Shown piece by piece: positions 1-64,000 of a stretch of 64,000 bases of DNA. Positions within the stretch are counted from its first letter, which is position 1. Each line of letters opens with the position of its first letter. The stretch covers positions 1 through 64,000 of the forward strand of contig JAPLMQ010000281.1 of the NCBI GenBank assembly GCA_026386955.1, read 5' to 3'. The position numbers and the translations under genes are program-made. The notes beneath the pieces were generated by a model. That model searched no databases. It saw only the letters and a list, made by a program, of their open reading frames with translations, and had not been told where the DNA came from. The DNA comes from Planctomycetota bacterium (GTDB taxonomy: Bacteria > Planctomycetota > Phycisphaerae > Phycisphaerales > Phycisphaeraceae).

Positions 1-1089
1 TTCCGACTCCGCCGCGGCCGAGCCCGCCGGCGCGAGGTCGCCCGCGGCGTTCGCCACCGAGTGCGTCGCGTGCTCCACCGGCATGTCGATCGCGGGCGAG
101 CCCACGACGACGGGCGCCTGGCGCGTCAGCACGTTCTTGGCCAAGAGGCGCACCGGGCGGTAGCTCTCCTTGGTGAAGCGCAGGCTGGGGATGCCCCAGT
201 CGTCGCCCGCGTTGCACTCGGGGAACTCGGCCCAGTACTGCCGACAGAACTCCGAGAAGATGAACTGGGCGGCCCCGTCGTAGTCGGGATGCGTCTTCTC
301 GATGAGGATCGAGGCCTGCGTGGGCGAGAGGGCCTCGCCGAGGGTGAAGCCGATGAGCTTGTCGCCCACGAAGAGGCTCATGGCGCGGAGGCCGAGCGTG
401 CGCCAGTGCTCGAGGGCCATGTGGCAGCTGGTGGTCTCGCGGTGGCGGAGGATGTCGGAGCCGATGTGGGCGTCGTTGACCTCGCCGTCGTGGGAGGCGT
501 CGCCGTTCTGGTGCCAGAGGTCGAGCAGCGCGAGGCAGGCGGGGACATGCGACTCGTCGAGCGGCTCGGTGCGGTGGTCGGGGTAGAGGCGCATGAACTT
601 CGAGCGGGCATGGCGCTTGGACTTCAGGCCGCCGCCGGCGAGGTCGATCATGCGGGCCATGTCGTAGACGTAGTCGCCGCTCATGGGCGTGGCGCTGAGG
701 GTGAACCCGCGCACGCCGCTGATCATCTCGAGCATCTCGTCGGAGACGTACTCGATGCGCGAGTGCGTGCGGTCGGCGTGGCGCGCGTTGTACGCGTCCA
801 TGACCTCGAAGCAGTTTCCAAGGGCGTCCCGGAGGCTGCCCTCGCGGGCGCCCGGCTCGGGGATGGGCGGCATGAGCATCGTCAGGTCGCCCGTGCCGTT
901 GGCGAAGAGGCACAGGTGCTGGTCGATGCGGGCCCAGTACAGCTTGAGGCTTGAGCTCCAGACGAACGTGCTCGCGAAGGAGTAGTCCGTGATGGGCTGT
1001 TTGAGGGCGGCGAAGGCGCGGTCGAAGTGCGGTCTGTCGGCCAGGGTGATCTGGGCAAGGCCGAAACGTTGCCCGTCAGGGTCGTCCAT
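1..1089 (-). CDS. DUF2156 domain protein (LPG-synthase C-terminal-like), 3' end beyond window
   Basis: Minus-strand reading frame open from an ATG at 1089 to the left edge (363 codons visible, no stop), so the C-terminus is missing. The protein begins MDDPDGQRFGLAQITLADR. It has the features of the DUF2156 / lysyl-phosphatidylglycerol synthase C-terminal fold, a GNAT-like aminoacyl or acyl transferase: an early block with the YSFASTFVW motif, a central region rich in basic residues (GGGLKSKRHARSKFMRLYP), then a second GNAT-like half with GLRAMSLFVGDKLIGFTLGE and ASILIEKTHPDYDG. A late DDWGIPSLRFTKESYRPV block matches the usual 'ED.GI.GLR..K..Y.P' end of the family. There is no membrane segment, so this is a stand-alone soluble version and not MprF. 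The substrate cannot be told. The gene is divergent from the TPR gene. The family call is firm and the activity is inferred. Confidence 0.8.
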   Translation of the reverse strand, partial: MDDPDGQRFGLAQITLADRPHFDRAFAALKQPITDYSFASTFVWSSSLKLYWARIDQHLCLFANGTGDLTMLMPPIPEPGAREGSLRDALGNCFEVMDAYNARHADRTHSRIEYVSDEMLEMISGVRGFTLSATPMSGDYVYDMARMIDLAGGGLKSKRHARSKFMRLYPDHRTEPLDESHVPACLALLDLWHQNGDASHDGEVNDAHIGSDILRHRETTSCHMALEHWRTLGLRAMSLFVGDKLIGFTLGEALSPTQASILIEKTHPDYDGAAQFIFSEFCRQYWAEFPECNAGDDWGIPSLRFTKESYRPVRLLAKNVLTRQAPVVVGSPAIDMPVEHATHSVANAAGDLAPAGSAAAESE

Positions 1090-1514
1090 AGCGTGGCGTA
1101 GAGCCAACCTCCCAATGGTCACCGGATTGCCCGGTGCGTGGCGGGAAGGACATGGCCGACCTCACATTCGGCCAACAGTCCGTTTACGAGACCCCCACCG
1201 ACGTTTTGATTGCATGATCTTTACCACTACCCGACCAAAATAAAAGGGGTAACCATGACAATTTTCACGGAATATCGCGCCGACTTCGTCCTGCTCCGCC
1301 GCCGCCCCTCCCATCCAACCCCGCCCGCGCCGGCGGCCGATACCATACGAACCGCCGCCCCGGCCGCGTCAGCCGATCGCCACGCTCCCGCCTCGCGACG
1401 CGCGAGCCGATGTCTTGACGGGTCTGCCTCGGATCCGCATAAAGTCCGCATAACCGAGTCCCGGCGGTCCGCCCGACTTCTGCACCGCCAGCGACCGCCG
1501 ATGGCCGATGAGGG
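1090..1514. other. Divergent intergenic region
   Basis: About 425 bp between the DUF2156 gene (minus) and the TPR gene (plus). It contains an AT-rich stretch around 1205-1265, unusual for this GC-rich DNA, with an AAAAGGGG purine run at about 1241-1248 just before an ATG at 1255. The reading frame from that ATG is Arg/Pro/Ser-rich and overlaps the TPR gene, so I do not call it a gene. The AT-rich patch probably carries the promoter(s) for the flanking genes, but no convincing -35/-10 pair stands out. Confidence 0.4.
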
Positions 1515-4322
1515 ATGGACGCCACGCCCTCGAATCCCGAGGCTTCCGCACGTCGTATCACCATGCCTTCACGCACCCTACGCTCATTCCTCCCCTCGCT
1601 GCTCATCGTCGCCCTGGGCGTCGTCGCCTACTGCCAGAGCTTCCACGTCCCGCTCATCTTCGACGACCTTCCCGCCATCCGGGAGAACGCCCATCTCCGC
1701 CAGCTCTGGCCGCTGCGGGTCCCCCTGACCGCCCCGCCCGAGTCGCCCCTGGGCGCGAGGCCGGTCACCTCGCTCAGCTTCGCGGTCAACTACGCCTTGG
1801 GCGGGTACAACGTCACGGGCTACCACGTCGTCAACCTCGGCCTCCACCTGCTCTCGGCCCTGCTGCTCATGGGCCTGCTTCGTCGGACATTCCAGACACC
1901 CGCCCTGCGCGATCGCGTCGGCGGCGCCGGGCCGACGCTCGCCGCCATCGTCGCCGCCGTCTGGGTCGTCCATCCGCTCAACTCCGAGGCCGTGGTCTAC
2001 ACGCTCCAGCGCACCGAGCTGCTCGTCTCGCTCTTCTATCTCCTGACGCTCCGCTTCGCGGTCCGCCGATTCGAGGGCGGCCGGGCCTGGCTGTGGACGC
2101 CGCTGACGATCCTCGCCTGCGCCTTGGGAATGGGCAGCAAGGAGATCATGGTCGCGGCGCCGCTGTTGGTGCTGGTCTACGACCGCACCTTCTTCAGCGA
2201 GGGCTCGGGCGAAGGCGCGGGCCCCGGCAACGGCGCGGAATGGATCGCGACGCTGCGCCGCCGCCCGGGCCTCTATGCCGGCCTCGCCGCGACGTGGCTG
2301 CTGCTCGTGCTGCTCGTCCTCTCCGAGCCGCGCAAGGACTCGGCCGGCTTCCACCACGCCACCGGCGCGCTCGACTACCTCCGCACCCAGGCCGGCTCGA
2401 TCCTCCACTACCTCCGCCTCATCGCCTGGCCGCATCCGCTTTCGATCATCCACCCCTGGCCCGCCGTGAAATCCTGGGGCCCCGCCCTGCTGCCCGGCTC
2501 GATCGTGCTCGCCCTCGCCGCCGCCGCCGCGCTCGCGGTCGCCCGCCGCTGGCCCGCGGGCGTCGCCGGGGCGGCCTTCTTCATGATTCTCGCCCCCACC
2601 TCCAGCATCATCCCCATCGTCACCGAAGTCGCCGCCGAGCGACGGATGTACCTCCCCTCGGCCGCGGTCCTGTCGATCGTCATCCCCAGCCTCTACATCC
2701 TCGCCCGGCGATTCCTGCAACCGACGTCGGACGCCGCAACCTCCGCCGTCATTCCTGCGGTTTCGCCTGAAGCGGCGCCGAACGCCGCGCCGGTGGCTGA
2801 CTCCGCCCCCACCGGCGCCACCGCCTCCGCCGCCTCGCCGCCCGTCTGGGGCCGGGCCGTGTTGATCGGCCTCGCCGCGCCGCTGCTCGTCGCCCTCACC
2901 GCGGGGACCCTCCACCGCATCCACGACTTCCGCACCGCCGTCAGCATCTGGGAAAACGCCGTCGCCCAGTACCCCGACAGCCCCGACGCCATCAACAACC
3001 TCGGCGTCGCCCTGGGCGAGGCCGACCGCAACCTCGACGCCATCGCCGCCTACGAGCGCGTGCTCTCCATCGAGCCCCGCTACTTCATGGCTAGGATCAA
3101 CCTTGGCAACTGCTATTACCGTCTCGGCCGCTTCGCCGAGGCCCAGCCGATCTACGAAAAGGCGGTCGACCTCTATTCCGCGTCGGCCGAGGCGCAGTTC
3201 CGCCTGGGGCAAAACCTCGAGGCCCTGGACCGCGGCCCCGAGGCGATCAAGCGCTACGAGGACCTGCTCAAGCTCGACCCGAACCACCTCGCGGGTCGGC
3301 TCAACCTAGGCCTGTTGCTCCAATCGCAAGGCCGGATCGCCGAGGCCCTGCCCCACCTGGAGAAGGCCGCCAAGCTCGATCCCAAGAATTCCGGGACGCT
3401 GGCCAACTACGCCGCGGCCCTGGTCGACGCGGGTCGCTCGCGCGACGCCGAGCCCGTCTTCAACGAGGCGCTGCGCCTGAGCCCCGACCACCTCGGGGCC
3501 CACCTGGGACTGGGCAAAGCCCTGCTCGACCAGAACCGGCTCGACGAGGCCGAGCGCCATCTGCGCGAAGCGGTGGCGATCAACGACCAGCTCCCAGCCG
3601 CGCACGAATACCTCGGCGCGACGCTCTCGCGCGAGGGGCGCAGCGTCGAGGCCGTCACCCAATTCACCCGGGCGATGGAACTCAAGCCCAACGACCCCGT
3701 CGCCCGGCACAACCTCGCGACGGCCCTGGCCCAGATCGGCCGCGTGCAGGAGGCCGTCGACCATTTCACCCAAGCTGCGCAGCTCGATCCGAAAAACGCG
3801 GCGCGCCAGGTCGCCTTGGCTCAGGCCCTGGCCCGCCTCGGTCGCTCGGCCGACTCCCTCGCCCGCCTGCGCAAGGCCGTCGAGATCGAGCCCCGCTCGC
3901 CCGACGCCCATGCCGCCCTCGCCGACGCTCTTTTGGAGCAGTCGCACACCACCGAGGCGATCCCCCACTACCGCGAGGCCCTCAAGCTCCATCCGCGCTG
4001 GGCACCGGCGATGACCGGGCTCGCCTGGTGCCTCGCGACCCGCGCCAACTGCACCCACACCGAGGCCCAGGAGGCCGCGACGCTCGCGCAAGGAGCCGTC
4101 GACCTCACCGGCGGGTCCCAGCCGCGCCCGCTCGACGCCCTCGCAGCCGCGCTCGCCCAGGCGGGGCAGTACGACAAGGCTGTCGCCGCGGGGCAGCGCG
4201 CCTTGGAGCGCTGCGTCGCGAATGGGCAACACGACCTCGCCCAGGAGATCCAGGGCCGGCTGGGGCTCTACCTCGCCAAGAAGCCGTTCGTCGAATCGCA
4301 CGAGGCTACGAAGCCGCAGTGA
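1515..4322 (+). CDS. Membrane GT-C-like protein with C-terminal TPR array
   Basis: A 935-residue protein. Residues about 25-470 form a polytopic membrane domain with a GT-C (protein O-mannosyltransferase/TMTC-like) look: an early acidic FDDLPAIREN loop after the first membrane helix, then ARPVTSLSFAVNY and HPLNSEAVVYTLQRTELL. Residues about 490-900 are a run of roughly a dozen TPR units (for example AINNLGVALGEADRNLDAIA). An Ala/Pro/Thr-rich linker at about 415-450 separates the halves from the last membrane helices. This arrangement matches the planctomycete/TMTC-type 'TPR with mannosyltransferase-like N-terminus' proteins, whose role is thought to be glycosylation or envelope assembly. The ATG at 1563 (MPSRTLRSFLPSLL), just before the first helix, is an alternative start; neither has a convincing ribosome site. 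The glycosyltransferase role is inferred. Confidence 0.8.
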   Translation: MDATPSNPEASARRITMPSRTLRSFLPSLLIVALGVVAYCQSFHVPLIFDDLPAIRENAHLRQLWPLRVPLTAPPESPLGARPVTSLSFAVNYALGGYNVTGYHVVNLGLHLLSALLLMGLLRRTFQTPALRDRVGGAGPTLAAIVAAVWVVHPLNSEAVVYTLQRTELLVSLFYLLTLRFAVRRFEGGRAWLWTPLTILACALGMGSKEIMVAAPLLVLVYDRTFFSEGSGEGAGPGNGAEWIATLRRRPGLYAGLAATWLLLVLLVLSEPRKDSAGFHHATGALDYLRTQAGSILHYLRLIAWPHPLSIIHPWPAVKSWGPALLPGSIVLALAAAAALAVARRWPAGVAGAAFFMILAPTSSIIPIVTEVAAERRMYLPSAAVLSIVIPSLYILARRFLQPTSDAATSAVIPAVSPEAAPNAAPVADSAPTGATASAASPPVWGRAVLIGLAAPLLVALTAGTLHRIHDFRTAVSIWENAVAQYPDSPDAINNLGVALGEADRNLDAIAAYERVLSIEPRYFMARINLGNCYYRLGRFAEAQPIYEKAVDLYSASAEAQFRLGQNLEALDRGPEAIKRYEDLLKLDPNHLAGRLNLGLLLQSQGRIAEALPHLEKAAKLDPKNSGTLANYAAALVDAGRSRDAEPVFNEALRLSPDHLGAHLGLGKALLDQNRLDEAERHLREAVAINDQLPAAHEYLGATLSREGRSVEAVTQFTRAMELKPNDPVARHNLATALAQIGRVQEAVDHFTQAAQLDPKNAARQVALAQALARLGRSADSLARLRKAVEIEPRSPDAHAALADALLEQSHTTEAIPHYREALKLHPRWAPAMTGLAWCLATRANCTHTEAQEAATLAQGAVDLTGGSQPRPLDALAAALAQAGQYDKAVAAGQRALERCVANGQHDLAQEIQGRLGLYLAKKPFVESHEATKPQ

Positions 4323-4346
4323 ACTCGCGCGCCGCCCCAGCGCGCG

Positions 4347-4378
4347 ACTCCGAGGTTCGGAGTTCCGCGTTTACGCGG
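4347..4378 (+). terminator. Two adjacent hairpins after the TPR gene
   Basis: Just after the TPR stop codon are two perfect short hairpins: ACTCCGA-GGT-TCGGAGT at 4347-4363 and CCGCG-TTTA-CGCGG at 4365-4378. No U-tract follows, so intrinsic termination is uncertain. They may instead be transcript-end stabilisers. Confidence 0.35.
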
Positions 4379-4417
4379 CTCTTCGGAAAACGAAAGCGCC
4401 ACGGTGCGCGACTCTGG

Positions 4418-4515
4418 GTTAGCCGGACGCGCAAGCGACGGCTTTGGACGCACAGTGGACCGGGCGATTTCAGGACGCGGCACGGTGCAAGCCGTCGCTT
4501 GCGCGTCCGGCTAAC
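4418..4515. repeat. 98-bp element with perfect 27-bp inverted repeats
   Basis: The arms at 4418-4444 and 4489-4515 are exact reverse complements over 27 bp (beginning GTTAGCCGGACGCGCAAGCG on the left), separated by 44 bp. The element lies between the convergent TPR (+) and AmpG-like (-) genes, where a long hairpin could end transcription from both sides. It is not related in sequence to the GTGCCAC/GTACYC elements elsewhere in the window. I have the impression that a motif like this recurs in planctomycete genomes, but I cannot check that here. Confidence 0.85.
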
Positions 4516-4535
4516 AAGACGACACATTCAGCCCC

Positions 4536-5888
4536 CTACTCCCGCTCCTCCGGCCTCTCGATCGCCCCGCTCAACCACGGCAGCATCGCCATCCCCGGAA
4601 TGCCCACGAGGATCGTCGCCAGGAAGAACCCCGGCCAACCCAGCCACTCCACGACGTAGCCCGTCGGCGTGCGAAAGAGCACGCCCGTAAGCCCCATCAC
4701 GCTGCTGAGCAGGGCGTACTGCGTCGCGGAATACCGCCGGTCGCACTGGCTCATGAGGAACGCGACGAAGCCGGCCGTCACCAACCCGTTGCAGAAGGCC
4801 TCGAGCCCCACGACGCCCGCCATCAACGCCTGGCCCCGCGTGAAGCTCACCGCGCCGAACCAAGGCAGATCAAGGTTCGCCAGTTCCACGGGCGAGTTCC
4901 CCACCGCCGCCAGCAGCAGAAAGCCCGCGTTGCTCAACGCGCCCAGCGCGCCGACCACCCACAGCGCCCGCACCAATCCCAGTCGGGCGACCACGGCCCC
5001 GCCCGCGTTCGCCCCCACGATCGTCAGCAGCACGCCCAGCACGCCGCGGGCGAACCCCACCGACTCGCCCGAGAAGCCGGCGGACGTGGTGAGGAATGGC
5101 ACGGTCTGCCAGCCGATGGTCACCTCGTGGATCTTGAAGAGCAGGATGAAGAGCAGCACCAGCCAGCCGCGCCAACCAAGGCGTTGGAAGAATTCGCGGA
5201 ACGGGTCGACGATCGCCTCCTCCAGCGTCGCCGGAGCCCGCGCGGAGCCGGCCGGCTCTGGCGCGAGCAGCGTCGCCAGGAGACCGAGCAGCATCGCGCC
5301 GGCCATGACGCCGTAGGCCGACGTGTAGCCCATCCGCGCCCCGAGCACCATCGCTCCGCCGCCGGCGAGGATCATCGCCAGCCGATACCCGTTGACGTTC
5401 ATCGCCGCCCCCGCGCCCAGCTCCGCCCGGGGCAGGACGTCGGTGCGGTAGGCGTCGATCACGATGTCCTGGGTGGCGCTGAGGAACGCGGCAAGCATCG
5501 CCAGGAGGCCGAAGAGCATGATCCACGGGAGCGTGAACCACACGAGGTCCAAGTCCTTCCCCACGGGCGTCGCCGTCGCCATCGCCACCAGCGCGAGGAT
5601 CAAGCCCAGTTGGGCTGCCACGATCCACCCGCGCCGCCGCCCCAGCGGTCCGAGCCATGGCGGCGCGTAGCGGTCGAGCAACGGGGCCCAGAGGAATTTG
5701 AGCGAGTAGGGGATCCCCACCAGCCCGAAGAGCCCGATCTCCTTGACGCTGACGCCGGACTTCACCAGCCAGGCCTGCATCGTGTCCTGCGTGAGCATCA
5801 AGGGCAGGCCGGAGGCGAAGCCCAGGCCCAGGATCGCGGCCATGCGCCGGTTGAAGTAGACCTCACGGATGCTCGCGCGGGACGACAT
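4536..5888 (-). CDS. AmpG-like MFS permease
   Basis: A roughly 450-residue polytopic membrane protein with about 12 hydrophobic segments. Signatures of the AmpG / acetyl-CoA-transporter-like branch of MFS are clear: GFASGLPLMLTQDTMQAWL after the first helix, GIPYSLKFLWAPLLDRY between helices 2 and 3, and SATQDIVIDAYRTD in the middle. AmpG proteins import GlcNAc-anhydroMurNAc muropeptides with protons. Next to heparinase-like and esterase genes this one might import anhydro- or unsaturated sugars, but that is inference. I chose the start at 5888 (MSSRASIREVYFNRR), a typical AmpG N-terminus. ATGs at 5900 and 5963 are also in frame, and the longest form would read through the palindrome at 5955-5976. 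Confidence 0.85.
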   Translation of the reverse strand: MSSRASIREVYFNRRMAAILGLGFASGLPLMLTQDTMQAWLVKSGVSVKEIGLFGLVGIPYSLKFLWAPLLDRYAPPWLGPLGRRRGWIVAAQLGLILALVAMATATPVGKDLDLVWFTLPWIMLFGLLAMLAAFLSATQDIVIDAYRTDVLPRAELGAGAAMNVNGYRLAMILAGGGAMVLGARMGYTSAYGVMAGAMLLGLLATLLAPEPAGSARAPATLEEAIVDPFREFFQRLGWRGWLVLLFILLFKIHEVTIGWQTVPFLTTSAGFSGESVGFARGVLGVLLTIVGANAGGAVVARLGLVRALWVVGALGALSNAGFLLLAAVGNSPVELANLDLPWFGAVSFTRGQALMAGVVGLEAFCNGLVTAGFVAFLMSQCDRRYSATQYALLSSVMGLTGVLFRTPTGYVVEWLGWPGFFLATILVGIPGMAMLPWLSGAIERPEERE

Positions 5889-5954
5889 GCGTGAGATCAT
5901 CGACCAACCCCACGGATCGAAGGTAATTTCGCGTCTCGACCAACGCCCCCAAAG

Positions 5955-5976
5955 CCCAGGCACTGCGGTGCCTGGG
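5955..5976. repeat. Dispersed 22-bp palindrome, copy 1
   Basis: CCCAGGCAC-TGCG-GTGCCTGGG, a perfect 9-bp stem with a four-base loop. The same 22 bp occurs in reverse orientation at 26642-26663, with homology continuing into the flanking AAAG/CTTT. Both copies lie just upstream of minus-strand genes (AmpG-like here, a heparinase-like gene there). Confidence 0.85.
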
Positions 5977-6014
5977 ACTTCGATCTCGAAGTCGGCTCCG
6001 CGCTCAACACCTCA

Positions 6015-7866
6015 TCACACCAATCGCTTCACCCACTCCACCGCGACCTGGTCCGTCTCCTCGCGCAGCGCCTTGCCCTGCCCGTCGCGCGGGCGGACCC
6101 ACAGCACCGGCGCCAGCGCCTCCGCCAACGGCTGCAGGTCCAGCGCCTCCAGCAGCCGCGGGACGAAGACGTCCACGCCCCAGCCGTACCTCGGCTCGCC
6201 CACCACCGCCTCCAAACTCGCGGGCGCGTCGATGCAGATGACCCCCGCGACATGCTCGACCGTCGCCGCCGCGAGCAGGGCCGCGACGCCCCCCAGCCCG
6301 CGCCCCGCGACCACGACCTTCTTCGGGTCGATCCCCGGCTGGGCCAGCAGCCAGCGGCAGGCGGCCGCCGCATCGCGCGACCGCTGCGCCATAAGCCCGT
6401 CTGCCAGCGAGTTCGCCACGTAGCTCGGCCAACGGTCGCGCCCAACGCCCACGGTCGTCGAACATCAGCACCGCGCCCCACGGCCGGGTCGGCTCCGCGC
6501 GCGGGCCCCGAGGCCAGAGCGCCGTCGCGGGCAGGTGGATGTCCCCCTCGTGCCGGAGCAGCAGTTCCTCGACCTCCGACAGCACGCTCGGCTGGCTCCA
6601 CCCGCGCGTCGTCTCGACGATCGCCGCCCGCTCGATGCCGGGGACCGCCGCCCGCACTGCCCGCGCGGCGTCGTTCCGCCCCGTGAGCCGCGGGCGCGAT
6701 TGCCGCATCGCCTCGGCGCGGGCCGCGGAGATCGTGCGCATGTTCGGCTCCGCCGCCGGCCGACAGGCCATCGCCTCGGCCGGCTCCATCTCGGGCTCCT
6801 CCGCGAAGGCGGGGGCGTGCGTGCGCCCCGGCTCGCCCAGCAAGTGCCGGTCGACGAAGGCCACGAACCGCCGCGCCATCGCAGGCGTGTACTCGTGCCC
6901 GCAATCCTCGAAGCCCATCTCGAAGCGATCCGGCGCGGCGCCGGCCATGGCATACATCGCCGCCACTTCATCGCCCACCTCGCGCGCCAACGGCTCGGTG
7001 AAGACCTCGTCGCGCCGCCCACCCAGATACATCTGCGGTGTCGGCGCCAGCGCGCCCATCAGGTCGGCCGTGCCCAGCCCCCGCGCCAACATCCCCAGCG
7101 GGATCGGCTCAGGGCACGTCGCGTAGCCGTTCACGATCGGGTGCGTCTCAAGGGGCGCGACGCAGCAGATCGGCCCAGCGACCTTCACACGGTCGTCGAC
7201 CAACGCCGCCCACGTCGTGGTCATCCCCCCGCCCGAAACGCCCGTCATCGCGAACCCGCGCGACGCGTCGACTTCCTTCCGCGTCTCCAAGTAGTCCATC
7301 GCCCGCAGCGCGTCGGCGACGAAGTACCGCTGCGACGTCTGCCCCACCGCGTCGCACCGCGGCCCATCCGCGAAGTGATCGTTCCCCGGCCCCTTCTCGC
7401 CGCCCTGCGCGGGCGGGTCGAAGACGATCGCCGCGTACCCCGCCCGCGCGAAGACCTGGGGCGGGATCTGGTGCGGACGGTCGACCTTTCCCGAGTGGCC
7501 GCAGGGCACGATGATCGGCGGGAAGGGCCCCTCGCCCAGCGGGAGGAAGAGCGTCGCCCCGGTCTGCCAGCCGTCGACCGAGTCGAAGACGAGGTTCTCG
7601 ATGACGTGATGCCGCCGCTCGTGGCGAGAGACGATCCGGGCGTTGAGCGGCCGGCCGGTCACGCCTCCAAGGCCCAGAATCTCCCGCACCGCGGCCCGCA
7701 CTTCGAGCGACCACGCCGCCAGCGCCTCGCGCGACCGGGCCGCCTCGCGCCTCTGCGCCGCGCCGGCCGCCAACGATTCCAAGCTCCGCCGGACCAAGTG
7801 CCGGCGCAGCATCGACCGCAGATCGACCGGAGCCGGCACCGGCCCGGGGATGTTCAGTTTGTCCAT
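6015..7866 (-). pseudogene. Two-module alpha/beta hydrolase (esterase), frameshifted
   Basis: From the ATG at 7866 (ribosome site AAGGA seven bases upstream) the frame encodes a complete hydrolase module with a visible triad: Ser211 in GVSGGGM, Asp286 in GGRRDEVF and His324 in CGHEYT. This resembles acetyl-xylan-esterase/AB-hydrolase proteins. A second hydrolase-like module follows, but after FDDRG (about 6440-6465) the frame turns into Gly/Arg-rich nonsense. The proper continuation (DRWPSYVANSLADG to VAVEWVKRLV, stop at 6015) is in the +1-shifted frame. One extra G in the G-runs at 6441-6443 or 6448-6450 (CCC on the plus strand) would explain it. The second module has GRGLG where the nucleophile elbow should be, so it may be non-catalytic even if the frame is restored. 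The frame break could be a real mutation or a sequencing error. Confidence 0.75.
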
Positions 7867-7900
7867 CGTCTGTTCCTTCGCACCGGGTCGCACACCCGTC

Positions 7901-7934
7901 TGGGTGCCACATGCCATCGTACTCGTGGCATTTG
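7901..7934. repeat. Single hairpin arm C (GTACYC-loop family)
   Basis: Starts TGGGTGCCACATGCC, loop CGTACTC, then the return stem GTGGCAT. Differs from the left arm of element D (31741-31774) at only two of 34 positions, and some similarity continues about 40 bp further in. No inverted partner arm is visible within 300 bp, so this is a solo or decayed copy. It lies in the divergent region between the esterase and the first PhyH gene. Confidence 0.8.
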
Positions 7935-7961
7935 CGGAACGCCGGGAAGTCCGCTTGGTTG

Positions 7962-7974
7962 GTCTGATTCAGAC
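7962..7974. promoter_or_regulatory. Palindrome in divergent region, possible operator
   Basis: GTCTGA-T-TCAGAC is a perfect 13-bp palindrome between the divergent esterase (start 7866) and PhyH (start 8067) genes, where an operator for both could sit. Part of it (GGTCTGA) also occurs in the interior of element D, so it may belong to the repeat and not be a regulator site. Confidence 0.35.
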
Positions 7975-8066
7975 TGCATCCAATCGAATTCCATGCGACA
8001 ATCCCGCACCGCGGCGAAGCGACCCCAATCGCCACGCCGAAGAACTCCGTCGATTCCGAGAACCGC

Positions 8067-9788
8067 ATGACCCAGCCCACCGCCGCCTCCGCCCCGACCG
8101 CGCCTGCCCCCGTGCTTTCGCCCGACGACCACCGCCACTTCATCGAGCGCGGCTACGTCGTGGTCAAGCGGGCCGTCGACCCCGACGCCATCGCCGCCGC
8201 CGTCGCCGCCCTCGAGTCGCAGAAGCACGAAGGCACCGTCGGCGCCGCCGACTACAAGCCCGTCCGCACCGACGCCCTCGGCCCGCTCTCCAGCGAACGC
8301 TTCTCCCGCGCGCTGGAGGAACTCATGGGCGTCCCCCACCGTCTCCACCCCGGCGGCGCCGGCACCGACATGCCTCGCCCGCACCAGCCCACGCTCCCCC
8401 TCGCCGTCCCCGGCCCGCACATCGACGACGACTACCCCACCACGCTCCCCAACGGCTGGGCCATCGGCAGCTTCCTCTTCCTCACTCCGGTGCGCCCCGG
8501 CGGCGGAGCCTTCGTCTGCTGGCCCGGCTCGCCGCGCGCCATCCGCGTCGCCGCTTCGCGCCGACTCAACGGATTCTTCTCCCTCGCCCGCGACGGCAAG
8601 ACCCTCGGCGATAAGCTCGAGTTCCTCGCCGAGCCGGGCGACCTCCTCCTCTTCCACCATCTCATGGCCCATTCGGGCACACACAACTCCACCGACCCGA
8701 CCACCCGCCACGCCCTCCTCAGCCGGCATCACCCCTCGGCCACCGTCGTCCCGGGCGACAAGCCGTTCGACAAGATGAGCACCGTCGAGATGGCCAACTC
8801 CGCCCGCTATCTCCACGAGCGCCTCGGCGACGCGATCCTCCCCACGCCCCTCCCCGCCGACGCCCCCGCGACCCACGCCGCCCTCGCGAAGGGCCTTCTC
8901 CCGCTCGGCCACTCGCCGCTTTGCCACGCCGTCTTCTTCGCGGAGGGGCGGCCGCACCTGTTCTTCGTCGCGGGCGACCAGCAGGCCGTCGTCCGCCACG
9001 CCGTCACCGACGACTGGGTCACTTGGCGCGAGCTTCCGCCTCTCCCGCTCACGCTGGGCCTCACTCGCGTCCGCTCGCTTCAGCTCGCCCCGACCCGCGA
9101 CGAGACGGTCCTCATCGCCTCGGGCATCGCCCCCGACGGCTCCCCGCGCACCTGCGTCGTGCGCTCGGCCGACCTGCGCCAATGGGCCCCGCAGTCTGAC
9201 CTGCCCGGCGTCGTGAACGCCTCGGGCTTCTACACCTCCGACTACGGCAACAAGGCCCGCATCCGCGGATCGATCCTGCTCTCGATCCCCGCCGATCCCC
9301 TGCATCCGGATCAACGCGACAACGCCCTGCCCCGCCTCGGCCCGACGTGGGACACGCTCCACGAGTGGAAGTCGCAGCCGCCCGCGCTGGCCACGCCCGC
9401 GCCGGGCCTGGTCCACGACCTCTTCGTGCAGCCGACGTTCGGCGAAAGCGAGTATGCCCTCATCGCCGACGTCCAAGGCCCCGGAAAGTCCGGCCGGGTC
9501 GGCCCCCCGGGCGCACTCTCCTCCGCGCCGGCCTACTCGCTCTCCAACGACTGCCTCCGCTTCGACAGCCCGCTGCGCCCGCTCCCGGGCCCGGAGATCC
9601 CGGCACGGCAGATCCGCGTCCTCGCCCGCGGCCGGCGGTTCTGGCTCGTCGCCCACCTCCGCCTCCACGCCGGCTCGCTCCGCCTCTTCTGGGGCGCAAT
9701 CGATTGGTCGGAGCCCGAGCCGCGCCTCGCGGAGATCCACACCGCGGCCGACCTGCGGGCCGCCCTCGCGCGGACGGGGCTGGTCTGA
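8067..9788 (+). CDS. PhyH-family dioxygenase fused to beta-propeller-like domain
   Basis: A 573-residue protein. Residues about 15-265 are a phytanoyl-CoA dioxygenase-like (PhyH) Fe(II)/2-oxoglutarate oxygenase: the metal triad is visible as His118 and Asp120 in PHIDDD and His202 in LMAHSGTHN, with a downstream Arg in TRHALLSRHH for 2-oxoglutarate. Residues about 285-560 form a beta-rich half with repeats such as DDWVTWRELPPLPLTLG and APDGSPRTCVVRSADLRQW, which read like the blades of GH43/GH32-type five-bladed propellers. I cannot see a full catalytic set there, so it may bind sugar. It has no signal peptide. First gene of a seven-gene plus-strand run ending at 17097. The oxygenase call is firm; the propeller call is moderate and the substrate unknown. 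Confidence 0.8.
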   Translation: MTQPTAASAPTAPAPVLSPDDHRHFIERGYVVVKRAVDPDAIAAAVAALESQKHEGTVGAADYKPVRTDALGPLSSERFSRALEELMGVPHRLHPGGAGTDMPRPHQPTLPLAVPGPHIDDDYPTTLPNGWAIGSFLFLTPVRPGGGAFVCWPGSPRAIRVAASRRLNGFFSLARDGKTLGDKLEFLAEPGDLLLFHHLMAHSGTHNSTDPTTRHALLSRHHPSATVVPGDKPFDKMSTVEMANSARYLHERLGDAILPTPLPADAPATHAALAKGLLPLGHSPLCHAVFFAEGRPHLFFVAGDQQAVVRHAVTDDWVTWRELPPLPLTLGLTRVRSLQLAPTRDETVLIASGIAPDGSPRTCVVRSADLRQWAPQSDLPGVVNASGFYTSDYGNKARIRGSILLSIPADPLHPDQRDNALPRLGPTWDTLHEWKSQPPALATPAPGLVHDLFVQPTFGESEYALIADVQGPGKSGRVGPPGALSSAPAYSLSNDCLRFDSPLRPLPGPEIPARQIRVLARGRRFWLVAHLRLHAGSLRLFWGAIDWSEPEPRLAEIHTAADLRAALARTGLV

Positions 9789-9872
9789 CATTCCTGACCG
9801 CGCCCCTGCCTCGCCGCGGCTCCCACCCCGCGCGGTAAACTCCGCGCCCGCCCCCGCCACGGAATCCGCCTC

Positions 9873-10589
9873 ATGAACACCCCCGAAGAAAAAGCCTTCT
9901 TCCTCGAGAACGGCTACCTCCACGCCAAGGGCGTCCTCTCCCCCGAGATGCTCGCCCGCACTCAGAGCGAGTTCGACCGCGTCTGGGAGGCCGAGGGCTC
10001 GCCGTGCAACCAGCACAAGCTGCTCAAGCACGAGCACTTCATCAATCTCATCGAGCACCCGCCCATCCTCGACCGCCACGCCGCGATGTTCGGCAGGCAG
10101 ACCCAGCTCCTGCAGTACGACTTCCTCCGCCAAGGCCCGCAATCCAAATCGCCCGAGCGCGGGTGGCACCGCGACTTCTCCCACCGCGGCGACCACCCCG
10201 TCTCCATCAACACCATCCTCTATCTCGACGACATGACCGAGGACCGCGGCCCCACGCGCGTCGTCCCCGGCTCGCACCGCGGCGAGGATTGGCCGCCCGC
10301 CGGCCAGCGCGACAAACCGCTCCCCAACGAAGTCGCCGTCCACGCCGCCGCGGGCGACGCCGTCTTCATCAACTCCGCCATCTGGCACTCAGGCGGTCGC
10401 AACAACACCGACGGCCTCCGCCGCGGCATCTACCTCTACTACGGCTACTGGTGGCTCAAGCGCTACGACGCCCAGCAGACGCTCGCCTGGCAGGCCCTCG
10501 AAAACGCCTCGGAGCGCCGACTGCGCCTCCTGGGCGTCAAGATGCCCGACCGCGACCTCCACATGTACGACCCCCGGCTGACGTTCTGA
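9873..10589 (+). CDS. PhyH-family Fe(II)/2-oxoglutarate dioxygenase
   Basis: A 238-residue single-domain PhyH protein. Metal ligands are visible: His99 and Asp101 in GWHRDFSHRG, and the distal His172 in SAIWHSGGRN, followed by the 2-oxoglutarate-binding Arg in GLRRGIYLYYGYW. RGPTRVVPGSH is the usual family block between them. Cytoplasmic, with no signal peptide. A weak ribosome site (GGAA) lies eight bases before the ATG. It starts 84 bases after the preceding PhyH gene. Family members hydroxylate small molecules or acyl chains; beside sulfatase and heparinase-like genes an oxidative step on a modified sugar (for example demethylation) is possible but inferred. Confidence 0.88.
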   Translation: MNTPEEKAFFLENGYLHAKGVLSPEMLARTQSEFDRVWEAEGSPCNQHKLLKHEHFINLIEHPPILDRHAAMFGRQTQLLQYDFLRQGPQSKSPERGWHRDFSHRGDHPVSINTILYLDDMTEDRGPTRVVPGSHRGEDWPPAGQRDKPLPNEVAVHAAAGDAVFINSAIWHSGGRNNTDGLRRGIYLYYGYWWLKRYDAQQTLAWQALENASERRLRLLGVKMPDRDLHMYDPRLTF

Positions 10590-10644
10590 CGCCGCGTCTC
10601 CGCCTCGAGCTTCGCCGTCCCGAACCTCACCGAGGGATCGTTCC

Positions 10645-11814
10645 ATGCCCGACGACCCGAAGCCCACGCCGCCCCCGGAACCGCCCCCGGAATCGCTCTC
10701 GCGCAACGTCCGCCCCGACGGCCGGCACCTCACCACGCCCGCGTTGGTCCATCACCACCTGCGCACACTCCGGCCTCGCCTCGCCTTCGACCCGGACTTC
10801 TCCCGCCCCGCCTTCGCCCGCTGGAAGACGCAGCTCCGGGCCCGGCAGCGCAAGCTGCTCAACTTCCCGCGCACGCCCGCGCAGCCCGCGCCGGTGAAAA
10901 TCTCCAGCGAACCTCGCGACGGCTACCGCCTCGAGCGCTGGGAGATCTACCCCGAGCCGTTCAGCGTCGTGCCCGTGCTGCTGCTCGTGCCCGACGGCGC
11001 GACGAAAGCCAAGCGGGCCCCGGCCGTCCTCTGCCTCCCCGGCACCGACCACCCCAAGGAGCGCCTCGCCGGCGAGCCCGAGCCCGCCATCGCCCGCCCC
11101 AACCCGTTCCCGCAATTCGAGGACATGGCCCGCCGGTTCGTCCGCGCCGGCTTCGTCGCTCTCGCGATGGACAACCCCGGCACGGCCGAGTTGCACGACC
11201 CGCGCTCCCTCAATTGGACCCGCCAGGTCTTCCCGCTCATCTGGCTCAACCGGCCGTACGAGGCGCTCTCCGTCTTTCAGAAGTTCCGAGCCCTGCGCTG
11301 GCTCAAGACCCTCCCGTTCGTCGACCGCTCGCGCCTCGCCGTCTCCGGCCACTCACTGGGCGCGAAGCCCGCACTCCACTTGGGCCTGCTCGACGCCGAC
11401 GTCAAGGCGGTGGTCTGGAACGACCACCTCTCCTACTGGCGTCACGTCCCGCTGTTGACGAACCTCAACCCCGTCGCGCCTTGGCACTACATCCCCGACT
11501 TCATCAACTGGTTCGACTACCCCGACCTCATGGCCGCCCTCGCCCCCACGCCGCTGCTCATCACCGAGGGCGGGCGCAGCGAACACTTCCGCACGCTCAG
11601 GAAGGCCTATGCCATCGCGGGCAAGCCGAACAATGTCCGCCTCGACTTCATGCCCAACTTCCGCGACCCAGCCTCGCGCAAGCTCGACCGCGTGCCGATC
11701 CCCGAGTCGATCAACGGCGCGGACTACGGCAAGTATTTCAACTTCGACGGCGACCATTACTTCAAGGGCGACGTCGCGGTGCCGTGGGTCAAGCGCATGC
11801 TGGGCGTGCGCTAG
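10645..11814 (+). CDS. Alpha/beta hydrolase, acetyl-xylan-esterase-like
   Basis: A 389-residue hydrolase with the nucleophile elbow GHSLG (Ser237). Upstream the fold shows the oxyanion-side strand VLCLPGTDHPKERL and the strand/turn GFVALAMDNPGTAE. The C-terminus has LLITEGGRSEHF, where the acid is expected, and a His in DGDHYFKGD. Long insertions (FPLIWLNRPYEAL) resemble the large AXE1/dienelactone-hydrolase-type esterases found in polysaccharide-degradation clusters, which remove acetyl or other ester groups from sugars. No signal peptide. In the operon it sits 55 bases after the PhyH gene and 45 before the sulfatase. The N-terminal Pro-rich stretch (first 15 residues) is unusual and could mean a later start, though GAGGGATCG lies before this ATG. 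Confidence 0.82.
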   Translation: MPDDPKPTPPPEPPPESLSRNVRPDGRHLTTPALVHHHLRTLRPRLAFDPDFSRPAFARWKTQLRARQRKLLNFPRTPAQPAPVKISSEPRDGYRLERWEIYPEPFSVVPVLLLVPDGATKAKRAPAVLCLPGTDHPKERLAGEPEPAIARPNPFPQFEDMARRFVRAGFVALAMDNPGTAELHDPRSLNWTRQVFPLIWLNRPYEALSVFQKFRALRWLKTLPFVDRSRLAVSGHSLGAKPALHLGLLDADVKAVVWNDHLSYWRHVPLLTNLNPVAPWHYIPDFINWFDYPDLMAALAPTPLLITEGGRSEHFRTLRKAYAIAGKPNNVRLDFMPNFRDPASRKLDRVPIPESINGADYGKYFNFDGDHYFKGDVAVPWVKRMLGVR

Positions 11815-11859
11815 AGCGACGGTCGCCCGGCCCTGCGTCCACGCCGCGAGTCAACTTCA

Positions 11860-13218
11860 ATGCCCACCCGCCGCCGCCCCAACATCCTCATCACCCAGGC
11901 CGACGACCAGCGGTTTGACGCCGCCCGCGCCTTGGGCACGCCCCAGCTCGTCACGCCCCACCTCGACCGCATGACGCGCGAGGGGATCGCCTGCACGCGG
12001 GCCTGCATCATGGGCTCGACGCATGGGGCCGTCTGCGCGCCGAGCCGGGCGATGCTCCACACCGGCATGGGGCTCTGGCGCGTCCCCACCGCGCTCTCGG
12101 GCGACTGGGGCATCCACCCCGACGACCGCGTGCCCGACTCGCGGCCGCCGCTGCTCCCGCAGCTCTTCCGCGAGGCGGGCTACCGCACCTTCGCCACCGG
12201 CAAGTGGCACATCGGCAAGGAGGCCTTCGCACGCTCCTTCTCCGACGGAGGCAAGATCTTCTTCGGCGGGATGGCCGACCACGAGCGCACGCCCGTCTTC
12301 GACTTCGATCCCGCCGGCCTCTACCCGCAGGAGAGGCAATACATCGGCGAGAAGTTCTCGACCGACCTCTTCGCCGACCAGGCGGTGCGCTTCCTGGAAT
12401 CGCATTCGGGCAACGAGCCCTTCTACCTCTACGTCGGCTTCACCGCGCCGCACGACCCGCGCACGCCCCCGCCGCGATTCGCCTCGCTCTACCCGCCCGG
12501 GTCGATCGAGCTCCCGCCCAACGTCCTCCCGGAACACCCCTTCGACAACGGCGAGCTGCGCGTGCGCGACGAGCTGCTCTGCCCCTTCCCGCGCACGCGC
12601 GAGCGCATCGCGCGCGAGGTCGCCGACTACTACGGGATGATCTCGCACATGGACGACGCCATCGGGCGCATCCACGCCGCCCTCGCCGCCGCCGGCCACG
12701 CGGACGACACCATCGTCGTCCACCTCGCCGACCACGGCCTCGCCGTCGGGCAGCACGGCCTGCTCGGCAAGCAAAACCTCTACGACCACTCCACCCGCGT
12801 CCCGCTCCTGCTCCGCGGCCCGGGCATCCCCGTCGGCCAACGCACCGACGCCCTCTGCTACCTCCATGACCTCTTCCCCACGCTGCTCGACCTCGCCAAC
12901 CTGCCCACACCGCCGACCAACGAGGCCCGCAGCCTCGCCCCGCTCATCCGGGGCGAGACCTCGATTCACCGCGAAACCGTCTTCTCCGCCTACAAGCACG
13001 AGCAGCGGGCCGTGCGCGACGAGCGCTTCAAGCTGATCGAATACTTCGTCGCCGGATCGCGCCGCACCCAGCTCTTCGACATCGCGACCGACCCCTGGGA
13101 AACCCGCGACCTCTCCGCCGACCCCGCCCACGGCTCGACAGTCGCCCGGCTTCGACGGACGATGTCCCGCTGGCAAGACGAATCCCACGACCCGCTCAAA
13201 CTCCGCCCCACCGCTTAA
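11860..13218 (+). CDS. Sulfatase, formylglycine (Cys) type
   Basis: A 452-residue alkaline-phosphatase-fold sulfatase. The modification motif is C-A-P-S-R with Cys59, preceded by STHGAV. The metal-binding N-terminus NILITQADDQ (Asp pair) is present, with a GKWHIGKEAF block after the signature, and VVHLADHGLAVGQHGLLGKQ (Asp-His metal ligands) near residue 290. Length and layout match arylsulfatase/choline-sulfatase-like proteins. No signal peptide or membrane helix is seen, so it would act in the cytoplasm, unlike many sulfatases that are exported. A formylglycine-generating enzyme is needed and none is in the window. Operon neighbours (esterase, heparinase-like) point to stripping sulfate from a sulfated sugar. 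Confidence 0.9.
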   Translation: MPTRRRPNILITQADDQRFDAARALGTPQLVTPHLDRMTREGIACTRACIMGSTHGAVCAPSRAMLHTGMGLWRVPTALSGDWGIHPDDRVPDSRPPLLPQLFREAGYRTFATGKWHIGKEAFARSFSDGGKIFFGGMADHERTPVFDFDPAGLYPQERQYIGEKFSTDLFADQAVRFLESHSGNEPFYLYVGFTAPHDPRTPPPRFASLYPPGSIELPPNVLPEHPFDNGELRVRDELLCPFPRTRERIAREVADYYGMISHMDDAIGRIHAALAAAGHADDTIVVHLADHGLAVGQHGLLGKQNLYDHSTRVPLLLRGPGIPVGQRTDALCYLHDLFPTLLDLANLPTPPTNEARSLAPLIRGETSIHRETVFSAYKHEQRAVRDERFKLIEYFVAGSRRTQLFDIATDPWETRDLSADPAHGSTVARLRRTMSRWQDESHDPLKLRPTA

Positions 13219-13252
13219 CCCCCGCAATTCCACCCTTCCCCGAGCCCCCACC

Positions 13253-15382
13253 ATGCGCTACCCCTTCGGCGAAGCCCGCGACCTCTACCGCAAGCACATC
13301 CACCCCCGCGTGATGTACGGCCCGTCCGACCTGGCCCGCATCCGCCGCTCCATCCGCTCGGGCCGGGGCAAGACCATCATGGACGCCCTGCGCAAGACGA
13401 TGCAGCCGCACGTCAAGGCCATTAACGACGGGGTCGACGTCGTCCGCCTCCTCAACGACCAGACCCGCTGGCACGTCGCCGCGCTCGACCTCTTCCCGCG
13501 CATCCATGACCTGGCGATGGTGGCCGTGCTCGACGACGACGACGACGCGCTCGCCGCAGGCAAGGCCGTGCTGCGCGCCTTGCCCAAGGCGGTGGACGAG
13601 TCGAACGGCGACGTGCTCATCCACGGGCGCATCGCCCCTGCCCTCTTCGCCTTCGACCTGCTGCACGACCACATGACCGCGGAGGAACGGGCCCCGATCG
13701 TCGAGTGGACGCTGAAGAAGCAGGTGCTCGACATCGTCACTGCCCGCCGCCCGGTCTTCTTCAAGCAGGCGGGCATGAACCTCGCCTTCGGGAAGGTGAT
13801 CTCCGCGATCATCGCCGTGCTGGCGATGCGCGACGAGCCCAACGCCCCGCCCCTCGATGACACCTTGAAGGAGCTCTGCCTCTTCCTCGAGGCCTCGCTC
13901 AACACCGCCGTCTGCCCCGACGGCTACCCCGAGGAGGACACCGGCTACGGCACCGACTTCACGCAGCTCCTCTTCCGCGCCGTCGAGGCCCTCCGCCGCT
14001 CCGGCGACTTCGACGCCATGGCCCGCGCCCCGCACCTCGCCAAGTTCCCCCGCGCCATCACCCACTTCATCGAGCCCTGGGGCGTCAGCCTCACCACCAC
14101 CGGCGACGCCGGCGACCACTTCCACGCCCGCCAGGAGATCCTCCCCCGCTTGGGGCAGATCGCCAAGGACCCCGTCGCCATCTGGCTCTCGGGCATGATG
14201 CGCATGGAGGAGAACGCCGTCGAGATCGGCCCCGCCAAGGAGGGCTTCCCCGCCTTCGAGACGCCCGTCAGCGCGATGTCGCTGGTCTACCTCGACGACA
14301 TGGTCAATCCCGTCTCGCCCGGCAAGGCCAAGGTGCCCACCGCCTTCCGCGACGCCCGCCGCGGCATCGTCAGCTTCCGCAGCGGCTGGAAGCCCGACGA
14401 CACGCTCATGATCTTCGACGGCTCCCAGCGCTGCGCCGCCGCCCAGGGCCACTTCCACGCCTCCTGCGGCCACTTCACCCTCTCCGCCCTTGGCGAATAC
14501 TTCGGCATCGACACCGGCCGATACAACATCGAGCAGGACCAGCACAACCTCGTGCTCATCGACGGAAAATCCGGCCACAGCACCGACGGGCAATGGGTCC
14601 AGTCTTGGCATCACGGCCGGCTGACCGATTACCGCCCCGGCAAGTTCTGCGACCTCGCCTCCGTCGACAGTTCGCACCAGCACTCGGGCCACTGGGCCTA
14701 CCGCTCGGCCGTGCTGGTCAAGGGCCCGCGCGTCACGCCCTACGCCTGGATCATCGACGACCTCAACAAGGCCAACGACTTCGCCGAGTATTGGTTCACC
14801 ATCAACACCTGCCCGGAGAACAAGATCGCGCTGCGCAAGGATTCCGCGACGATCACCGGCTGCCTGCACGGCAACCACCTCGACGTGCATCCCGTGCTTC
14901 CCAACCCCAAGTCCTACCCCAAGCCGCACACCGCGGCCTTCGCGCAGGACGTGCAGACCACCAGCTCCTACAAGTACGTGGGCGACTCGCACGCCGCCGC
15001 CGCCCGCGTCGGCAACCCGCCGCGGCGGATGGTGCACCACAGCGTCTACGTCCGCCCGCGGCTGATCATGAAGGTCGCCGGGTACAACGGGCGCTTCATG
15101 ACCTTCCTCCTCCCCCGCGCCAAGGGAGGCAAGCCCGCGACCGTCGAGACGCTCCCCTCCCTCGACGGCGCGCTGGCGGCCCGCATCACCTTCGACGGCG
15201 TGGAGGACACGCTCATCTGGGCCTACGAGCACCGCATCCTCGAGGCCGGCGACGTCTGGGGTCGCGGCGACTGGTGCGTCATCCGCCGGGCGAAGGGGTC
15301 GGGCAAGAGGCCGGGCAAGGTGCTGGCCTTCGAGATCGGCAACGGGCTGAGCTTGAAGGCGGGGAAGAAGCAGTTGCTCTAA
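13253..15382 (+). CDS. Heparinase II/III-family protein
   Basis: A 709-residue protein with the two-part layout of heparinase II/III-like lyases: an alpha-helical toroid over about residues 20-330 (for example GYPEEDTGYGTDFTQLL, HFIEPWGVSLTTTGDAGDHF) and a beta-sandwich from about 355 on. The start of the sandwich carries the typical DARRGIVSFRSGW, followed by HFHASCGHFTLSALGEYF, the usual His-containing block of the family. The family cleaves uronic-acid-containing glycosaminoglycans or alginate by beta-elimination. There is no signal peptide, so the substrate is probably an oligosaccharide already inside the cell. It lies 34 bases after the sulfatase. Two more members of the family are at 22279-24237 and 24299-26614. 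The polymer cannot be named from sequence alone. Confidence 0.85.
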   Translation: MRYPFGEARDLYRKHIHPRVMYGPSDLARIRRSIRSGRGKTIMDALRKTMQPHVKAINDGVDVVRLLNDQTRWHVAALDLFPRIHDLAMVAVLDDDDDALAAGKAVLRALPKAVDESNGDVLIHGRIAPALFAFDLLHDHMTAEERAPIVEWTLKKQVLDIVTARRPVFFKQAGMNLAFGKVISAIIAVLAMRDEPNAPPLDDTLKELCLFLEASLNTAVCPDGYPEEDTGYGTDFTQLLFRAVEALRRSGDFDAMARAPHLAKFPRAITHFIEPWGVSLTTTGDAGDHFHARQEILPRLGQIAKDPVAIWLSGMMRMEENAVEIGPAKEGFPAFETPVSAMSLVYLDDMVNPVSPGKAKVPTAFRDARRGIVSFRSGWKPDDTLMIFDGSQRCAAAQGHFHASCGHFTLSALGEYFGIDTGRYNIEQDQHNLVLIDGKSGHSTDGQWVQSWHHGRLTDYRPGKFCDLASVDSSHQHSGHWAYRSAVLVKGPRVTPYAWIIDDLNKANDFAEYWFTINTCPENKIALRKDSATITGCLHGNHLDVHPVLPNPKSYPKPHTAAFAQDVQTTSSYKYVGDSHAAAARVGNPPRRMVHHSVYVRPRLIMKVAGYNGRFMTFLLPRAKGGKPATVETLPSLDGALAARITFDGVEDTLIWAYEHRILEAGDVWGRGDWCVIRRAKGSGKRPGKVLAFEIGNGLSLKAGKKQLL

Positions 15383-15493
15383 GCGACCGCTGCCACGAGC
15401 CGTCTCCGCTAAAATGCCCCCGGCCCCCGGCAATCCTCCGGGACGTGGCGTGAGTTCTCCCGTCCCCGCAACCCCCGCTTCGGAAACCACGAC

Positions 15494-15850
15494 ATGGCTC
15501 TTCAATGGCGCGCCGTCTGCCCCGCCTGCGGGCACCGCGTCCCCCGCTCGGGCATCCTCTCCGAGACCGCCCGCTGCGCCGGATGCTCGGCCTCCCTCCG
15601 GCAAAACCCGGGGTGGAACCGCGTCTTCTACGCGCTCTTCACCGTCGTCGCGATCGCCGGCGGATTGACGACCCTCTTCGTCGTGCGGCAGGCCGACAAC
15701 ACCGCCCTGACCATCGGGTGCGTGATCGCGTTCCTGCTCCTGCTCTTGCCGGCCAGCGCCTGGGCCTGGCCGTACTGCACGAAATACGACCCCGCCCCTG
15801 TCGCGAAGTCGGACGCACCGGCCGCCGCCGAGGAGAGCCGGACTCCCTGA
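15494..15850 (+). CDS. Small zinc-ribbon membrane protein
   Basis: A 118-residue protein. The N-terminus has two CxxC knuckles (CPACG and CAGC, residues about 9-31), which look like a zinc ribbon, followed by two hydrophobic segments (VFYALFTVVAIAGGLTTLFVV and IGCVIAFLLLLLPASAWAW). The end is Pro/Ala-rich. A GGAA ribosome-like site lies eight bases before the ATG. I do not recognise a named family. Its place between the heparinase-like and Gfo/Idh/MocA genes suggests co-transcription, though such small zinc-ribbon membrane proteins are common in planctomycetes and may have nothing to do with sugar use. Confidence 0.7.
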   Translation: MALQWRAVCPACGHRVPRSGILSETARCAGCSASLRQNPGWNRVFYALFTVVAIAGGLTTLFVVRQADNTALTIGCVIAFLLLLLPASAWAWPYCTKYDPAPVAKSDAPAAAEESRTP

Positions 15851-15891
15851 GCCCGCGCCGCCCCCACTCCCCACCAAACCCCGAGCCCGAA

Positions 15892-17097
15892 ATGACCATG
15901 CCCGCGAAGTCCGCCGCCGCCGATGCCGTTCCCGTCGACGCCGACCGCCTCCGTTTCGCCGTCGTCGGCTGCGGCACCTTCGCCCGCGCCCAGCACATCC
16001 CCAACATCGCCCGCTCCGCCAAGGCCGCCCTCGAGGTCTGCTGCGACGTCAGCCCCGCTTCGCTCGAGGCCTGCAAGCCCTTCAACCCGACTCGCACGAC
16101 CACCGACTGGCGCGACGCCGTCGCCGACCCGCGCGTGCAGGCGGTCCTCCTCGCGACGACCGAGTCGCTCCGCCTCCCGGTGATCGAACTTGCGGCGAGC
16201 CTGGGCAAGGGCGTCTACGTCGAGAAGCCGCTCGCCGCCGACGTCGCCGCCATGCGCGCCATCCAGAAAGTCGTGCACCAGTCGGGCATCCCCTTCTGCC
16301 TCGGGCACAACCGCCGGGCGGCACCCGCCTTCGTCGAGGCCCGCCGGATCTTCCGCGGGCACCTGGCCAACCCCAAGCCCTGCCCTTGGCGGTTCGACCG
16401 CGAGAAGGCGGGCAGGCCCAAGCTGCCCGACGACGCCGTGCCCGCGATCAGCGTGCGCATCAACGACGACTGGTGGAGCTGGGTCGGGGCCGCATTCGAC
16501 AAGACCAAGATGCCGCTGGGCCCGATGCTCTTCGAGATGACACACTTCGTCGACATCTGCAACTGGTTCCTCGACGCCGAGCCGCTCGACGTCTTCGCGA
16601 TGGAGACGGGGATGCTCACCCACAGCGTGATCATCCGCTACGCGAACGGCTCGCTCGCGACGATCGCCAGCAGCGCCAACGGTTCCTTCGGCTACCCCAA
16701 GGAGCTCTACGAGTGCATGGGCGCCGGCGGGGTCGTTGCGGTCGACCACATGGTCGAGGTGCGCACCGCGGGCATCGAGGGCGCCCCGCCGCGCATCACC
16801 TTCCCGATGCGCGGCGACAAGCACGAGCAGGTCGGAGCCGAGGGCGGCATCGGCGGCTGGCTCGCCAAGAAGAAGGCGGCCACGCTCGACGCGGAGCGCG
16901 CGGGCAACCCCATGCTGCAGTTCACCGCCGAGCCCGACCGCGGCCACGCCCGCGCCATCGACCGCTTCGTCGACCAGATCCAGGGCCGTGGCCCGGAGTT
17001 CTGCGGCGTCGACGGCGCGGTGTTGGCGGGCCGCGTCTGCTTCGCGGCGATCAGGAGCGCGAAGGAAGGCCGGATCGTCCCGCTGGCGGAGATCTGA
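15892..17097 (+). CDS. Gfo/Idh/MocA-family oxidoreductase
   Basis: About 401 residues. The N-terminal Rossmann fold is shown by FAVVGCGTFARAQHIPNI (residues about 20-40) and the family EKP motif VEKPLAAD (Glu111-Lys112-Pro113), where the Lys contributes to catalysis. The C-terminal alpha/beta domain contains GPMLFEMTHFVDICNWFL, with the His typical of the active site. The family oxidises or reduces sugars and their derivatives with NAD(P). No signal peptide, so it is cytoplasmic. I chose the ATG at 15892; the frame is open further upstream but there overlaps the zinc-ribbon gene. Last gene of the plus-strand operon, only 12 bases from the end of the convergent beta-propeller gene. Confidence 0.9.
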   Translation: MTMPAKSAAADAVPVDADRLRFAVVGCGTFARAQHIPNIARSAKAALEVCCDVSPASLEACKPFNPTRTTTDWRDAVADPRVQAVLLATTESLRLPVIELAASLGKGVYVEKPLAADVAAMRAIQKVVHQSGIPFCLGHNRRAAPAFVEARRIFRGHLANPKPCPWRFDREKAGRPKLPDDAVPAISVRINDDWWSWVGAAFDKTKMPLGPMLFEMTHFVDICNWFLDAEPLDVFAMETGMLTHSVIIRYANGSLATIASSANGSFGYPKELYECMGAGGVVAVDHMVEVRTAGIEGAPPRITFPMRGDKHEQVGAEGGIGGWLAKKKAATLDAERAGNPMLQFTAEPDRGHARAIDRFVDQIQGRGPEFCGVDGAVLAGRVCFAAIRSAKEGRIVPLAEI

Positions 17098-17109
17098 GTT
17101 CGCCCGCTT

Positions 17110-19050
17110 TCACTTCGGCAACTTCAAGCTCATCACCGCCGGGCCGCACGAGAAGTAGAACCGCCCGTCGTTGATCACCGCCCCGCGGTGGAACATCGAC
17201 CCGCCCGAGTGGTTCTTCAGCTCGTCCTTGGGCGTGTGCCAGATCGACTCGACCTTCCCCGTCTCGGGCTGCCAGCGGAACAAGTCGGTGTAGGTGATCC
17301 CGTAGAAACACCCGTCCGGCCCGAGCGTCATCGACTCCTCGCGACAGGCGTCGATCTTCGACTCGATCACGTACTCCATCTTCCTCGTCTCCGGGTCGAA
17401 GCAGAAGAAGTTGAACACCGCCTTGCGCGACGTGCCATACAACTTCCCGTTGTGCTGCAGCAGGGTCATGATGCCGGTCTGCCCCTTGATGGGCACGAGC
17501 GACCACATCAGCTTCTGCTTCCGCGCGTCCCACGCGAAGAGGTGGCATTCCTTGGTCGACGCGTCCATCCCGCTCCCGCGGCAGATGTCGGTCCCGCCGT
17601 AGATCACGTCGCCCGAGGCGTCGGAGATGAGCGACTGGATGCTCTGGTCGGGGACGACCAGCGGGTTGTTGTGCATCTTGCGCGTCTTGGTGTCGAAGCA
17701 CATCAATCCGCCATGCCGTCGGCCGTACTCCGCGTGGCTGCCGACCCAGACGCGCCCCTTGGCGTCGACCGTCAGCGCCCGCGGGCGGCAGTGCCCCTCG
17801 CCCAGGTCGCCCAGCAGCTTGGGGTTCGTCTCCCACTTCATCGCGCCCGGCTTGTCCTTGTTCCACGGCTTGGCGGGGTCGTACTCCATCAGCTTTCCGG
17901 TGGAGTAGGTCGCGTAGTAGAGCTTGCCCTTGCAGTGGCCGAAGGAGTAGGCCTCGCCGTTGTCGGGCCCCCCGCGGCCGAGGTTCTCGAGCTTCTTCGT
18001 CGAGGGCGTGTAGCGCAGGATGTAGAGCGGCATGATCGTGCTGGCGTAGACGTTCTTGTTGGGCCCCTCCGCGAGGTGGAAGATCGCGGCCCCATTGGTC
18101 TCGTACTTGAACGGGATCACCTTCGCGCCCTTGCCCTCGCCGAGCTGGATCGCGTCGGGGTCGAGGTAGCGGATGGCCCGCCCGTCGGGGAGCCGGGACA
18201 GGGCGAAGGCCGACCAGCGCGACGCCGGCTCGCGGTTGACCGCGCTCTCGTCCTCGATGGGGAAGGCCTCGCCGTGCTCGAGGCGGTAGAAGTTCCCGTG
18301 CACCGTGCGGACGTAGAGCTTCCCGTCGCGCCCGCGCCCCATCCCGTGGAAATCAGGCCCGACCTCCGACTTGGGCAGGAGGACCTTGCTCTTCCCGCTG
18401 GCGATGTGGTACGCGACGATTTGGGCCTTTTCGCAGCCGATGGAGCAGTAGACATACCCATCGGGCAGCGCGGCGACGACGCGGACATACTTGTCGATGT
18501 GGGCGAAGCTGGCGATCTCCTCGACCTGGCGGGTCGCGTCGTCGTAGCGGTACATCATGGCCGTGGGCGAGCCGCCGAGATAGAACTTCCCGTCGGCCGC
18601 GCGGTCGATGGTCCAGAGCCATTGCTTGAGCTTGGCGACGACGACGACCTCGCCCTTGCGCGGGTCGATGCGGTAGAGGCAGCCGTCGGTCCCGGTGACA
18701 AGGACCTCGCCATTGAGCGTGAAGGCCATGCCCCACGGGCCCACGCCGCCCTGCCCGAGGTTGAACTGCCTGCAGCGCCCGGTCTGCACGTGGACCTGCA
18801 CGACCAGCCCGGGGAAGGTGGTGATGCCGACGTAGACGTAGTCCTTCCCGGTCGCGGCGTCGCGCCAGGGCTTGACGCAGAGCGTCGAGCCCTTGTGGAC
18901 GGCGATGCCGTGGTCGCGCAGGTCGGTCGCCTGCACCGCGGCCTTCCAGGGGGATTCATCGGAGACGACGGCGGGTGCGGCGGCGGCGGGTTTCGCAGTT
19001 GCGGGTTTCACGGAGGCGGACTTGCGCGAGACGGAACGGGAGGAAGGCAT
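17110..19050 (-). CDS. Beta-propeller protein (SMP-30/NHL/PQQ-like)
   Basis: A 646-residue protein made almost wholly of repeating beta-propeller blades, recognisable as turns such as GTDGCLYRIDPRKGEV, DGKFYLGGSPTAMMYRYD, CKGKLYYATYSTGKLMEYD and DGCFYGITYTDLFRWQPETG. Probably two propellers or one of many blades. The first 35 residues are Ser/Lys/Ala-rich and do not look like a signal peptide. An AGGAA ribosome site lies before the ATG. It follows the nitrilase gene by 48 bases on the same strand, so the two are probably co-transcribed. The family includes lactonases, scaffolds and sugar-binding proteins; I see no catalytic set that decides between them. Confidence 0.75.
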   Translation of the reverse strand: MPSSRSVSRKSASVKPATAKPAAAAPAVVSDESPWKAAVQATDLRDHGIAVHKGSTLCVKPWRDAATGKDYVYVGITTFPGLVVQVHVQTGRCRQFNLGQGGVGPWGMAFTLNGEVLVTGTDGCLYRIDPRKGEVVVVAKLKQWLWTIDRAADGKFYLGGSPTAMMYRYDDATRQVEEIASFAHIDKYVRVVAALPDGYVYCSIGCEKAQIVAYHIASGKSKVLLPKSEVGPDFHGMGRGRDGKLYVRTVHGNFYRLEHGEAFPIEDESAVNREPASRWSAFALSRLPDGRAIRYLDPDAIQLGEGKGAKVIPFKYETNGAAIFHLAEGPNKNVYASTIMPLYILRYTPSTKKLENLGRGGPDNGEAYSFGHCKGKLYYATYSTGKLMEYDPAKPWNKDKPGAMKWETNPKLLGDLGEGHCRPRALTVDAKGRVWVGSHAEYGRRHGGLMCFDTKTRKMHNNPLVVPDQSIQSLISDASGDVIYGGTDICRGSGMDASTKECHLFAWDARKQKLMWSLVPIKGQTGIMTLLQHNGKLYGTSRKAVFNFFCFDPETRKMEYVIESKIDACREESMTLGPDGCFYGITYTDLFRWQPETGKVESIWHTPKDELKNHSGGSMFHRGAVINDGRFYFSCGPAVMSLKLPK

Positions 19051-19098
19051 GTGGAGTTCCTGGATTGAGGACGAGAGATCAACGGACTTCGTGGACGA

Positions 19099-20091
19099 TC
19101 AAGAATGCGGGGCGGACTTCGTGAGCAAGGGTCGATACGTCGTCGGCCTCCGCAGCGACCGGCGGATCGCCTCGCGGTCGGGCGCATCGGGCTTGTCGCC
19201 GGGCCATGAGCGCTTCCCTCCCACGCTCACCTTCGCCACCGCGAAGCCGGCCTTCTTCCCGCGGATGCAGGCCTCCACCTTCCCGCTCCGGCTGATCACG
19301 CTCGACTCCCGCGGCTCCCAATCGCTCTCGGGCGCGAAGCAAGCGTAGACAATGGCGCAATGGTGGTCGCTCGCCCGCACCCGCAGCCGCTGCTGCCCCA
19401 TGTCGGGATTCTCGTCGGGCAGCGTGTAGCCGCCCGAGGGGTGCAGCACGATCTCCGCGCCGGCCTCGGCCAGGCAGGCGTGGTGCTCGGGGAACTGCAC
19501 GTCGTAGCAGATCGAGAAGCCGATCCGCCCCAGCCGGGTGTCGGCGACGGGATACGTCTTCCCCGGCTCGGCGTAGTCGATCTCGCCCTGGGGCATGTGG
19601 ACCTTGTCGTAGCTCAGCGCCAAGTGCCCGCGGTCGTCGGCCAGCAATCCGGTGTTGAAGATCTTGCCGCGTCGCACGGTGAAGCTGGATGCGCCAAGGA
19701 ACATCCCCGTCCGCTTCGCGCTTGCGCAGAGCCAGTCGGTGAAGAGCTTGCCCGACCAGGTGTAGAGCTCGACGGCGTCGGCGATCGCGCTCTTGTTGCG
19801 GGCGATGCCCGGCAGCGGGTCGGCGATCACCGCGGGCGTGAGGCAAAACTCGGGGAAGAGCAGCAGGTCGATCCCGCGCGTCGCCGCGGCGTCGACCTGC
19901 TCGGTGAGGTAGTTCAAATACTCCATCCCGTAGGCGCGGGCATACTCGGCGTCGTACGTCGCGGCCCCCAGGTTGTATTTCCGGAAGTGCTCCTGCACGC
20001 GCTCCGGGTCGGCCTTGCGCTGGCGGAAGGCGCGGGTCTTGGAGCTCCAGATCTGGGCCGCGGCGAGGGTGACGGTGTGGGGTTGGTTCAT
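19099..20091 (-). CDS. Carbon-nitrogen hydrolase (nitrilase superfamily)
   Basis: A 330-residue nitrilase-superfamily amidase with the complete Glu-Lys-Cys triad: Glu81 in LLLFPEFCLT, Lys163 in SYDKVHMPQGE and Cys195 in GFSICYDVQFPE. These enzymes hydrolyse amides, carbamoyl groups or nitriles in the cytoplasm. An AGGA site lies just before the ATG. First of a two-gene minus-strand unit with the beta-propeller gene, and divergent from the PhyH gene at 20466, with element A between. Its place in the island suggests removal of an N-acyl or carbamoyl group from an amino sugar, but this is inference. Confidence 0.9.
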   Translation of the reverse strand: MNQPHTVTLAAAQIWSSKTRAFRQRKADPERVQEHFRKYNLGAATYDAEYARAYGMEYLNYLTEQVDAAATRGIDLLLFPEFCLTPAVIADPLPGIARNKSAIADAVELYTWSGKLFTDWLCASAKRTGMFLGASSFTVRRGKIFNTGLLADDRGHLALSYDKVHMPQGEIDYAEPGKTYPVADTRLGRIGFSICYDVQFPEHHACLAEAGAEIVLHPSGGYTLPDENPDMGQQRLRVRASDHHCAIVYACFAPESDWEPRESSVISRSGKVEACIRGKKAGFAVAKVSVGGKRSWPGDKPDAPDREAIRRSLRRPTTYRPLLTKSAPHS

Positions 20092-20200
20092 ATGGAGTCC
20101 TGACGATTGACGGTGGAGCGGGCGCTGCCCACGACAACACGGCGATCGCGATGCGCCTCAATATCGAGAGTTCTGTTGCAACGCCTTCCCGACCAAAGGC

Positions 20201-20363
20201 GTGCCACATCGCAGCCGAAGGCTGCTATGTGCGGATGACCAAGCGGGCCTGGGTTCGCGGAAGACTTCTTCTTGGTCTGTCGGCGCACGTGAAGTTGGGT
20301 GTTCCGCCGACCCTGCGCCTTGGGTTGACTGGCACACAGCAGCCTACGGCTGCGGTGTGGCAC
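20201..20363. repeat. Paired-hairpin element A (163 bp)
   Basis: Left arm GTGCCACATCGCAGCC, loop GAA, return GGCTGC; right arm is the inverted equivalent, ending GGTGTGGCAC. Both arms fold on the same GCAGCC/GGCTGC stem. The interior (about 95 bp) has a GGGTTGACTGGCACA motif just before the right arm. Element B at 52633-52796 has the same design, nearly the same length and the same subterminal motif, with a diverged middle. Lies between the divergent nitrilase and PhyH genes. Confidence 0.85.
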
Positions 20364-20413
20364 GATCCACGGTCGTTCGAGCGGCCCTGTGCGTTCGGCC
20401 CGCCGCGGCCCGG

Positions 20414-20432
20414 TACAATTGTTCGTTGCAAC
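20414..20432 (+). promoter_or_regulatory. Possible -10 box and GTTGCAAC palindrome before PhyH gene
   Basis: TACAAT at 20414-20419 resembles a -10 hexamer and would place the start of transcription near 20426, about 40 bases before the PhyH start codon. The perfect palindrome GTTGCAAC at 20425-20432 would overlap that point, and the same octamer is at 20175-20182 on the nitrilase side of element A. No good -35 is seen, so this is tentative. Confidence 0.3.
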
Positions 20433-20465
20433 ATCGTCCCCCCGCCGCGCCCGAAGGACCTCGCC

Positions 20466-21281
20466 ATGACCACCCTCGCCTCGCCCGACGTCTTGACCCA
20501 GCTCCGCCTCCGCCAGCTCGACGACGACGGCTACTTCACCACGCCCGTGATCTTCGACGAGGCCAGCGTCAACGGCGTGCGCGGCGAGTTCCTCCGCATG
20601 TGGCAGGAGCAGATCGCCCGCGCCGACGCCTCGGGCAACAAGGACGAGGCCCGCTACGCCCGCCAGCGCCTCTTCCTCTCCCAGCTCGACCACGCCAGCC
20701 CCATCTGCGACGCCTTCTGCCGCCACCCGGCGATCCTCGAGGTCCTCGGCCAAATCCTCGGGCCCGACGTCGACATCACCTGGAACCAGGCGATCATGAA
20801 GGCCCCGCAGGCCAAGGAGACGACCCAGCCCGGCACCGCCCTCGACAACACCTTCGCCTGGCACCAGGACATGCAGTACGCCGTCGCGGGCGACTACGCC
20901 AAGGACACCAACCCCGAGATCTTCCTCGCGCCGAACACCGGGCTGACCCTCTGGATCGCCATCAGCAGGACGACCGTCGACAACGGCACGCTCTGGGTCC
21001 TCCCCGGGCGGCACAAGGAAGGCCTGCTCAAGCACACGCGCCAGGGCGACCCGGTCAAGGGCGAGTGGGCCGGCGAGTACGACACCTCCTACCGCGTCCC
21101 CGCGGTGCTCCGCCCCGGGCAGATGATCGCCTTCCGCAAGTACCTCCCGCACGGGAGCGGGCAGAACGTCTCGAACGAGAACCGCTTGGCGTACCAGATC
21201 GGCTACAGCGTGCCGGGCTTGAAGACCGCGCCCTCGCGCGACGTCTCGCCCGTCCTCCGCGGCGGGAAGCCGGTGCGGTGA
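20466..21281 (+). CDS. PhyH-family Fe(II)/2-oxoglutarate dioxygenase
   Basis: A 271-residue PhyH protein. Iron ligands are visible: His133 and Asp135 in AWHQDMQYA, and distal His229 in YLPHGSGQN, followed by ENRLAYQIGY, whose Arg would hold 2-oxoglutarate. NGTLWVLPGRH is the usual family block. The start at 20466 is well supported by AAGGA seven bases upstream; the frame is open further upstream but runs into element A. Third PhyH protein of the island and not a close copy of the other two. It stands alone between divergent and convergent minus-strand genes, so it has its own promoter. Confidence 0.9.
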   Translation: MTTLASPDVLTQLRLRQLDDDGYFTTPVIFDEASVNGVRGEFLRMWQEQIARADASGNKDEARYARQRLFLSQLDHASPICDAFCRHPAILEVLGQILGPDVDITWNQAIMKAPQAKETTQPGTALDNTFAWHQDMQYAVAGDYAKDTNPEIFLAPNTGLTLWIAISRTTVDNGTLWVLPGRHKEGLLKHTRQGDPVKGEWAGEYDTSYRVPAVLRPGQMIAFRKYLPHGSGQNVSNENRLAYQIGYSVPGLKTAPSRDVSPVLRGGKPVR

Positions 21282-21306
21282 GCCCACGAGACTCGCGGCC
21301 GCCTCC

Positions 21307-21383
21307 CTGCCCCTCTCCCTCCGAGACCCCCGGAAAAGGGTGGCATGGCTGTACCCAGCCATGACGGATGAGGGCGTGGTCAA
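21307..21383. repeat. Single hairpin arm G (CCCTCTCCC / GTACYC loop)
   Basis: Begins with a CTGCCCCTCTCCCTCCG purine/pyrimidine-asymmetric run, then GGTGGCATGGCTG-TACC-CAGCCATG (8-bp perfect stem) and GATGAGGGCGTGGTCAAC. The same order of blocks forms each arm of element F at 29239-29429. No inverted partner is seen, but element E begins 46 bp further on. It resembles the widespread 'GGGTGAGGG/CCCTCTCCC' intergenic repeats. Confidence 0.75.
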
Positions 21384-21428
21384 CCAGCAACGCTGCAATA
21401 ACAAGGCCGAATGCCCGCGAGACAGAGA

Positions 21429-21571
21429 TGGGTGCCACGGGCGGCTTGTCCGCCCGTGGTGAGACGCACAGCGATGCGGGGCCCGGGAAAAAGGACTTCT
21501 CGATCCCGGCCGCGAGACCATACGCCCCACGGCCAACCCTCCACGGGCGGGCAAGCCGCCCGTGGCACCCA
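21429..21571. repeat. Paired-hairpin element E (143 bp)
   Basis: The terminal 31 bp at the two ends are inverted copies with one mismatch. Each starts TGGGTGCCAC and folds on the stem CCACGGGCGG/CCGCCCGTGG with a CTTGT or GCAAG loop. Interior of about 80 bp has no reading frame of note. Lies between the convergent PhyH and SGNH genes. Confidence 0.9.
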
Positions 21572-21595
21572 TCGCTTGAAACAACATGGCCACGC

Positions 21596-22237
21596 TCACC
21601 ATCCCACGCTCCCCAGCCACGCGTGCGCGAGCACGACATGCCCCGCCTGCGTCGGATGCACGGCGTCCTCCGCCAGGCTCACCGGCGTGCGATGCCTCAT
21701 CTGCAGGTCGAAGACCTTCTGCAGCGGGACATGCCGGGCCTTGAACCGCTTCGCCATCGCGGCGACCGTCGCACGATAACGCGGCAGGGCCTTGAGCATC
21801 CGCTGGTGGTCTTCCTTGATCCCGCGCCCACGGGTGATCATGAACGGGTCCATCAGCACCAGCCTGGCCTTGGTCTTGGCCCGCAGGCGCTCGAGCAGGT
21901 CGCCATAAATCTCCCGGTAGACGCCGGGCGAGACGTGCCCCTCGCGCTGGATCAGCCAGCCCCAGGCGTCGTTCACGCCGATGAGCAGCGTCACCCAGTC
22001 GGGCTTGGGCGCGATCACCTCCGCCTCCCACCGTGCGGCCAGCATGCGGATCGTGTCGCCCCCCACGCCGGCGTTGAGGATCTCCAAACGGTGCGCCGGA
22101 TGACGGGCCGCGATGAGGTCAGCCGCCACGCGGACGTAGCCGTTCCCCAGCGGGGCCTGCGCGCCGCGACGCCCGCAGTCGGTGATGGAATCACCGGCGA
22201 AGACGAGGCGCTGACTTGGCTTCACGACAAATGGCAT
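21596..22237 (-). CDS. SGNH/GDSL hydrolase
   Basis: A 213-residue SGNH-fold esterase with all four blocks: GDSI (Ser17) in LVFAGDSITDCG, the block II Gly in NAGVGGDT, Asn89 in IGVND, and Asp191/His194 in DAVHP. Family members remove acetyl or other acyl esters from sugars. No signal peptide. AAGGA lies about ten bases before the ATG. Last gene of the minus-strand series, 41 bases after the heparinase-like gene, fitting a deacetylation step on the same substrate. Confidence 0.9.
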   Translation of the reverse strand: MPFVVKPSQRLVFAGDSITDCGRRGAQAPLGNGYVRVAADLIAARHPAHRLEILNAGVGGDTIRMLAARWEAEVIAPKPDWVTLLIGVNDAWGWLIQREGHVSPGVYREIYGDLLERLRAKTKARLVLMDPFMITRGRGIKEDHQRMLKALPRYRATVAAMAKRFKARHVPLQKVFDLQMRHRTPVSLAEDAVHPTQAGHVVLAHAWLGSVGW

Positions 22238-22278
22238 GGCCGCTGCGTTCCTTCAATCCATGACGACCCCGCACGGGA

Positions 22279-24237
22279 TCACTTCGACCGGACATCCACC
22301 TTCGCCTTCGCAAGGTCGAGCTTCACCACGCTCGTCTTCCGCCCATCAACGACGCGCACGGCGAACGTCTTGTCGCGCAGCGGGTCGCCCTCGAGCGTGA
22401 ACTGCACGGGCTTGAGCTTGCCCTTCCCAAAATGCATCGCCGTCACGAAGACCAGCCGCTTCTTCCGCCAGAGGTTCTCGATGTAGGCGAAGCGGTTGTT
22501 CCGCTCGACGATGGCCGCGGGCGTCTCGTAGAACGTCCGCCGGTCCTCCATGCCGACGATGAGGTTGTCCTCCTCCGAGGGTGAGAGCGGGGAGATCAGC
22601 AGCGAGGCCGGGCCGTTGACGATGCGGATGTCGTGCCGCTCGATCGCGGCCTTCTTCAAGTAGTGGAACTGCACGCGCGTGCGGATCGGCTTGCTCGCGA
22701 CGATCTCGTCCACCACCAGCACCACATCGGGCCGGAGGTAGACCGCCAGTCGGCGGACCTTGCTCGCCATCGGGCGGTAATAGACGCTGGAGTCGATCAG
22801 CACCGCGTCGTGCGACTCGTCGCTCGAGACCACCTTGATCTTCGGCGGCTGGCGCAGCACGCACTGTGGATAGTGCCCCTCGACCACGGGGATGTTGTGC
22901 CCAATGGCGCTGACGCTGTCCAAGTCCCAACGCTTGTAGCGCTTCAGCTCCTCGTCGAAGAGCCCGGGGCGCGAGGGTCGCGGGGCCTTGGGGTCCTTGG
23001 GCGCCTCGCGCGGGTAGCCCCAGTGCTCGTTCTCCGCGAGCAGCTCGTGCCCGGCGACGTGGATCACCATCCCGCCCGAATCCATCTGGCAATGGTGGTT
23101 GTAGTCGGGCATGTCGCCCGCCTTGAAGCCCACGAAGTTGTCCTCCTTCCCGAAGCCGGTGCGGGCGACGACGACGCCCACGCCGGGGAAGTGCTTCGTG
23201 CGCGGCAGGCCGCGCGGCAGCGCCGAGGAGAGATGCGGGTCGAGGTAGTAGATCTGGTTCATGCCCTCCAGCCCCTCGTGGTGGGTCAGCCACTGGTAGC
23301 TGGAGTTCTGGTAGACGCGGGCGAGCATCGAGAGCGTCGACGACCTGCCCGCCCCCTTGGTGCAGTCGCTCCAGTTCCAGACCTGCCCGGGCCGGGTGTA
23401 CATGTAGAGCCGGAAGTCGCCGGTCTTCTCGAGGAAGCGCTGCTTGAAGAGGTCGACCTTGCCGTGCGTGAAGGCGCGGAGGATCCAGGCGTACTCCACG
23501 GCGTAGCTCAGGCCGTATTCCCAATAGCCCGGCCCCTCGTTCCAGCCGCCCTGGTCGTCGCCCGTCGCGAGCGCGACCAGCACGCCCTCGATGCCGTACT
23601 CCATGATCTCGCGGTACTCGGGGATCTGTTCGTGCCAGACCATCGCGCCCAGGCCGAACATCCCGCAGAGGATGATGCGCCAGTTGGCGTTCGAGTGCAT
23701 CCAGGCGTAGCGCTTGGTGCGCATCGCCTCGAGGCCCGGGAAGATGCAGCGGTCGATGGCGAGGGTGTCGATGCGGCGCTTGGTGGCGTCGTCGAGCAGG
23801 CCGTCGAAGGAGCAGCGCATCATCGCCAGCACGTGGACGACCGTCGCGGTGCGCAGGTCGAGGTCCATCACCCCCATGCAGGTGGAGTAGGTGAAGTGCG
23901 GCCGCTGGCAGAGCTCGATCTCCTTGAGGGCCTGCAGCGCCCAGTCGAGGGCCCGCTCCTCGCCGGTGAAGAGGAAGTACCGCGACGCGCGGGCCATGTT
24001 GCTGGTGGTCGGGCCGTGGTACTGGTCCCAGTCGAGCTTGAGGTCGACGGGCTTGAGCGTCAGGGCGACCTCGGCGTCGAGCTCCTTCTTGTGCCGCTTG
24101 GCCTTGAGGCGCAGCTCCTCGACGCCGATGGGGTCGCGGAAGACGTTGGGCACGTTCGCGGGATCGAGCCTCCAGCGGTCGAAGTCGGTGAAGAACCGGC
24201 GGTTCGCGGCTGAGAACTGGGAACGATTGACAGCCAT
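22279..24237 (-). CDS. Heparinase II/III-like protein
   Basis: About 652 residues, with an alpha-toroid N-terminal part (for example YSTCMGVMDLDLRTATVVH, NANWRIILCGMFGLGAMV, EGPGYWEYGLSYAVEYAW) and a beta-sandwich C-terminal part starting near FPGVGVVVARTGF, with the DYNHHCQMDSGG block containing His residues expected at the lyase site. The toroid Tyr and His residues (GPGYWEYGLSY) fit the uronate-lyase plan. No signal peptide. I chose the ATG at 24237 (MAVNRSQF), which has GGAG eight bases upstream. Transcribed with the neighbouring heparinase-like gene (61 bases upstream) and the SGNH gene downstream. Substrate unknown. Confidence 0.8.
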   Translation of the reverse strand: MAVNRSQFSAANRRFFTDFDRWRLDPANVPNVFRDPIGVEELRLKAKRHKKELDAEVALTLKPVDLKLDWDQYHGPTTSNMARASRYFLFTGEERALDWALQALKEIELCQRPHFTYSTCMGVMDLDLRTATVVHVLAMMRCSFDGLLDDATKRRIDTLAIDRCIFPGLEAMRTKRYAWMHSNANWRIILCGMFGLGAMVWHEQIPEYREIMEYGIEGVLVALATGDDQGGWNEGPGYWEYGLSYAVEYAWILRAFTHGKVDLFKQRFLEKTGDFRLYMYTRPGQVWNWSDCTKGAGRSSTLSMLARVYQNSSYQWLTHHEGLEGMNQIYYLDPHLSSALPRGLPRTKHFPGVGVVVARTGFGKEDNFVGFKAGDMPDYNHHCQMDSGGMVIHVAGHELLAENEHWGYPREAPKDPKAPRPSRPGLFDEELKRYKRWDLDSVSAIGHNIPVVEGHYPQCVLRQPPKIKVVSSDESHDAVLIDSSVYYRPMASKVRRLAVYLRPDVVLVVDEIVASKPIRTRVQFHYLKKAAIERHDIRIVNGPASLLISPLSPSEEDNLIVGMEDRRTFYETPAAIVERNNRFAYIENLWRKKRLVFVTAMHFGKGKLKPVQFTLEGDPLRDKTFAVRVVDGRKTSVVKLDLAKAKVDVRSK

Positions 24238-24298
24238 CGGCGAGAACTCCGGATGAAACAACACGGGCGTCGCATCGACAGGCGCACGCCCGACAAGG

Positions 24299-26614
24299 TC
24301 ACCACTCGATCACAAAGTCGACGCAGGCCGTCGCCGCCTTCTCCGTCGCGTCATAGCGCACGTGGTAGAACGGCCTGTAGTTCGACGCGCTCGCGTACGA
24401 CCAGACCACCTCCGTCCGGGCCAGCTCCGCCTTCCACGCCATCCCCGGCGAACGGGGCGTCACCCGCAGCACGGGGCCGGGCTTCGCTGGCGCGGTGCCA
24501 TCCGCCGGCTCGGGCGGGACGCCGATCGTGGTCGTGGTCCCGTCGAGCACGCCGCCGTCGTCGAACTTGTAGTGGAACAGCCAGGAGAGGTCGCGCGGGC
24601 GGTCGAGCACGACATGGTCACGGCAGATGATCCGCCGCTCGCCGCCGACGAGGAACTGCCTCGTGTAGTGGGCCACGCCCGCGGAGGCGGGATAGGACCG
24701 CGTGAGATTGAGGCGGATGAGCCCCTCCCTGCCGGCCGCGTCGAGCCGGGCGGTCTCGATCTCCTCGCCGCGGTGGGGGAACGACGGGATCGACATCGGG
24801 TAGCCCACGTCGCCGACCTGTCCCTGGCCGTCGACCAAGAGGCAGGAGCGCAGGAAGGTCTTGAGCCGGTAGCCGCCCTCGGGCGTGGCGAGCAGCGGCT
24901 TGCCGTCGAGGTAGACCACGAAGTGGCCGGCGCCGATGGACATGTCCATCCGGTCGCAGGGCCCGGGCGACTTCCGCTGGGCGTGGTAGCCCAGCCAGGG
25001 GCCGCAGCGCACGGCGAGCACCACGCCGCTGGCGTCGTCGCGGTATTGCGCGAAGCCGGCATCCTCGTACCAGAGCAGGTGGCGATGACGCGAGGCCGAG
25101 CCTGCGCCCGCCTTCGCGCTGCGCGACGCATCGGCCACGTCGGCCTTCACCGTCGGGTCGTACGCGAAGAATCCCCAGAGCAGGCCGACATAAAAACCCA
25201 CCGCCTGCCCGCCATGGAAAAAGGAAAATTCCGGGGAGTCGATCAGCACGTCGTGCACGCGCTGGGCCAGGCCGTCGCGGTGCTTCGAGGCCAGCGTCGC
25301 CATCAACGCCTGCCCGCCCACGAGCGGGATGCGCCCCTCGGGGATCAGCATCGAGTGCGTCGGCTCGTGCATCACCTCGGCCACGTACGCGGGCACGTTG
25401 CGCAGCGAGGGCTCGTCGAACAGGTCCTCGCCCGTGCGGGCCAGCAGCGCGTCGCGAAGCCAGCAGGCGTTGTGGACGTACATGAAGATCGCGTAGTAGG
25501 AGCTGCCGGGCAGCACGCCGTCGGGCGGGGCCGCCTGGATCGACCGCCGCGCGCGGGGCAGGGCGTACTCGATCCACTTCTCCGCCCGGGGCGAGATGCC
25601 CCACAAATGCAGTGCGCCGGTCGCGAGGTCGAGCACCGCCTGCCTGCCGTGGTCCTGCAGCACCGACCCGCCCCAGTAGTCGCGCATGAGCAGCGTCTGG
25701 GCGATGAGCTGGTCGCCCTGGTACTCGATCTTCTTGAGCATCCGCTCGCGCTCGGCGGCGGTCATGTGCGGGGCGAGCAGGTGATAAGCCCAGGCCATGC
25801 AGCGGAAGACGTCGGCTCCGCCGATGTCGCCGTTGTGCCCGTAGACGTCCTCGCGCGGCCGGCCCCACGCGGGGATGTCGGTCCAATGCTTCGCGATCGC
25901 CAGCGCCTTCTCGATCGCCCCGGCCCGCCCGCCCAAATCATGGGCGGCGACCAGCGGCGCGATCTGCCAGGCGTGTGTCCCGTCGGCCTTGAGGGCCCAA
26001 TCCCAGACCAACTCCAGCGGCTTGCGATAGGCGGCGTGCGTCGTCGCCAATTTCGCCCGCTGGGCCGCCCAGAACTTCGCGTCGACCCACTGCGCCACCG
26101 GCAGCGTCTCAGGCCCGGCCGCCGCCGTCGCCGGCTCGAGCGTGTCCTCCGGGTCGGCCTCGAGGATCGCCGACTGCCACGAAACCTTGAACGGCCGGTA
26201 CGGCTCCAACGTCAGCTCATGCTCGCCCGCCTGCTCGATCCAGAGCGCCAGCCGGCCGCGGAACCGCTTGGCCTCGATGTCCTCGAGCATCACCCGCTGC
26301 ACGTACCACAGCCCGATCTTCTTGCCGTCGAGCTTCACCCAATACGACGGCACCAGGGGCGCCGCGGTGAAGAGGTGGAAGTCCCACGGCCCGGTCCGCA
26401 TGTTCGTGTTGCCGTATTGGTTGAGCGTCTGGTAGAGCTCCTCCCAATCGAATTCGCGGGCGTCGAGGAAGAGGTTGAGCTGGTAGAGCCCGCCCGCCTT
26501 GAGCGTGAAGCCCAACTTCGTCGCCCCCTCGGGCGTCTGCGTCGCCCGCATCGGCTCGACCGTGTCGAGGGCGAGGAGGAACTGCGGGGCTGGGGCGGCG
26601 GGGGAAACCGTCAT
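24299..26614 (-). CDS. Heparinase II/III-like protein with N-terminal beta domain
   Basis: About 771 residues. The first 170 form a beta-rich segment (LGFTLKAGGLYQLNLFLDAR, SYWVKLDGKKIGLWYVQRVM) that may bind carbohydrate. An alpha-toroid follows (residues about 190-500; YGHNGDIGGADVFRCMAWAY, GVLPGSSYYAIFMYVHNACW), then a beta-sandwich with DAGFAQYRDDASGVVLAVR and DRMDMSIGAGHFVVYLDGKP (the His-containing block). Similar to heparinase II/III-family and related uronate lyases, more loosely than the copy at 13253. The ATG at 26614 has a GAGAGAG purine run just upstream; longer starts at 26629 and 26650 approach or enter the palindrome at 26642. No signal peptide. Confidence 0.75.
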   Translation of the reverse strand: MTVSPAAPAPQFLLALDTVEPMRATQTPEGATKLGFTLKAGGLYQLNLFLDAREFDWEELYQTLNQYGNTNMRTGPWDFHLFTAAPLVPSYWVKLDGKKIGLWYVQRVMLEDIEAKRFRGRLALWIEQAGEHELTLEPYRPFKVSWQSAILEADPEDTLEPATAAAGPETLPVAQWVDAKFWAAQRAKLATTHAAYRKPLELVWDWALKADGTHAWQIAPLVAAHDLGGRAGAIEKALAIAKHWTDIPAWGRPREDVYGHNGDIGGADVFRCMAWAYHLLAPHMTAAERERMLKKIEYQGDQLIAQTLLMRDYWGGSVLQDHGRQAVLDLATGALHLWGISPRAEKWIEYALPRARRSIQAAPPDGVLPGSSYYAIFMYVHNACWLRDALLARTGEDLFDEPSLRNVPAYVAEVMHEPTHSMLIPEGRIPLVGGQALMATLASKHRDGLAQRVHDVLIDSPEFSFFHGGQAVGFYVGLLWGFFAYDPTVKADVADASRSAKAGAGSASRHRHLLWYEDAGFAQYRDDASGVVLAVRCGPWLGYHAQRKSPGPCDRMDMSIGAGHFVVYLDGKPLLATPEGGYRLKTFLRSCLLVDGQGQVGDVGYPMSIPSFPHRGEEIETARLDAAGREGLIRLNLTRSYPASAGVAHYTRQFLVGGERRIICRDHVVLDRPRDLSWLFHYKFDDGGVLDGTTTTIGVPPEPADGTAPAKPGPVLRVTPRSPGMAWKAELARTEVVWSYASASNYRPFYHVRYDATEKAATACVDFVIEW

Positions 26615-26641
26615 GGGCTCTCTCTTCATTCGTAGGACAAA

Positions 26642-26663
26642 CCCAGGCACCGCAGTGCCTGGG
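26642..26663. repeat. Dispersed 22-bp palindrome, copy 2
   Basis: Exact reverse complement of the palindrome at 5955-5976 (CCCAGGCAC-CGCA-GTGCCTGGG). Lies in the 86-bp gap upstream of the heparinase-like gene, so it would be transcribed in the same sense relative to its downstream gene as copy 1 relative to the AmpG-like gene. Confidence 0.85.
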
Positions 26664-26700
26664 CTTTGGTGTCATCGTTCGCTTCGGATGATGATCCGCC

Positions 26701-29151
26701 TCACCGCACGATCATCCAATGCAGCTTCGCGTCCGCGGGCGGGGCGGCCTCAAACTTCACGGTGAAGCCCTCCGCCGTCTGCGTGACGATCGTCCGCACC
26801 GTCGGCCAGGTCAGTTCGACGAAGACCGCATACTCCGCGTCGAGCTCGGGCTTGGCGAACTTCACCGCCAGTTCCTTGCTCCCCGCCTTCACGGCGACGT
26901 TGATCCCGCGCAGGTTGCTCGCCGGCTTCTCGCCGCCCGAGAGGCCGCCCGCCTTGGTGATGCCGCCCGGGACCGCCACCGCCGGCGCGTCGAGGGTCAT
27001 CACGCCGCTGTCGGGCGAGACGGTCAGCGAGGTGATCTTCGCGGGCAGCAGCTTGGGCTTCTCGGGCTTCACGGGCTTGCCGTCGGCGTCGACGGCCGGC
27101 GCGGTCGCCGCGTTGGGGTCGACGGGCGGAATCATCCCGTATTGCCAGACCACCGGCTGGGCCCGGCCGTGCGGCTGCTTGAACTGCAGGGCCGCGTTGG
27201 CGACGTCGGCGTCGAAGACGATCGCGTTCTGCGACGTGCCCTGGAAGTCGAGGATGCGGTCGAAGGTCGTCGTGTGGTTCCACCACGTCTTCGCGTCGAC
27301 CGCGATGTCGCCGCTCCCGCCGCGGGCCCGCATGACGGTGTGCCGCTGCACGTCGCCGAAGTTCGCCAGGTCGAGGTAGCAGGCGGGGAACATCGAGGGC
27401 ACCTTGTCCCACGTCCACGAGCGCATGATCTGCGGATGGAACGGGTCGGAGCCGATGGCCTGTTCGACGGGGTCGCCCTTGGCGAAGTCGACGTCGGTGC
27501 CGGTGAAGGGGGTGGGCGCGAGCTTGAGCATGTTCCCCTTGCCCACGTTGGGCAGCGCGTCCGAGACGTCATAGGCGTTGGCGCCCGGGGCGATGATGTA
27601 CTTCAGCGCCACCTCGTGCCCCTCGTGGCTGTAGTTGTCCGGGTTGTAGAGCGTGGGCGAGCCGGCCGACTTCGCCCCCCACCAGTGGCGGATGATGCGG
27701 ATGTCCTTCGTCCCGTCGGCGTTCACCACGACGCTGTCGATCAGGTACCACCGGCGGACCTTGCTGTTCTTGGGGAACTCGTCGTCCTGGTTCACCGCGA
27801 AGTATCGCCCCACGCAGTCAGCGGTGACGGGCGCCTCCTTCGAGAGGCGGATGAGCCCGCCCACGCGCAGGCTCGTGTTGCCGAGCTTGTTGGGCACGAC
27901 CCTGGTGGGATAGGACTTGCCCTGGAAGACGGCATTTTCGGGGCTTTCCTTGGAGTCGTCGGTGTAGCTCGCGGGGGCGACGATCCAGGCGTTGCCCGCG
28001 GTGATCGACTTCGAGGGGTTGATGTTGATGATCGGCCGCCCCGAGCCGAGCGTGTCGGCCTTGCCCCCGGCGGTGAACCGCAGCTCGCCCGTCTGCGGGT
28101 CCCAGGACTCCACCTTCCCGCCGAAGGCGTCCACGTGCCCTTCGACGAAGCCCGCGAAGATCACGCCGTTCTCGTCCCCCGCGGTGGAGTGGACGTCGCC
28201 GGTGTACTTGAAGCGGGCGTCGATGAGGTAGTTGTCGCCCTGCGAGTAGTTGTGCCGCCAGAGGCAGAGGTCGAAGGTCTGGTTCTCGTTGTGCGAGAAG
28301 GTCTCCATCTTGACGACGTTGACGTGGTTCTTGTTGGAGAGGATGGTCCCCTTCTTGATGGGCCCCGTCGTGTCGGCCACGATGTACCAGCAGTGGTCCG
28401 CCTTGTCGTAGCCCAGCGACTTCACGCACAGCCGCTGGATGCTGCTCCAGGCGTTGGCGGTGATGAACATGCCGGGGAACAGGCCGCGGATGGTGGCGAC
28501 CTGCAGCTTGGTGTCGGGCCCGCCCTCGGTGTCGTTCTGGATCCAGTCGTGGTAGCTGGTGGACCCGAAGGCGACGACGTTCTGGAGGTCGAGCATCGGG
28601 TTGTAGTTCCAGTGGGGCAGGCTGTCGCCGTCGCGCAGGTCGAGCACCCGGCGGACGGTCATGCCGGTGATGCCCGAGGGGTAGACGGTCGGGTGGTTGC
28701 CGCGGAGGTCGACGACGGTCATGCCCACGCCCTCGCGCCAGCCCTTGGTGGGCGCGGGGGGCAACGGCGTGCGCAGCTCGCGCTGCCCGGTGTTCTTGGG
28801 CTTCCAGTTCCAGTCGGTCTCGATGGGGATCATCAGCACGCCCCCGCCCGCGGCGATGATGTGCTTCTCCGCGGCGTCGAACGCCGCCTGGGCCGCTTTC
28901 CCATCGCCCACGCTCCCGAATTGGTCGAGCGAGTAGGTCCCGCCCGCGCCGACGGGGGCGATCAACCCCTGCCACGCCTTCAGCTCCTTCATGGTGGGCA
29001 TGGAGTAGGACCCGTCCGCGGCGGCGGGCTTGAGGGCGGGCTGCGACGCGGGGGCGTCGGCAGGCTTGGCCGGCGCGGGGTCGGCGGCGAAGAGAGGCGC
29101 GGAGACGAGCGTCAGAAGAACGGCGGCGAGGGCGAGGCTGTGGCGTTTCAT
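26701..29151 (-). CDS. Secreted pectate-lyase-superfamily (beta-helix) protein
   Basis: About 816 residues starting at the ATG at 29151 with a clear signal peptide: MKRHSLALAAVLLTLVSAP followed by an Ala-rich cleavage region (FAADPAP). After a Pro/Ala linker, the GTYSLDQFGSVGDGKAAQAA block and AAGGGVLMIP match the start of pectate-lyase-superfamily (PF12708-type) right-handed beta-helix proteins, which include lyases and GH28-like hydrolases. Later blocks such as NNVAFG-like repeats (QNVVAFGSTSYHDWIQNDTE) fit helix turns; the last 150 residues look like a beta-sandwich. The only protein of the island with an obvious export signal, so a candidate for the first attack on the polymer. The frame is open upstream to 29364 but there crosses element F. 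Confidence 0.7.
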   Translation of the reverse strand: MKRHSLALAAVLLTLVSAPLFAADPAPAKPADAPASQPALKPAAADGSYSMPTMKELKAWQGLIAPVGAGGTYSLDQFGSVGDGKAAQAAFDAAEKHIIAAGGGVLMIPIETDWNWKPKNTGQRELRTPLPPAPTKGWREGVGMTVVDLRGNHPTVYPSGITGMTVRRVLDLRDGDSLPHWNYNPMLDLQNVVAFGSTSYHDWIQNDTEGGPDTKLQVATIRGLFPGMFITANAWSSIQRLCVKSLGYDKADHCWYIVADTTGPIKKGTILSNKNHVNVVKMETFSHNENQTFDLCLWRHNYSQGDNYLIDARFKYTGDVHSTAGDENGVIFAGFVEGHVDAFGGKVESWDPQTGELRFTAGGKADTLGSGRPIININPSKSITAGNAWIVAPASYTDDSKESPENAVFQGKSYPTRVVPNKLGNTSLRVGGLIRLSKEAPVTADCVGRYFAVNQDDEFPKNSKVRRWYLIDSVVVNADGTKDIRIIRHWWGAKSAGSPTLYNPDNYSHEGHEVALKYIIAPGANAYDVSDALPNVGKGNMLKLAPTPFTGTDVDFAKGDPVEQAIGSDPFHPQIMRSWTWDKVPSMFPACYLDLANFGDVQRHTVMRARGGSGDIAVDAKTWWNHTTTFDRILDFQGTSQNAIVFDADVANAALQFKQPHGRAQPVVWQYGMIPPVDPNAATAPAVDADGKPVKPEKPKLLPAKITSLTVSPDSGVMTLDAPAVAVPGGITKAGGLSGGEKPASNLRGINVAVKAGSKELAVKFAKPELDAEYAVFVELTWPTVRTIVTQTAEGFTVKFEAAPPADAKLHWMIVR

Positions 29152-29238
29152 GGACCAGTTTCCGATGGCGTTTGTGGGTGGACAGCGCAACGGGGATTGA
29201 GTCAACGAGTCGACATAGGGCGGGCGATCGACGAGGCT

Positions 29239-29429
29239 CTGCCCCTCTCCCTTCGGGAGAGGGTGGCACGGCTGTACTCGGCCGTGACGGGTGAGGGCGT
29301 GAGTCAACAGAACCCCCTTGAAAAACGCTTGCGTCTGCCGTGCTGGCGGGGCGTTGCCGGTCACTCACGCCCTCACCCGTCCGGAGTACCGGCCACCCTC
29401 TCCCGCCCCCGGAAAGGGAGAGGGGCAGA
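29239..29429. repeat. Paired-arm element F (191 bp, CCCTCTCCC type)
   Basis: The two arms are inverted relative to each other. Each has, from outside in, a CTGCCCCTCTCCC hairpin, GGTGGC, a hairpin with GTACTC in its loop (CACGGC-TGTACTCG-GCCGTG on the left), GACGGGTGAGGGCGTGAGT, then an interior of about 50 bp. Occupies most of the gap between the melibiase-like and pectate-lyase-fold genes. Arm G at 21307 is a single copy of the same arm. Confidence 0.85.
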
Positions 29430-29443
29430 CAAAAGCCGCCGGC

Positions 29444-31651
29444 TCACTTTGAAATCCGGTAAACCTTCCACGCCTCGACGCCAAGCCCCGCGGGCCCCGG
29501 CGTCACCGGCACATCGCTCTCCGCCTCGACGCGCGAGACCTTCGTCCCCGCGGGCAGCGGCAGCTCGAACCCGGCATAGGCGAAGAGCAGCCGCCCCGCG
29601 TCGGTGTGCCACACCACGCCGCGACCCTCCTCCAGCAGCTCGCGCCTCCCGCGGATCGGGCTGATGCGGGCGTGCAGCCGGTTCTGCTCGCGCAGCCAGC
29701 CGGTCCACTTCTCGATTCCCCCCTCGTACTGCGTGAAGGCGAAACGCCCGCCCGAGGCCATCGCGCGGAACGAGAACTGCTCGGGGTGGTTCTGCTCGGG
29801 CCAGATCTTCGAGCCGATGCCCATGTTGAGCCCGTAGATCATGTCCTCATGCCCGAGCCACCAATCCAAGGCGTATTGGTAGCCCTTGCCGTACATCTTG
29901 AAGTCGGGCGGGAGGAGGTTCATGCCGAAGTGGCCGACGCCGAAGGGGCCGATGCCCTCGACGGTGAAGGTCTTCACGCCGATCTTCTGCAGGCGGACGA
30001 CGAGCTTCTCATAGGCCTCCTGCTGCCCCCTGCGGAGCGGGTCGTTGAAGTTCATCGGGAGGAAGGTCATGTTCCCGTAGGAGTCGTGGAAGATGCCGTC
30101 GATGCCGGTCTTTTCTCGCAATTCCTGGAAGCGCGAGACGACCCAGTCGAGGCAGCCCGGGGCGTTGAGGTTCATGGTGATGATCGACTGCCGCCCGAAC
30201 CCGCCGCCGTTGGCGTGGCCGTCGCGCCCGAGCATCATCCAGCTCGGGTTCTCCTTGTAGACGTCGGCCCGCCGGCTCATGTGCGTCGCCCACCAGACCT
30301 GCACCTGCATGCCGTGGGCGTGGCAGGCCTTGGTGAAGTAGGCCAGCGCCTCGGGCCCGCCCCAGAGCGGGTCGATCTTGAGCTCGCGCATGTTGCAGAT
30401 GCTCCCGACGGTCAGCCCGCCGTGGAGGTGCGTGTCCTGCTTGGTCTTGAAGCGGTCGAGCGTGTAGTCGCTGACCCACATCGAGTGGGTGCAGATCTCC
30501 TTGACGCCCATGTCGGCCCAGACGGGCACGAGGTTGTCGGCCAGGTCGTACAGGAACCGCTCGCGCGGCATCTGGCGTCCCTGGATCGTCGCGGTGTCCT
30601 CGCCGATCTGCGGGATCCAGATCCGCGGCTGGACCGGCGAGCGCTCGATCCCGAACCGGGCCCGGGCGGCGTCCTGCACCGCTTCGTAGACCGACCACCA
30701 GAGGTTCTTGGTCGGCTCGGGCGAGACGCGCCCCGCCGCGCAGCCGCCGCAGCGCTCGCCCGCGAGGGCGAAGAGCATCAGCTTGGGGCGCGTCTCGAAC
30801 GTCGCGCCCAGCGGCCGGCGATGCTCGTCCAGCACGTGCAGGCAGTTCTCGCCCACGTTCTTCTGCACCAGCGTGAGGATCTCCTCCGTCGGCTCGAACA
30901 CGCCCAGCAGCGTCCCGCGCTCGTGGGCGAGGAAGTCGAACGGCTGGATCGTCCCGATGCGCGGCAGGCGCTGGAAGCTCACGCGGGCGTTGGGGTCCAT
31001 CGCCCCGCGCATCTCCGCGCCGTAGTAGTTGCAGGCCGTGGTGAAATAGTGGTCGAGCGTCAGGTCGGCCACGGGCGGGTTGCACTGCCCCTGCAGGATC
31101 AGCCGATTTCCCGCGGCCGCCCCGCCCACTTCCCACGTCGCATGGTCGAAGAGGCGGTAGAGCTCGCGCGACGAGCCCGGGGCCGCGGCGAAGCGGTACT
31201 GGTACGAGAAGCCCGCGAAGGTGACCCCGCCGAAGGTGCGCAGGCAGGGGCGGAACTCCCACTCGAGGCGGTCGACGATCGGGTCGTCGCCCATGCGCAG
31301 GTCGAAGAGGTCGCAGAGGTATTCGTCGTGCTCCTCGTGGATGGCGACGGGCGCGCCGACGGCGTCGAGGACCAGGGCGACGCCGCCGTCGTCGAGCGTG
31401 CGGGTCTCGCGCAGGACCAGCCGGGTGTACTGCACGCCCTTGGCGGTGAAGAAGACCGGCCGCCAGAGGCTGCGCGGGTTGCGGAGCGGGACGCCCGAGG
31501 CGGCGACGTCGCGCACGCCGCGGACGAGATCGCCTTCGAGGGCGACGGTGATCGAGACGCCGCGCGGGAGCGACAGCCGCAGCGAGGCGGCGTCGCGCGT
31601 CACGGCAGGGGCGGAGGCGTGGACGGGTGCGGGCGTGGTGGAGGCGGGCAT
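29444..31651 (-). CDS. Glycoside hydrolase-like protein, melibiase/GH36-like
   Basis: 735 residues. A beta-rich N-terminal half (residues 1-330; LRLSLPRGVSITVALEGD and GGVTFAGFSYQYRF) precedes a TIM-barrel-like half with RIWIPQIGEDTATI, GMQVQVWWATHMSRRADVY, ENPSWMMLGRDG and TGIDGIFHDSYGNMTF, then a small beta domain with WKVYRISK at the end. The order (beta-sandwich, barrel, beta cap) and the 'GIDGIFHDS' strand with its acidic residue resemble alpha-galactosidase/GH36-GH31-type enzymes. The catalytic acid pair is not certain. No signal peptide. First of the minus-strand series downstream of the regulator. It could instead be a distant family I do not recognise. Confidence 0.55.
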   Translation of the reverse strand: MPASTTPAPVHASAPAVTRDAASLRLSLPRGVSITVALEGDLVRGVRDVAASGVPLRNPRSLWRPVFFTAKGVQYTRLVLRETRTLDDGGVALVLDAVGAPVAIHEEHDEYLCDLFDLRMGDDPIVDRLEWEFRPCLRTFGGVTFAGFSYQYRFAAAPGSSRELYRLFDHATWEVGGAAAGNRLILQGQCNPPVADLTLDHYFTTACNYYGAEMRGAMDPNARVSFQRLPRIGTIQPFDFLAHERGTLLGVFEPTEEILTLVQKNVGENCLHVLDEHRRPLGATFETRPKLMLFALAGERCGGCAAGRVSPEPTKNLWWSVYEAVQDAARARFGIERSPVQPRIWIPQIGEDTATIQGRQMPRERFLYDLADNLVPVWADMGVKEICTHSMWVSDYTLDRFKTKQDTHLHGGLTVGSICNMRELKIDPLWGGPEALAYFTKACHAHGMQVQVWWATHMSRRADVYKENPSWMMLGRDGHANGGGFGRQSIITMNLNAPGCLDWVVSRFQELREKTGIDGIFHDSYGNMTFLPMNFNDPLRRGQQEAYEKLVVRLQKIGVKTFTVEGIGPFGVGHFGMNLLPPDFKMYGKGYQYALDWWLGHEDMIYGLNMGIGSKIWPEQNHPEQFSFRAMASGGRFAFTQYEGGIEKWTGWLREQNRLHARISPIRGRRELLEEGRGVVWHTDAGRLLFAYAGFELPLPAGTKVSRVEAESDVPVTPGPAGLGVEAWKVYRISK

Positions 31652-31740
31652 GCGTTGTCTCTCGGGGAGGCGAAGCGGGTGGCGGGGTCAGAGGAGGGTT
31701 TGGCGGCGAGTCGCGGGCAAGCGCGAACGTTGTCGTTTTC

Positions 31741-31931
31741 TGGGTGCCACATGCCACCGTACTCGTGGCATGTGTCTTTGGTCGACCGGCAAGTTCCGGT
31801 GGAAACTGGTCTGAAACCCTGAAAAACGCGGGCGAATCGGGTCCGATCAACATCTCCGGCGGACGTGTCGCGAGCCGGGACGATTTAGGTTGACCGGCAC
31901 ATGCCGCGGGTACGACGGCATGTGGCACCCA
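31741..31931. repeat. Paired-hairpin element D (191 bp)
   Basis: The outer 34 bp at each end are inverted copies (30 of 34 identical). Each begins TGGGTGCCACATGCC and has loop CGTACTC (left) or CGTACCC (right). Two of the four differences form a pair (A-T to G-C) within the stem and a third gives a G-U pair, so each arm still folds by itself. AGGTTGACCGGCACA precedes the right arm, as in elements A and B. Lies between the regulator and melibiase-like genes. Confidence 0.9.
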
Positions 31932-32047
31932 GACTTCGGCTTCAGGTTGTCTCCACAGGTGTCTGCGATGGCATTGGGTGGACTGCTTGGGGACGACACA
32001 AGCGCCAGCCCCGTTGGCGTTTCGTGGTCCGGCCTCGCGTCATGGCC

Positions 32048-33181
32048 TCACGGCGCCGCGGCGACGATCTCCCCGCCGCACGATTCGCGGATCACCAGTT
32101 TCCCCGGCACGCGGAGCCGCACCTCCTCGCCGGTCAACCCCTGCTTGATCAGCCCGATCAATTCCTGGGCGGCCCTCGCGCCCATCACCTCGACCGGGGC
32201 GCGGCAGACCGTCAGCGGCACCTCCAGCACGGTCGCCTCGGGCAGGTCGTCGAACCCCGCGAGGGCGACGTCCTCCGGCACGCGCTTCCCCGCGGCCTTC
32301 AAGGCGCGGAAGATGCCGATCGAGTAGTAGGAGTTGCAGGCGAGCATGGCCGTGGGCAGCTTCTGCCCCGACCGCAGGTAGTCGCGCATCGCGGCGAGCC
32401 CGAGTTCCATGTCGCTTTCGTTCCCGCGCGGGCGGTCGACCTTGATGACGCACTCGGGGCGGAGCCGGTGCTCCGTCATCGCGTCGACGAAGCCTTGGTA
32501 GCGCTCCTTGACGCTCGAGACGTGCACCGCGTGGTCCATGTACCCGATGCTCTCGTGCCCGAGCGAGATGAAGTGCTCGGTGAGCGTCCGCATGCCGTCC
32601 TGGTCGTCGGTGACGACGTAGCCGATGGGCAGTTGGTCGAGGTAGCGGTCGACGAAGAGGATGGGGATGCCCGCCTCGCGGATCATCATGTATTGGAAGC
32701 AGTTGGGGTTGGCCGGCCCGGGCGTGTCGACGGTGAAGAGCAGCGCCCCCGCCGCCTTGCGGGCGACGAGCTGCTCGATGCAGGCCCGCTCCTCGTCGAG
32801 GTTGTCGTGCGTGACCACCAGGTTCAGCTCGAAGCCCGTGCCGCGCAGGACCGAGGCGACGCCGCGGATGAGCTGCGACATGAAGCTGTCGGCTGGGCCT
32901 GCGTTGGAGAGGATCAGGCTGATGACCCCGTCGGTCCGCCCCCCCACCGGCTTGGGGGTAGCCTCGCGGACGAACGTCCCCACCCCCGGGCGCTTGACCA
33001 GCAGCCCCGCCTGGACCAGCGACGCCAAGGCTTGGCGCACGGTGATCCTGCTGACGGAAAACTGCTCGCAAAGGGCCTGTTCGGAGGGGATGACCTGTCC
33101 GGGCAGGTAAGCCCCGGACTCGATCAGCCGTGTAAGCGATTGGCTGATCTGCTGATAACGGGGGGTAGAGCCTTGAACCAT
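32048..33181 (-). CDS. GntR-LacI chimeric transcriptional regulator (AraR-like)
   Basis: About 377 residues. Residues about 7-72 are a GntR-type winged helix (GAYLPGQVIPSEQALCEQF, SRITVRQALASLVQAGLL, GVGTFV), followed by a LacI/periplasmic-binding-type sugar sensor (residues about 85-375; VISLILSNAGPADSFMSQLI, LFVDRYLDQLPIGYVVTDD, DVALAGFDDLPEATVLEVPL). AraR of Bacillus has the same architecture and derepresses on binding arabinose. I chose the ATG at 33181 (MVQGSTPRYQQ); one at 33220 would add a basic stretch. Its position at the head of the minus-strand sugar genes suggests it controls them. A sigma70-like promoter is seen upstream. Confidence 0.88.
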   Translation of the reverse strand: MVQGSTPRYQQISQSLTRLIESGAYLPGQVIPSEQALCEQFSVSRITVRQALASLVQAGLLVKRPGVGTFVREATPKPVGGRTDGVISLILSNAGPADSFMSQLIRGVASVLRGTGFELNLVVTHDNLDEERACIEQLVARKAAGALLFTVDTPGPANPNCFQYMMIREAGIPILFVDRYLDQLPIGYVVTDDQDGMRTLTEHFISLGHESIGYMDHAVHVSSVKERYQGFVDAMTEHRLRPECVIKVDRPRGNESDMELGLAAMRDYLRSGQKLPTAMLACNSYYSIGIFRALKAAGKRVPEDVALAGFDDLPEATVLEVPLTVCRAPVEVMGARAAQELIGLIKQGLTGEEVRLRVPGKLVIRESCGGEIVAAAP

Positions 33182-33249
33182 GTTCGATCGCACCCCACGG
33201 CGTGGGAAACGGACGCACACCAGTCCGCCGCGAACACCGAGTATAACGG

Positions 33250-33278
33250 GTTATTACATCAGATCGGGCACCTGTCAA
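33250..33278 (-). promoter_or_regulatory. Sigma70-like promoter of the regulator gene
   Basis: On the minus strand, a perfect TTGACA (-35, 33273-33278), a 17-bp spacer, and AATAAC (-10, 33250-33255, four of six). Transcription would start near 33243, about 60 bases before the regulator ATG at 33181. Better than any other pair in this region. Confidence 0.6.
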
Positions 33279-33372
33279 CCCGGCGGGGCAAAGATTCTGC
33301 GTCGTCCATGAGAAACTCAAAAAATAGGCAACCTGAACTGGACAACCCCCAGTTTATCGAAGATGGTACACG

Positions 33373-33382
33373 TGTCATGACA
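33373..33382. promoter_or_regulatory. TGTCATGACA palindrome, possible operator
   Basis: A perfect 10-bp palindrome, with ACACGTGT (also palindromic) overlapping it from the left, about 95 bp upstream of the regulator promoter. GntR-family operators often have the form TGT(N4)ACA. Binding by the neighbouring regulator is a guess. Confidence 0.35.
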
Positions 33383-33535
33383 GGTCTGTTTGATCCGGTT
33401 TTCGGGCCGGATCATTCTGGTGCCCACGGTTGAGGCCTTAGAGCCCCGTGCGCCAAGACGAAGCGAAGGGTGTCGGATTCCGGGTCGGTGTCGGCGCGGA
33501 GGCGATCTGAAGTTTGACGTTCGCGTGTTTTCACT

Positions 33536-33563
33536 GACTCCGCCGACGTTCGTGGGCGGAGTC
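33536..33563. repeat. Hairpin in regulator/prepilin intergenic region
   Basis: GACTCCGCC, a ten-base loop, then GGCGGAGTC: a perfect 9-bp stem, followed about 15 bases later by a short T-run on the plus strand. No gene reads into it from the left on the plus strand. It may be a small structured element or belong to the regulator's upstream region. The rest of the roughly 500-bp gap (33182-33690) contains nothing else I can name. Confidence 0.45.
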
Positions 33564-33690
33564 GGCGTGGAGCAGGATCTTTTTCTTGGCCCTGTCGCTG
33601 AATTGATTTGCCTGCATCGGTTTGCCTGCATCGAATGACTGACCAACGATCGAATGGTGTGGCCGCAACAAGTCCTGTGAGCTGACCCGC

Positions 33691-34230
33691 ATGGCCTTCA
33701 CGAAATGGATGCGATCGCCGATTGGCGTCGGGGTAGCCGCGTGCTGCCTCGTGGGTGCCTTGGCGTCGTTCTACTTCACCTCGTCGGGCTCCGCTTTTCC
33801 GGCCTACTCAAACCCCCAGTGGTACTACGACCTCAACAACGGCGAGGTCTTCGTCTCCTCCGACGTCTGTCCGCCGATCCCCACCAAGTCCGGGCCCCAC
33901 GACGGCGCGCCCGCGGGTGTGCACGCCGTGCTCTTCTCCTGCACCGACTGCTCGGATGAGAAGGCCCGGTTCGTCGGGTACATCGAGACCGTCGACGCCG
34001 AGTTCCGCGCCTCGATCCCGCCCGGGCAACTCAACGGTTGGTACAACCCCCTCGCCGGCGGGTCGGACAGCATCCTCGCCGCCACGCGCATCCGCCGCCC
34101 CGACGCCGGCGACTGGGTCGCCGCCGACTCCGAGGAGGCCGCGGCGCTCACCGAATCCATCAACCAAAAATGCACCGGAGACCAGACCTTGATCCGCTGC
34201 CCGGCCCCCGCGCCCGGCGTGGTCCATTGA
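33691..34230 (+). CDS. Membrane-anchored hypothetical protein beside prepilin
   Basis: A 179-residue protein. A single N-terminal membrane segment (residues about 11-30, around GVGVAACCLVGALASFYF) is followed by a soluble domain with PQWYYDLNNGEVFVSSDVCP, a possible metal or disulfide Cys pair in FSCTDCSDE, and WVAADSEEAAALTESI. I do not recognise a named family, but short proteins with 'YYDLN.G..F' and a CxxC pair occur beside prepilin-like genes in planctomycetes and are thought to be part of the envelope or pseudopilus system. The Cys in VAAC could be read as a weak lipobox. It precedes the prepilin gene by 65 bases on the same strand. Confidence 0.65.
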   Translation: MAFTKWMRSPIGVGVAACCLVGALASFYFTSSGSAFPAYSNPQWYYDLNNGEVFVSSDVCPPIPTKSGPHDGAPAGVHAVLFSCTDCSDEKARFVGYIETVDAEFRASIPPGQLNGWYNPLAGGSDSILAATRIRRPDAGDWVAADSEEAAALTESINQKCTGDQTLIRCPAPAPGVVH

Positions 34231-34295
34231 CCGCGGACATCAACCGCTTTTTTCTCATCGTTTCGTTCCTTCATCCTGTTCCTGGAAACCCAGCC

Positions 34296-35507
34296 ATGCC
34301 CCACACAACCCCCCGTCCCCCTGCGATGCGCCCCGAACGGCCCGGGCACTCCGGCTTCACCCTGATCGAACTCCTGGTGGTCATCTCGATCATCGCCCTG
34401 CTGATCGGCCTGCTGCTGCCCTCCCTGAGCAAGGCCAAGGCGGTCCAGCAGGCCATGAGCTGCGCGGCCAACGCCCGAAGCCAAGTCCAGGCTTTGGCGA
34501 TCTACCAAACCGACTACGCAGGTTTCGGTCCCAACCGCTCGCCGATCCTCCAAGAGCTGGGCAACGCCTCGGTCAACGTGACCATCCGCACGTCGTGCGA
34601 CACGTACGACCCCGTCTCGGGCTACGCCATCTACGGCGCGAGCTGCACGACCCTCGCCACCAACGAGCCCAAGGGCATGGGGCAGGTCGTCTCCGCCTCC
34701 TACCTCGACCTTCGCCAGATGTTCTGCCCCGCCCTCGCGGGCGCCGGCGAAAACTACTACCAGGACCGCTACCCGGGCCTGATGCCCGCCGGCGAGCAGT
34801 TCGACAAGCGGCAATGGATCTTCGGCACGCCCTACAGCACCACCATCGCGACTGTGCCAGGATGGGACGGGCTCAAGCCCGACGGCACCTCGGGGCTGAA
34901 CCTTTGGGGCTCGCTCAACGTCCGCAACCTGGGCATCTTCAGTTCCTACGCCTACCGCAGCGGCGACTACTCCTACACCAACGCCGTCAACAACAACTGG
35001 ATCGACGCGCCCACCTGCGCCGCGGTCTGCTCCATCGCAGGCGTCTCTCCCGCCGGCTTCTCCCCCTCGATCGGCAAGGCCTTTGCCGGGCCTGAGCTGA
35101 CCAAGCCCGACAACAACGCCAACAATTCCGCCCGCCCCCTCGTGGCCGACAACTACCAGAACCAGCACTTCAGCTACGACGGGCTTTGGGACGGCTACAC
35201 CATCGGCTACGCCGACGGCGGCGCGGGCTACCGCACCAAGGTCGTCGAAGACACCTACAAGGTCGGCCTCTCCGTCCTCAAGACCCCCGGCTTCCCGAAC
35301 ATGCCTTGGACCTACTCCGGCTCGGCCTTCAACACCTACTACTTTCAGGAAGACGTCGGCCGCAAGAACCGCCGCCGCGGCGGCGACGGCACATGGGTCA
35401 ACGCCGGCACCGTCGCCCCCTCCTGGGGCAACACCGGCGGCACCTCTCGGCTTCATCGCAGCAATCTCTTCAACGCCCTCGATTTCGCCGCGAAAATGCA
35501 CCGCTGA
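34296..35507 (+). CDS. Type II secretion-type prepilin (N-methylation motif)
   Basis: A 403-residue protein with a textbook prepilin start: a short basic leader, then GFTLIELLVVISIIALLIG, cut after the Gly, giving a Phe-first pseudopilin helix. The mature part is large for a pseudopilin and lacks the usual DUF1559 end signature. It is rich in Gly, Asn and Tyr (for example NAVNNNWIDAPTC). Start at 34296 with GGAA eight bases upstream. A strong intrinsic terminator follows at 35561. Likely exported and methylated by a prepilin peptidase that is not in the window. Role in surface fibres or substrate binding is inferred. Confidence 0.88.
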   Translation: MPHTTPRPPAMRPERPGHSGFTLIELLVVISIIALLIGLLLPSLSKAKAVQQAMSCAANARSQVQALAIYQTDYAGFGPNRSPILQELGNASVNVTIRTSCDTYDPVSGYAIYGASCTTLATNEPKGMGQVVSASYLDLRQMFCPALAGAGENYYQDRYPGLMPAGEQFDKRQWIFGTPYSTTIATVPGWDGLKPDGTSGLNLWGSLNVRNLGIFSSYAYRSGDYSYTNAVNNNWIDAPTCAAVCSIAGVSPAGFSPSIGKAFAGPELTKPDNNANNSARPLVADNYQNQHFSYDGLWDGYTIGYADGGAGYRTKVVEDTYKVGLSVLKTPGFPNMPWTYSGSAFNTYYFQEDVGRKNRRRGGDGTWVNAGTVAPSWGNTGGTSRLHRSNLFNALDFAAKMHR

Positions 35508-35560
35508 TGCCACCGAGAACTCGGCCCCGCGCCGGGTTCGATCTCTGTAGTCATCCCCAA

Positions 35561-35600
35561 GGGGCGGCCGCACCATCTCGCGGCCGCCCCTTCCTTTTTT
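35561..35600 (+). terminator. Rho-independent terminator after prepilin gene
   Basis: Perfect 11-bp stem GGGGCGGCCGC / GCGGCCGCCCC with an eight-base loop (35572-35579), followed by TTCCTTTTTT. This is the clearest intrinsic terminator in the window and ends the prepilin transcript. Confidence 0.9.
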
Positions 35601-35653
35601 CCCTCGTCACCCCCGCCTCCGCTTCCGCTTCCGCCCCGGGGTAGCATGCCATC

Positions 35654-36628
35654 ATGCCCCCACCACCATCGCCCACGATCGCCCCCTCCGACCGCCATGC
35701 CTCTCCAAGCGTCGCCGCGATCTTCGCCTTGGCGCTGGTCGTCCTGACTCTCGCGACCGCCGTCCACTCCGCCGCGGCGCAACCCGCTACGCAGCCCGCC
35801 ACCGAGCCCGCCGTCCACCTCGTCGGCCCCATGACCACCGGCCAGCGCGTCTTCACCTGCGGCCACAGCTTCCACGTCTTCGTCCCCCCCATCCTCGCCG
35901 ACCTCTGCAACAAGGCCGGCATCAAGGGCCACACCCAGCTCGGCCTCTCCTCCCTCCCCGGCTCGCGCGTCATCCAGCATTGGAACGTCCCCGACGACAA
36001 GAACAAGGCCAAGGCCGCCCTGCAATCAGGCCAAGTCGACGTCCTCACGCTTTCGCCGATCTTCCTCCCCGACGAGGGGCTCGAGCACTTCACCGCGCTC
36101 GCCGTCGAGCACAACAAGGCGGCCCGCATCCTCGTCCAGCCGATCTGGCTGCGCTGGGACGTCTACGAGCCGACGACCAAGCCGCCCGCGACGGTCGACC
36201 ACAACGCCATCACCGGGGAGGAGCTCCGAAAGCTCCACGAGCCCTACTTCAAGAGCATGGACGAGTACGTCGCCACCGCCAACCAGAAGCTCGGCCGGCC
36301 CGTGCTCTTCCTCGTCCCCGCCCCACACGCGGTCATCGCCCTGCGCGAGAAAATCATCGCCGGCCAGGCCCCGGGCCTGAAGTCGCAATCAGACCTCTTC
36401 AGCGACCCCGTCGGCCACGGCACGCCGCCGCTGATGGCCCTGGTCGCCTACTGCAACTACGCCGTGATTTACCGCCGCAGCCCCGTGGGCCTGCCCGTGC
36501 CGGAGGTGCTCAAGGAATCGAAGCTCGGCGAACAGGAGGAGAAGCTCAACCGCCTGCTGCAGGAACTCGCGTGGGAGGCCGTGACGCACCACCCGCTCAG
36601 CGGAGTCCACGCCGAGGAGGCGCGGTGA
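35654..36628 (+). CDS. Secreted hypothetical protein, SGNH-like
   Basis: 324 residues with a signal peptide-like start (AAIFALALVVLTLATAVHSAAA, residues about 20-41, ending in an Ala-rich cleavage region) and a PATQPATEPA linker. The mature part begins VFTCGHSFHVFVPPILADLC, reminiscent of an SGNH block I in which Ser follows GH, but with no clear GxND or DxxH. Later VDVLTLSPIF and FLVPAPHAVIALREKIIAG resemble strands of the fold. I have seen similar secreted proteins in planctomycetes without a known role. Start could also be at a later ATG. The DUF501 gene follows directly (12 bases). Confidence 0.6.
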   Translation: MPPPPSPTIAPSDRHASPSVAAIFALALVVLTLATAVHSAAAQPATQPATEPAVHLVGPMTTGQRVFTCGHSFHVFVPPILADLCNKAGIKGHTQLGLSSLPGSRVIQHWNVPDDKNKAKAALQSGQVDVLTLSPIFLPDEGLEHFTALAVEHNKAARILVQPIWLRWDVYEPTTKPPATVDHNAITGEELRKLHEPYFKSMDEYVATANQKLGRPVLFLVPAPHAVIALREKIIAGQAPGLKSQSDLFSDPVGHGTPPLMALVAYCNYAVIYRRSPVGLPVPEVLKESKLGEQEEKLNRLLQELAWEAVTHHPLSGVHAEEAR

Positions 36629-36640
36629 CGCGCTGACCCC

Positions 36641-37159
36641 ATGCTCGCATCCGCCGACCTCGACGCCATCGCCGCCCAGATGGGCCGCGCGCCCCGCGGC
36701 GTCGTCTCCGTCGCCGTCCGCTGCCCCGCGGGCCACCCCGCCGTCGTCGTCACCTACCCGCTCCGCCGCCGGGGCGACCGCCTCTCCCCCTTCCCCACGC
36801 TCTTCTGGCTCACCTGCCCCCGCCTCGCCCGCCGCATCTCCCACCTCGAGCAGCACGGCCAAATCTCCCTGATCGAGGCCCAGCTCGCCCGCGACCCCGC
36901 GCTCCGCGACGCCCTCCTGCGCGACCACGAACGCTACATCGCCCAGCGCTGGGAGACCCTCACCCCCGACGACCGCGCCCTGGTCTCCGCCCGCGGCCTG
37001 CACGACGAGTTCCACGCCCGCGGCATCGGCGGCCTGCTCAGCCGCACCTCCATCAAGTGCCTCCACCTCCACTTCGCCCACCACCTCGCCTCGGGCAACG
37101 CGGTTGGCCGCCTGCTCGCCGAGCGATTCGACCTCCACCCCTGCCCGGCCGACCCCTGA
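36641..37159 (+). CDS. DUF501 protein
   Basis: A 172-residue protein that matches the DUF501 family along its length: QMGRAPRGVVSVAVRCPAG at the start, FPTLFWLTCPRLARRISHLE in the middle, then RDHERYIAQRW and RTSIKCLHLHFAHHLASG. DUF501 is best known from actinobacteria, beside septum-formation and phosphatase genes, and has no known function. The conserved Cys, His and Lys residues (SIKCLHLHFAHH) suggest an enzyme. Soluble and cytoplasmic. The gene stands in a different context here, between a secreted hypothetical protein and glycan-type membrane proteins. Confidence 0.85.
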   Translation: MLASADLDAIAAQMGRAPRGVVSVAVRCPAGHPAVVVTYPLRRRGDRLSPFPTLFWLTCPRLARRISHLEQHGQISLIEAQLARDPALRDALLRDHERYIAQRWETLTPDDRALVSARGLHDEFHARGIGGLLSRTSIKCLHLHFAHHLASGNAVGRLLAERFDLHPCPADP

Positions 37160-37270
37160 CGCGCCCCGCCTTCCCGCCCAACGTCGATCCCTTGTCCACC
37201 CCATACCCTCCGCTATGCTGCTCCTCCGTGGCTCGTGCAGGGCGCACGACCGCACCTCGTCGGAGATCGC

Positions 37271-39169
37271 ATGGCTGATCGCGGCAAGAAGGCCCAGGCG
37301 TGGCGGCTCGCCCGGATGGCGCTCCTCATCGGCGGCCCCTGCGCCCTGATGAGCCTGCCCCTGCCCGTCCCCCCTTGGCGCGAAGGCGCGTCGCCGCGCG
37401 ACATCGCGCTCTTCGCCCTCCTCGCCGCGACGCTCCTCGCCTGGGTCGCCTTCCTCGCCCCCGGCCGAAGCCACGACGACCGCTGGGCCCGCCATCGCCC
37501 CTGGCTCTGGTGGGGCATGCTCGCCCTCGCCTCCACGATCATCACCTGGTCGCTCGTCGGCGAGAACGTCCACACCCAGTGGCGCGTCATCGACGACCAC
37601 GACTACGTCGCCCTCATCGGCCCCACCGGCCACATGACGGCCCCGCAATGGCTCCGCGCCCTCGCCAACGCGCCCGAGATCGCCAGCCCGACGTGGGGCA
37701 TCGCCCGCTACCGCCCCGTCTTCTGGATCTGGCGGATCACCGAGATGTACCTCTGGGGAGCCGTGCCCGAACGGTTCTGGATCGCGAAGGTCTGCATGTT
37801 CGGCGTGGCCCTCGCCCTGGGCTGGTGGGCGCTCTGGGTCTGGCTGGGCGGCCTGGGCGCGGGCATCGTCCTCGCCTGGCTGGTCGCCCCCGGCTACTGG
37901 GTCGACGTCTGGAGCAGGCTGGGCTGCTCCGAGGCCCACGGCGCGCTCGGCGCGGCGATGCTCGGCGCGGGGGCGGCCCTCATCGCGCTCGAAGTCCGCC
38001 GCGCCGGGCCACTGCGCTCACGTCCCTGGGCAACCGGATGGGCGCTCGCCGCTGCGGGCGTGGTCATCGCCGCGGGGTCGAAGGAGAACTTCCTCGGCCT
38101 CACGCCGATCGTCTGGTTCCTCATGTTCTGGGCCGGCCGGCGGCGCACCCACGGGCAACCGCGCAAGCTCGGCCTCCCGGGCTGGGCAGCCGGCGCCGTC
38201 GTCACGCTCCTCTCGCTCTGGATCGCCGCCGTCATCCTCACCGGCGTGCTCACCCGCAAGACCGACTTCTACGAGAACCCCGTCTCCACCGCCCAGCGCC
38301 TGCGCGTCATCGCCCTCTGGATCAATTCCGACACGGGCCGGCTCTGGACCGCCGTCGCCGTCGCGGGCCTGCTTCTCGCCGCCGGCGCGTGGGCGCTCTC
38401 CGCCCGCGCCCCCGGACGCTTCCCCGGACGAAGGTACCTCCGCGACCTCCGACCCCCCGCCCTGCTCTTCGCCCTCTTCGCCGCCCTCGTCGCCACCCAG
38501 CTCGTCTTCTACAACGGCAAATTCCCCACTGCGATCCGCTACGACTTCCCCGGCGTCGCCGCCGCCATGCTCGCCGCCGTCGCCCTCGCCCAACTCGTGC
38601 TCGCCCTCTGGCGCGTCGCCTCCGTCGATCCCCGCCCGCCCGCGTTCGCCCGCGCCGCCGCCCTCGCGCTCGTCGGCCTCGCGGCGCTCTCCCTGGGCTT
38701 CGCCCCCCTCCGCCACGGCGGGGCCATGAACGTCGCCGAGAGCCACGCCTTCACCAACCTCGTCACCCGCGCCGCCCAGCGCGTCAACGCCTCGCCCAGC
38801 CGGCCCCTTGTCTTCGTCGCCCACCACCCCGACGACGCGGAGCTCGCCATCTCCATCCTGCGCTTCCTGCGCTTCAAGGGCGTGCTCAACGCCGCCTATC
38901 TCGCGACGCGCTTCCCGCCGGAGTCGCTCGCCGACCCGCTCGCGAGGCGGCAGGCCGAGTTGCTCCGCCACAACGCCGCCGAGGGCGACGGGGGCTTCAA
39001 CAAATTCAGCGAGTACGTCCCCGCCCGGGAGCCGATGGTCTACGTCGTGCTCCTCGATTTCGACGGCAACGCGGCCGGGCTCGCCGAGGCCGGGCTCGAC
39101 ATGCAGCGGCAGCGCCTCGAGGTCGTCTTCCAACTCAACCGCGCGGGGCAGATGCCCGTCACGCGCTGA
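37271..39169 (+). CDS. Polytopic membrane protein, GT-C-like
   Basis: About 632 residues with roughly 10-12 hydrophobic segments (for example IIAAGSKENFLG-type loops between helices) and a soluble C-terminal part (residues about 500-632; RPLVFVAHHPDDAELAISIL). An acidic loop after the third segment (WRVIDDHDYVALIG) is placed like the catalytic Asp of GT-C glycosyltransferases. I do not recognise a named family. GGAG five bases before the ATG at 37271 supports that start over the GTG at 37235. It precedes a GT2 gene by 107 bases, pointing to surface-glycan or lipid-linked sugar work. Confidence 0.65.
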   Translation: MADRGKKAQAWRLARMALLIGGPCALMSLPLPVPPWREGASPRDIALFALLAATLLAWVAFLAPGRSHDDRWARHRPWLWWGMLALASTIITWSLVGENVHTQWRVIDDHDYVALIGPTGHMTAPQWLRALANAPEIASPTWGIARYRPVFWIWRITEMYLWGAVPERFWIAKVCMFGVALALGWWALWVWLGGLGAGIVLAWLVAPGYWVDVWSRLGCSEAHGALGAAMLGAGAALIALEVRRAGPLRSRPWATGWALAAAGVVIAAGSKENFLGLTPIVWFLMFWAGRRRTHGQPRKLGLPGWAAGAVVTLLSLWIAAVILTGVLTRKTDFYENPVSTAQRLRVIALWINSDTGRLWTAVAVAGLLLAAGAWALSARAPGRFPGRRYLRDLRPPALLFALFAALVATQLVFYNGKFPTAIRYDFPGVAAAMLAAVALAQLVLALWRVASVDPRPPAFARAAALALVGLAALSLGFAPLRHGGAMNVAESHAFTNLVTRAAQRVNASPSRPLVFVAHHPDDAELAISILRFLRFKGVLNAAYLATRFPPESLADPLARRQAELLRHNAAEGDGGFNKFSEYVPAREPMVYVVLLDFDGNAAGLAEAGLDMQRQRLEVVFQLNRAGQMPVTR

Positions 39170-39276
39170 GCCCCCGCACCTCCGCCGCCACCCCGCCTCG
39201 CCGCCGCCGCCCCTCGGACATTCCCCGCGCGGGCGAGTAAGATTGGCCCGCCCAAGAAGGACACATCCCTTTCCCC

Positions 39277-40305
39277 ATGACCTCCATCGCCCACAGGCCG
39301 AAAGTCTCGCTGGTGGTCCCTTGCTACAACGAGGAGCCGGCGATCCCGCATCTCCGCCGGGAGCTGACCGCCCTCGCCGACGCCTTGGTGAACCAGCACG
39401 GGTGCGAATGCGAGATCCTGCTCGTCGACGACGGCAGCCGCGACCGCACCTGGGAGCACATCCGCGCCTTCACCGCCGACGACGCCCGCGTCCGCGGGGC
39501 CCGGCTCTCCCGCAACTTCGGGCACCAGGCCGCCCTGACCTGCGGGTACGACCTCGCCTCGGGCGACGTCATCATCTGCCTCGACGCCGACCTGCAGGAC
39601 CCGCCCAACGTCGTGCCCGAGATGATCGCCAAGTGGCGCGCCGGGGCCGACGTGGTCTACGCCATCCGCAAGGCCCGCCAGGGCGAGACCGCCTTCAAGC
39701 TCTTCACCGCCAGCCTCTTCTACAAGCTCATCCGCAAGCTCAGCGCCGCCGACATCCGCGAGAACTCCGGCGACTTCCGCCTCATGAGCCGCCGCAGCCT
39801 CGACGCACTCAACCGCCTGCGCGAGCGCCAACGCTTCATCCGCGGCATGGTCGGGTGGGTCGGCTACCGCACCGACGAGGTCCACTACGAGCGCCTCGAG
39901 CGCGTCGCGGGCGTGACCAAGTACCCCTTCCGCAAGATGCTCCTCCTCGCCGCCGACGCCATCGTCTCCTTCAGCCGCTTCCCCCTGAAGCTCGCCTACT
40001 GGTGCGCCTTCTCGCTCAGCGGGCTCTTCCTGGCCTACCTCCTGGTCTCGCTCGTGCGCTACTTCGCCTTCAACACCCAGATGGTCCCCGGCTGGCCGAG
40101 CCTGATCGCGACGATCATCGCCTTCGGCGCCGCCAACCTCCTCTGCGTGGGCCTCCTGGGCGAATACGTCGGGCGGATTTACGAAGAGATCAAGCAGCGC
40201 CCGATCTACCTGCTGCAGGAGGTCGTCTCCCGCCCCGGCGACGCGCCCCCCGGAAACCCCGGAAGCCCCGGAATCCCCGGAAATTCCGGAGAACCCCGGC
40301 CTTGA
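39277..40305 (+). CDS. GT2 glycosyltransferase, DPM1/GtrB-like
   Basis: 342 residues. The GT-A domain (residues about 8-230) has KVSLVVPCYNEEPAIPH, ILLVDDGSRDRTW (nucleotide-binding Asp pair) and CLDADLQDPPNVVPEM (metal-binding DxD-like). Two membrane helices follow (about 235-305), and the last residues run into a Pro/Gly-rich tail. This layout is that of dolichol/undecaprenyl-phosphate sugar transferases such as GtrB/ArnC, which charge a lipid carrier with glucose, mannose or an amino sugar. It probably feeds the GT-C-like proteins on either side. Its stop overlaps the TTG start of the methyltransferase gene. Confidence 0.88.
   Translation: MTSIAHRPKVSLVVPCYNEEPAIPHLRRELTALADALVNQHGCECEILLVDDGSRDRTWEHIRAFTADDARVRGARLSRNFGHQAALTCGYDLASGDVIICLDADLQDPPNVVPEMIAKWRAGADVVYAIRKARQGETAFKLFTASLFYKLIRKLSAADIRENSGDFRLMSRRSLDALNRLRERQRFIRGMVGWVGYRTDEVHYERLERVAGVTKYPFRKMLLLAADAIVSFSRFPLKLAYWCAFSLSGLFLAYLLVSLVRYFAFNTQMVPGWPSLIATIIAFGAANLLCVGLLGEYVGRIYEEIKQRPIYLLQEVVSRPGDAPPGNPGSPGIPGNSGEPRP
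40248..40299 (+). repeat. 9-bp tandem repeat coding a collagen-like tail
   Basis: About five copies of a CCCCGGAAN nine-base unit at the 3' end of the GT2 gene, coding PGN-PGS-PGI-PGN-SGE, a Gly-X-Pro-type tail. Repeat-number change would alter the tail length in steps of three residues without a frameshift. Confidence 0.85.
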
Positions 40306-41063
40306 GCTCCGACCCCGCCCCACCCAACCGCACCGGCGCCGAGTTCGACGCCTACGCCGCCGGCTACGGCGCGGGGATGGACAACCCCCTCAAGCGGATG
40401 GCGGGCCCCTCCGCCGAGACCTTCATCGAGATCAAGGTCCGCTGGCTCGCGCTCGACCTCGCCCGCAGGCCGCTGCACTCGGCGCATGCCGGCGCGCCCC
40501 CGCGCCTGCTCGACTGCGGCTGCGGCAGCGCCACCCTCCTCCGCCTCATCGCCCGCGCGGGAATGCAAGCCGAGCTCCACGGCTGCGACATCTCCCAAGG
40601 CATGCTCGACGAGGCCCGACGCACCTGGACCCAAGGCCCCGCGCCCGACCTGCGCCCCATCCTCGGCCAGCGCCTGCCCTACGACGACGCGAGCTTCGAC
40701 GTCGTCGTCGCCTCCGCCGTGCTGCACCACATCCCCCTCGACGAGCGCGCGGAGTTTTACCGCCAGGTCGCCCGCATCCTCCGCCCCGGCGGGCGCTTCC
40801 TGGTCTTCGAGCACAACCCCTTCAACCCCGTGACCCGCTGGGTCGTCAGCCACACGCCCATCGACGCCAACGCCATCCTGCTCCGCCCCGGCGAAGTCCA
40901 GCGCGGGATGCGCGACGCCGGCCTCGCGCCGCGCGCCGCCCGCAGCCTGATGTTCGTCCCGCCGCGCTGGCGCTGGGCCTGGGCGCTGGAGGACTGGATC
41001 GCCTGGCTCCCGCTGGGCGGCCAGTACGCGCAGGTCGGGGAGAAGCCGACGGGGTCGAAGTGA
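40302..41063 (+). CDS. Class I SAM-dependent methyltransferase
   Basis: About 253 residues if started at the TTG at 40302, which overlaps the GT2 stop by four bases (TTGA). Rossmann methyltransferase: motif I LLDCGCGSATLL (residues about 64-76), then the acidic second strand HGCDISQGML, the DASFDVVVASAVLHHI block, and ILRPGGRFLVFEHNP. Most like small-molecule or lipid/quinone-type O/C-methyltransferases. No membrane segment. The translational coupling suggests a shared task with GT2, for example methylating a lipid-linked sugar. No ATG in a good position exists before GMDNPLKRM, which supports a TTG start. Confidence 0.85.
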   Translation: MSSDPAPPNRTGAEFDAYAAGYGAGMDNPLKRMAGPSAETFIEIKVRWLALDLARRPLHSAHAGAPPRLLDCGCGSATLLRLIARAGMQAELHGCDISQGMLDEARRTWTQGPAPDLRPILGQRLPYDDASFDVVVASAVLHHIPLDERAEFYRQVARILRPGGRFLVFEHNPFNPVTRWVVSHTPIDANAILLRPGEVQRGMRDAGLAPRAARSLMFVPPRWRWAWALEDWIAWLPLGGQYAQVGEKPTGSK

Positions 41064-41141
41064 TGCGGCGATGCCGTTTCAGTTGTCACGCGAAACCTCT
41101 CAACAACCCAAGCAAGCCCACTGATCCCGACGGTACGTCCC

Positions 41142-41375
41142 ATCAGGCGCAGCCTGATCCGAGACGGACACTGTGTGTCCGACAACAGGGCGAGGCGGTA
41201 CTCCGCCGCGCGAATCGCCGGCCGCCATGGATCGCCTGGTTTCACGCGGGGCCTGCGCCAAAGGCTTGTTCCCCAGCGCATCGCGTGCTCTTGTCGCCGT
41301 CAACGACGCCCGCACGTCGCGCGGCGGAATACCGCCTCGCCTTGACTCCGACGACACAGTCGCCGGCTCTGATCG
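41142..41375. repeat. Inverted multi-hairpin element H (about 230 bp)
   Basis: The left arm has three perfect short hairpins in a row: ATCAGGC-GCA-GCCTGAT (41142-41158), GGACAC-TGT-GTGTCC (41166-41180) and GGCG-GTACTC-CGCC (41194-41207). The right arm (about 41314-41373) is an imperfect inverted copy (GCGGCGGAATACCGCCTCGC, then the ACAGTCG and CTGATC blocks). About 100 bp lie between. The gap carries no credible gene; open frames through it are fortuitous. Confidence 0.8.
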
Positions 41376-41434
41376 GAACAAGCGATTCAACAGAGTACGA
41401 TGACCCGCAGCACCAGGCCGCGGAATCCCCCAGC

Positions 41435-43252
41435 GTGGACTACCTCACCTTCATCGCCGACCAAGCCGGGGCTGTGACAAGCATCCTCACGACCTGGCTG
41501 CTCGCCGCCGGCGCCCTCCTCGGCCTGGGCGCGGGGGCGCGACGCCTCTTCGGCGCTCGCTCTTTCAGCTCCGACGCCGCGATGGCCGCCTACGCCGCCG
41601 GCCTTGCCATCGCCTTGGCCTTCCTCCAACTCTGGCATCTGCTCTGGCCCGTCGACGCCCGGGCCGCCCTCGCCCTACTCGCGCTCGGCGGCGCAGGCCT
41701 CGCGTGGACCGCGCCGGCAATCCTCGCCTGGCTTCGCGCGGCAGGTCGACGCTCCCTCCTCCCGCTTGCACTGTTGGCCATCGCCTCGCTCTGGCTCAGC
41801 AACCGCGCCCTCACTGGCCCGACCGGCACCGACGCCTCGCTCTACCACCTCCAAGCCGTCCGCTGGGCCCACACCTATCCCATCGTCCCAGGCCTCGCCA
41901 ACCTCTCCCCGCGCTTCGGCTTCAACAACGCGAACCACCTCCTCAACGCGGCCGCGGGCTCCGGCCCGTGGGAGCACCGCGGCGGCCACATCGCCACCCC
42001 GCTCTTCGTGCTGGGCCTGTGGGCCGTGGGCATCCTCGGCATGGTCCGCGCCTGGCGCGACCATCCGCGCCGGTTCCAGGACCTCTTCGACGCGGCGATG
42101 CTCGGCCCCGCCTTCCTCATGTCCGTCCACGGCGACATCGCCAGCCCCTCGAGCGACCTCCCCGCGGCCGCGCTCTCGCTCCTCGGCGCGTCAATGCTCG
42201 TAAGGCTGCTGTTCGACGCGGGCGGCTCGAGCGATGCGGGCGGCGCGGCGAGCGAACGCAGGACGCCCGCCGACGCCGCGGCCCTCCCGATGCTGACGCT
42301 CGTGCTCGCCGCCGCCGTCTGCATCAAGCTCAGCGCCGCGGTCTTCGCGGGTTCGGCCTTTCTCATCGCCGCCGGAGCCGTCGCCCTCGCGTCGCGCCGC
42401 CGCGTCAATCGCATCGTGCCGACCCTCGCCCTCGCCGTCGCAGCCGGCGCGCTGCTCGTCGGCCCGTGGGCGCTGCGCGGCGTGATCATCTCGGGCTACC
42501 CGTTCTTCCCCGCCTCGATGGTCAGCGTCGACGTCCCCTGGCGCACGCCGCGGGCGATGGTCGATTACGAGCGGCTGTCGGTGACCTCTTGGGCCCGCCA
42601 GCCGGCCCGCCCGATCGCGCCCTCGCAGGATTGGGCGTGGGTGCGCGTCCGCCTGCGCGAGTACACCTACGCCGATCCGATCTCGGTGCTCTACCCGCTC
42701 CTCTTCGCCGGCGCGACGCTCGCGCTCGCGGCCGTTGTGGGGCGGCGCGACACGGAGATGAAACGAGCTTGGCCGCCGACCGCCGCCGTGCTGGTCGTCT
42801 GGGCCGTGACCGTCGCGGCCTGGTTCCTCACCGCCCCCGCGCTCCGCTTCGCCTGGCACCTCTTCTTCATTCCCCCCGCCCTGGGCGCCGCGGCTCTGGT
42901 CGCGTCGCTCAACGCCGCGCCCAGCACGGCCTCAAGCCCAGCCACACGCCGGCGGCCAAGCTTCAGTTCACTCGCGTTGGCGATCTGCTGCGTCGCGCTG
43001 ATCATCCGCGTCAACGACCCGCTGCTCTTCCGCCCCCTGCTCACGCCCCCCGGCCCCGACGCCGGCCTGACCCCCACGCCCGTCTCGCCCCAGACCCAGT
43101 TCGTCACCCGCTCGGGCCTTCGCCTCAACGTCCCCGAAAGCGGCGGCCTCTGCTGGGACGCCCCGCTCCCCTGCACGCCCTACCCCAAGCCCGGACTGAG
43201 GCTCAGGCGCGACGGCGACCTCGGCTCCGGATTCACGCTCGAAGGCGAGTGA
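41435..43252 (+). CDS. Polytopic membrane protein, LIC_10190-like
   Basis: About 605 residues with 10 or more hydrophobic segments. The block GTDASLYHLQAVRWAHTYPI, followed by PGLANLSPRFGFNN, is the signature I associate with LIC_10190-type membrane proteins, which look like GT-C glycosyltransferases: the Asp in the first loop and the His would be placed like their active site. A soluble tail (residues about 525-605) ends GSGFTLEGE. I chose the GTG at 41435 (VDYLTFIADQ); the frame is open upstream to 41060 but that part reads through element H and has no hydrophobic or family-like sequence. Probably belongs with the glycan genes upstream. Confidence 0.65.
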   Translation: MDYLTFIADQAGAVTSILTTWLLAAGALLGLGAGARRLFGARSFSSDAAMAAYAAGLAIALAFLQLWHLLWPVDARAALALLALGGAGLAWTAPAILAWLRAAGRRSLLPLALLAIASLWLSNRALTGPTGTDASLYHLQAVRWAHTYPIVPGLANLSPRFGFNNANHLLNAAAGSGPWEHRGGHIATPLFVLGLWAVGILGMVRAWRDHPRRFQDLFDAAMLGPAFLMSVHGDIASPSSDLPAAALSLLGASMLVRLLFDAGGSSDAGGAASERRTPADAAALPMLTLVLAAAVCIKLSAAVFAGSAFLIAAGAVALASRRRVNRIVPTLALAVAAGALLVGPWALRGVIISGYPFFPASMVSVDVPWRTPRAMVDYERLSVTSWARQPARPIAPSQDWAWVRVRLREYTYADPISVLYPLLFAGATLALAAVVGRRDTEMKRAWPPTAAVLVVWAVTVAAWFLTAPALRFAWHLFFIPPALGAAALVASLNAAPSTASSPATRRRPSFSSLALAICCVALIIRVNDPLLFRPLLTPPGPDAGLTPTPVSPQTQFVTRSGLRLNVPESGGLCWDAPLPCTPYPKPGLRLRRDGDLGSGFTLEGE

Positions 43253-43691
43253 CGCGCGGGTTGAACAGCGATCCGGAGCCGCGTTCCGGTCGGTGTGGAC
43301 CCGAAGGCAGCAACGACGGCACGGCGGCAGTCCGCGAGCGGGACGTCAGTGGATGGCCGAGGAGACGTTGGCGGACACCCCGCGGAGCATTTTCAGGCGA
43401 GCCACCCTCGTTTTCAGGCGAAAAACGCCACAAAAAATTTTGAGGAAAAAATCGCCGCGACGAAAAACAAGGGGTTATGAGCGGCCCCAGGGGGTTTGTC
43501 CGGATTTGGCCGGACACTTGTGCGGGTCTTACAGGAGGCGCACTCTTTTTTTCCGGAACGACCGTATGGGTACGTCCGCCGATGGCCGGGCGCGTTGAAT
43601 CACGCCGACCCGTCACGATCGCCGTGGTGCTCGATGAGTTCGCGATGCAGGTGGAGAACCCGCCTCGACTCCAGGAAACACGATTCCGATT
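43253..43691. other. Intergenic region with AT-rich patch
   Basis: About 440 bp without a credible gene. It includes an AT-rich stretch at 43410-43470, unlike its surroundings, and a small palindrome GTCCGG-ATTTGG-CCGGAC near 43498-43515. An 11-bp direct repeat is listed separately. Confidence 0.4.
43390..43421. promoter_or_regulatory. Direct repeat TTTTCAGGCGA, 21 bp apart
   Basis: TTTTCAGGCGA at 43390-43400 and again at 43411-43421. The 21-bp spacing is two helical turns, so both copies face the same side of the DNA, which is typical of tandem activator sites. No target gene on the plus strand is obvious within 700 bp. Confidence 0.4.
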
Positions 43692-43919
43692 TCACTTGGC
43701 GAGTTTCTTCATGGCCCGGCCAAATCGCTTGTGCACCATCTCCACCGCCTTGGTGAACTTCCGCTCGATCGCGGCGTCGCGCACCGGCGTGAGCACCAAC
43801 GAACGTCCGTCCGAGATGATCTCGAACGGCGTGTCGCCCGTGGCTTGGATGAGCTCGAGGATCGGCTTGTCGATCACCAGCGCGTAGCTGTTGCCGTGCT
43901 TGGTCAGGTGCTTCACCAT
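43692..43919 (-). CDS. AbrB/MazE-like DNA-binding protein
   Basis: About 75 residues from the ATG at 43919: VKHLTKHGNSYALVIDKPIL is the swapped-hairpin AbrB/SpoVT fold with the typical 'GNS..L.I.K..L' sequence, then TPFEIISDGRSLVLTPV and a basic helical tail (KRFGRAMKKLAK). Proteins of this type are antitoxins or global regulators. No toxin gene is adjacent on either side, so this looks like an orphan. A good promoter lies at 43948-43976, whose start point (about 43941) rules out the longer frame beginning at 43976. Confidence 0.8.
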   Translation of the reverse strand: MVKHLTKHGNSYALVIDKPILELIQATGDTPFEIISDGRSLVLTPVRDAAIERKFTKAVEMVHKRFGRAMKKLAK

Positions 43920-43947
43920 GGTCTTGGTATCCACTTCGTATGTCCAA

Positions 43948-43976
43948 AGTATAACCATCGGCCAGACCCGGGACAA
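43948..43976 (-). promoter_or_regulatory. Sigma70-like promoter of the AbrB-like gene
   Basis: On the minus strand TTGTCC (-35, 43971-43976; four of six), a 17-bp spacer, and TATACT (-10, 43948-43953; five of six). Start point about 43941, leaving a leader of about 22 bases before the ATG at 43919. Confidence 0.65.
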
Positions 43977-44055
43977 GCGTTAGGCGAGGCAATCAAACAC
44001 CTCGCCGGGTTGCCGTGCGGCGACCCCCGCAAGCCGAATTCCCCCACGTTTTCCC

Positions 44056-44073
44056 GAATCTTGATGGAATCTT
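44056..44073 (+). promoter_or_regulatory. Candidate KdpE box (7-4-7 direct repeat)
   Basis: GAATCTT-GATG-GAATCTT: two identical heptamers with a four-base gap (11-bp period), the pattern bound by PhoB/OmpR-class regulators, to which KdpE belongs. It lies about 140 bp before the first gene of the kdp operon. TTGACG at 44093-44098 could be part of the promoter it controls, but no good -10 pairs with it. Confidence 0.5.
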
Positions 44074-44215
44074 AGCGCCCCCCGCCCCGGCTTTGACGGC
44101 GTTTCTATCGCCGCGGCCACATCGCGCCGCCATACTTCAATCGTGCCCTTCGAGCGACGGACCCGCGTCCGGCGCGCGTCGTTTTCCGCCCTGTTTCCTG
44201 CCGGAGATTCACACC

Positions 44216-44296
44216 ATGGAAACCCTCTGCATCCTCCTCACCGTCCTCTTCTTCGCCGCCTCGCTGAGCCTGAGCTGGCTCTGCGACCGCCTCTGA
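44216..44296 (+). CDS. 26-residue membrane peptide at head of kdp operon
   Basis: Encodes METLCILLTVLFFAASLSLS followed by WLCDRL: one membrane helix ending in a short polar tail with Cys-Asp-Arg-Leu. GGAG lies nine bases before the ATG, and kdpF starts 15 bases after the stop. Short peptides of the form 'one helix then CDRL/CERL' occur just before kdpF or kdpA in other bacteria, so this is probably a real, conserved kdp-associated peptide. Its job is not known; a helper of complex assembly beside KdpF is a reasonable guess. Confidence 0.7.
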   Translation: METLCILLTVLFFAASLSLSWLCDRL

Positions 44297-44310
44297 AAAG
44301 GAGTCTCCCC

Positions 44311-44403
44311 ATGCCGCTCACCGACCTCATCGCCCTGGTCGTCGCCGCCGCCCTCTTGGTCTACCTCACCGTCGCCATGCTCAAGCCGGAGATATTCTCA
44401 TGA
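44311..44403 (+). CDS. kdpF: K+-transporting ATPase KdpF subunit
   Basis: A 30-residue single-helix peptide, MPLTDLIALVVAAALLVYLT followed by VAMLKPEIFS, with the YL..AmlrPE.F ending of KdpF proteins. AAGGAG lies eight bases before the ATG. Its stop overlaps the kdpA start (ATGA), a sign of translational coupling. KdpF stabilises the KdpABC complex in the membrane. Confidence 0.92.
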   Translation: MPLTDLIALVVAAALLVYLTVAMLKPEIFS

Positions 44404-46250
44404 CCGCCAACGGCCTTTTCCAGATCGGCCTCTACCTCGCGGCGCTCCTGCTCCTCGTCAAGCCGCTGGGCGCCTACATGGCCCGCGTCTACGAGGGCAA
44501 GCCCACGTGGCTGGACTTCATCCTGCGGCCCATCGAGCGGCTGCTCTACCGCCTCTTCGGCGTCGCGCCCGACGAGGAGATGGGCTGGAGGAACTACGCC
44601 GCCGCGATGCTGCTCTTCAGCCTCGCGGGCATGGCCCTGCTCTACCTCCAACAGCGCGTGCAGGCCTGGCTCCCCCTCAATCCGCAGGGCATGGCCAACG
44701 TCGGGCCCGACTCCTCCTTCAACACCGCCGCCAGCTTCACGACCAACACGAATTGGCAGGGCTACGCCGGCGAATCGACCATGAGCTACCTCACGCAGAT
44801 GGCGGGGCTCGCGGTCCACAACTTCACCTCCGCCGCGACGGGCATGGCCATCGCCGTCGCCTTCATCCGCGGCCTCGCCCGCCACGAAGCCAAGACCATC
44901 GGCAACTTCTGGGTCGACATCACCCGCACCATCCTCTACATCCTCCTGCCGCTCTCGCTCGTGCTCGCGCTCTTCCTCGTCTCGCAGGGCGTCGTGCAGA
45001 CCTTCAAGCCCTATGCGAGCGCCGACATCGTCCAACCCTCGACCTTCACCCAGCCGAAGCTCGACGCCGCGGGCAACGCCGTGCTCGATGCCCAGGGCAA
45101 GCCGGCGACGGAGGAAGTGAAGCTGACGCAGCAGCAGATCGCGCTCGGGCCCGTGGCCTCGCAGATCGCGATCAAGCACATCGGCACCAACGGCGGCGGG
45201 TTCTTCAACGCCAACTCCGCCCACCCCTTCGAGAACCCCAATCCGCTGACCGACTTCATCCTCGTGCTGGCCCAGACCGCCATCGCCGCGGCGCTGACCT
45301 ACACCTACGGCAAGATGGTCGGCGACACGCGCCAAGGCTGGGCCGTGCTCGCGGCCATGCTCCTCGTGCTCGGCGTCGGCCTGCTCTGCGCCTACGCGGC
45401 CGAGGCCCAGCCCAACCCGCGGCTCTCAAACCTTCCGGGGATGAGCGTCGACACCACTGCGAGCGACCTCAACCCCGGCGGCAACATGGAGGGCAAGGAG
45501 GCCCGCTTCGGCGTCGCCCGCTCGGCGATGTTCGCCGTCACCACCACCGCCACCTCGTGCGGGGCCGTCAACTCGATGCACGACTCCTTCATGCCCCTGG
45601 GCGGGCTCGTCCCCCTGGTCATGATGCACCTGAGCGAGACGATCCTGGGCGGCGTGGGCTCGGGGCTCTACGGCATGCTCGTCTTCGTCGTCGCCGCGGT
45701 CTTCGTCTCGGGCCTCATGGTCGGGCGCACGCCCGAGCTGCTGGGCAAGAAGGTCGGGGCGCGGGAGATGAAGCTCGCCTCGATCATCATCCTCATCATG
45801 CCCGCGACGGTGCTGGTCCTCGTCGCCATTGCGGTAGGGACCGAGGCCGGGAAGGCCGGCCCGCTCGCGGGGCAAGGCGCGGCCCACAGCTTCGGCGAGA
45901 TCCTCTACGCCTTCTCCTCGATGACCAACAACAACGGCAGCGCCTTCGCCGGGCTCTCCGCCAACACGCCGTTCTACAACCTGCTCGGCGGCGTGGCGAT
46001 GCTCATCGGGCGCTTCTGGCTGGCGATCCCGACCCTCGCGATCGCCGGCGCGATGGCCGCCAAGAAACGCGCCCAGCCCGGCCCGGGCACGCTCGCCACG
46101 CACAGCCCCGTCTTCGTCGCGATGCTCACCGCCACCGTGCTCATCGTCGGCGCGCTGACCTTCTTCCCCGCCCAGGCGCTGGGCCCCATCGCCGAGCACT
46201 TCCAGCTCATGAGCCCCGCCGAGGCCGCGACGACCTCGCCTGCGCCCTGA
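44400..46250 (+). CDS. kdpA: K+-transporting ATPase subunit A
   Basis: A 616-residue KdpA, slightly longer than the usual 557-600. It is the K+-selective channel-like subunit, related to Trk/KtrB. Visible are the N-terminal KPLGAYMARVYEG, the first pore loops TTNTNWQGYAGESTMSYLTQ and NGGGFFNANSAHPFENP, the third AVTTTATSCGAVNSMHDSF, and the fourth SSMTNNNGSAFAGLSANTPF. About ten membrane segments. Operon order F-A-B-C-D-E is canonical. Confidence 0.97.
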   Translation: MTANGLFQIGLYLAALLLLVKPLGAYMARVYEGKPTWLDFILRPIERLLYRLFGVAPDEEMGWRNYAAAMLLFSLAGMALLYLQQRVQAWLPLNPQGMANVGPDSSFNTAASFTTNTNWQGYAGESTMSYLTQMAGLAVHNFTSAATGMAIAVAFIRGLARHEAKTIGNFWVDITRTILYILLPLSLVLALFLVSQGVVQTFKPYASADIVQPSTFTQPKLDAAGNAVLDAQGKPATEEVKLTQQQIALGPVASQIAIKHIGTNGGGFFNANSAHPFENPNPLTDFILVLAQTAIAAALTYTYGKMVGDTRQGWAVLAAMLLVLGVGLLCAYAAEAQPNPRLSNLPGMSVDTTASDLNPGGNMEGKEARFGVARSAMFAVTTTATSCGAVNSMHDSFMPLGGLVPLVMMHLSETILGGVGSGLYGMLVFVVAAVFVSGLMVGRTPELLGKKVGAREMKLASIIILIMPATVLVLVAIAVGTEAGKAGPLAGQGAAHSFGEILYAFSSMTNNNGSAFAGLSANTPFYNLLGGVAMLIGRFWLAIPTLAIAGAMAAKKRAQPGPGTLATHSPVFVAMLTATVLIVGALTFFPAQALGPIAEHFQLMSPAEAATTSPAP

Positions 46251-46337
46251 TCTCGTTCAATCCGAATCACCCGCCCCGGCCCGCGTCCCGGCCCATCCAC
46301 CCGGGCGCGGCCGGGGACTTTCAGACGGAGAACTCCC

Positions 46338-48452
46338 ATGGCCGCCAAGACACAGAAACAACCGCTCCTCGACTGGGCGATCATCCGTCCCGCGATCGGG
46401 CAGTCATTCCGCAAGCTCGACCCGCGCGTGCAGGTGCGCAACCCGGTGATGTTCGTCGTCGCCGTCGGCAGCCTCTTCACCACCGGGCTGTGGGCCCAGG
46501 CCCTGCTCGGCCAAGGCGAGGCGCCGGCGAACTTCATCCTCTCGATCGCGCTCTGGCTCTGGTTCACCGTGCTCTTCGCCAACTTCGCCGAGGCGATGGC
46601 GGAGGGGCGCGGGAAGGCCCAGGCCGACAGCCTGCGCAAGGCCCGCAAGGACGTGCTCGCCAAGCGCATCCCGGCCCGCGAATACGACCGCAATCCCGCG
46701 GCCGACCCCGACGCCGGCAAGCCCCGCCCTTGGCAGATCGACTCCGTCTACGGCTCCGACCTGCGCGTGGGCGACCTCGTGCTGGTCGAGGCGGGCGACA
46801 TCGTCCCCGGCGACGGCGAGGTCGTCGAGGGCCTCGCCTCCGTCGACGAGTCGGCCGTCACCGGCGAGAGCGCCCCGGTGATGCGAGAGTCGGGCGGCGA
46901 CCGCTCCGCCGTGACGGGCGGCACGCGGCTGCTCTCCGACTGGGTCGTCGTGCGCATCACCACCGAGGCGGGCAAGAGCTTCCTCGACCGCATGATCGCC
47001 ATGGTCGAGGGCGCCCGCCGGCAGAAGACGCCCAACGAGATCGCGCTCTCCATCCTCCTCTCGGCGTTGACCATCGTCTTCCTGCTCGCCTGCGTGACGC
47101 TCCTGCCTTGTTCGGTCTACGCCGTGCAGATGGCCGGGCACGGCACCCCCATCACCGTCACCGCGCTGGTGGCGTTGCTGGTCTGCCTCATCCCCACCAC
47201 CATCGGCGGGTTGCTCTCCGCCATCGGCATCGCCGGGATGGACCGGCTGATCCAGGCCAACGTCATCGCCACCTCCGGCCGCGCGGTCGAGGCGGCGGGC
47301 GACGTCGACGTCCTCCTGCTCGACAAGACCGGCACGATCACGCTGGGCAACCGGCAGGCGACGGCCTTCCTCCCCGCCGCGGGCGTGCAGATCGAGGATC
47401 TCGCCGACGCCGCCCAGCTCTCCTCGCTCGCCGACGAGACGCCCGAGGGGCGCAGCATCGTCGTGCTGGCGAAGGAAAAGCACGGTCTCCGCGGCCGCGA
47501 GATGCAGTCGCTCGGGGCCCACTTCGTCCCCTTCACCGCCCAGACGCGGATGAGCGGCGTGAACCTCGACGGGCGCGAGATCCGCAAGGGCGCCGCCGAC
47601 TCGGTCGAGGCGTTCGTGATCGCCAACGGGGGCGAGTACCCGGCCGAGGTGCGCAAGGCCGTGGAGCGGATCTCGCGCGAGGGCGGCACGCCCTTGGTCG
47701 TCGCCGACGGGAAGCGTGTCATGGGCGTGATCCAGCTCAAGGACATCGTCAAGGGCGGGATCAAGGAGCGCTTCGGCGAGCTGCGGAAGATGGGCATCAA
47801 GACGGTGATGATCACCGGAGACAACCCGCTCACCGCCGCCGCGATCGCCGCCGAGGCGGGCGTCGACGACTTCCTCGCCCAGGCGACGCCCGAGCGCAAG
47901 CTCGCGCTGATCCGCCAGCACCAGGCGGGCGGGCGGCTCGTCGCCATGACCGGCGACGGGACCAACGACGCCCCCGCGCTGGCCCAGGCCGACGTCGCGG
48001 TGGCGATGAACACCGGCACGCAAGCCGCCAAGGAGGCGGGCAACATGGTCGACCTCGACTCCAACCCCACCAAGCTCATCGAGATCGTCGAGATCGGCAA
48101 GCAACTGCTGATGACCCGCGGGACGCTGACCACCTTCAGCATCGCCAACGACGTGGCGAAGTATTTCGCGATCATCCCCGCCGCCTTCGCGTCGACCTAT
48201 CCGGCACTGCAGGCCCTCAACATCATGGGGCTGACCTCGCCCAACAGCGCGATCCTCTCGTCGGTGATCTTCAACGCGCTGATCATCATCGCGCTGATCC
48301 CGCTGGCCCTGAAGGGCGTGAAGCACCGACCGGTCAGCGCCGCCCAACTCCTGCGCAACAACCTCCTCTTCTACGGCCTGGGCGGGCTGGTCGTCCCGTT
48401 CATCGGCATCAAGGCGATCGACCTGATCCTCACCGGCGCAGGGCTGGCTTGA
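46338..48452 (+). CDS. kdpB: K+-transporting P-type ATPase subunit B
   Basis: A 704-residue P-type ATPase catalytic subunit. The phosphorylation motif DKTGT has Asp329, the actuator TGES is in VTGESAPVM, the nucleotide-binding domain includes KGAADSV, and the hinge [21 protein letters not shown] is complete. It hydrolyses ATP to drive K+ uptake through KdpA at low external K+. An 87-bp gap separates it from kdpA; I see no gene or clear structure there. Its start has GGAG upstream. Confidence 0.97.
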
Positions 48453-48494
48453 GTCCATCCTCCCACTCGTTCCACTCTGAACGGAGCCCACACC

Positions 48495-49076
48495 ATGTTT
48501 CGCCAAATCCGCCCCGCGATCCTCTCCACGCTCGCCTTCACCCTCCTCACCGGCCTGCTCTATCCCGCGGTCATCACCGGGCTCGCGCAGCTGATCTTCC
48601 CGCACCAGGCCAACGGCAGCCTCATCGAGGCCAAGGGCAAGGTCGTCGGCTCGGAGCTGCTCGGGCAGGTCTTCGACGAGCCTCGCTACTTCTGGGGCCG
48701 GCTGTCGGCCACCTCGCCCTCGGGCTACAACGCCGCGGCCTCGGGCGGGTCGAATTTGGGGCCGCTCAACCCCGCGCTCATCGACGCCGTCAAGGGGCGC
48801 ATCGACGCCCTGCGCGCCGCCGACCCGGACAACGCGTCCCCCGTCCCGATCGACCTGGTCACCGCCTCGGGCAGCGGGCTTGACCCGCACATCTCCCCCG
48901 CGGCCGCGGAACACCAGGCGGCCCGGGTGGCGCAGGCGCGTGGGCTCGACTTGGCGCACGTGCGTGACTTGGTCCGCCGCCAGACCTCAAGCCGCACGCT
49001 GGGCATGCTCGGCGAAGCGCGGGTGAACGTGCTGAAGCTCAATCTCGCGCTCGACGCCCTGCCGCCGCAGCGATAG
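48495..49076 (+). CDS. kdpC: K+-transporting ATPase subunit C
   Basis: A 193-residue KdpC: one N-terminal helix ([20 protein letters not shown]) with the usual LTGLLYP motif, then the soluble domain with [18 protein letters not shown] and [20 protein letters not shown], both diagnostic of the family. KdpC holds KdpA and KdpB together and raises ATP affinity. It follows kdpB by 42 bases. Confidence 0.97.
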
Positions 49077-49096
49077 TCTTTGGCTTGGAGATCCGC

Positions 49097-51901
49097 ATGT
49101 CCCAGGGGACCGACGCCGCCCGCCCAGACCCCGACGCGCTGCTCGCCGCCGTCACCGCCGATGAGAAGCGGGCCGCCCGCGGCAAGCTGCGGATCTTCTT
49201 CGGCGCCGCGGCGGGCGTCGGCAAGACCTACGCCATGCTCTCCGCGGCCCGCGACAAGGCGGGCGAGGGCGTCGACCTGGTCGTGGGCTACGCCGAGCCC
49301 CACGCCCGCCCCGAGACCGAGGCCCTGTTGCTCGGCCTCGAGCTCATGCCCTACAAGCTCGTCGAATACCGCTCCACGAAATTCAAGGAGTTCGACCTCG
49401 ACGCCGCGCTCAAGCGCCGCCCCGAGCTGATCCTCGTCGACGAGTTGGCCCACACCAACGCCCCGGGGATGCGCCACGCGAAGCGCTGGCAGGACATCGA
49501 CGAGCTCCTGCAGGCGGGCATCGACGTCTACACCACGCTCAACGTCCAGCACATCGAGAGCCTCAACGACGTGGTCGCGCAGGTCACCGGCGTGATCGTG
49601 CGCGAGACGCTGCCCGACGCGGTCTTCGAGGCTGCCGACGAGGTGGAGCTGGTCGACCTCGCGCCCGACGAACTGCTCGACCGGCTCTCGGAGGGGAAGG
49701 TCTACTTCCCCGAGCAGGCGGAGCAGGCACGGCAAAAGTTCTTCAGGAAGTCGAACCTCACCGCCCTGCGCGAGCTGGCCCTGCGCAAGACCGCCGAGCG
49801 CGTCGGGGCTCAGGTGACGGCCGCGCGGCGGCAGGAGTTCTCGCGCCGGGCCTGGCCGACCTCCGAGCGGCTGCTGGTCTGCATCAGCCCCAGCCCGCAC
49901 GCGGCCCGAGTGATCCGCTCCGCCAAGCGCATGGCCTCGGCGCTGCAGGCGCCGTGGACCGTCGTCTACGTCGAGACGCCCCGGATGCACGAGCAGCCGC
50001 GACCGGTGCACGACCAACTCCTGCGGAACTTCCGCCTCGCGGAGCGGCTGGGGGCGCGCAGCGTCACGCTGACTGGCCTGAACCCCACGGACGAGATCCT
50101 CGCCTACGCCCGCGTGAACAACGTGACCAAGATCGTGGTGGGCAAGACCGCGCGGGCCTGGTGGCGCGAGATCCTCCGCCGGCCGATCGTCGACCAACTC
50201 ATCCGCCGCGCCGCCGACGTCGACATCTACGTCATCCACGGGCTGCCCGAGGCCCGCCGGACCGAAATCCCCGAACCCAGCGGAGGCGGCTCCCGCGGCG
50301 ACGACGGCGCGAACGAGATCCTGCCCCGCATCGACTGGCCGGTCTACCGCAACTGCGGGCTGATCCTCCTGGCCTGCACCGCCGCCGCGGCGCTGCTCTA
50401 CTACGGGATGGACGTCCCCTCCAAGGGCGACCTCTCCAACCTCATCATGGTCTACCTCGTGGGCGTGGTGGCCGTGGCGGCGCGCTACGGGCGCACGCCC
50501 TCGGTGGTGATGGCGGTCGTCACCGTCGCCTTCTTCGACTTCTTCTTCGTCCCGCCGCGGTTCAACTTCGCCGTGACCGACACGCCCTACCTCATCACCT
50601 TCCTGGTCATGCTCGGCGTGGGGCTTGTGATCGGGACGCTCACGGTGCAGGTGCGCGAGCACGCGGAGGCCAGCCGCAAGCGCGAGCGGCGGATCGAGGC
50701 CCTCTACCGGATGACCGACCGGCTGGCGGGCGCGATGGACCTGATGTCGCTGCTGGACGTGGCGGCGCGGGAGTTGGCGGAGGTCTTCGCGGCCCGCGTG
50801 GTGCTGTTGCTGCCCGACGAGCGGAGACGATTGGAGTTCCGCCGGGCGAGCGAGACGGGCGTGGTGTTGCCCGACGCGGAGCTGGCGGTGGCCCAGTGGG
50901 CGTTCGACCACGAGACGATCGCGGGCTGCGGGACGGACACGCTCCCTTCCTCGCCTTGGCTCTACCTGCCTATCGGGACGGGCAGCCCGCCCGCGGGGGT
51001 GGCGGGCGTGGCGAGCGTGGAGCCTGGGCAGACGCCGCAGTTGATGTCGCCCGAGCAGCGCACGCTGCTGGAGGCCTTCCTCGACCAGATCGCGCTGGCG
51101 GTGGAGCGCAACGGGCTGGCGCAGCGGGCGCGGATCGCGCAGATGCAGGCCGAGGCCGAGCGCGTCCGCAACACGCTGCTCTCGAGCGTGTCGCACGACC
51201 TGCGCACGCCGCTGGCGGTGATCAGCGGGGCCAGCGGCGGGCTGCTGGAGGCCGCGGCGTCGGACCCGGCGGCGAGCCGGGAGTTGGCCCAGACCATCCA
51301 CGACGAGGCCGAGCGGCTCAACCGCCTGGTGGGCAACCTGCTCGACTTGGCGAGGCTCGAGTCGGGCGCGGCGCAGCCCGCCCGGCAGTGGCAGCCGCTG
51401 GAGGAGATCGTCGGCTCGGCGCTGCATCGGCTGTCGCCGCGCCTGGGCGGACGGGAGGTCGTCACGCGGATCCCGACCGACTTGCCCAGCCTCTTCGTCG
51501 ACGGCGTCCTGTTCGAGCAGGCGCTGATCCACCTGCTCGACAACGCGGCGAACTACACGCCCGCGGGCTCGCCGATCGAGGTCGCCGCGACGGCCAAGCC
51601 GGGCGGTGTGCAGGTGAGCGTGCTCGACCGCGGCCCGGGCCTGCCCCCGGCTGAGCTTTCGCGCGTGTTCGACAAGTTCTTCCGTGGCTCGACCGCCGGC
51701 TCGCAGCGCGGCGCGGGCTTGGGGCTGGCGATCTGCAAGGTGATCGTCGAAGCCCACGACGGACGCGCCTGGGCGGAGAACCGCCCGCCCGCCGGCGGCA
51801 CGGGCGCGGCGTTCCACCTCTTCATCCCGGTCGAGGGCGCCCCGCCCGCGGCCGGCGCAATCGGAACCTCGGCCCCGAACGAGGGACAAACCGGAAGGTG
51901 A
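49097..51901 (+). CDS. kdpD: Osmosensitive K+ channel histidine kinase KdpD
   Basis: About 934 residues with the full KdpD layout: an N-terminal KdpD domain with Walker A (GAAAGVGKTYAM) and DELAHTNAPG, a universal-stress-like domain (residues about 255-380), four membrane helices (DUF4118; about 415-510), a GAF-like domain (about 535-660), the dimerisation helix with phospho-acceptor His700 in SVSHDLRTPLAVISG, and an ATPase domain with DNAANYTPAGSPIEV and GAGLGLAICKVIVEAH. It senses K+ shortage and phosphorylates KdpE. I chose the ATG at 49097, which has GGAG six bases upstream; a TTG twelve bases earlier is possible. Confidence 0.96.
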   Translation: MSQGTDAARPDPDALLAAVTADEKRAARGKLRIFFGAAAGVGKTYAMLSAARDKAGEGVDLVVGYAEPHARPETEALLLGLELMPYKLVEYRSTKFKEFDLDAALKRRPELILVDELAHTNAPGMRHAKRWQDIDELLQAGIDVYTTLNVQHIESLNDVVAQVTGVIVRETLPDAVFEAADEVELVDLAPDELLDRLSEGKVYFPEQAEQARQKFFRKSNLTALRELALRKTAERVGAQVTAARRQEFSRRAWPTSERLLVCISPSPHAARVIRSAKRMASALQAPWTVVYVETPRMHEQPRPVHDQLLRNFRLAERLGARSVTLTGLNPTDEILAYARVNNVTKIVVGKTARAWWREILRRPIVDQLIRRAADVDIYVIHGLPEARRTEIPEPSGGGSRGDDGANEILPRIDWPVYRNCGLILLACTAAAALLYYGMDVPSKGDLSNLIMVYLVGVVAVAARYGRTPSVVMAVVTVAFFDFFFVPPRFNFAVTDTPYLITFLVMLGVGLVIGTLTVQVREHAEASRKRERRIEALYRMTDRLAGAMDLMSLLDVAARELAEVFAARVVLLLPDERRRLEFRRASETGVVLPDAELAVAQWAFDHETIAGCGTDTLPSSPWLYLPIGTGSPPAGVAGVASVEPGQTPQLMSPEQRTLLEAFLDQIALAVERNGLAQRARIAQMQAEAERVRNTLLSSVSHDLRTPLAVISGASGGLLEAAASDPAASRELAQTIHDEAERLNRLVGNLLDLARLESGAAQPARQWQPLEEIVGSALHRLSPRLGGREVVTRIPTDLPSLFVDGVLFEQALIHLLDNAANYTPAGSPIEVAATAKPGGVQVSVLDRGPGLPPAELSRVFDKFFRGSTAGSQRGAGLGLAICKVIVEAHDGRAWAENRPPAGGTGAAFHLFIPVEGAPPAAGAIGTSAPNEGQTGR

Positions 51902-51908
51902 GGCGAGC

Positions 51909-52607
51909 ATGCCGGGCGACGCCCCGTTGATCCTGCTGATCGAGGACGACCCCCAAATCCGGCGCTTCCTGCGCCCGACGCTCGCGGCCCAGGGCTATCG
52001 GCTCGTCGAGGCGACGACCGGCAACGAGGGTCTGACGCAGGCGGCGACGCAGCCGCCGGACGTGGTGATCCTCGACCTGGGCCTGCCCGACATCGACGGG
52101 CTGGAGGTGACGCGCCGACTGCGCGACTGGACCGCGGTGCCGATCGTCGTGCTCTCCGCCCGGGGGCAGGAGAGGGACAAGGTGGCCGCGCTCGACTTGG
52201 GGGCCGACGACTACCTGACCAAGCCCTTCGGCGTGCCGGAGCTGCTGGCCCGGCTGCGCGCGGCCCTTCGTCGCTCGGCGGCGCGGGCCGCGCGCGAGCC
52301 CGAGGCCGTCTTCGCCGTCGGCGACCTGCGCGTCGACCTCTCCGCCCGGCTCGTGAGCGTCGCGGGCGCGGAGGTCCACCTCACGCCCACGGAGTACCGC
52401 GTCCTGACGACGCTGGTCCGCCACGCGGGGAAGGTCGCGACGCACTCGTTCCTGCTCAAGGAGGTCTGGGGGCCGCCCCACGTGCAGGAGACGCATTACC
52501 TGCGCGTCTTCATGGCGGGGTTGAGGCGCAAGTTGGAGAAGGACCCCGCGCAGCCGCGATATCTGCTGACGGAGCAGGGGGTGGGGTATCGGTTGGCGGT
52601 GGAGTAG
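51909..52607 (+). CDS. kdpE: KdpE response regulator (OmpR family)
   Basis: A 232-residue OmpR/PhoB-class regulator. The receiver domain has the acidic pair in LLIEDDPQI, phospho-acceptor Asp56 in VVILDLGLPDIDG, and Lys in DYLTKPFGVPELLARLR. The winged-helix end has LTPTEYRVLTTLVRHAGKV and HYLRVFMAGLRRKLEKDP. It is separated from kdpD by seven bases. The GAATCTT repeat at 44056 is a plausible target. Element B follows the stop and may end the transcript. Confidence 0.96.
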   Translation: MPGDAPLILLIEDDPQIRRFLRPTLAAQGYRLVEATTGNEGLTQAATQPPDVVILDLGLPDIDGLEVTRRLRDWTAVPIVVLSARGQERDKVAALDLGADDYLTKPFGVPELLARLRAALRRSAARAAREPEAVFAVGDLRVDLSARLVSVAGAEVHLTPTEYRVLTTLVRHAGKVATHSFLLKEVWGPPHVQETHYLRVFMAGLRRKLEKDPAQPRYLLTEQGVGYRLAVE

Positions 52608-52632
52608 CGCGACATCACGAATGTGGAGGGGC

Positions 52633-52796
52633 GTGCCACATCGCAGCCGAAGGCCGCTATGTGCGGACGACGGCGCGTCCCGGTTGGCGAGGCGTTTCGC
52701 GCACGTCCGTCGGTGAATGGGAAGAAGGCGGACACGTGCAGGTCCCAACGCCTCCGGTCGACCGGCACACAGCAGCCTTCGGCTGCAGTGCGGCAC
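52633..52796. repeat. Paired-hairpin element B (164 bp)
   Basis: Same plan as element A: left arm GTGCCACATCGCAGCC with loop GAA, right arm ending CAGTGCGGCAC with loop TTC. GGTCGACCGGCACACAGCAG stands where A has GGTTGACTGGCACACAGCAG. The interior is clearly diverged. It lies between the convergent kdpE and PEP-CTERM genes, where its hairpins could mark both transcript ends. Confidence 0.85.
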
Positions 52797-52826
52797 GTCC
52801 AAGAAGCATTTCGCGAAACCAAGGCG

Positions 52827-53486
52827 TCACCGGACAACGCGACGGCGGGCAAGGAGGGCGCCGGCGAGCAGCAGTGTCATCGCAGCGCTCGCGGGCTCGG
52901 GCACATTGGTCGAGGGTGGGATCGCTACGCCGTCGGGTTGCCCGAGCGAGACCGTGTGGGCCGTGGAGCCGGCGAAGGAGGGGACGAGGCTGCCGCCGAT
53001 GGTGCCGCCGACGTCGGTCGTCAGTCCGGGGTCGCCACCGCCGAGGGAGACGATGGGCGTGCCGCCCGAGGGCAGGCCGGCGAGGCTGACGTTGAGCGTG
53101 CCGATGTGCTGCGACGCCCCGCCGGGGAGGAGGAACGGCCCGAGGACGGGGTCGTTGGGGGCGATCAATCCCAAGCCCGTGTTGACCGAGAGGAGCTCGA
53201 TCCACCCGGGCAGCGTCGCCGCGTCGATGTCGAAGCTGAACCGACTGAAGTCGGTCCCGCCCGCGGTGAGGTCGGCGCTGCTGCCGGTGACGGAGAGCTG
53301 CACGGCCTCGATCTGGTCGCCGGGCGCGCCGGTGAAGAGGACCGAGACGGCGAAGTGGGCCGCGCCCGACGAGACGGTCGCCGGGCCGAGGTCGACCTGG
53401 GCCGTGGCGGCCAGCGCGGGCAGGGGCAGGGCAAGCGCCGCAAGAGCGATGAGGGCGGCGAAGCGTCCGAGCATTGACTTAAACAT
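52827..53486 (-). CDS. PEP-CTERM sorting-domain protein
   Basis: 219 residues: signal peptide (FAALIALAALALPLPALA), a beta-rich cohesin-like middle (residues about 28-190; ATAQVDLGPATVSSGAAHFA), and the C-terminal PEP-CTERM signal VPEPASAAMTLLLAGALLAR plus a basic end (RRVVR). Such proteins are cut by an exosortase (EpsH/XrtA-type; none in the window) and attached to the cell surface or exopolysaccharide. GGAG lies seven bases before the ATG. It starts only 32 bases after the stop of the giant gene, on the same strand, so the two are probably co-transcribed. The cohesin-like reading is tentative, but would be striking beside a dockerin. Confidence 0.85.
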   Translation of the reverse strand: MFKSMLGRFAALIALAALALPLPALAATAQVDLGPATVSSGAAHFAVSVLFTGAPGDQIEAVQLSVTGSSADLTAGGTDFSRFSFDIDAATLPGWIELLSVNTGLGLIAPNDPVLGPFLLPGGASQHIGTLNVSLAGLPSGGTPIVSLGGGDPGLTTDVGGTIGGSLVPSFAGSTAHTVSLGQPDGVAIPPSTNVPEPASAAMTLLLAGALLARRRVVR

Positions 53487-53518
53487 CTGCGTTCTCCGTA
53501 ACGCGCCGTGCAGGGTCT

Positions 53519-56500
53519 TCAGATCGAGTGGTTGAGCTGCTTGGTCCAGAGCAGGTAGTCGGCGATGTTGACCAAGCCGTCGTTGTTGAGGTCGAAGGCG
53601 GCATCATATCCGGGCGTCCCGAGCTTGCTGCCGAGGCGGGCCTGGAAGATCGGGCGGTCGCCGATGGTGACGGAGCCGTCGCCGTCGTAGTCGCCCAGGA
53701 GACGGTGGAATGCGATGCGGTGGATGCCGTCGATCGTGGCGTCGGTGTCGATCAGGTTGGTCGACCCGTCGTCGGCGGTGATGAGGTTGGTGTCGAGGCG
53801 CAGCTCGTAGCGGCCGTCGCCCAGGATCGTGCGGCGGTCGGTGCCGCCGAGCCCGCCCAGCGTGAGGTCGAGCGAGAGCGTGCGGGAGCCCGTGTCGTAG
53901 TGGAACCGCGCGGGGACGAGGGCGACCTGCACCGGCGCCGGGATGCCGACCTGCCAGAGCTGGACGGCCTGGGTGACCGTGCTGTCGGTGATCAGCGCGG
54001 GGAGGTTGGTGTCGCGCCCGAACTGGACGTCGACCGTCTCGACGTTGGACCGCTGGTCCTTCCCGGCCTGGTCCTTCGCGGCGTTGACCGTCGAGGAGGC
54101 CACGGCGAGGGACGGGACGTTGAGGACCTGGAGCGTGACGGTGGCGAGGTTGGAGACCTGCCCGAGCGAATCCTTCACGGTGTAGGTGAAGGAGTCCTGG
54201 CCCGAGAAGTTCTGGGCAGGCTTGTAGAGGAACTTGCCGACGCCCGCGTCGTAGACGAGCAGGCCGTGGGTCTGGGCCGTGCCGACCACGACGGTCGCGA
54301 GGTTGAAGGTCACACCCAAGCCGTGGGAGTCGTTGTCGAGCACGGAGAACTTGATCGAGGAGTTCTCGTTGACGGAGAGCAGGTCGTTGTCGGCCACGGG
54401 GGCCTGGGGCACGGCCGGGTTGACGGCGATGGTGGTGGTGTAGTCGCTGAAGCCGCCGTTGACGTCGGTGATGCGCCCGTGGACGACGCGCGAGGCGACG
54501 CCGGTGAGGTACGAAGCGGGGACGGCGACAGTGGCGCTCGAGGAGCCGGCGAGCTCGAACGTGCCGTTGTCGTCGAAGTCGTAGCTGAACTTGAAGCCCG
54601 CGGCGACGACGGAGGCGAGCGGGTGGAACGGGCTGTTGAAGGAGACGGAGCCCGCGGTCCCTTCAGTGACCGCGCCGGCGTTGGTGAAGGCGGCCGTGGG
54701 GTTGACCTGCGTGATGGAGGCGACGGCGGAGAGGGGTGTCGAGCCGCCTGCGGAGTCGTTGACGGTGACGGTGACGGTGTAGAGCCCGTGGATCGCGTAG
54801 TCGTGGGCGAGGTTGAAGGACTTGTCGGGCTTGAGGGTGAGCGGCTGGTCGCCCGAGCCGTCGCCGAAGTTGACGGTGGCGGTGAAGGTCTGCCCGGCGT
54901 CGGGGTCGGTGAAGGTGCCGGCGAGGGCGAAGGTGGTGCCTTCGGGGGTGGCGGCGGGCGCGTCGAGCGAGACGCCCGGGGCGACGTTGGCGGCGGCGCC
55001 GAGGGTGAATTGGCGGACGTAGGGCGCGGCGACGTTGCCGCCCGCGCCGGCGAGGGGCAGGCCCGAGGTGTCGTGCAGGCTGCGGGTGGCGTCGCTGAAG
55101 ACGGTCAGGCGGTAGAGGCCCGCGGGGAGCGCAACGGCGGGCAGGTTGAGCGTGAGCGAGGTGGCGTCGAGCGTGTACTGCGGGGTGAGGGTGTAGAGGA
55201 TGTCGTCCGCGTTGCCCAGGGTGCCGTTGGGCCCGGCGAAGCGGAGTTCGTAGAGCGCGGGGGCGTTGGCGTCGGTGGGGTTGAGCGGCTCGCTGGTGGT
55301 CAGGACGATCTGGGTGAGCGGCGCGGGGACTGAGCCCGAGGCGTGGACGCCGACGGGCGTCGAGCCGGTGATGGTCGGGAGCGTGGTGTCGGCGCTGGAG
55401 CCGCGGAACTCGTAGGCGCCGATGTCGGCGAAGCCGGGGGTGAAACTGAAGAGGACGGAGTTGGCGTTGGTAAGCGTGGCCTGGTTGTTGGTCGGGGCGA
55501 GGAGGAAGGTCGAGCCGTCGCCGCGGGAGACGCCGGCGGTCGGAGTGAGCCCGGTGTTGCCGGCCCCGTAGTCGAAGCGGATCTGCCCGTCGGCGAAGAG
55601 GACGACGGCGAAGTTGACGGGCTGGCCGTTGCCGTTGTTCGTGCCGGACCAGCGGAAGCGGACCTGGTCGGCCACGGTGGCGTCGATGAAGACGTTGGTC
55701 AGGGCGCTCAAGTTGTCCCAGAGGGGCGTGACGCGGATGTTGGTGAGGAACTTGGCGGCGGTGTTGTTGGTGTCGTTGGGGCCGTCGACGCCGCCGAACT
55801 GCAGCACGCCGGTGACGGAGACGTAGACCGAGGTGTAGCTCGCGCCGTAGAACGGGAAGGCGAAGGGGAGCGTGTAGGAGTTGTAGCTGCTGAAGAGGTT
55901 GAGCTGCGTGCCGCCCGCGGGGTCGAAGAGGCTCGAGCCGAGGGTGGAGACGGCGTAGTCGGGCGCGCCGGCGTTGGTCGTGCCGGGGTCGTCGACGCGC
56001 CCGGCACCCAGGAGGTCGGCCGCGGGGAGGCCCCAGGCGTAGCCGCGGTCGATCGCGGGCGAGCCGGCGAGAAGCTGGAAGTTGTCGTCGCTCCCGCCGT
56101 CGAGGTTCTGCGTGGTGTCGTAGGCGAAGATGTTGTCGGCGCCGTTGATGTCGATGAACGCCGGGTCGGCGAAGAGGCTGTGGACGTCCTTGCCCGAGGC
56201 GGCCTTCCACGCGGCGAAGTCGGCCTGGGTGGCGTCGTTCCAATAGCCCACGAAGGCGTTGGGCGCCGGGCCCTTGAAGAACTCGTTGTAGTCGCTGGTG
56301 AGCCCCGTCTGGGTGTTGGCGGCGACGTAGAGGCCGTAGCCCGCGTTGACCTGGACGATGTTGGAGCGGATGTCGATGTTGCCGAACCCGCCGTCGACGC
56401 GGATGGCGTCGCCCACCGGCTGGTAGATGGTGTTGGAGCTGACGTGGACTTGGTTGAACGAGTCGCCTCCGCCCACGAGGATGCCTTGGTTGGCGTTGGC

Positions 56501-59500
56501 GTAGATGAGGTTGTCCTCGATGCGCCCGCTCCAACGGCGGGAGGATGACGTGCCCGAGACCATGACGCCGATGGCGTTGCCGTAGATGCGGTTGCCGATG
56601 ACCGATTCGCGGTTGCTCACGACGATGCCCGCGTGGGCGTTGTGGAAGACGCGGTTGTGGTCGATCAGGGCGGTCTGCCCGTTCGAGACGATGCCGTCGT
56701 AGCTGTTGTAGACGGTGTTGTTGGTCGCCTGCCCGACGACCTGGATGGCGGCGACGCCGTTGCCCGCGACGTTGTAGACGGTGTTGCCGGTGACGAGGGT
56801 GTAGAGCCCGCCGCGCAGGCCGGTGCTCGTGGTGTCGTGGACGACGTTGTTGGAGATGGTGTTGACGACGGTGCTGTTGGGCGAGCCGGAGTTGTCGACG
56901 ATGCCCTGCTGGGTGTTCGAGACGGCATTGCCCGAGACGATCGCGCGTTGGCCGCCGACGTCGATGCCGATGAAGCCGGTGTTCGCGACGGTGTTGTTGA
57001 CGATGTGCGTGTCGTTGCCGCGGGCCTGGATGCCGATGCCCTGCAGCGTGCTGCTGGCGTTGCCGGCGGGGTTGCCCGAGACGATGTTGTTGATGAGGGT
57101 CGTGGCGCTGCTGGTGCTGTCGAGGATCGCGCCGGCGGCGCCGTTGTTGAAGAGCCGGGAGTTGGAGATCGTCAGCCCGGCGCTGGTGACGGCAAAGGGG
57201 TTGAAGATGTTGGCGCTGTAGACGCCCACGTCGGCGCCGGTGAGGGCGAGGCGGTCGAGCGTGACGTTGGCGGCGCCCGTGAACTCGATGTCGTAGATCC
57301 CGCCGTTCTGGAGCTGGCGCGAGGCGGGCAGCCCGCCGCGGGAGAGCATGGCCTCGCCGACGCCCGCCGCGGGGCCCTGGATCGCCACGCCATTGACGTC
57401 GGCCGCGAGGCGGAGGTTGCGCAGGAGCGTGTAGCTGCCGTTGTCGACATGGACGGTGTCGCCCGCGTGGGGCTTGTAGGCGGCGAAGAGGCCCAGGAGG
57501 CTCGCCATGGGCGAGTCGGGCGACTTGCCGGTGTTGGCGTTGTTGCCCACGACGGTGGTGAGGCTGTCGCCCGCGGTGGCGTTGTCGTTGACGTAGTAGT
57601 CGTGCCCGGCGTTGGCGACGAGGAACGCCTGCTTCGACTGGCCTTGGGGCGAGCCCGCGGCATTCGCGACGACGCGGACGAGATCCTGGTTCGAGACCGG
57701 GCCGGCGGTCCAGTTGAACGAGCCGTTGCCGAGGTGGTCGACGCCCACGGCGGCGGCGAGGACGCTCCAGTTCGCGCCGTTGTCGGTCGAGAGTTGGACG
57801 CTGAAGGTCGGCGCGGCCACCCCGCCGGCGTTGGCGGAGAGGATCTCGATGCCCGCGAGGACCGCGCCTGTGTAGGTCTTGTTCACGAGGTCGAGCGTGA
57901 GCCCCGCCCCGCCCGCGGCGACGGCGGCGATGGTCTGCTGCGTCGCCTTGGCGAACGTGCCGGCGTCGCCGGTGATGTCGTAGTCGGCGACGGCGACGGC
58001 GCCTTGAGCAACGATGTCGAAGACGCGGCTGCCCACGTTGCTGTTGTACGGCTCGAAGAAGTGAAGGCGGAGCGTGTAGGAGCCGTCGGGCACGGCGAAC
58101 TTGTAGGAGAGCTTGTTGCCCACGCCGTTGGTGGCCGCGTCGAAGCTGCGGTAGACCGCCGCGGGGGCGGGATCGACCACGCCGCTGACGTCAACGGGGG
58201 TGGTGTAGGCGGCCGCGGCGCTGCCGGAGGTGAGGTAGCGGTCGGCCGACCAGCCGGAGCCGTCGCCCCCGCCGGCGTCGACCAGGAGAACGGGCGACTG
58301 GAGCGTCAGCCCGGTGCTGCGCCACTGGATCGGGACGGCCTGCCCGAGGCTGAACTTCTCGCGGCCCACGGGGGTGAGGACCTGCACGAGCCGGGCGGTG
58401 CTGGTCGCCGCGAAGGCGGTGTTGCCGTCGTACCCGATGTTGACGCGCCGGCCGTTGGGGCCCGGCTCGTTGACGTAGGCGGAGGAGGGGTCGCCCGCGT
58501 CGATGGCGGGCGAGTCCGCCTGGAGATGGAAGTTGTCGTCGAGGCCCTTGTCGGCCCCGCCGACGAAGCCCAAGCCGCCGTCGGCGCCGTCGGGGTCCAC
58601 GAAGCGCGGGTCGGCGAAGAGGCTGTTGCCGTCGATGCCGAGGTTGTAGAACGCGTCGTCGAGGGTGGTGACGGCGACGCCGGCCCAGGTGGCGATGCGG
58701 CCCGCGCCGGTGGCGAAGTAGACGTTGTAGTCGCTGAAGAGCCCGGCGGCGGAGTCGAAGGCGACCTTGAGGGCGCTGCCCGCACCAACCTGGATGATGT
58801 TGTTGCGCAGGTCGGCGGTGTTGGTCGACTGGTCGACCACGATGCCGTCGCCCACCGGCTGGTAGATGGTGTTGCCCCAGACGCGGGAGCGGTTGGCGAC
58901 GGTGTCGAAGGCGCTGGACTCGACGAGGATCGCCTCGGTGGTGTTGGCGTAGACCAGGTTCCCGCTGACGTCGCCCTGGAAGCCGCCGCCGTTGAAGTTG
59001 GCGAGTTGGATGCCGATGGGGTTGGAGTAGACCGTGTTGCCGCGGACGACCGGGTTGCCGTTGGTGAAGATGCCGAGCCTGGTGTTGTTGTAGACGCGGT
59101 TGCCGGTGACGGAGGTCTTGGGCTCGTGGGCGTCGATGCCGAGGTTGCTGTCGTGGACGGTGTTGCCCACGGCGGCGGCCCCGTAGCTGACGGAGATGCC
59201 GGTGCCGAGGTTGTCGGACCGGATGAAGTTGTAGGCGGTGTTGTTGGAGACGGTGACGGCGTTGGTGGCGTAGATGCCGAAGCGCCCGGCGTCGTGGACG
59301 GTGTTGCCGGTGACGAGGCTGCCGTCGCCGCTGACGGTCATGCCGTAGTCGGCCTGGAAGTCGACGGCGTTGAGGCTGTAGAGGGTGTTGCCGGAGATCG
59401 TGGTGCTGGGCGCCGCGGCGCTGATGCCGGTGCGCTGGAAGGTCGAGAAGTCGCTGAGGTCGCCGTAGATGGTGTTGCCGCTGATGAGCGTGTTGGTGTT

Positions 59501-62500
59501 GCCGTACGGCAGGTCGATGCCGATGAAGTTGTTGTCGAAGATGGTGGAGTTGGTGATCGAGACGTGGTCGATGGCGCTGCCGCCGAAAGGGCCGGTGACG
59601 AAGTGGACGCCCACGTAGGCTCCGGTGATGGAGAGGTGGTCGAGGGTGATGTTGCTCGCCCCCGTCTGGAGGTCGAAGCCATAGGTGCCGAAAGCGCCGG
59701 CCCCGCGGTCGAAGAGGGCCTGGTGGCCCGCGCCGGTGGGGCCAACGATGGTCACGCCCGCGTAGTCGGCGGTGAGCGTGACGTTCTGCAGGAGGTTGTA
59801 GGTGCCCGAGTCGACGAAGACGGTGTCGCCGGCGTGGGGCTTGTAGCTCGCGAGGAGGGCCGAGAGGGTCGCCATCGGGGCCGAGGGGGCCTTGCCGGAG
59901 TTGGCGTCGTTGCCCACGGCGGTGGTGTATTCGTCGCCCGTGAGCGAGTTGTCGTTAACGTAGAAGTTGTGCCCGCCCGGGACGATCTGGAAGGCCTGGG
60001 GCGAGGCGCCGCTGACGGTGGGCTGGTCCTCCGACGTGACCTTGACGAGCGCGTTGGTCCCGTTGGACTGCGGCCCGGCGGTCCAGAGGAAGCTGCCCGC
60101 GCCGAAGCGGTCGGCGACGATGCCCGCGGTGATCGGGGCGTAGGTCGTGCCGTTGTCGACCGAGACCGCCAGGTCGAACTTCGCACTGGCTGCGCCGGCG
60201 GGATTGATCGAAACAAGCTCGATGCCCGAGATGAGCGGGCCCAGGTCGGGGTTGAGCGGGCTGGTGCCGACCAGGTCGAGTTGGATGCCCTGCCCCCCCG
60301 CGGCGTTGACGCTGAAGGTCTGTGTCGCCGCCTTCAGCGGGGCGCCGGCGTCGGCGACGATGTCGTAGTTGCTCTTGACCGTCGCGTTCTGCAGCTTGAT
60401 GTCGAAGGTGCGGAAGCCCGCCTGGTCGAAGAAGGGGTCGGCGAAGTGCAGGCGGATGCTGTACGCCCCGTCAGGCACCGGCAGCGAGAAGGAGATGCGG
60501 TTGCCCGTGGCGGAGTTGGCGAAGGCCATCGACTGATAGACCGCCATCGGCGCGGGGTTCGTCACGCCCGAGGTGTCGACGGGCTGGTTGGTCGTCTGGC
60601 TGAAGTTGGTCGAGCCCAGGATCGAGGCTTGGTTGGTCGGGAGCGTCTGGTAGTTGCCGAAGAGGTATTGCCCGACCGTCGGCCCGCCGACGTTGATGAA
60701 GGAGACCGGCGCCTGGCTGGCGATGCCCAGCGAGGTCCATTGGATGGTGAAGGGGCTGCCCTCCTGAATCTGCTCTCCGCCATGCGGCGCGAGGACGACG
60801 ACCGCGGGGCTGGCGCTGGGCGTCGCCTGGGGCGTGTTGCCCTCGAAGCCGAGGTTGATGCGCCCGCCGTTGGGCTGCGGCTCGGAGAGGAAGTAGCTCA
60901 GCGGGTCGCCCGCGTCGATGCCCGGGGACTGGGGCTCGGAGAACTCGCCGCTGCCGGTTGGGGGCGAGAGGTGGAAGTTGTCGTCCTGCCCGTGGTCGAC
61001 CTTGGCGGCGATGTCGTAGCCCAGCGCGAAGTCGACGCCCGGGGGGTTCACGAAATCGGGGTCGGCGTCGAAGCTGTGGGCGTCGAAGCCGAGGGTCGTG
61101 GAGTAGGTCACGAGGTCTGCGAAGGCCTGGGCGCCCCACTTCGCGACGGTGCCCGAGCCCGTCGAGTGGATCAGGTTGTAGTCGCTCGAGAAGCCGGACT
61201 GGCTGCTGGCGTCGACGGTGAGCGCGACGCCCGCGCCGACCTGGATGATGTTGTTGCGGATGTCGATGCCCGAGGCGTTGGTGTCGACGCGCACTCCGTC
61301 GCCCGTGGGTTGGTAGACCGTGTTGTTCAGCACGCGCGTGTGGTTCTGCGCATTGCCCCCGTGGACCTCGATGCCGGCGACGGTGTTGGCGTAGACCAGG
61401 TTGTTTTCGACCTTGTAGGCCGAGACGATGCCGATGCCGTTGGAGTAGGCTTGGTTCCCCTTGGCGAGCGCGGCGTCGACGATGCCCGCGACCGAGTTCC
61501 CGAAGACGCGGTTGCCCGAGACCAGCCCGCCGCCCTGGATGCCGTTGGAGTTGTCGTAGACGACGTTCCCGCTCACCTGGTCCCCGCCGTAGATCCCCGC
61601 GGTGAGCGTGAAGCCGCCCGGGCTGACGTTGTGCCCGAAGACGGTGTTGCCGGAGACGACGACGCGCGGGACGAGCTGGTTCGAGTTGGACGACGAGGAG
61701 GTGACGATGATCCCGGCGTTGGTGTCGTCGTGGACCGTGTTGCCGCTGATGGTCGAGACGTCGGCGGCCAGGCCCGTGGCGATGTTCGAGACCGCATAAT
61801 CGATCCCGTAGAGGTAGCCCGAGACATTGTTGCCGCTGATCACGTTGCGCAGCCCGCCCGAGGCTATGCCGAAGTCGACGTCGCTGAAGATCGGGGTGGA
61901 CTGTGTGAGCGTGTTGCCCGAGATGAGCAGGTTGTTCGCGTTGGCGGCAATGGCCGTGCCCTGGGCGTGGATCGGGACGCCCTGCACGATGAGGCTGCGG
62001 TCGCCCGAGAGCGTGTTGCCGGTGATGGCGGCGAAGTCGTTGTTGGACGTCAGGTCGATGCCGCGGGTGAGGTTGTCGAAGATCCGCGAGTTGCTGACGG
62101 TCAGGTGCGTGGCGTAGCCGACGCTCCCAAAGCTGTCGGCGAAGACGCCCACGCGGGCGCCGGTCATCGACAGGTGGTCAAGCGTGACGCCCGAGGCGTG
62201 CAGGACCTCGGCGACGTAGCCGTTGGGCGTGTTGTTCCCGCGGACGAGCACGGCCCCGTCGGCGGGGTCGGCGGCGTGGATGCCCTCGATGCGCACGCCC
62301 GCGTCGTCCGCGCCGACGGTGACGTTGGTGGTGAGGAAGTACGAGCCGCGGTCGACGCGGACGACGTCGCCCGCGCCAAGGTGATACGCCGCGAGCACCG
62401 CCTGGATGGAGGGCTTGGGCGTGGCGGGCGTGAGCCCGTCGTTGCCGTCGGCGCCCGCGGCGGTGGTGAGGCTGCCCGCCTCGACGGAGCCGTCGTTGAC

Positions 62501-64000
62501 ATAGAATGTGTGCGTGACCGGGGCGATGGCGAAGGCGGCGCTGGAGCCCGCCCCCGCGGCGTCGGAGCGGGTGACGCGGACGACGTAGTCGTTGTCCGGG
62601 GCGAGGTCGGCCGGGAGGGACCAGTCGTAGCGGCCCGTGTTCGCGGCCGCGGGGGCGATGGTGCGCACGACCGAGGCCGAGCCGGCGTGGAGCAGTTCGA
62701 TCACCACATTGCCCGCGACGTCCTGCGAATGCCAGAGGATGGAGAAGGTCTCGCCCATCGGCCAGACCGCGGCCGCCTGCGGGGACGTGACCAGCACGTA
62801 CTGCGAGGGGCTGCGCGAGGCCTGAGCGGTGTTGCCGTAGGCGCCGAGGTTGACGGCGTTGCCGTTGGGCGCGGTCTCCGTGCCGGGGACGAAGGGAACG
62901 GCGAAGTCGCCGCGGTCGATCGCGGGCGACTGGGCGGCGTCGGCGGTGAGCGAGCCGGGGTTGGCGACGGGCAGGCCGGAGCCGCCGAGGATGGGCGCGA
63001 GCGAGCCGCCGTGGAACGAGCCGGCGGTGCTGCGCTCGTGCAGGTCGCCCGACCCGGGTGCGACGAGCAACGGATCGATGGCGAGGCTGGAGTAGTCGGT
63101 GAAGGCGGTGTTCTGCCAGGCGAGCAGCGTCGTGGGGTGGCGGCCCTGCCAGTCGCCGATCGCGCCGCCGGGGGCGTAGAGGATGTTGGAGTCGCTGGTG
63201 AAGTGGAACTGGCTGTCGTCGGCGACGCTGATCGCGGTGGAGCCGGGGGCGTCGATGATGTTGTTGCGCAGCTCGATGTCGCGCGAGTTGCCCTCGACGC
63301 GGACGGCGACGCCGCCGGGCTGGTAGACCGTGTTGTTGAAGACCTGCAGGTGGCCCGACGGGATCGCGCCGCTCGGGAGCGTGTTGATCGCGGTCTGGAT
63401 GAGCAGCCCGGTGTGGGTGTTGTTGTAGACCGCGTTGTTGGCGATCTGCGGGACGCCCGAGATGAGGCCTCGCATCAACAGCGCCTGCACACCGATGTCG
63501 TTCCCGTAGACGGTGTTGCCCGTGACGGCGACGTCATTCTGGGCGTAGATGCCGACGTGGGTGTTGTCGTACACGCGGTTGTTGTCGACGCTCGAGGAGT
63601 TGAAGGCCTCGATGCCCCTGGAGTTGTCGTAGACCACGTTGAGCGTGGCGCGGTCGCCCGAGCTGACGTGGATGCCGGCGTATTGGTCGAGGTTCTTGTG
63701 GTCGTGGACGGTGTTGCCCGCAACGACCACGCCCAAGGTCGCGCCCACGGCGGAGGAGGTGAAAATGCCGTTGCGGTCGTTGTGGTAGACGATGTTGCCC
63801 AGACCGGCCGGCAGGTCGAGGCTGCCGATCAGCGCCGTGCTGCCGAAGGTGGGGTTCACGACGTAGATGCCGAAGCCCTTGTTGTCGTGGACCGTGTTCC
63901 TCTGGACGACGATGCCGCCGGCGTTGGTGAGGTCGATGCCGTCGGCGCCGTTGTCGTAGACGCTCGAGTTGCTCAGCGAGGGGATGACGCTGGCGACGAC
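53519..64000 (-). CDS. Giant modular beta-helix/malectin/PKD protein with dockerin end, 5' end beyond window
   Basis: Frame open from the right edge to the stop at 53519 (3493 codons visible, start not seen). Built of large modules, from N to C: beta-helix (to about 62830); a KNH/Ser-Thr-rich-like beta-sandwich (about 62520-62810); YVNDGS linker and beta-helix (about 62510-60940); a malectin-like domain (60205-60700) inside a second such sandwich; YVNDNS (about 59960) and beta-helix; another malectin-like domain (57835-58291) inside a third sandwich; YVNDNA (about 57600) and a last beta-helix (to about 56040); then NIDO-like (about 55985-55405), Ig-like, PKD and cadherin/Big-type domains (VADNDLLSVNENSSIKFSVL). 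It ends in a dockerin-like pair: DYDGDGSVTIGD and DLNNDGLVNIADY (53522-53702). The helices use many VTGNTVY-type turns. Likely secreted and surface-attached; a carbohydrate-binding or adhesion role is inferred. Confidence 0.85.
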   Translation of the reverse strand, partial: VVASVIPSLSNSSVYDNGADGIDLTNAGGIVVQRNTVHDNKGFGIYVVNPTFGSTALIGSLDLPAGLGNIVYHNDRNGIFTSSAVGATLGVVVAGNTVHDHKNLDQYAGIHVSSGDRATLNVVYDNSRGIEAFNSSSVDNNRVYDNTHVGIYAQNDVAVTGNTVYGNDIGVQALLMRGLISGVPQIANNAVYNNTHTGLLIQTAINTLPSGAIPSGHLQVFNNTVYQPGGVAVRVEGNSRDIELRNNIIDAPGSTAISVADDSQFHFTSDSNILYAPGGAIGDWQGRHPTTLLAWQNTAFTDYSSLAIDPLLVAPGSGDLHERSTAGSFHGGSLAPILGGSGLPVANPGSLTADAAQSPAIDRGDFAVPFVPGTETAPNGNAVNLGAYGNTAQASRSPSQYVLVTSPQAAAVWPMGETFSILWHSQDVAGNVVIELLHAGSASVVRTIAPAAANTGRYDWSLPADLAPDNDYVVRVTRSDAAGAGSSAAFAIAPVTHTFYVNDGSVEAGSLTTAAGADGNDGLTPATPKPSIQAVLAAYHLGAGDVVRVDRGSYFLTTNVTVGADDAGVRIEGIHAADPADGAVLVRGNNTPNGYVAEVLHASGVTLDHLSMTGARVGVFADSFGSVGYATHLTVSNSRIFDNLTRGIDLTSNNDFAAITGNTLSGDRSLIVQGVPIHAQGTAIAANANNLLISGNTLTQSTPIFSDVDFGIASGGLRNVISGNNVSGYLYGIDYAVSNIATGLAADVSTISGNTVHDDTNAGIIVTSSSSNSNQLVPRVVVSGNTVFGHNVSPGGFTLTAGIYGGDQVSGNVVYDNSNGIQGGGLVSGNRVFGNSVAGIVDAALAKGNQAYSNGIGIVSAYKVENNLVYANTVAGIEVHGGNAQNHTRVLNNTVYQPTGDGVRVDTNASGIDIRNNIIQVGAGVALTVDASSQSGFSSDYNLIHSTGSGTVAKWGAQAFADLVTYSTTLGFDAHSFDADPDFVNPPGVDFALGYDIAAKVDHGQDDNFHLSPPTGSGEFSEPQSPGIDAGDPLSYFLSEPQPNGGRINLGFEGNTPQATPSASPAVVVLAPHGGEQIQEGSPFTIQWTSLGIASQAPVSFINVGGPTVGQYLFGNYQTLPTNQASILGSTNFSQTTNQPVDTSGVTNPAPMAVYQSMAFANSATGNRISFSLPVPDGAYSIRLHFADPFFDQAGFRTFDIKLQNATVKSNYDIVADAGAPLKAATQTFSVNAAGGQGIQLDLVGTSPLNPDLGPLISGIELVSINPAGAASAKFDLAVSVDNGTTYAPITAGIVADRFGAGSFLWTAGPQSNGTNALVKVTSEDQPTVSGASPQAFQIVPGGHNFYVNDNSLTGDEYTTAVGNDANSGKAPSAPMATLSALLASYKPHAGDTVFVDSGTYNLLQNVTLTADYAGVTIVGPTGAGHQALFDRGAGAFGTYGFDLQTGASNITLDHLSITGAYVGVHFVTGPFGGSAIDHVSITNSTIFDNNFIGIDLPYGNTNTLISGNTIYGDLSDFSTFQRTGISAAAPSTTISGNTLYSLNAVDFQADYGMTVSGDGSLVTGNTVHDAGRFGIYATNAVTVSNNTAYNFIRSDNLGTGISVSYGAAAVGNTVHDSNLGIDAHEPKTSVTGNRVYNNTRLGIFTNGNPVVRGNTVYSNPIGIQLANFNGGGFQGDVSGNLVYANTTEAILVESSAFDTVANRSRVWGNTIYQPVGDGIVVDQSTNTADLRNNIIQVGAGSALKVAFDSAAGLFSDYNVYFATGAGRIATWAGVAVTTLDDAFYNLGIDGNSLFADPRFVDPDGADGGLGFVGGADKGLDDNFHLQADSPAIDAGDPSSAYVNEPGPNGRRVNIGYDGNTAFAATSTARLVQVLTPVGREKFSLGQAVPIQWRSTGLTLQSPVLLVDAGGGDGSGWSADRYLTSGSAAAAYTTPVDVSGVVDPAPAAVYRSFDAATNGVGNKLSYKFAVPDGSYTLRLHFFEPYNSNVGSRVFDIVAQGAVAVADYDITGDAGTFAKATQQTIAAVAAGGAGLTLDLVNKTYTGAVLAGIEILSANAGGVAAPTFSVQLSTDNGANWSVLAAAVGVDHLGNGSFNWTAGPVSNQDLVRVVANAAGSPQGQSKQAFLVANAGHDYYVNDNATAGDSLTTVVGNNANTGKSPDSPMASLLGLFAAYKPHAGDTVHVDNGSYTLLRNLRLAADVNGVAIQGPAAGVGEAMLSRGGLPASRQLQNGGIYDIEFTGAANVTLDRLALTGADVGVYSANIFNPFAVTSAGLTISNSRLFNNGAAGAILDSTSSATTLINNIVSGNPAGNASSTLQGIGIQARGNDTHIVNNTVANTGFIGIDVGGQRAIVSGNAVSNTQQGIVDNSGSPNSTVVNTISNNVVHDTTSTGLRGGLYTLVTGNTVYNVAGNGVAAIQVVGQATNNTVYNSYDGIVSNGQTALIDHNRVFHNAHAGIVVSNRESVIGNRIYGNAIGVMVSGTSSSRRWSGRIEDNLIYANANQGILVGGGDSFNQVHVSSNTIYQPVGDAIRVDGGFGNIDIRSNIVQVNAGYGLYVAANTQTGLTSDYNEFFKGPAPNAFVGYWNDATQADFAAWKAASGKDVHSLFADPAFIDINGADNIFAYDTTQNLDGGSDDNFQLLAGSPAIDRGYAWGLPAADLLGAGRVDDPGTTNAGAPDYAVSTLGSSLFDPAGGTQLNLFSSYNSYTLPFAFPFYGASYTSVYVSVTGVLQFGGVDGPNDTNNTAAKFLTNIRVTPLWDNLSALTNVFIDATVADQVRFRWSGTNNGNGQPVNFAVVLFADGQIRFDYGAGNTGLTPTAGVSRGDGSTFLLAPTNNQATLTNANSVLFSFTPGFADIGAYEFRGSSADTTLPTITGSTPVGVHASGSVPAPLTQIVLTTSEPLNPTDANAPALYELRFAGPNGTLGNADDILYTLTPQYTLDATSLTLNLPAVALPAGLYRLTVFSDATRSLHDTSGLPLAGAGGNVAAPYVRQFTLGAAANVAPGVSLDAPAATPEGTTFALAGTFTDPDAGQTFTATVNFGDGSGDQPLTLKPDKSFNLAHDYAIHGLYTVTVTVNDSAGGSTPLSAVASITQVNPTAAFTNAGAVTEGTAGSVSFNSPFHPLASVVAAGFKFSYDFDDNGTFELAGSSSATVAVPASYLTGVASRVVHGRITDVNGGFSDYTTTIAVNPAVPQAPVADNDLLSVNENSSIKFSVLDNDSHGLGVTFNLATVVVGTAQTHGLLVYDAGVGKFLYKPAQNFSGQDSFTYTVKDSLGQVSNLATVTLQVLNVPSLAVASSTVNAAKDQAGKDQRSNVETVDVQFGRDTNLPALITDSTVTQAVQLWQVGIPAPVQVALVPARFHYDTGSRTLSLDLTLGGLGGTDRRTILGDGRYELRLDTNLITADDGSTNLIDTDATIDGIHRIAFHRLLGDYDGDGSVTIGDRPIFQARLGSKLGTPGYDAAFDLNNDGLVNIADYLLWTKQLNHSI

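Follow-up and report, generated by a model that had tools for sequence, protein, structure and literature searches.

Introduction

Split Ig-like domains that project ligand binders are known from RTX adhesins. In one of these proteins the split domain projects a CBM, which binds cells via fucosylated glycans (PMC12077191), and the examples described so far include AhLap of hydrophila and FrhA of V. cholerae (PMC12077191, PMC10865825). A second system to be compared is that of the fibrillar adhesins, very long proteins with stalk repeats and adhesive-type domains, features that the giant protein described here appears to share as far as they can be read from its sequence; malectin, KNH and beta helix are all absent from the text of the fibrillar-adhesin survey (PMC8286594). 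No description of malectin nesting was found in the literature searched. Members of the malectin family (PF11721) comprise animal malectin, plant FERONIA and ANXUR, and bacterial carbohydrate-active enzymes. The malectins reported here belong with these proteins by sequence and modelled fold, but they sit in the loop of another domain.

We analyzed a stretch of 64,000 nucleotides from a Planctomycetota bacterium (contig JAPLMQ010000281.1, positions 1 to 64,000; hereafter the window), where a giant open frame contains KNH-like sandwiches, two of which are interrupted by malectin at one loop. As in RTX split domains, an Ig-type beta-sandwich of a giant fibrous protein is broken by an emerging lectin-like domain (here by sequence homology), several different guests are used and the guest termini lie together. 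The shell, the guests and the stalk are, however, others. Beta-helices take the place of the tandem Ig extenders that form the RTX stalk, and the guests are malectin and Laminin_G_3; a given guest may recur in tandem paralogous units, other such units being empty. Moreover, no family match to RTX repeats was obtained in the frame, whose C-terminus is a dockerin type I, the KNH-like shell lacks a sequence match to any solved chain, and the chain would exit after the second strand, whereas that of AhLap exits after the first (PMC12077191). Because of these last three differences, we regard the giant protein as working, by analogy, like the RTX split-domain system without being a member of it by the features tested.

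Results

The giant frame lies on the minus strand. Its 3' part, defined by Pfam domains and frame reading, occupies 53519..64000, and the frame continues past the window and reaches the end of the assembly contig at 68970, so that the assembly contains 5149 aa or more of it, with the 5' end missing. Pfam analysis of the window part of the frame revealed 14 stretches of beta-helix repeats and two of malectin, together with one KNH domain, PKD and Ig/cadherin-like domains, and the C-terminal dockerin type I. The sandwiches are arranged along the protein in the order K0, K1, KM1 and KM2, each of them followed by a beta-helix; according to the unit alignment, the helices occur four to five times in the frame and have diverged like scaffold copies. 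A first-pass annotation of the window had described three tandem sandwiches, which correspond to K1, KM1 and KM2, but the number has to be raised to four, since the upstream contig sequence encodes K0, an uninterrupted sandwich located outside the window (64550-64858, minus strand).

All remaining units are also encoded on the minus strand. K1 (62513..62812) is an uninterrupted KNH-like sandwich, matched by Kre9_KNH (PF10342) with an E-value of 1.5e-10 and a score of 42.1 bits (cut-off 24.6); its earlier description as an unbroken module 0 was correct. Beta-helix H2 and its linker (60813..62513; Pfam Beta_helix/NosD and unit alignment) connect K1 to KM1, a split unit at 59972-60811 composed of a front part of the sandwich (60707..60811; whole-shell profile, 1.1e-8), a malectin guest of 174 aa (60185..60706; PF11721) and a rear part (59972..60184; 3.5e-8). 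Beta-helix H3 and its linker (58391..59970; Pfam and unit alignment), 39% identical to H2 in the unit alignment, lead to KM2 at 57605-58399, which is likewise composed of a front part (58292..58399; 2.9e-8), a malectin guest of 160 aa (57812..58291; PF11721, 1.2e-14, AlphaFold and Foldseek) and a rear part (57605..57811; 2.7e-8). Beta-helix H4, recognized by the best Pfam Beta_helix stretch and the unit alignment, follows KM2 at 56009..57607. Malectin-like inserts had been proposed in two of three sandwiches with lengths of about 155-165 residues; PF11721 matches both inserts, their lengths are corrected to 174 and 160 aa, and the nested units are two of four.

A joined-halves test was performed in which malectin was excised from 20 related units and the remainder was compared with nine uninterrupted sandwiches. 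In these excised units, the front half corresponded to columns 1-33 and the rear half to columns 36-104 of the whole sandwich. Joined in the right order, the halves matched the uninterrupted sandwiches with a probability of 98.4% and a score of 82.8, whereas the wrong-order join scored 53.5, no more than the rear piece by itself. The malectin insert reached a probability of 0.3% against the uninterrupted sandwiches, and the reference comparison of K0 with K1 gave a score of 78.0. A second profile, built from 14 whole K1/E shells with no split units among them, was then searched against split units left intact. In each of the two window units it gave a front and a rear match with malectin between them (1e-8 to 4e-8 each), and the two matches were present in 22 of 24 split units, the front match being absent only in both G408 units. 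On the joined-halves scores and the whole-shell profile matches, the idea that the halves are unrelated flanks was set aside. The nested insertion noticed in the first pass was borne out, given that a profile from uninterrupted relatives places front and rear halves on either side of malectin, in order, with E-values of about 1e-8 each. Judged by these comparisons, a KNH-like sandwich is interrupted by malectin at one loop, and we infer that its front and rear halves close as one sandwich.

We also compared the shells with PF10342 and with known or modelled structures. Empty units passed the PF10342 cut-off, as K1 did, and so did the joined shell of G873 and the rear half of the LamG-split unit of G029. 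Once the guest was removed, the split shells of the window stayed below the cut-off of 24.6 (KM1 joined, 16.8 bits; KM2 joined, none), although split shells align along their entire length with K1 and the empty units. Those of the window were classified as KNH-like because of profile-profile homology, the Pfam KNH model being too narrow for them. No matches were found when the shell profile was compared with PDB chains at E-values up to 10. The AlphaFold2 model of KM2 (seven rows, none of them from the other genomes) was confident only in the guest, with shell pLDDT values of 33-58, and the AlphaFold model of KM1 (two rows) had a mean pLDDT of 36.

With regard to the guests, PF11721 matched the whole protein with an E-value of 9.3e-28, and both guest stretches were matched, with scores of 52.6 and 55.1 bits (cut-off 23). 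In the AlphaFold2 model (seven rows), the pLDDT of the KM2 guest was mostly 82-93. A Foldseek search with this model retrieved human malectin as the best match (7.2e-8), other close folds being ANXUR ectodomains, CBM35 and the accessory domain of gut beta-glucuronidases. The concern that guest identity would rest on Pfam alone was set aside, since the fold search agrees. The modelled structure supports a malectin fold for the guests, which are probably sugar binders. Among the sampled free malectins, the closest ones had other domains, and not KNH halves, as neighbours.

A search with the joined shell revealed that K1 of G454 and G029 is split at the same place by a non-malectin insert of about 230 residues. 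This guest was identified as Laminin_G_3 (PF13385; 7.8e-30 and 5.7e-26), a domain with a ConA-like lectin fold. In shell coordinates, the break lies at 32/31 and 34/33 in the LamG units and at 35/33 in KM2 of the window; in terms of PF10342, the LamG units are interrupted between positions 22 and 27 and the malectin units at the equivalent place. The malectin-position units of G454 are empty, and K1 is empty in the window, G408, G508, G135, G024 and G909b. PA14 was detected in the helix-sandwich linker of four units (one in G873, two in G024 and one in G135). By sequence homology, the sandwich loop accommodates at least two lectin-like folds that are unrelated to each other, and the adjoining linker a third; Laminin_G_3 as a second guest in the same K1 loop is, as annotated here, a new finding.

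Nested units were found 22 times across 11 genomes of the phylum. Ten further genomes had full-length nested units (G053, G100, G383, G408, G508, G515, G773, G845, G873 and G909). Nested units span several families and classes and always occur in long frames of 1831 to 9103 aa, many of them ended by contig edges. The order K0-K1-KM-KM of the window was also observed in G408, G508 (two contigs) and, by profile hits, G515. Because relatives have nested units and the same order, the composite unit appears either to predate this protein or to have passed between lineages. It is unevenly distributed: among 400 genomes of the order, 14 gave any match at 1e-10, mostly free malectins. Contiguous shells were present in 89 of 294 genomes of the phylum, and a scan of genome contigs yielded a Krumholzibacteriota protein with an empty KNH as the sole relative, which was used as outgroup empty site. 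Scans of viral contigs returned free malectins only, or nothing. As whole shells are common and also occur outside the phylum, the uninterrupted shell was taken as the putative ancestral state.

A tree was built from 20 inserted malectins and 30 free-standing malectins drawn from the same profile search, a limited sampling of the latter. All 20 guests, including those of KM1 and KM2, fell into one clade against the 30 free malectins (99/96). Guests from the same genome were often sisters (G053, G508, G408 and G773), which points to repeated lineage-specific copying or homogenisation. The shell tree resolved three position classes, namely K0 (100/99), K1 (95/89) and a malectin/empty class. Malectin-bearing shells share one insertion site; they did not form one clade on the best tree, which requires three changes, but one clade was not rejected (p-AU 0.30). 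With moderate confidence, these trees suggest one gain of malectin with some later losses, and the empty units probably include such losses.

Copying was also evident at the DNA level. In G773, two neighbouring nested units are 93.1% DNA-identical over 1322 bp, a stretch that runs from the front shell through malectin and the rear shell into the start of the helix, which means that the unit was copied with the guest inside. An assembly duplicate was discarded as the origin of this pair, the genome being a single contig and the units diverging further along the helix. Empty units have been copied as well, as two neighbouring ones in G909 are 84% protein-identical over 562 columns. KM1 and KM2 of the window are about 38% identical in protein sequence across the unit, and the copying behind this pair appears to be old. 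Copying after insertion is demonstrated by these sequences. The first-pass proposal that a unit was copied after a domain had entered it agrees with the single guest clade, the single insertion site and the G773 pair; its wider statement that such proteins grow by copying holds for units with the guest inside but is not the whole story, given the empty units and the other guest in the same loop.

Discussion

We consider it fairly likely that the frame encodes a very long fibrous putative adhesin in which the KNH loop after the second strand is a socket for projecting lectin domains, and that one insertion, or very few, was followed by tandem copying. The fibre, surface-bound or secreted, would consist of repeated units of a KNH-like Ig-type sandwich, a right-handed beta-helix and a linker. 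The proposed socket is the loop between ...IxWRS and VxIEL..., at about positions 32-35 of the shell profile, where the chain would begin the sandwich, exit to fold malectin, re-enter and complete the sandwich. Anchored by both ends, the guest would stand out from the fibre, and several guests per fibre would give avidity. One ancestral insertion (or very few) would have created the composite, which tandem copying then multiplied. By analogy with RTX adhesins, we infer an adhesin whose guests project outward and bind glycans.

Three other explanations bear on this proposal. The pieces flanking malectin might be a pair of independent small domains or linkers with only a resemblance to KNH strands, with no true nesting, as the values below the Pfam KNH cut-off and the poorly modelled shells of the window would allow. 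This is very unlikely: the halves match complementary and consecutive parts of the sandwich, correctly ordered, in 22 of the 24 split units, and the same proteins also have empty units in which both pieces are contiguous. If nesting is accepted, the loop might still be a hot spot that received its malectin separately in several units, instead of once with subsequent copying. That the K1 loop also takes Laminin_G_3 indicates that it accepts insertions more than once, and the three changes needed on the best shell tree point in the same direction. Against this stand the single guest clade, within its limited free sampling, and the G773 pair, alike in shell, guest and helix start, and we regard independent entry as improbable.

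As to function, the protein might be mainly a carbohydrate-active enzyme or a cellulosome-like component, whose helices would be lyases or esterases and whose malectins would be accessory binding modules. Beta-helix and NosD matches are compatible with this, as carbohydrate-active enzymes share the fold, and so are the dockerin type I and the presence of CBM35 and the beta-glucuronidase accessory domain among the closest folds of the guest. No catalytic families were matched across the whole frame, however, and the helices are repeated four to five times with the divergence of scaffold copies. An enzymatic role is unlikely on balance, though a little less so than independent entry of the malectins, and a fibrous adhesin remains the reading that we prefer.

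A broader reading, to which we give even chances, is that the KNH loop is a reusable socket of phylum-wide giant beta-helix proteins. Unrelated lectin-like guests would enter, leave and be exchanged there, a second site in the linker before the sandwich would take PA14, and tandem copying would multiply whichever guest is present. Were this true, these proteins would represent a natural plug-in system for altering the targets to which a bacterial surface fibre adheres. What is unusual is that one loop is empty, malectin-filled or ConA-like-filled among paralogous and orthologous units of one family. Such units provide natural before-and-after pairs for domain insertion, and the G773 pair adds a DNA-level demonstration that an already nested unit was copied; permissiveness of the site and guest exchange become testable. 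For annotation, where a giant open frame contains a broken KNH domain, this may be taken to indicate a candidate glycan-binding domain. A further observation, which would fit a planctomycete origin, concerns the other end of these proteins: relatives have LEPR-like N-termini.

Copying and Inserted Domains in Relatives of the Giant Protein

Relatives of the giant protein reach lengths of up to 8000-9100 residues, as illustrated by the giant frames of genomes G773 (9103 aa, loci L110 and L111) and G100 (7994 aa, L040 and L041). In G773, beta-helix stretches upstream of the first malectin unit were likewise 98% identical at the DNA level, over 1159 bp, to a later part, which shows tandem copying to be recent and ongoing.

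In three relatives, the linker that joins the beta-helix to the KNH sandwich carries an inserted PA14 domain, namely in G873 (L114), G024 (L186, two units) and G135 (L185), with matches of 7.4e-21, 5.8e-8 and 1e-5, and 2.6e-13. Since both PA14-bearing units of G024 are consecutive, this linker composite has perhaps also been copied as a unit.

The loop that holds malectin was occupied instead by Laminin_G_3, a ConA-like domain, in K1-type KNH sandwiches of G454 (L142:10158-11153) and of G029 (L143:491-1492), where it splits the sandwich.

Upstream Part and Neighbours of the Giant Gene

The upstream part of the giant protein lies on the same contig outside the window (L010, positions 64001-68970), and the start of its gene is missing, cut off by the contig end. 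This part showed a weak match to a PPC domain (5.7e-4), and a long stretch preceding the first beta-helix gave no Pfam match.

GC-rich codon usage most likely accounts for an antisense open frame of 2456 codons opposite the giant gene (56633-64000, plus strand), though the length of this frame is striking. Read by eye, the minus-strand frame immediately downstream of the giant gene (52827-53486) codes for a small, putatively secreted protein that ends in a PEP-CTERM-like tail (VPEPASAAMTLLLAGALLARRRVVR). At 49085-52607 on the plus strand, a sensor kinase resembling KdpD precedes a response regulator resembling KdpE, both likewise recognized by eye.
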